A DNA stretch of 19,055 nt from Deltaproteobacteria bacterium (GTDB taxonomy: Bacteria; UBA10199; GCA-002796325; JACPFF01). Each line of letters opens with the position of its first letter. Position 1 is the first letter of the stretch. Location: contig JACPFF010000002.1 of assembly GCA_016183065.1 (NCBI GenBank), forward strand, positions 1 to 19,055, written 5' to 3'. Made by a program: the position numbers and the translations under genes. Below the pieces are notes generated by a model that saw nothing but the letters and a program-made list of their open reading frames with translations, had not been told where the DNA came from and did not search any database. This document shows, one piece after another, positions 1-19,055 of this stretch.

Positions 1-95
1 AACACCAAGCGCTGTTCTGTCTTCGACGACCGAACCCAACCCTCTAAAATCCTACGGTCTTCTTCGGTCACCACTACCCTCGGGGCGTGTCTCAT
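1..95 (-). CDS. IS630-family transposase, N-terminal fragment running off the window
   Basis: On the minus strand an ATG at 95 opens a frame that runs off the left edge after 31 codons. It contains the segment VTEEDRRILEGWVRSSKTEQ and then RLV. This matches the start of IS630/Tc1-like transposases (a TEEER..LE.W.RSRKT.QRLVLRA pattern at the start of the helix-turn-helix domain), which cut and paste the element into TA targets. A purine-rich AGGGGGG abuts the ATG. The catalytic DDE domain lies outside the window, so intactness cannot be judged. The neighbourhood (1-270) is less GC-rich than the genes to the right, which fits an insertion downstream of efp. The family call rests on a short match that is nevertheless quite characteristic. 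Confidence 0.62.
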   Translation of the reverse strand, partial: MRHAPRVVVTEEDRRILEGWVRSSKTEQRLV

Positions 96-141
96 CCCCC
101 CTGCTTATTACATAATAGAACTTTTGTCACTATATACTAGG

Positions 142-159
142 GTGGTAGTAAACTACCAC
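142..159. repeat. Perfect 8-bp palindrome, possible IS end or operator
   Basis: GTGGTAGT (142-149) and ACTACCAC (152-159) are exact inverted copies separated by AA. The dyad sits 47 bp upstream of the transposase start, in the 96-277 gap between the transposase and efp, which shows no other gene. It could belong to the terminal region of the insertion sequence or be a transposase operator. The other end of the element is not in the window, so a terminal-repeat role cannot be tested. A weaker hairpin (GCAGC/GCTGC, 194-207) lies between it and efp and has no T-run, so I do not call it a terminator. Confidence 0.4.
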
Positions 160-277
160 TTTCTCACCGCCCCCATCTCATCTGGGACATTACGCAGCAT
201 AAGCTGCCAATATTGCACAAACAGATTCAACGCCTTTTCACAGCGGAACGTTAGTGTGCATGATCCGATAAGTGTTG

Positions 278-829
278 TTACGCCCGTGCGAGGTAACTGC
301 CGTCGGCGGTACTGACGGAGATTGCATCGCCTTCGGCCACAAAGAGCGGCACGCGCACGACCAGACCGGTGTCGGTCTTTGCCATTTTGCTCTTGCCGGT
401 ATCGCCCTTCTGCGGGGGTGGCGTCTCGACGATCGTCAGGACAATGTTGTCCGGGAGGGTGATCCCAATCGGGCGACCGTCATGTACGTCGACGGCATAT
501 TCGTGATTGGGGACGATGAAGGGGAGGGCCTCTGCAATGACATCGGCCGGGATCTCGTATTGTTCATAGGTCGAGGTCTCCATGAAATGGTGGAGATCCC
601 CTTCGGCATAGAGATATTGCATCGAGTGGGTGTCAATATAGGCGACGTTCACATCCTCGCTGGAACGAAACCGCTTCTCGGTCTTCACGCCCGTCCGGAT
701 ATTCCGCAGGTCGGTCTGGACCACGGCATTCCCCTTGCCGGGGGTGATGTGCATCAGTTTGATGATCTTGTAGAGGTCGCCCCCGAGGACCACCACCTGC
801 CCGCGCCTGATCTGTGTGGCCACCACCAT
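278..829 (-). CDS. efp: Translation elongation factor P
   Basis: EF-P binds between the P and E sites of the ribosome and relieves stalling at consecutive prolines. The 183-residue product has the usual three-domain length and begins MVVATQIRRGQVV. The loop PGKGNA carries the conserved Lys (residue 32) that is modified or left bare in different EF-P subfamilies. The family segments RNIRTG, KTEKRF and FMETSTYEQYEIP are visible. I chose the ATG at 829 because GAGGGAG lies about 7 nt upstream; an in-frame ATG at 871 would overlap the preceding gene and lacks that support. It starts 10 bp after the VKOR-DsbA gene and is probably cotranscribed with it. Oddly, the protein contains a PPP motif (TPPPQKGDTG) in its domain II/III region. 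Confidence 0.96.
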   Translation of the reverse strand: MVVATQIRRGQVVVLGGDLYKIIKLMHITPGKGNAVVQTDLRNIRTGVKTEKRFRSSEDVNVAYIDTHSMQYLYAEGDLHHFMETSTYEQYEIPADVIAEALPFIVPNHEYAVDVHDGRPIGITLPDNIVLTIVETPPPQKGDTGKSKMAKTDTGLVVRVPLFVAEGDAISVSTADGSYLARA

Positions 830-839
830 ATCCGCTCCC

Positions 840-2018
840 TCACATCTCCTGCTGTTTGGCAATTTCCGCACGCACCGCAGCGCGAAGAAAGTCTTTGCTC
901 TGCCACCCCGATAGTTTCCGCCCGTTCAAATAGACCGACGGCGTGCCAGCGACCTGCAAGGCGCGCCCAATGGCGATATCTCGGCGCACGAGCGCATCGG
1001 TTGCGGGATCGTCGAGACATTGCCCGAAGCGCTCGGGATCGAGCCCCAGCCGCTTGGCCTCCTCGATCAACCACGTCCGGCTCAACTGCGGCTGATGATG
1101 AAAGATCGCATCATGATAGGCCCAGAATCGTCCGGCCACCTCGGCACATACGGCCGCACGGGCGGCCAAACAGGCCATGGGGTGGAGACTCCGCTGCAAT
1201 TCGGGATTGCACGACGAATCGAGCGGATAGTGGAGAAATGTCACCTGGACGTCGTTGCGAAATTCCGCGAGGTAGGGTTTGATGCGGAATGCCGCCTCCT
1301 TGCAAAAGGGACACTGAAAATCGCTGATTTCGAGAATGTGCACCTTGGCATCGGCCGCACCCCACCGTGCATGCTGCGAGGCATCGATGTCGATCTGTTG
1401 TGCCGGCTGTTGTTCGAAGGCCTGCAGCGCCTCGGCGATCATGGCAGCGGACGGGCGGCGCCCCTCCCCTTCGGTGGCCATGCCGATATTCACGAGAAAG
1501 AGGAGTCCCACTGCACCGATCACGAGAATCGTCACGAGCGGCCCCATCACGATGTGCCGGAACGTCAGTTGTCGGATCAACACCCCGCGGCTCCCAAGCC
1601 ACCCAAGAACAATGCCGAGGATCGCGAGATCGACGCCGAGACAACTGAGACAGTAGGTGCGCAGAATGGCGGCCATCACGTAGACCAGCCAGGCCGAGGG
1701 GATCAGAGCGCCGAGTCCCAACAGGAAACCGACGGTGGCGTGGCCGCGACCGCTCTCGCGTTGCAGAGCGGCCCAGATGCCGAAGAGGAGTTGGATCGCA
1801 AAAAAGAGGAGCGCCAGCCCGGCGGTCGGAACGCCAAACATCGTGGCATACGAACTGGCAGTGACGATGTCGCAATTGAAGGTTTCACTGATATTGCAAA
1901 AGGATGGTGTGGTCAGGCCGACACTGCTAATGGCCACATACTGGTGCAGTGCGATGGCTGACAACACGCCGCCGCCGAGTGCCGCGAGAATGACGAGATA
2001 GATGCCCCATCGTCGCAT
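840..2018 (-). CDS. VKOR-DsbA fusion, membrane thiol oxidase with periplasmic thioredoxin domain
   Basis: This protein should make disulfide bonds in exported proteins and pass the electrons to quinone in the inner membrane. Residues ~1-180 are a VKOR domain with several hydrophobic helices, the loop cysteine pair Cys41/Cys49 (FCNISETFNC), the downstream VTASSYATMFGVPTAG segment, and the quinone-side CLSC at 123-126. After a last membrane helix (~158-180) comes a DsbA-like thioredoxin domain with CPFC at 236-239 and a GTPSVYLNG cis-proline loop. Extra cysteines (SSCNPE, MACLAARAAVCAE) are present. I prefer the ATG at 2018, which has GGGGGA just upstream; the ATG at 2030 lacks a ribosome-binding site. 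It lies 60 bp after rpoD and 10 bp before efp, on the same strand. The gene does the joint job of DsbB and DsbA. The architecture is known in several phyla. Confidence 0.9.
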   Translation of the reverse strand: MRRWGIYLVILAALGGGVLSAIALHQYVAISSVGLTTPSFCNISETFNCDIVTASSYATMFGVPTAGLALLFFAIQLLFGIWAALQRESGRGHATVGFLLGLGALIPSAWLVYVMAAILRTYCLSCLGVDLAILGIVLGWLGSRGVLIRQLTFRHIVMGPLVTILVIGAVGLLFLVNIGMATEGEGRRPSAAMIAEALQAFEQQPAQQIDIDASQHARWGAADAKVHILEISDFQCPFCKEAAFRIKPYLAEFRNDVQVTFLHYPLDSSCNPELQRSLHPMACLAARAAVCAEVAGRFWAYHDAIFHHQPQLSRTWLIEEAKRLGLDPERFGQCLDDPATDALVRRDIAIGRALQVAGTPSVYLNGRKLSGWQSKDFLRAAVRAEIAKQQEM

Positions 2019-2078
2019 AGAATCCCCCATGTCTGCTGAAAACGTCTCAATAATCGTACTGAACGCCGCGCCCGATTC

Positions 2079-3884
2079 CTACCAATCGACAAAACTCTTC
2101 AACCGTTTTGCGCGACTCGGATGTCGCAATTTCCGGAGGGCCTTAGCCTCAATCTGCCGGATGCGTTCGCGCGTCACCGCAAAATCACGTCCGACCTCCT
2201 CGAGCGTATGATCGGACCGCTCGCCGATCCCGAACCGCATGCGCAACACCTTTTCTTCCCGCGGCGTCAATGTCGACAGAACACCACAAGTTTGATCGCT
2301 CAGACTCATTCCGATCACGGCCTCGGAGGGCGCCACCACGCTCTTGTCTTCGATGAAATCCCCCAAATGACTATCCTCTTCCTCCCCGATCGGGGTTTCG
2401 AGCGAAATCGGTTCCTTGGCGATCCGCAGGACCTTCCGGACCTTCTCGAGCGGCAGCTCCATTTTTTCCGCGATCTCCTCGGGCAACGGCTCCCGCCCGA
2501 GATCCTGCACGAGCAGCCGCGAGGTCCGCACGAGCTTGTTGATCGTCTCGATCATGTGGACCGGAATGCGAATCGTGCGGGCCTGGTCGGCAATGGCCCG
2601 CGTGATCGCCTGCCGGATCCACCACGTGGCATAGGTGCTGAATTTGTATCCGCGGCGGTATTCGAATTTGTCGACCGCCTTCATCAGGCCGATATTCCCT
2701 TCCTGGATGAGATCGAGGAATTGGAGGCCGCGATTGGCGTACTTCTTGGCAATGCTCACGACGAGCCGGAGATTGGCCTCGATCAATTCCGCCTTCCCCC
2801 GCTCGGCAAAGGCCTTGGCGCGCTCAATGGCGACATAGGTCTCGCGCAAACTGACGGCGTCCTGTCCGGCATCCTGCTCGATTTTTTTCAAATCACGCTC
2901 ATTTTTGCTGTATTCGGCTTCACTCTCCGCAAATTCACCCTTCTCCATGTCGCATTCGCCCAGGAGTTTTCGTTGTTGGTACTTGTTGCGGTGATATTTG
3001 CGGAAGAAGGCCCGCACATCGGTCTTGTCGTCCAATTTGAGTGACTTCTGGATATGTCTCAATGCCCGTTCATGCCGCGCAGCCTCCATGACGAGCTTGT
3101 GAAATTGTTCAATAATGGAATTGATGGTCCCCTTGTTGAGGCGCATTTCGGTGACGCACGCGAGGAGTTTTTCCTGGATCTCCTTCACCTTTTCCCCGGC
3201 CCGCTCCCGCGTCGAACCGGTCAGCCGATCGCTCCGCGCCTTGGTGCGATACGGCTTGATCTGTTTTTCCAACGCGCGCACCTTCCCCATCTGCTTCATG
3301 ACCTGCAGGCGCAATGCCGATTCATCGAAGGACTCCGATTCGCTTTCATCAATCTCTTCCACGATCTCCACCACGCGCATCTTGTTTTTACTCAGTTGCT
3401 CGCCGAGTTGCAGGAGACTGTTGATCCCCATGGCCGAGGCGAGGAGGATGTCCATCATCTCCCGCTCGCCCTGCTCGATCTTCTTGGCGATCTCGACCTC
3501 CCCTTCGCGCGTCAGGAGGGGCACCTGGCCCATCTTGCGCAGATACATGCGGACGGGATCGAAGCTCCGTCCCGCCGAGGAGAGCATGGCCTCGGCCTCC
3601 GCGGCCACCGCCTCTTCTTCCTCCTCGCGCTTGGCCTCATCGGCCCGCTTCTTGAGCGTGCGCCCTTCTTCTTCGGAGTCGACGATTTCAATGTCGAGAT
3701 CGTCGAACATGGAGAGGACGTTGTCGAGTTGATCGGCTCCCGTAAGTTCGGTCGGCAGCGCGTCATTCACCTCGGCATAGGTCAGATAGCCGCGGGACTT
3801 GCCGCGATCGATGAGCTGGCGGACCTCTTTCATCCCCATTTTTGTGGCAATATCCCCCTTCACTGCCTGCTGTGTGCTCGCCAT
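2079..3884 (-). CDS. rpoD: RNA polymerase primary sigma factor RpoD (sigma-70)
   Basis: The housekeeping sigma factor recognises -10/-35 promoters. The 601-residue product has an acidic region 1.1 (about 1-100), region 1.2 with [21 protein letters not shown] near residue 108, and a charged non-conserved insert. Region 2 begins near residue 366 with [20 protein letters not shown] and includes [17 protein letters not shown]. Region 3 follows, and region 4 ends in [20 protein letters not shown] and [17 protein letters not shown]. The ATG at 3884 is preceded by AAGGAG at good spacing; upstream in-frame codons back to 4037 overlap dnaG and do not resemble a sigma N-terminus. It begins 8 bp after the dnaG stop, as in the rpsU-dnaG-rpoD macromolecular synthesis operon, and is probably cotranscribed with dnaG. 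Confidence 0.97.
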
Positions 3885-3892
3885 AACTCTCC

Positions 3893-5664
3893 TTACGTCA
3901 CATGTTCGTTTGCTGCGTGATGGCGCTCCCGCTCCAATGCCGCTTTCTCGGCCATCAATGTTTCGACACGGTCCCACGCCCCTGCACGTTCTGCTTCGGC
4001 AATGGCCATATTCAAGCGATCCTGCCGTTCTTGCCACTTCACGCGCTTGATCGCAATCGATAAGGTGCGCGCCTCGGCGGTGAACGATTCCACATGAGCG
4101 TACTTGTCGTGTCCAAAGGCCAATGCGGTCAGGAGCGAGCGCTCTTCAGTCGTAAGATCCTCGCGGTCCAACAGCCCCTCGAGCGTCACACTCTCACCCT
4201 CGGCAGTCATGGCCCAGCACCGTTCGGCCAGCCGCCGACACGGCACGGAGTGAAAGTCGTCCGGCGTCAACATATCGGTCAGGGCCACGAGGCCATCGGG
4301 CTGCGACACCGCAAATTCCAGGCAGGCCCGCTCGATGCGGTCTCGGCCCTCGTCCACAGGAACGGAAACCACCACCGCCGGTGCCGTAAGCGTTGTCGTG
4401 GCTGCACGCTCCCCCGCCAATGCCCGACGAATGACCCCAGGTTCCACGCGGAACCGCTGTGCCAGGCGGTCGGTATATCGCGCCTCCTGAATCGGGTCGT
4501 GCAACGCCAGAAAGAGTGGTCGTAGCAACTGCATGGCCCCCACTCCACCTGCGGTATCGACCCCGACCTCCGTGCTCCGTCGATAAGCTGCCGCAGCGCC
4601 TCGAGACCCGCTTTCGCCGCGTAGCTATCCGGGTCCTCGCTCGCCGGCAATATCACCATCCGTGGCACGAGCTCGAGTGGCAGAAAAAGCGGGAGCACGC
4701 GCTTTGCCGCCCGCTGGCCCGCGGCATCGGCATCAAACAGGAGCCAGATGTTTTTCGTATAACGAACGATTTGCCGGAGATGCCCGGCGGTCAACGCCGT
4801 GCCCAGCGGGGCCACGGTCTCCTCAAGCCCCACGCGGTGGAGGGCCAGGACATCGAGGTACCCCTCCACCACCAACGCCCGATCCGCACGGCGCATGGCA
4901 TCTGCCGCCATGGGAAAGCCGTAGAGCATCTCCCCTTTGTGAAAAATCGGCGACTCCGCCGTATTGAGATATTTGGCACCGTCAGCCTCGCCATCGCCCA
5001 AGTCACGCCCGCCAAAGGCCACAATCGCCCCATGGGAATCGCGGATCGGGAAGATCAGCCGATCACGGAAAAAATCGTAGTGGCCTTCTTTCTGCGGACG
5101 TTTTTTGATCAAACCGACGTGCACGGCCAGCTCCATGGGGACTCGGCGTTGTTGGAAAAAATGGACTAGCGAGTCCCACCGATCATCGGCATAGCCGAGT
5201 AAATGTTGCGTAAAAAAACCCGCATCCCGGTAACCCCGCGATTCAAGATAGATTCGCGGGCGTTCGACGTCCATGAGGGCCTGCTGGAAATATTCTGCGG
5301 CGACGACATTGACGCGCAGGAGCAATTTTTCCTGGCGACGCCGCTGCTGGAGTACCTCGGCGGCCTCACTCCCCACCGCCGGAAGTTCGACACCGGCACG
5401 CTGCGCGAGATACTCCACTGCCTCGCGAAAGGTCCGGCCATCGCGCTTCATGAAAAAATGGATCAGATCCCCCCCTTCACCACATCCGAAACAGTGAAAG
5501 ATCTGTTTTTCTTCATGCACATGAAAAGACGGAGTTTTTTCCTGGTGAAACGGACAGAGCCCGCGATAATTTCGCCCAGCCTTTTTGAGCGGAACGATCT
5601 CGCCGATCATCGTCACGATGGAGAGGCGCTCTTTGAGCTCTTGAATGACGGCCTGCGGATACAT
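3893..5664 (-). CDS. dnaG: DNA primase DnaG, reading frame broken between 4545 and 4590
   Basis: Primase makes the RNA primers for replication. Reading from the ATG at 5664, a zinc-binding domain has Cys37, His40, Cys58 and Cys61 (CPFH...HCFGCG). The catalytic and Toprim region has [12 protein letters not shown] near residue 265, then [17 protein letters not shown] and [11 protein letters not shown]. After LRQLIDGA the frame no longer matches; the C-terminal helicase-binding part ([31 protein letters not shown], to 3893) is in the -1 frame. About 14 residues usually found at this junction also appear missing. A loss of 3n+1 bases fits both facts. In the original frame a stop occurs at 4279. 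It may be a real mutation or an assembly error; dnaG is essential, so an error is quite possible. The next gene is rpoD. Confidence 0.9.
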
Positions 5665-5832
5665 ACCCCACCCGCGAAGATGACGATGCGTCACTGGCTC
5701 CGCAACCGGTGGCACAATGCCCGGCCGTTATCTGCCAGTCGATGATTGCAGGCGTCCCTTGACCAGGGCACTCACCAGTCTACCGTCGGCACGTCCACCC
5801 GCGCGAAACTGTTCGATGGCCTCGCACCGCTT

Positions 5833-5845
5833 GGGGCTGCGCCCC
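5833..5845. repeat. GGGGC/GCCCC triloop hairpin between rpsU and dnaG
   Basis: A perfect 5-bp GC hairpin with a TGC loop lies in the 208-bp leader between rpsU (ending 5873) and dnaG (starting 5664). In enterobacteria an attenuator at this place lowers dnaG relative to rpsU expression. Here no T-run follows on the minus strand, so a standard intrinsic terminator is not supported. The form (GC stem, 3-nt loop) resembles the units clustered in btuD. I see no gene in the rest of this gap. Confidence 0.4.
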
Positions 5846-5872
5846 TGACGTCGCAGCTACTAAGGAGACCGG

Positions 5873-6064
5873 CTATCCACGCACACCACGACGCAGCACC
5901 CGCTTTCTCGCCTGCGCAGATTTCCGTTTCCGTTGCACGCTCGGCTTTTCATAATGTTCCCGCTTGCGCAACTCGGAAAGAATGCCCGATTTTTCAACCG
6001 ATTTTTTAAACCGTCGATAGGCGGCTTCGAAGGATTCCCCTTCGCGAACTCGTACGACTGCCAT
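5873..6064 (-). CDS. rpsU: 30S ribosomal protein bS21
   Basis: bS21 sits near the 3' end of 16S rRNA on the small subunit and helps translation initiation. The 63-residue product begins [20 protein letters not shown] and ends in a very basic tail ([18 protein letters not shown]). Length and the segment [18 protein letters not shown] are typical of the family. It is first in the rpsU-dnaG-rpoD order on the minus strand, with a candidate promoter about 60 bp upstream. The unlinked sigma-54 activator gene runs divergently from it. Confidence 0.95.
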
Positions 6065-6124
6065 AAGAAACCATCACCCCGCTTTCTCGACTGGCCTCGC
6101 TAAGGTCTTATGCGAAGCTGAAAG

Positions 6125-6153
6125 AAGTTATTCGTTCTTTCCCCACTTGTCAA
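6125..6153 (-). promoter_or_regulatory. Candidate sigma-70 promoter of rpsU-dnaG-rpoD
   Basis: On the minus strand a perfect -35 box TTGACA (6153-6148) is followed after exactly 17 bases by TAACTT (6130-6125), which matches the -10 consensus at three of six positions. It lies about 60 bp upstream of the rpsU start codon, with no other gene between. The surrounding bases are locally AT-rich. The weak -10 keeps confidence moderate. Confidence 0.4.
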
Positions 6154-6191
6154 GAAATCCTCTATGGGAGAAGAAGGTTGCGGGCCTATCC

Positions 6192-7691
6192 ATGTGGGCA
6201 AGGGACCATCAACAGCATTCGCGGAAGCAACCCTTTCGCGCTGAGGCCGAAAAGCGTACCATGGGCCGACGAGCAGGAGGCATCACGACAGCGGGGGTTC
6301 CATCCACGACTTTGCGCAGGGCGACCGGCACGGTTCAGCACGGCAGCAGAGATCAGCCGGGTCCTGCGGGCCAGGCATCCACTGACCGTTTTCTCCTCGG
6401 CACCGTACCGCCGACCGCTGGCAACCCTCGGATCAGTGGGCTTCGCCGGCAACTCGGGCAATCCGCCGATGAAACGCGCCTTGCGGCGATCCAGGCCATT
6501 GATCGCTGGCGCGCCGAGACCGATGGTCGGGCACCCAATCCAGTCATGGCCACCGCCTGCGAACAGTTGCTGCGCACTGCCTTTGCCGACACCGCGCAGG
6601 TCGTGGCCGAGAAGGCCATGCAGACCTATGGCCAGTGTGCTGCATTTTTTCGGGACGGTGAATGGCGACTCGGCTACCGGGAATTACAGTACGCCTCGCA
6701 CCACTATGGCCCGACCGACTCGCGAACCTTGGCGGCACTCCAGGCCCTAGTGGCCATCGTCGAATCGCTGCAGATGCACCGAGACGGCGAGCCTCCTACG
6801 GAGACCGCTGCAACCACCGTCAGCGCGACATCCATAGACGAAACCTTGGCCGGACCGTCGGCACAATTCTTCGGCGGCATGCTGAGTGTTGATCCAGTCA
6901 TGCACCGGATCTTTGACGGACTCAACCGGGCGGCCAACACACCCTTGCGTGTCCTCCTGCAGGGTGAGACCGGGACAGGCAAGGATCTGGCCGCGCGGGA
7001 ACTCCATGCGCGATCACCACGGGCCCGTAAGGCCTTTGTCCCTGTCAATTGCGGGGCCATTCCTGCGGAGCTCTTCGAATCCGAACTCTTTGGACATGAA
7101 AAAGGGGCCTTTACCGGTGCCGTGCAGCGCCGCATTGGGCTGTTCGAAGAGGCCCATCGCGGCACACTCTTCCTCGATGAGATCGGTGAATTGTCGTACG
7201 CACTACAGGCCAAGCTCCTCCGCGTCCTTGAATCAGGTACGTTCTACCGCGTCGGCGGAGGAACAAGCGTGCAGGTCGACGTCCGGGTGATCTCCGCCAC
7301 CAATCGCCCGCTCCAGCAGGCCTGCACGGCAGGCCGATTTCGGGAAGACCTCTTCCATCGCATCAATCCACTCCTCTTTACCCTCCCCCCGCTGCGCGAA
7401 CACCCGGGCGATATCGTCGCGATTGCGGAGTGGAAGCTCGCACAAACGGCTTCCGATCTCCTCCCCTTGAGCGACGCGGTGCGCGAACACCTTCTGAGCC
7501 ATCCGTGGCACGGCAACGTCCGGGAGCTGCTCAACGCCCTGGAGCGCGGCGTCATCCTTGCGAATGGCCAGCCCGGCGGCCTCACACCAGCCGACTTGAG
7601 CCTCCAGAACCAGATCGGACACCAATGGAATGAGCATGGAACAGAGACGACATCAGCGCACGGAACATCTCCGGGATTGACGCACCGCTAG
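6192..7691 (+). CDS. Sigma-54-dependent AAA+ transcription activator lacking a visible HTH
   Basis: The central AAA+ domain uses ATP hydrolysis to remodel sigma-54 RNA polymerase. From the ATG at 6192 (499 residues) it shows Walker A GETGTGKD near 258, the sigma-54 contact loop GAFTGA at about 305-310, Walker B GTLFLDEIGEL, sensor I ISATNR, arginine-finger segment FREDLFHRINP and sensor II WHGNVREL. The first ~200 residues are helix-like and unrecognised; I see no REC or GAF signature. After the AAA+ domain only about 40 polar residues remain, with no Fis-type helix-turn-helix. The start is uncertain: a TTG at 6147 overlaps the divergent rpsU promoter, and an ATG at 6261 is also possible. The gene lies 25 bp upstream of the B12 riboswitch on the same strand. 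Its target and signal are unknown. Confidence 0.88.
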   Translation: MWARDHQQHSRKQPFRAEAEKRTMGRRAGGITTAGVPSTTLRRATGTVQHGSRDQPGPAGQASTDRFLLGTVPPTAGNPRISGLRRQLGQSADETRLAAIQAIDRWRAETDGRAPNPVMATACEQLLRTAFADTAQVVAEKAMQTYGQCAAFFRDGEWRLGYRELQYASHHYGPTDSRTLAALQALVAIVESLQMHRDGEPPTETAATTVSATSIDETLAGPSAQFFGGMLSVDPVMHRIFDGLNRAANTPLRVLLQGETGTGKDLAARELHARSPRARKAFVPVNCGAIPAELFESELFGHEKGAFTGAVQRRIGLFEEAHRGTLFLDEIGELSYALQAKLLRVLESGTFYRVGGGTSVQVDVRVISATNRPLQQACTAGRFREDLFHRINPLLFTLPPLREHPGDIVAIAEWKLAQTASDLLPLSDAVREHLLSHPWHGNVRELLNALERGVILANGQPGGLTPADLSLQNQIGHQWNEHGTETTSAHGTSPGLTHR

Positions 7692-7705
7692 AAGCCAGAT
7701 ATGGC
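7677..7705 (+). promoter_or_regulatory. Candidate promoter of the B12 uptake operon
   Basis: TTGACG (7677-7682) is separated by 17 bases from TATGGC (7700-7705). The -35 matches consensus at five of six positions and the -10 at the first three only. Transcription would begin near 7712, just before the riboswitch helix P1 at 7717. It overlaps the last codons of the activator gene and the left arm of the 7694-7721 dyad. Readthrough from the upstream gene is an alternative source of the transcript. Confidence 0.3.
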
Positions 7706-7721
7706 CGGCCCTATATCTGGC
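7694..7721. repeat. Perfect 9-bp inverted repeat overlapping promoter and riboswitch P1
   Basis: GCCAGATAT (7694-7702) and ATATCTGGC (7713-7721) are exact inverted copies around a 10-base centre containing GGCCGGCC. The left arm covers the candidate -10, and the right arm overlaps by five bases the 5' strand of riboswitch helix P1 (7717-7724). It may be a DNA operator for a repressor or activator, or, if transcripts start upstream, an RNA hairpin that competes with P1. No T-run follows, so it is not a standard terminator of the activator gene. Confidence 0.55.
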
Positions 7722-7865
7722 GTGTGGAGGGAAGTGGAGTGCGAAACTCCCACGGTCCCGCCACTGTGAGTGTGGGCACTGCAGGGCGTCCTCAAGCCAC
7801 TGGGTCCTCCCGGGAAGGCGAGTCCTGCAGCGGAATCATACAAGTCAGGAGACCTCGCACGCCAG
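7717..7865 (+). promoter_or_regulatory. Cobalamin (AdoCbl-type) riboswitch
   Basis: Conserved aptamer blocks occur in order: GGGAAGTGGAGTGCGAAACT near 7730, GGTCCCGCCACTGTGA (7754-7769), AAGCCACTG (7794-7802), CGGGAAGGCG (7811-7820) and the B12 box AAGTCAGGAGACC (7842-7854). CTGGCGTG (7717-7724) pairs perfectly with CACGCCAG (7858-7865) as closing helix P1. Binding of cobalamin normally represses the gene downstream. Only 37 nt separate the aptamer from the btuB ATG at 7903, with the Shine-Dalgarno tract GAGGAGAGGGAGAG (7887-7900) inside. A small hairpin TCCT/AGGA (7880-7891) could mask part of that tract, so translational control is more likely than termination; that is inference. Confidence 0.93.
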
Positions 7866-7902
7866 GGGATTCATCGTCATCCTTCCGAGGAGAGGGAGAG
7901 AG

Positions 7903-9861
7903 ATGCGGCACGTCTGGCCTCTGATTGTTTTCATCGCGATTCTCTCACCCCAGCTTCTGGCGGCGGTTCGTTTGCCGGAGATCGTGGTCGAGGCCGTTGC
8001 AGAATCCGCGCGCGCACCGACCAGCTTTCACCACGTCATTCGCCCCGCGCGCGAAGCGCGACAACAGACCTCGGTGGCAGAGCTCATTAGTCGTACTCCG
8101 GGGACCATGGTCCGGGAACTCGGGTCGCCCGGTCACTTTGCGACCACCTCGATTCGTGGATCGAGTGCCGAACAGGTGACGGTCCTGCTCGACGGGATTC
8201 GTCTCAACTCGGCCGGGATCGGCGCCGTCGATCTCTCGACGATTCCCCTCGCGGCCATCGACCGTATTGAGGTCATTCGCGGGGGCGGGACGACGCAATT
8301 CGGCGGCGACGCCATCGGAGGCGTCGTCAATATTGTCACGCAACAGGGGAAATCGGGCCGGACACTCTCGGCACGTATTAGCGGCGGATCGTTTCTCACA
8401 CTCGGTGCAAGCGGGACGTACCTGCTGAGCCAGCCGAAACAGACGTTCCTGGCAAGCGTCGGTCATCACAGCAGCGCCGGTGATTATGCATTTCGCGAGG
8501 CATCAACGACCCTGAACGGCACGACCGTCGGCACGAGCAATACCTTTACGCGCTCGCACAATCGCTCGCTCGCCGAGTCGGCACTGATCAAATACGACCG
8601 GACCCTGGGCTCCGGCTGGCACATCACCGCGCTCAACGATTTTTTCTTTACCGATCGCCAACTCCCCGGCACGGAGATCGAGACCACCCAGTTGGCACCG
8701 ACCAATCCTTTGGAGGCCACACAGCGCCTCTTTCGGAACAATACCCACCTCGGCATGACGATACCGACCCGGCAACATCCGGAGCTTTCACTGACACTCG
8801 GCGTCGACAACGTGTTCGAGTCGCAACGATTCGATGACGCCAGTCCGGCGCTCGGTCCGGCCATTGCACGACTGACGACCAGCGAGGCGTTTGCTCCGCA
8901 TCTGCAGGTGGATCACACCATTCATACGGACTGGGCCAGACACGAGTGGCTGCTCCGCTATGATTTCCGCCATGATCACTTTACGGACGTGGCCCGCAAT
9001 GCCACCACCGTCGCGGGAGGCACCCACACGCGCCAGACGCATGCCGTCCTGCTCCAGAACCTCCTCTCGTTCCTGCACGACCGCCTGCAGCTCCTCCCCG
9101 CCGTCCGCGTGAGCCTCCCATCGGACTTCCAGGCGGCATCACACTACCGGCTGGGCGTGCGGGGGAAGCCGCACCACGCCATCACGCTCAAGGCCAACAT
9201 CGAGACCTCGGAGCGCGTACCGACTTTTTCCGAACTCTACTTTCCCGATCAGGGATTTATCCGCGGCAATCCCGACCTTGCACCAGAAAAGGCGTGGCAC
9301 TGGGATGGAGGGTGTGCCATCGATATCCCGCGACTCCGCGCCGAAGTCGCCTATTTCCGGCAATACATCGACAACTCCATTCTCTTTGTCCCCATCAGTG
9401 CCACCACGATTGCGCCGATCAACACCTTGACCGTGCGGGCCAGCGGCATTGAGAGCAGTCTCGAGGGAGAGCCGATCGCGTGGATGCGGCTGAGTGGCAA
9501 CTATACCTGGCTGCGCGCGCATTTTCAGAGCACGGGGAAGCAGTTGCCGGGACGGCCCGTACACAAGCTCAACGGGCGCGTCGAATTTTTCGGGCCGGTG
9601 GCCGGGCGACTCGACGGCGCATTCTATGCCGATATGCAATGGCTGAGCGCCCTCCCCATCACGGTGGAAAATACCGTGTTTCTCGCAGGACGCGCGACAC
9701 TGGACCTTGGCATCACGGCGACCTGGACCACAGCGCTAGGCACCACCTATTCGGCCTCCGCCGAGGTGCGCGATCTCACGAATGTCCAGCGCTACGACGC
9801 CCGCGGGTTCCCGTTGCCGCGGCGCGCCCTCTATGTCTCGCTGGGAGGACGCTGGGGATGA
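7903..9861 (+). CDS. btuB: TonB-dependent outer-membrane vitamin B12 receptor, BtuB-like
   Basis: This 22-stranded barrel type of receptor takes corrinoids across the outer membrane using TonB energy. The 652-residue product has a signal peptide (about 1-20, cleavage after LLA) and a TonB-box-like PEIVVEA (25-31). The plug domain carries TTSIRGSSAEQVTVLLDGIR, IDRIEVIRGGGTTQFGGDAIGG and VVNIVTQ. A long beta-rich barrel follows, including PTFSELYFPDQGFIRGNPDL and a final strand ending SLGGRWG instead of the usual terminal aromatic. B12 specificity is inferred from the riboswitch and the downstream btuFCD genes, since TonB receptors are hard to type by sequence alone. The stop overlaps the next start (ATGA). 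Confidence 0.9.
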   Translation: MRHVWPLIVFIAILSPQLLAAVRLPEIVVEAVAESARAPTSFHHVIRPAREARQQTSVAELISRTPGTMVRELGSPGHFATTSIRGSSAEQVTVLLDGIRLNSAGIGAVDLSTIPLAAIDRIEVIRGGGTTQFGGDAIGGVVNIVTQQGKSGRTLSARISGGSFLTLGASGTYLLSQPKQTFLASVGHHSSAGDYAFREASTTLNGTTVGTSNTFTRSHNRSLAESALIKYDRTLGSGWHITALNDFFFTDRQLPGTEIETTQLAPTNPLEATQRLFRNNTHLGMTIPTRQHPELSLTLGVDNVFESQRFDDASPALGPAIARLTTSEAFAPHLQVDHTIHTDWARHEWLLRYDFRHDHFTDVARNATTVAGGTHTRQTHAVLLQNLLSFLHDRLQLLPAVRVSLPSDFQAASHYRLGVRGKPHHAITLKANIETSERVPTFSELYFPDQGFIRGNPDLAPEKAWHWDGGCAIDIPRLRAEVAYFRQYIDNSILFVPISATTIAPINTLTVRASGIESSLEGEPIAWMRLSGNYTWLRAHFQSTGKQLPGRPVHKLNGRVEFFGPVAGRLDGAFYADMQWLSALPITVENTVFLAGRATLDLGITATWTTALGTTYSASAEVRDLTNVQRYDARGFPLPRRALYVSLGGRWG

Positions 9862-11915
9862 AACGATCGTTGATCATCATTGGCGTGCTCTCGCTGTGCC
9901 ACGCCGCCTGCGGTGGTGGCGGGCTCTTTACGGTCCCGGCAACGCCGGCGCTGTCCGGTATCACCTCGACAGGCGCCAAAGTGTTGTCGCTCGCCAGCAA
10001 TTACCCGGCGGGACTGATGATCCCGGACATCGATGGCCTGCGCAACACCGCGTTCATTGTCAGCATCGAGAACCCGGTGGGGCTCCTCGCTGTGGCCCTC
10101 GATGGCGAGACGCTCGCCCTCTCTTCCGCATTTGCCGGATGCATTCTCCCGCCAGGGACCGGGGTCCCCACTGGTGGCGCGGCGATCCTCGATGCCCATC
10201 GCGCCCTGGTGCTGACGTCGAGCCACCTGATCCTGTGCGATCCCACAGTCAACGAGACGACGTTCACGCTCGCACTCCCACAGAGTGTCACGTTGACAGA
10301 GCCGGCGGCCCTGTCACGTCCGTACGACGTGGACGATGATGGCACGCCCGAGACGACACTGACGACGGTGCCGCTTACCTATCCGGCCAATCTGGCGGTC
10401 AATGCAACGGACGTCTATATCAGTTTCAGCAACTATATCGTCCCCACCGGCAATCCCGTGGCCGCTCCCGGCATTGTCCTCCCCGTGAAACGCACCAGCG
10501 ACGGGAACGGCTTGCAGGTGGACGGCAAGAATGCGCTCCGCACGACCGGCTTCAATCCGACGGGATTGCTCCTCACCAGTGAGGCGCTCCTGATGGTCAA
10601 TTCAGGGGTCAACACGATTTACAATGCCGGCACAAAGGCCCTCACAGAATCAGGGATCGACATCGTCTCGCTCTCGACGAAGACCCGGGAGTGGATTCCG
10701 CTCGGCAAAGTCGCGCTCGCCTTTCACAACCCCGCGCTGACGCCGGATGCGCGCTACCTCTTTCTCACCAGCGCCTCGTATGGCGAGCTCTACAGCATCG
10801 ACCTCTGGACCCGCACCGTGTTGTACGATCATGCCGCACCCGTGGTTATCACCGGCTCGGTGGCCGGTGCGGATTTCCTCCCGGCAGCAGCCTTCGATCT
10901 CTTGACCGGCCATCTCTATGTCGCCAGTTTTGCCACGAGTGCCCTCTATCCCGTGGCCATTGCCGGGAGCACCTTTACCGCCCTGCCAGAAAGCGCGCCC
11001 GCGCCCTACGTCCTCGGATATCCCGCGGGCGTCACTCCGCAAAATCCGAGCGGCAGTAACACCGGCATTGGCGATGTTGCCATCCGCCCAGGCACCGGCT
11101 TCACGGGCCCCAATCTCTTCGCACTGACGGCATCGCCGGGACAGTTGATCGGGATCACCACGCAAGATGGGGTCGTCGAGTCGATTGTCCCACCGCCGCC
11201 ACCACCGCCGCCACCACCGACGGCCACGGCACCCGCAGGCGGGAGCGGAGGCGCGCCCGCGTACAGTTACACACCGCCGGCCGATAGTGGGCCGGTCACC
11301 AGTGGCGCACAGCCCGTGCACGCAATGTCCGGCAGCACACTCCCCTACGCCGACAGCGTGGTGGCGTTCTTTCCGGGGACGAATGCGGGATATGGCCTCG
11401 GTTTTTTTCCGGCGAACGTCATCGGTCCCCCCAATGCAACCAGCACCTCGACGAGTGCAACACCGCCGCCCAATGATCGCGAAAACGATATCCTCTCGCT
11501 CGGCTGCAACGGGACCATTGTCCTTGCCATGACCGACTTTTGGATCGCGGATGGCGACGGGGCGGATTTTATCGTCTTTGAAAATGTCCTCCCCGGGTGG
11601 ACCGAACCGGGCATTGTCGGGGTCAGCAACGATGGGATCGCGTTCGTCGACTTTCCATGCAATACGGCCACACCGCCCTATCAGGGATGTGCGGGGCGAA
11701 CGCCGACATGGACCGCGCCGGACAATGCGATCGATCCGACCGACCCGCTGATTGCCGGTGGGGACGCCTTTGATCTGGCCGACGTCGGACTCTCGCTCGT
11801 ACGCTATGTCCGTATTCGCGATGGCCTCTGCAAGAACCTTGGTGGGAACACCACCGGATTTGATCTCGATGCAATCAGCGTTGTCTGGGGGATTTCCCCG
11901 ACAGGAAAGGAGTAG
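9858..11915 (+). CDS. Predicted exported lipoprotein with propeller-like domain, Pro10 linker and C-terminal domain
   Basis: I do not recognise a named family with certainty. The 685-residue product begins with a signal peptide (MKRSLIIIGVLSLCHAAC) followed by GGGG; Cys18 is a probable lipidation site, though the -3 residue is His and not the usual Leu. Residues ~25-435 show repeated short strand and turn patterns (PANLAVNATDVYIS, FNPTGLLLTSEALLMVNSG, LTPDARYLFLTSASYGELYS) typical of a beta-propeller. A run of ten prolines (about 445-454) leads to a C-terminal domain (~480-685) with GADFIVFENVL, VGVSNDGIAFVDFPC and GGDAFDLADVGLS, a pattern seen in uncharacterised secreted proteins. Context suggests a role like Bacteroides BtuG, a surface propeller that captures B12 for BtuB. 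GGGAGGA precedes the ATG, which overlaps the btuB stop. Confidence 0.8.
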   Translation: MKRSLIIIGVLSLCHAACGGGGLFTVPATPALSGITSTGAKVLSLASNYPAGLMIPDIDGLRNTAFIVSIENPVGLLAVALDGETLALSSAFAGCILPPGTGVPTGGAAILDAHRALVLTSSHLILCDPTVNETTFTLALPQSVTLTEPAALSRPYDVDDDGTPETTLTTVPLTYPANLAVNATDVYISFSNYIVPTGNPVAAPGIVLPVKRTSDGNGLQVDGKNALRTTGFNPTGLLLTSEALLMVNSGVNTIYNAGTKALTESGIDIVSLSTKTREWIPLGKVALAFHNPALTPDARYLFLTSASYGELYSIDLWTRTVLYDHAAPVVITGSVAGADFLPAAAFDLLTGHLYVASFATSALYPVAIAGSTFTALPESAPAPYVLGYPAGVTPQNPSGSNTGIGDVAIRPGTGFTGPNLFALTASPGQLIGITTQDGVVESIVPPPPPPPPPPTATAPAGGSGGAPAYSYTPPADSGPVTSGAQPVHAMSGSTLPYADSVVAFFPGTNAGYGLGFFPANVIGPPNATSTSTSATPPPNDRENDILSLGCNGTIVLAMTDFWIADGDGADFIVFENVLPGWTEPGIVGVSNDGIAFVDFPCNTATPPYQGCAGRTPTWTAPDNAIDPTDPLIAGGDAFDLADVGLSLVRYVRIRDGLCKNLGGNTTGFDLDAISVVWGISPTGKE

Positions 11916-11920
11916 GGACT

Positions 11921-13381
11921 ATGGCAATTCGACCAATGCCGTCGCTGGGCGGCGGGGGATGGAGGCCCGGGGGAGGACGCGGCCCGGCACCTGCAGGACG
12001 TGGCGTGGGGCTGGCACTGACCACGACCGCGATGGCAGGGTTTGTGGTCGCGTGCGCGCGGGACGACCAGGACGGGGAGGAGGGACTTGGCGCCAGTGTC
12101 GTGTCACTCTTCAGCGACATGCAGAGCAATCCGGAGGACGGAAGCACCGGGCCTGCGGATGCCGGCAGATCCCCATCGCTGGCGGACGTTGTCGCCATGG
12201 CCGACACGCCGAAAAGCGAGGCCTCCGGTGCAGAGATCGACCCCCCCGCGCCAAATACGTCGTCCGCAGTGGTCACAACCCTGGCCACACTGACGGGGAT
12301 TGGATGCTCCGCCGATCACTTTATCGGCGACTGCGACGTGCAGACAGAGATCGAACGGATCTGTTGCAGCTGCTCCAGCGTGATGAGTCCGGGATCGCTC
12401 TTTTGTTACACGCCGGAGGGGATACCACAGGAGACTCTCGCACTCGACTTCCGTCCGGATCAGTTGGCCTTTCTCCCCGCGAATGCCGAGGGCGATCTGC
12501 GCCTCGCGTCGACCTGGCACAATCCGGTCAGCGATCAATGGGGCGCTGCCACCGTCAACATGACGACTGGAGCGATTGCGACGTTTCCATTTCCCCCGGC
12601 ACCGGACAAGAACGGTGGCAACTTTTTTCCCAATCAGGCCAAAGGGATCACCACCATCGGCGAAGAGATTTTTGTCGCCGCAGGCAATGTCTTCTTCACG
12701 ACCAGCCCGGCCACCTATGAGGATGGTCTGCTCGCACGCCTTTCACCGGACGACGGCACGTTCTCCATCGCCATGATCCCGACGGGCGGTCTCAATCCGA
12801 CCACGCTCGATCGCGTGGAGATGTCGGGGGGCACGGAACTGGCCGTGGCAAATACCGGCGCATTCGATCTGGCGAAGAACGATTTTGTCGGAGGGAACCT
12901 CGCCCGGGTCGCTGATCCGTATCAGAGCGCCCAGGTGACACAACAGACGGCCGGCGGCGTCGGGGTCAGCGGCGAAGGGACCATCATCGGACATGACTGG
13001 CTCCTCCCCGCAGGGAACATGGGTGGCAATTTCTGCAGCTTCTCGCTCATCAATCCGAACACGCCACCGCTCTGCAGTCAGAGTGCAACCGATGGCAAAC
13101 CACATTTTCTCACCGTGGCAAAGACCTTCCCCCTGGGCGGATCGATCTACGTCATGGGATGCGACTATAATGCTCAGGCGTGTCACTGGTGGCAGGTCAC
13201 TTCCACCGGTTTTCCGCTGCTCCGCACGTTTCACGATATCGTCACCACACCATCGACTGGTGTTGCCGATATTGTATGGCTTCCGCAACAGCCCCCGGAG
13301 GACGCGAACATTCTCGGCCACCTCGACCTTTCGGTGGGGCCGGACATCAGGCGCCTGACCGTGCGTGAAGGGACCGAATGA
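11921..13381 (+). CDS. Predicted lipoprotein with propeller-like repeats and a cysteine cluster, B12 operon
   Basis: Function is not known. The 486-residue product has an unusually long Gly/Pro/Arg-rich N-region (about 1-29), a hydrophobic stretch and lipobox VVAC with Cys45. A low-complexity acidic linker (45-120) is followed by a cysteine-rich segment with Cys129, 138, 148, 149, 151 and 162. Residues ~165-486 show repeated strand patterns (DLRLASTWHNPVSDQWGAATV, EEIFVAAGNVFFTTSP, GGTELAVANTGAFDL) consistent with a second beta-propeller. It starts 5 bp after the previous stop, with AAGGAG spanning that stop, and its own stop overlaps btuF. Position between btuB and btuF suggests a partner in corrinoid capture. 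The first ~27 residues could be untranslated if an internal start is used. Confidence 0.75.
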   Translation: MAIRPMPSLGGGGWRPGGGRGPAPAGRGVGLALTTTAMAGFVVACARDDQDGEEGLGASVVSLFSDMQSNPEDGSTGPADAGRSPSLADVVAMADTPKSEASGAEIDPPAPNTSSAVVTTLATLTGIGCSADHFIGDCDVQTEIERICCSCSSVMSPGSLFCYTPEGIPQETLALDFRPDQLAFLPANAEGDLRLASTWHNPVSDQWGAATVNMTTGAIATFPFPPAPDKNGGNFFPNQAKGITTIGEEIFVAAGNVFFTTSPATYEDGLLARLSPDDGTFSIAMIPTGGLNPTTLDRVEMSGGTELAVANTGAFDLAKNDFVGGNLARVADPYQSAQVTQQTAGGVGVSGEGTIIGHDWLLPAGNMGGNFCSFSLINPNTPPLCSQSATDGKPHFLTVAKTFPLGGSIYVMGCDYNAQACHWWQVTSTGFPLLRTFHDIVTTPSTGVADIVWLPQQPPEDANILGHLDLSVGPDIRRLTVREGTE

Positions 13382-14190
13382 GACTGCGGTTTCGACACGT
13401 CATGATTGTTTGTGGCATCGTGGCAATAGTGACGGGACTCGTGCAGCAGGGACGGGCCACGCCACAACGGATCATCTCGCTCAAACCCAATATCACGGAA
13501 ATCCTCTTTGCCATTGGCGCGGGGGACCAGGTCGTCGGCGTGACGCAGTGGTGCAATATGCCGCAGGAGGCACGCACACGGCCCAAAGTGGCTGATTACC
13601 TCCGCCCCAACCTTGAGGCCGTGTTGGCCTTGCGTCCTGACCTGATCATTACGTCTCGGGAAAATGCCTTGCGACGGCCGATTGAACGATTGGAACAGGC
13701 CGGCATTGCACTGGTGATGGTCGACTTCTCCACACTCGACAAGACACTCAAAGCGATCGGACAGATCGGTCGCCGGACGGGACATACGGCGGAAGCCAAG
13801 GCACTGCGACAGCAATTGCAGGAGACGGTCAGGCGCTATCGCGGCTCCATGTCATATGCCCCAAAACCCGCGCTCCTCCTTGTGGCCGACAAACCGCTGA
13901 TTGCCGCAGGTCCCCGGTCATTGCTCGGAGAATTGCTCGACATCGTCGGCGGAAGCAACGTCGTCACCGCCGCACATCCGGCCTACCCGCGGCTCGGTCT
14001 GGAGCAACTACTGGCAACAAAGCCGGAGGTCATCATCATGTCGACCGGGCAGGCGCAGGCACCGCACGTCCCGGGCGGTCGTGCGATGACATGGCGCACC
14101 GTGGTGGTGCCGGTCGACCTGCTCCGCGCCGGTCCGCGCCTGGTCGATGGCCTTGCAGCCCTACATACCGCCCTCTGGGAGAAACCATGA
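13378..14190 (+). CDS. btuF: Periplasmic vitamin B12-binding protein BtuF
   Basis: BtuF binds cobalamin in the periplasm and hands it to the BtuCD importer. The 270-residue product has a signal peptide ending near residue 27 (QQGRA before TPQ) without a lipobox. The first lobe contains RIISLKPNITEILFAIGAGD, GVTQWCNMP and RPNLEAVLALRPDLII; the second contains SLLGELLDIVGGSNVV and LEQLLATKPEVIIMSTGQ. These are class III (helical backbone) binding-protein features shared by B12 and siderophore carriers. The riboswitch and BtuB context favour B12. Its ATG overlaps the upstream stop (ATGA), and its stop overlaps btuC in the same way, which suggests coupled translation. Confidence 0.92.
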   Translation: MRLRFRHVMIVCGIVAIVTGLVQQGRATPQRIISLKPNITEILFAIGAGDQVVGVTQWCNMPQEARTRPKVADYLRPNLEAVLALRPDLIITSRENALRRPIERLEQAGIALVMVDFSTLDKTLKAIGQIGRRTGHTAEAKALRQQLQETVRRYRGSMSYAPKPALLLVADKPLIAAGPRSLLGELLDIVGGSNVVTAAHPAYPRLGLEQLLATKPEVIIMSTGQAQAPHVPGGRAMTWRTVVVPVDLLRAGPRLVDGLAALHTALWEKP

Positions 14191-15161
14191 CGCGGAGACG
14201 ATGGTATTCCCTGCAGGCAACTTTGCTCCTCGGGATGGGCGGCGTGGCTTTCTGTGCGCTCAATATCGGTCCGAGTCCCGTGACCCTCTTTCAGATCTTG
14301 TCGGCCACCGACGTGGCCATTCTCTGGCAGGCGCGGTTGCCACGCATTCTCCTCGCCCTGGCGGTCGGCATGGCCTTGGGGGGCGCTGGGGCGAGCTATC
14401 AGGCACTCCTGCGCAATCCCCTGGCCGATCCGTACATCCTGGGCGTCTCCGGTGGCGCAGCACTCGGGAGCGCCATCGGCATCGGGGCGGGACTCCCATT
14501 TCCGTTCATCGCCCTCGCGGCCTTTGTCGCGAGTCTCGGCACCATCGGGCTGATCCTCATGATTGCCCGGGGAGACGCAGTGCACACCACCTATCGTCTC
14601 CTCCTCACGGGGGTGGTCTGCAATGCCTTTGCATTTGCGTGCATCATGGCGGTGCAGGCCGTGATCCCCATCGAACGTTCACATGAAATTCTCGTCGTGT
14701 TGATGGGCAACCTGACACTCGCGGACCTGCAGATCACCTGGTGGGTCTTCGGCATCGTGATCGTCGGGTTGATCATCCTCATGCGGCATGCACGGGCCCT
14801 GGACGCGTGGACGCTGGGGGCCGAAACCGCGGCCTCGCTCGGCATCGATCCCGCGCGACTCCAACGGACGATTTTCCTGGCAGGATCCCTCGTCGTTGGG
14901 GCATCGGTCGCTGCGAGTGGGCTGATTGGATTTGTCGGATTGATCGTCCCGCATGCCGCACGACTGATCGTTGGCCATCGTCACCATCTCCTCTTGCCGC
15001 TGTCGGCCTGTGGCGGTGGTGTTTTTCTTGTCGTGGCGGATACCGTGGCCCGCTCGGCCCTGCACGGTGGCGACTACACGACAGAGCTCCCGGTGGGCGT
15101 GGTGACGGCCCTGGTCGGCGCGCCGCTCTTCCTCTGGTTGTTGCGAAAGAGAACGGCATGA
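14187..15161 (+). CDS. btuC: Vitamin B12 ABC transporter permease BtuC
   Basis: This is the membrane subunit of the BtuCDF importer (FecCD family). The 324-residue product has about ten hydrophobic helices, the conserved segment LLRNPLADPYILGVSGGA (about 74-91) and the NBD-coupling segment GFVGLIVPHAARLIVGHRHH (from about residue 248). Length is normal for the family (320-350). An ATG overlapping the btuF stop (ATGA) gives the start; longer in-frame extensions would lie wholly inside btuF. Its stop overlaps the btuD ATG. It would form a dimer with two BtuD copies. Confidence 0.93.
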   Translation: MTRRRWYSLQATLLLGMGGVAFCALNIGPSPVTLFQILSATDVAILWQARLPRILLALAVGMALGGAGASYQALLRNPLADPYILGVSGGAALGSAIGIGAGLPFPFIALAAFVASLGTIGLILMIARGDAVHTTYRLLLTGVVCNAFAFACIMAVQAVIPIERSHEILVVLMGNLTLADLQITWWVFGIVIVGLIILMRHARALDAWTLGAETAASLGIDPARLQRTIFLAGSLVVGASVAASGLIGFVGLIVPHAARLIVGHRHHLLLPLSACGGGVFLVVADTVARSALHGGDYTTELPVGVVTALVGAPLFLWLLRKRTA

Positions 15162-16303
15162 CCGCTCCACCCAACGCTACTATTGGAGGGGCTCACGTCG
15201 CCCCCTCCACCGGCAAAGCCGGTGGAGCCTCCCCCTCTCGCGCGCGGTGCGCGCTGGGGGACTCCCTCGTCCACCCGCTTCGCGGGTCCCCGGACTCGGT
15301 CGTCGCCACACCCCCCTCCAGCGGCACAGCCGGGTCAAGGCCCAGCTTCGCTGGGCCGCGAAGCAGAGTCGAAGACTGTGCCGAGTGTGATGGAGCCTCC
15401 CCCTCAACGCCGCGGTGCGGCTGGGTCGTGGGGCCCCGGACGTCAGTCCGGGGGGTGTCGTGCTCCGGCGAAGCCTCCTCCCAGGGTGCCACGGGCGTGA
15501 GCCCGTGGGGCCCCACAGAAGGACCAGCGAACACGCTCCTCGGCGCATCGGCCATCGTATTTGTCTATGGCCGGCACACCGCGTTGCGCGATTGCGATGC
15601 GCACCTTCCCGAGGGCTCCATGACCGCACTGCTCGGACCCAATGGCGCCGGCAAATCGACACTGCTCCGCATCATGGCGGGCATTGCCACGCCGCAGAGC
15701 GGCACGGTCCGCTTTGCGGAGACGACCCTCCACACCATGCCACACCGCACGCGGGTCCAGCGAATCGCCTATGTCCCGCAACACTGCACGATCGAGTTCC
15801 CGCTGCGCGTCCGGGACATGGTCGCACTGGGCCGCGTCCCATTTCAGACCGGTCTCGGCTGGCTCACGGCCCGGGACCACACAGCGGTTGATAACGCCCT
15901 CGCCACCCTGGAGTGCACGGCATTCGCAAATCGCCTATTTCACACGCTCTCCGGTGGCGAACAGCAACGCGTCTTGATCGCCCGCGCACTCGCCCAGGCG
16001 CCGCAACTCCTTCTCCTGGACGAGCCCGCCATCCATCTCGACCCCGCAGCGCAATTGAGTGTCATGACCGCACTCCAGCACATTCAACGCGAACGCCACT
16101 GCACGATCTGTTGTGCATTGCATGATCTCAACCTGGCGTACCACTTTTGTGATCGCGCGATCCTCCTGCACGCGGGAACGGTCCGTGCCAGTGGCGCGGT
16201 CACAGAGGTCATGATCCCGGCGACCCTCTCGGCGATCTATGAGGCCCCCATTGCATGGGCGCAGGGCCTGATGGCACGCCATGGCATTCGGGGGAGACCA
16301 TGA
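15158..16303 (+). CDS. btuD: Vitamin B12 ABC transporter ATPase BtuD, with ~115-residue N-terminal extension
   Basis: BtuD powers import through BtuC. From the ATGA-overlapping start the product is 381 residues. The ABC domain starts only near residue 125 (NTLLGASAIVFVYG). Walker A GPNGAGKST is at 160-168, signature LSGGEQQRV at 264-272, Walker B LLLLDE at 284-289 and the H-loop His at 322 (ALHDLN). Without the extension the domain is ~257 residues, the family norm. Residues ~9-117 are a Gly/Ser/Pro/Arg-rich stretch encoded by the hairpin array at 15184-15508. The ATG at 15158 fits the operon's overlap pattern. The alternative is a GTG at 15497, inside the last hairpin and without a clear ribosome-binding site. 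The stop overlaps tonB. Confidence 0.9.
   Translation: MTAPPNATIGGAHVAPSTGKAGGASPSRARCALGDSLVHPLRGSPDSVVATPPSSGTAGSRPSFAGPRSRVEDCAECDGASPSTPRCGWVVGPRTSVRGVSCSGEASSQGATGVSPWGPTEGPANTLLGASAIVFVYGRHTALRDCDAHLPEGSMTALLGPNGAGKSTLLRIMAGIATPQSGTVRFAETTLHTMPHRTRVQRIAYVPQHCTIEFPLRVRDMVALGRVPFQTGLGWLTARDHTAVDNALATLECTAFANRLFHTLSGGEQQRVLIARALAQAPQLLLLDEPAIHLDPAAQLSVMTALQHIQRERHCTICCALHDLNLAYHFCDRAILLHAGTVRASGAVTEVMIPATLSAIYEAPIAWAQGLMARHGIRGRP
15184..15508. repeat. Array of short GC-rich triloop/tetraloop hairpins inside the 5' end of btuD
   Basis: About eleven inverted repeats follow each other. Clear ones: arms CTCCACCGGC, loop AAA (15205-15227); GCGCGC, loop GGT (15240-15254); ACCCGC, loop TTC (15273-15287); GGCCCAGC, loop TTC (15339-15357); GCCGC, loop GGT (15409-15421); CCCCGGAC, loop GTCA (15434-15453); CCACGGGC, loop GTGA (15489-15508). 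Weaker or longer-loop ones: TGGAGGGG (15184-15209), CGGC/ACA (15322-15332), AGTC/GAA (15367-15377), GGC/GAA (15467-15475). The 15-mer TGGAGCCTCCCCCTC occurs at 15223-15237 and 15391-15405, each followed by a hairpin with loop GGT and then TGGG. It resembles interspersed palindromic units such as REP/BIME or Rickettsia palindromic elements. The frame of btuD stays open through it. Confidence 0.85.
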
Positions 16304-16917
16304 ACACGCACAGGGAGGAACCGGAGGGGAGGCGAGTCCCACTCATAGTCGTTTCGAGCGTCATGCATCTGGTGGTCATCGTCGGACTCATCGCGCTCAA
16401 TCGGCGCACGACGATGCCCCATGGGACATCCGCCGGAGTGATCATGCTGGAGCTCACCTCTGCGGCAGCACCGGCCCGTCCTGGCCCAGCGAGCACCTCT
16501 GTGACCCAGGCAGTGCCACAGCGGTCCGCAGCGCTGCACCCCATCCGCCCAGACACTCCGCCACGCGCAACAGCGCGTGTGACATCGTCGCATGCTGCTT
16601 CGACACCCTCTGCCGACAATGATGGCCCCGCCGAAGGCTATGGGCAACGTGACGGGAGTCGCATCCTGGCCCAAATCGGCGCACAGATCCGCCGAGCACT
16701 CGTCTATCCGTCAGAGGCCCGCCGTCAACAGATCGAAGGAGGACCCATCGTGGAGTTTGCGCTCAAGGAGGACGGAACACTCGGATCACACCGCATCGTG
16801 ACTTCATCGGGGAGCCCACTCCTCGACACGGCAGCACTGTCAACACTGGAACACGCCACGCCCTTCCCCTATTACCCGGAAACGATCACCATCCCGATTG
16901 TCTATCAATTGCGATAA
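16300..16917 (+). CDS. tonB: TonB-family energy transducer dedicated to the B12 operon
   Basis: TonB proteins carry proton-motive energy from ExbBD in the inner membrane to outer-membrane receptors. The 205-residue product has a short cytoplasmic N-terminus, one membrane anchor (about 13-33, VPLIVVSSVMHLVVIVGLIA), a Pro/Ala/Ser-rich periplasmic spacer and a C-terminal TonB domain (~115-205). That domain has ALVYPSEARRQQIEGGPIVE, FALKEDGTLGSHRIVTSSGS and LLDTAALSTLEHATPFPYYP. The ATG overlaps the btuD stop (ATGA) with GGGGGAGA upstream. No exbB or exbD lies in the window, so it must share a motor encoded elsewhere. It is the last gene of the operon; I found no convincing terminator after it. 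Confidence 0.9.
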   Translation: MNTHREEPEGRRVPLIVVSSVMHLVVIVGLIALNRRTTMPHGTSAGVIMLELTSAAAPARPGPASTSVTQAVPQRSAALHPIRPDTPPRATARVTSSHAASTPSADNDGPAEGYGQRDGSRILAQIGAQIRRALVYPSEARRQQIEGGPIVEFALKEDGTLGSHRIVTSSGSPLLDTAALSTLEHATPFPYYPETITIPIVYQLR

Positions 16918-16982
16918 AGCCCGGTGGCGCAAAAATCGCCAAGGATTACCGCTGGTTCCAACTCGTATGACGTACCCGAAGT

Positions 16983-17297
16983 TTAGCCGTGCGCGCCGTC
17001 GACCGTCGGCGGCGTGTGGCCATCGGACGGTACCGCGGGGATCCGCTGCGGAAAGGTGCGCAACTCATCAGAGGGATGCGCTGGACGATAATAATACGAT
17101 GGTCTCGGTTCTGGTCGGTCGGCATGCAAATGGCCCTCGAGGGGATCGCCCGTGATGGAGACCATCCCTCCAAGTGCCGGATCAACGCGGACTTCCCTGG
17201 GCTGCATGGCCCTGCTATCCACCGCCGCGTTCCCATGGAGAGCAGAGAGGAGCACGGCGGCAGCCACGACAGATCGTGCGACAAGGCGTTGAACCAT
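16983..17297 (-). CDS. Possible small exported protein in the tonB-asnS gap
   Basis: On the minus strand an ATG at 17297 opens a 104-residue frame starting MVQRLVARSVVAAAVLLSAL and then HGNAAVDS, a good signal peptide with an Ala-X-Ala-like cleavage site. The mature part is proline-rich, with PREVRVDPALGGM, RPEPRPSYYYRPAHP and no cysteine. I do not recognise it. I see no clear Shine-Dalgarno sequence, and the frame can be extended upstream into asnS, so it may be chance. It is otherwise the only plausible gene in the 462-bp space 16918-17379, and would be convergent with tonB and divergent from asnS. Confidence 0.35.
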   Translation of the reverse strand: MVQRLVARSVVAAAVLLSALHGNAAVDSRAMQPREVRVDPALGGMVSITGDPLEGHLHADRPEPRPSYYYRPAHPSDELRTFPQRIPAVPSDGHTPPTVDGAHG

Positions 17298-17337
17298 GGC
17301 GGGACTGTTGACACATCGCGGCTTTCTTGGCAAGGAC

Positions 17338-17355
17338 CGAAACGATCGAAACGAT
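17338..17355. repeat. Tandem 9-bp repeat just upstream of asnS
   Basis: CGAAACGAT occurs twice in a row (17338-17346 and 17347-17355), followed by a partial third copy (CGACG). It lies about 25 bp upstream of the asnS start, in the probable mRNA leader. ACGATCG is nearly palindromic. No function can be assigned. Confidence 0.5.
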
Positions 17356-17379
17356 CGACGAAACCACGCCGGAGCCCCC

Positions 17380-18675
17380 ATGACACCGATCATCGCGATA
17401 CGTGCACTCCCCCACCATGTCGGGGAGATCGTCACCCTGCGCGGTTGGGTCTACAACATCCGCACGTCAGGAAAAATCGCCTTTCTGCAGCTGCGCGATG
17501 GGTCCGGATTTACGCAGATCATCATGACGCCGAAAGACGTGGGTGAGGCCTGTTGGGCACTTATCGATACCTTAACGCTTGAATCGGCCATCATCTGCAC
17601 CGGGACCGTGGCTCAACACCCGAAACGGGAGGAGTATGAACTCCACGGCCATGATGTCACCCTCGTACACCGTGCGGATGAATACCCGATCGGCAAAAAG
17701 GAACATGGCCCGGATTTCCTCCTCGATCATCGGCATTTGTGGCTCCGCTCGGGCCGGCAGTGGGCCATTCAGCGTGTGCGCGACACAATCATCCGCGCGA
17801 CCTATGATCATTTGCATCGCGAGGGATTCATCAAAATCGATGCGCCGATTTTGACACCGGCCGCGTGCGAGGGGACGACCACGCTCTTTGCCGTCCCCTA
17901 CTTTGACATGGGAAGCGCCTATCTCACACAATCGGGACAACTCTATCTCGAGGCCGCCATTGCCGCACATGGACGCGTCTTCGACTTCGGGCCGGTCTTT
18001 CGCGCCGAGAAGAGCAAGACGCGCCGGCATCTCACCGAATTCTGGATGATGGATGCCGAGGCCGCGTTCGTGGAACATGACGAAAACCTGGCGATTCAGG
18101 AACGATTGATTTGCGCCCTCGTCGCGGCGGTGCTCAGCGAAAACCGCACGGAGCTGCACGTCCTCGAGCGCGACATTGCGCCTCTGGAGCGCGTGACACC
18201 GCCGTTTCCACGCATCACCCATGCCGAGGCCGTGACCATATTGCAAGGCAAGGGATCGACGATGACGGCAGAGAGTGACTTGGGCGGGGAAGACGAGGCC
18301 CTCATCATGGAAAACTATGACCGACCGCTCTTCATTGAAAAGTATCCGGCCCGGATCAAGGCCTTCTACATGAAGCGCGCGCCAGAGACCCCGGCACTCG
18401 CCCTTTGCGCGGATCTCATTGCCCCCGAAGGCTTTGGCGAAATCGTTGGCGGCTCACAGCGCGAAGACGACTACAACACGTTGCTCACGCGCATTCGCGA
18501 GCATCAACTCCCGGTCGAGGCGTTTGGGTGGTACCTCGATCTCCGGCGGTACGGCAGTGTCCCGCACAGCGGCTTCGGCTATGGCCTCGAACGCATCGTC
18601 GGCTGGCTCTGCGGCGTCCACCACGTGCGCGAGACGATCCCCTTCCCGCGCCTCCTCAACCGGCTCACGCCGTGA
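17380..18675 (+). CDS. asnS: Asparaginyl-tRNA synthetase
   Basis: This class IIb synthetase attaches asparagine to tRNA-Asn. The 431-residue product has an N-terminal OB-fold anticodon-binding domain (VTLRGWVYNIRTSGKIAFLQ, about 17-36) and a class II core. That core shows YPIGKKEHGPDFLLDHRHLW, motif 2 FRAEKSKTRRHLTEFWMMDA (from about 207), EKYPARIKAFYM, and motif 3 GFGYGLERIVGWLCG (from about 398). It is shorter than E. coli AsnS (466) and closely resembles the compact Thermus/archaeal-type enzyme. I chose the ATG at 17380 because GGAG lies 5 nt before the spacer and family N-termini align there; an upstream ATG at 17296 adds unrelated residues. The asparagine rather than aspartate call rests on the motif 2 pattern. 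Confidence 0.93.
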   Translation: MTPIIAIRALPHHVGEIVTLRGWVYNIRTSGKIAFLQLRDGSGFTQIIMTPKDVGEACWALIDTLTLESAIICTGTVAQHPKREEYELHGHDVTLVHRADEYPIGKKEHGPDFLLDHRHLWLRSGRQWAIQRVRDTIIRATYDHLHREGFIKIDAPILTPAACEGTTTLFAVPYFDMGSAYLTQSGQLYLEAAIAAHGRVFDFGPVFRAEKSKTRRHLTEFWMMDAEAAFVEHDENLAIQERLICALVAAVLSENRTELHVLERDIAPLERVTPPFPRITHAEAVTILQGKGSTMTAESDLGGEDEALIMENYDRPLFIEKYPARIKAFYMKRAPETPALALCADLIAPEGFGEIVGGSQREDDYNTLLTRIREHQLPVEAFGWYLDLRRYGSVPHSGFGYGLERIVGWLCGVHHVRETIPFPRLLNRLTP

Positions 18676-18681
18676 GCCGGT
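18659..18681. repeat. 10-bp GC-rich hairpin with GCC loop spanning the asnS stop codon
   Basis: ACCGGCTCAC (18659-18668) and GTGAGCCGGT (18672-18681) are exact inverted copies around GCC. The TGA stop of asnS (18673-18675) lies in the right arm. No T-run follows, so I do not call it an intrinsic terminator, although it could protect the mRNA 3' end. It has the same form (GC stem, 3-nt loop) as the units in btuD. Confidence 0.6.
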
Positions 18682-18705
18682 CGGCGCCAATATAGTGCCT
18701 GACAA

Positions 18706-18730
18706 ACATAATGTTGAATGAGCATTATGT
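18706..18730. repeat. 8-bp AT-rich inverted repeat after asnS
   Basis: ACATAATG (18706-18713) and CATTATGT (18723-18730) are exact inverted copies around a 9-base centre. The dyad sits where GC content drops, directly before the ATPase remnant. It could be an operator or an element boundary; the sequence alone does not decide. Confidence 0.4.
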
Positions 18731-18937
18731 GTGAATGACATCATTCTGGAACCGGACCGAGGAACTGGCCACGCTGAAATCCCACAGAGCAATCTCTCTC
18801 GCCCACTCCTGACCCTACGTGAATTGCATCTGGTTGAGCACGAACTCCCCTTTGGGGAGTCCGTGCGGACGACAAAACGCGTCCGCTATTATATTACCGA
18901 TCCTGCGCTGGCTTTCTATACTCGGCGTCATAAATAA
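18731..18937 (+). pseudogene. Remnant of a DUF234-type (archaeal-ATPase-like) AAA ATPase C-terminus
   Basis: The frame encodes LRELHLVEHELPFGESVRTT and then KRVRYYITDPALAFYTR. This resembles the winged-helix and DUF234 junction of a family of P-loop ATPases (pattern LxELGLVEREVPFGE....SRYRIxDPFLRFWxR). The whole N-terminal ATPase domain with Walker motifs is missing, and the frame stops at 18937 just where the family continues with a further ~80 residues. The GTG at 18731 is only the first possible start; the frame is open from 18722. Low GC content relative to asnS suggests a transferred and decayed gene. The assignment is from memory of the motif. Confidence 0.45.
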
Positions 18938-19055
18938 ATGCCGAAATCAAACAACGCATAACGATTGCAGAACCTGACTTCGTAATCGCCAATCGCAAAA
19001 CGTTTTCTCCACCACATCTATGACATCGCCAAGGCTCTCAAAATATACGTTGTGA
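18938..19055. other. AT-richer tail with no supported gene
   Basis: No open frame of meaningful length continues here. A stretch in another frame (EIKQRITIAEPDF) could be decayed sequence of the same ATPase family, but the match is too weak to claim. Confidence 0.4.

Follow-up and report, generated by a model that had tools for sequence, protein, structure and literature searches.

A hairpin array at the start of btuD

The window, the whole stretch of 19,055 nt analysed here, carries on its forward strand a btuC-like permease gene at 14188–15161 (ATG at 14188 within an open frame of 14091–15161; function assigned from gene context), whose stop codon overlaps the ATG of btuD at 15158 in the sequence ATGA. 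The btuD reading frame (15158–16303, forward strand) enters, after seven codons, an array of hairpins which had been described in the initial annotation and which we confirm, as the inverted repeats are present in the sequence. Comparison among copies elsewhere in the genome showed that 15179–15516 is one forward-strand copy of a modular palindromic repeat of 73% GC, with edges that are approximate to the base. It shares the ends ACTATTGGAGGGGCTC... and ...GTGGGGCCCCAC with other copies, belongs to the 339-nt length class (~339 nt when one base preceding ACTATT is included), and has all modules, i.e., a head, three inner modules and a tail.

The head (15179–15237) consists of ACTATTGGA, a GGGGC/GCCCC hairpin, a hairpin with a variable stem that shows compensatory changes, and the 15-mer TGGAGCCTCCCCCTC; it contains the hairpin CTCCACCGGC-AAA-GCCGGTGGAG at 15205–15227 and is the module most widely present in relatives. 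The 15-mer, duplicated as noted earlier, is present at 15223 and 15391. Next to the head lies a short exchangeable hairpin of the TCGCGCGCGGTGCGCGCTGGG type (15238–15256, with GCGCGC-GGT-GCGCGC at 15240–15254), which swaps with a AACGCCGCGGTGCGGCTGGG type among copies. The two further inner modules, both absent from 171-nt copies, are built around the hairpins ACCCGC-TTC-GCGGGT (module 15257–15310, hairpin 15273–15287) and GGCCCAGC-TTC-GCTGGGCC (module 15311–15390, delimited by copy alignment; hairpin 15339–15357). The region 15257–15334 has 46 matches in the same genome, and the two modules occur as separate units in relatives G003, G014 and G040, and in G007, G014, G029 and G034, respectively. 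The tail (15391–15516, 126 nt) has three hairpins, including CCCCGGAC-GTCA-GTCCGGGG (15434–15453) and CCACGGGC-GTGA-GCCCGTGG (15489–15508), and ends in GTGGGGCCCCAC; 24 of its 46 matches in the genome span all 126 nt at ≥94% identity.

As RNA, the array is predicted to fold at −212.5 kcal/mol compared to −195.5±6.2 kcal/mol in dinucleotide shuffles (z −2.74). No Rfam 15 family matched it above the gathering score, and the sole match in the window was a cobalamin riboswitch (RF00174, 71.4 bits) at 7728–7855, upstream of a TonB-dependent-receptor-like gene (7903–9861). Both lie in the same region as the btuF-, btuC- and btuD-like genes.

The frame from the ATG at 15158 stays open across the array and resumes after the insert as TEGPANTLLGASAIVFVYGRHTALRDCD, giving a protein of 381 aa (~268 without the insert) with its ABC_tran domain at residues 143–291. 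BtuD orthologues of relatives start ~32–36 residues ahead of Walker A and lack such an extension where their starts are readable; the check for a conserved N-terminal extension among these relatives thus came out negative. The sequence is most simply read as an insertion after approximately codon 7 by which BtuD gained an N-terminal extension that is translated; the insert would add 113 residues ahead of the ABC domain. For btuD only, the repeat could alternatively be an untranslated leader that forms a btuC-btuD mRNA hairpin, with BtuD starting at the in-frame GTG at 15497 in the last hairpin or nearby. The tail indeed contains in-frame GTG codons, copies are mostly intergenic, and N-terminal REPs of other species often lie outside the true reading frame (PMC3733652). 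Against this stand the overlap of the 15158 ATG with the btuC stop, the seven codons between this ATG and the repeat, and a frame preserved across the 339-nt insert. Moreover, the same peptide frame lies within murF, carA and acpS, where a complete protein can be made only by translating across it, which argues for translation of the insert; in murF and carA the identical peptide frame must be translated. We consider the leader unlikely, and the BtuD extension is probably made. An alignment-free structure prediction for BtuD reached a mean pLDDT of 32.5 and was set aside.

Copy number, modular build and distribution of the repeat

A BLAST search of 15158–15530 against its own genome (1.97 Mb in 30 contigs, 88.8% complete; the one genome of its genus in the comparison) gave 72 matches at E≤1, most of them far below 1e-5. 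Using this query plus head, middle and tail queries, and counting merged copies of ≥48 bp, we found at least 111 copies of 48–471 bp in the 644 kb read around matches; the copy list is partial, as the first pass scored the best 40 of 129–182 candidates per query. With more than 110 copies at hand, the objection that the genome might hold no other copy falls away, and the copy number indicates that the array is not a chance product. Based on a codon-usage score of the flanks that was trained on long reading frames, most copies are intergenic or located at gene ends.

The copies have a common 5′ end, ACTATTGGAGGGGCTC(A/G)CGTCGCCCCC, and the longer ones also the 3′ end GTGGGGCCCCAC; between these shared ends they differ by the presence or absence of whole modules. 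The commonest complete form is 171 nt long (head plus tail), and copies of 114, 186, 243 and 339 nt are also found in genes. In relatives, the head (query positions 11–89) and the middle modules (88–136 and 160–233) match as separate units, which gives the long copies the look of composites. In the second hairpin, 93% of stem cells are paired, compared to 78.7% in shuffles, although the stem sequence varies between copies, and the covariation score is 0.387 compared to 0.113±0.018 in shuffles of the same rows; these values come from 30 bulge-free sequences, a selection that leans towards pairing. Structures slid along the alignment as a control dropped to 23–46% paired.

Matches to the 5′ core were detected in 25 of 59 relatives, all of the same class, and an exact 23-mer pattern in at least 93 stretches of MAGs. 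Among the matches listed, the labels of these MAGs include Nitrospirae, Troglogloeales, Deltaproteobacteria, Syntrophus, Syntrophorhabdus, Bdellovibrionales, Acidobacteria and Peribacteria. One groundwater study was the source of several of these MAGs, and some of them, though not all, could be misbinned. The occurrence of an exact 23-mer in MAGs assigned to different phyla prompts one to ask what mobilizes it. Outside the genome studied here, stop-free in-frame copies occupy the leuS gene of G034, a molybdopterin oxidoreductase-like gene (L115) and the gene of a CCG-domain protein (L121).

Copies inside genes

Seventeen copies are located inside genes, and 16 of these are in frame and free of stops. 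Frame A (GGG GCT CAC GTC) is read in btuD, murF, carA and acpS. It is also read in the genes of a LysM transglycosylase, a phytoene/squalene synthase and a cupin-like protein, in that of an SLT protein, where the copy follows the signal peptide, and at C23:41323, whose product is of unknown family. In cinA and an alpha/beta hydrolase gene the copy is read in frame B, and in sucA, rlmN, nrdJ, the intein of nrdJ and the gene of an unknown protein (C7:9454) on the antisense strand. One peptide predicted from an insert reads SVRGVSCSGEASSQ. The expected Pfam domains were found in the named hosts; the C23:41323, C7:9454 and cupin-like proteins had no Pfam match, so their frame rests on codon usage. 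The 17th copy, in a btuF-like gene (C27:46262–46435; L030:16262–16435), keeps frame C and carries one in-frame TGA, representing either a broken gene or an exception to the rule. A through frame at C15:220552 was dropped, since the gene, FlhA-like flagellar by eye, probably starts after the repeat. The class II ribonucleotide reductase gene nrdJ (L022:968–6025; C3:9567–14624) harbors two antisense in-frame copies, one within its intein and the other in the C-terminal linker of the host protein.

Empty sites in homologs delimit several inserts. The alignment of MurF with E. coli MurF (1gg4) extends to residue 122 and resumes at 126, with the insert in between. MurF of relatives lacks the insert as well; the nearest of them, G001, reads KEMAASIAEARGPVLKTEGNFNN, where the protein studied here reads KEMIATIA, the insert and then GVGGPVLKTEGNFNN; the net gain over G001 is exactly 57 codons, i.e., the canonical 171 nt. 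This is the one murF found in the genome, as the only other match, a weak one, falls on the neighboring Mur ligase gene upstream (probably murE). The CarA insert is absent from relatives and from the solved structure, and those of RlmN, phytoene synthase and AcpS are likewise visible against solved structures, AcpS counting for less, since further PPTase-type matches exist in the genome. In relative G008 (L267), the CarA linker carries NNSPQPSLTLREG at nearly the same site, which by its sequence looks like a translated piece of a different repeat.

Frame A is open in 97% of head-bearing copies, whatever their location. Lengths divisible by three were observed for 11 of 12 full-ended in-gene copies compared to 25 of 45 other copies. 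A general depletion of stops was rejected: taken over all six frames, 54% are open compared to 48% in shuffles, so that only particular frames stand out. Random insertion would be expected to yield an open and in-frame copy in about one of five cases (0.54×1/3), compared to the 16 of 17 observed; as the through-frame scan is biased to in-frame cases, we claim no exact probability for this ratio. Where both flanks coded on the same strand without a through frame, inspection showed either neighboring genes or the copy with the TGA. In 85% of head-bearing copies, the antisense frame complementary to AGG GGC TCA is closed, by TGA where the head reads GCTCACG. Both head-bearing in-gene copies that use this frame, in nrdJ and rlmN, are open copies of the G variant; in the other genomes, from which the leuS, L115 and L121 copies come, this variant is common in any case (50 of 77).

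Strong hairpins, together with a 12-nt direct repeat that flanks the murF insert, could suggest that the inserts are skipped by the ribosome or another process (bypassing, splicing), leaving proteins of normal size. Neither an open frame nor a length in multiples of three, both of which are observed, would be needed for skipping; most other copies have no direct repeat, and modules vary freely with no conserved catalytic core, which makes skipping highly improbable. Equally implausible is a misjoining of repeats into genes during assembly. The genome is a MAG of 30 contigs, of which C26, C3 and C4 begin or end in the repeat, but a real repeat would also give such contig ends; moreover, misjoins would not preserve frames, and the family and its in-frame copies are also present in other assemblies.

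Thus, the array very probably belongs to a dispersed palindromic repeat, mobile now or in the past, that is made of hairpin modules, with in-gene copies found where they can be translated through. The earlier proposal of an added element inserted in frame is borne out by the more than 110 copies and by the BtuD orthologues that lack the extension. In our model, the repeat would have spread through the genome and settled mainly between genes, and in-gene copies would persist where the frame is kept, the used frame is free of stops and the site tolerates extra residues. The in-frame insertions into many genes are apparently harmless, and we infer that the host proteins still function. Against the overall reading stand the TGA-carrying copy in the btuF-like gene, the bias of the scan, the three hosts without Pfam matches and a source of mobility that was not found. 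More tentatively, we could be looking at one protein-compatible family of palindromic DNA, with lengths in multiples of three and an open main frame, that is exchanged between phyla and repeatedly adds ~23 to 113 residues to core enzymes, and that might act as a mobile supply of protein segments; this wider view we regard as possible but doubtful.

The best-known palindromic insertions of the in-frame kind are those of Rickettsia, an organism that is difficult to work with. An apparently separate family does likewise in other bacteria; its hosts include vital genes such as murF, leuS and rlmN, relatives show empty sites, and such copies permit direct tests of how proteins tolerate inserts and of how repeats stay harmless.

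Relation to known repeats and search for a source of mobility

Rickettsia palindromic elements (RPEs) are described in the account of PMC10969869 as dispersed palindromes of ~150 bp, many of them in frame in unrelated genes where they add peptide segments (Ogata et al. 2000, 2002). The repeat is likewise dispersed and palindromic (111 copies, hairpins, covariation) and inserted in frame into protein genes (16 in-gene copies; a single MurF). In contrast to RPEs, it occurs in other bacteria, the host not being Rickettsia by the labels of its relatives, has 73% GC, forms modular composites of 70–470 nt, uses both strands and is common to MAGs of different phyla. The RPE analogy drawn in the initial annotation holds for the way of working, and we claim membership in none of the ten RPE families.

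CGTC-tagged REPs have an unpaired CGTC at one end of a single 8–9 bp palindrome whose first two pairs are A/T, a loop of 4–5 nt and a CCA tail (PMC3733652). The repeat resembles them in having CGTC just ahead of hairpins, no dedicated transposase and some in-gene copies, but it is longer and modular, and its CGTC lies within the loop of the first hairpin; departing from the REP features, the second hairpin has a 9-bp stem starting with T-A and C-G and a 3-nt loop. With GTAG REPs/REPINs and their RAYT transposases, which are high-copy palindromes found mainly between and rarely within genes (PMC3733652, PMC8266576), it shares copy number, palindromic structure and mainly intergenic location; its shared ends contain no GTAG tag, and no linkage to RAYT was found. 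It is similar to MITEs (PMC10969869) in its non-autonomous size range, strong hairpins and occasional gene fusion, but has no simple terminal inverted repeats, and target duplication is at chance level. According to PMC3733652 and PMC10969869, RPEs and some CGTC and GTAG REPs are also found in frame in genes, so that in-frame palindromic repeats are a kind already known. What is unusual about the repeat described here is its modular architecture and broad distribution, and its core sequence was not found in print in the literature searched.

We infer that the repeat moves or has moved. Mobilization as a REP-type element by a RAYT (Y1) transposase appears improbable. In its favor, the one RAYT-like gene of the genome lies ~1 kb from a copy, and the lack of target duplication fits this transposase class. 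However, chance alone would put a copy near any gene at such copy density; among 30 Y1_Tnp loci in other genomes not one contains a copy, and G016, G034, G036, G038 and G040 carry copies while giving no Y1_Tnp match. RAYT mobilization was not supported, as Y1_Tnp genes neither track with copies nor are flanked by them, and no parent transposase was found among the Y1_Tnp genes searched. Target duplication was not detectable, the longest word shared by the flanks averaging 5.3 nt compared to 5.1 nt in re-paired flanks, and the repeat had no match in viral contigs, phages or plasmids.

An IS200-type transposase gene (L024:8794–9370; C8:65793–66370) appears to be truncated by a repeat copy ~200 nt into its frame. 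The 12-nt direct repeat around the murF insert (C24:39849–40022; L013:4950–5123) is CCACCATTGCAG, and a 9-nt direct repeat, CACTATTGG, flanks the copy at C24:165599, while the remaining copies show nothing above chance. These two direct repeats may be a clue to the manner of insertion.
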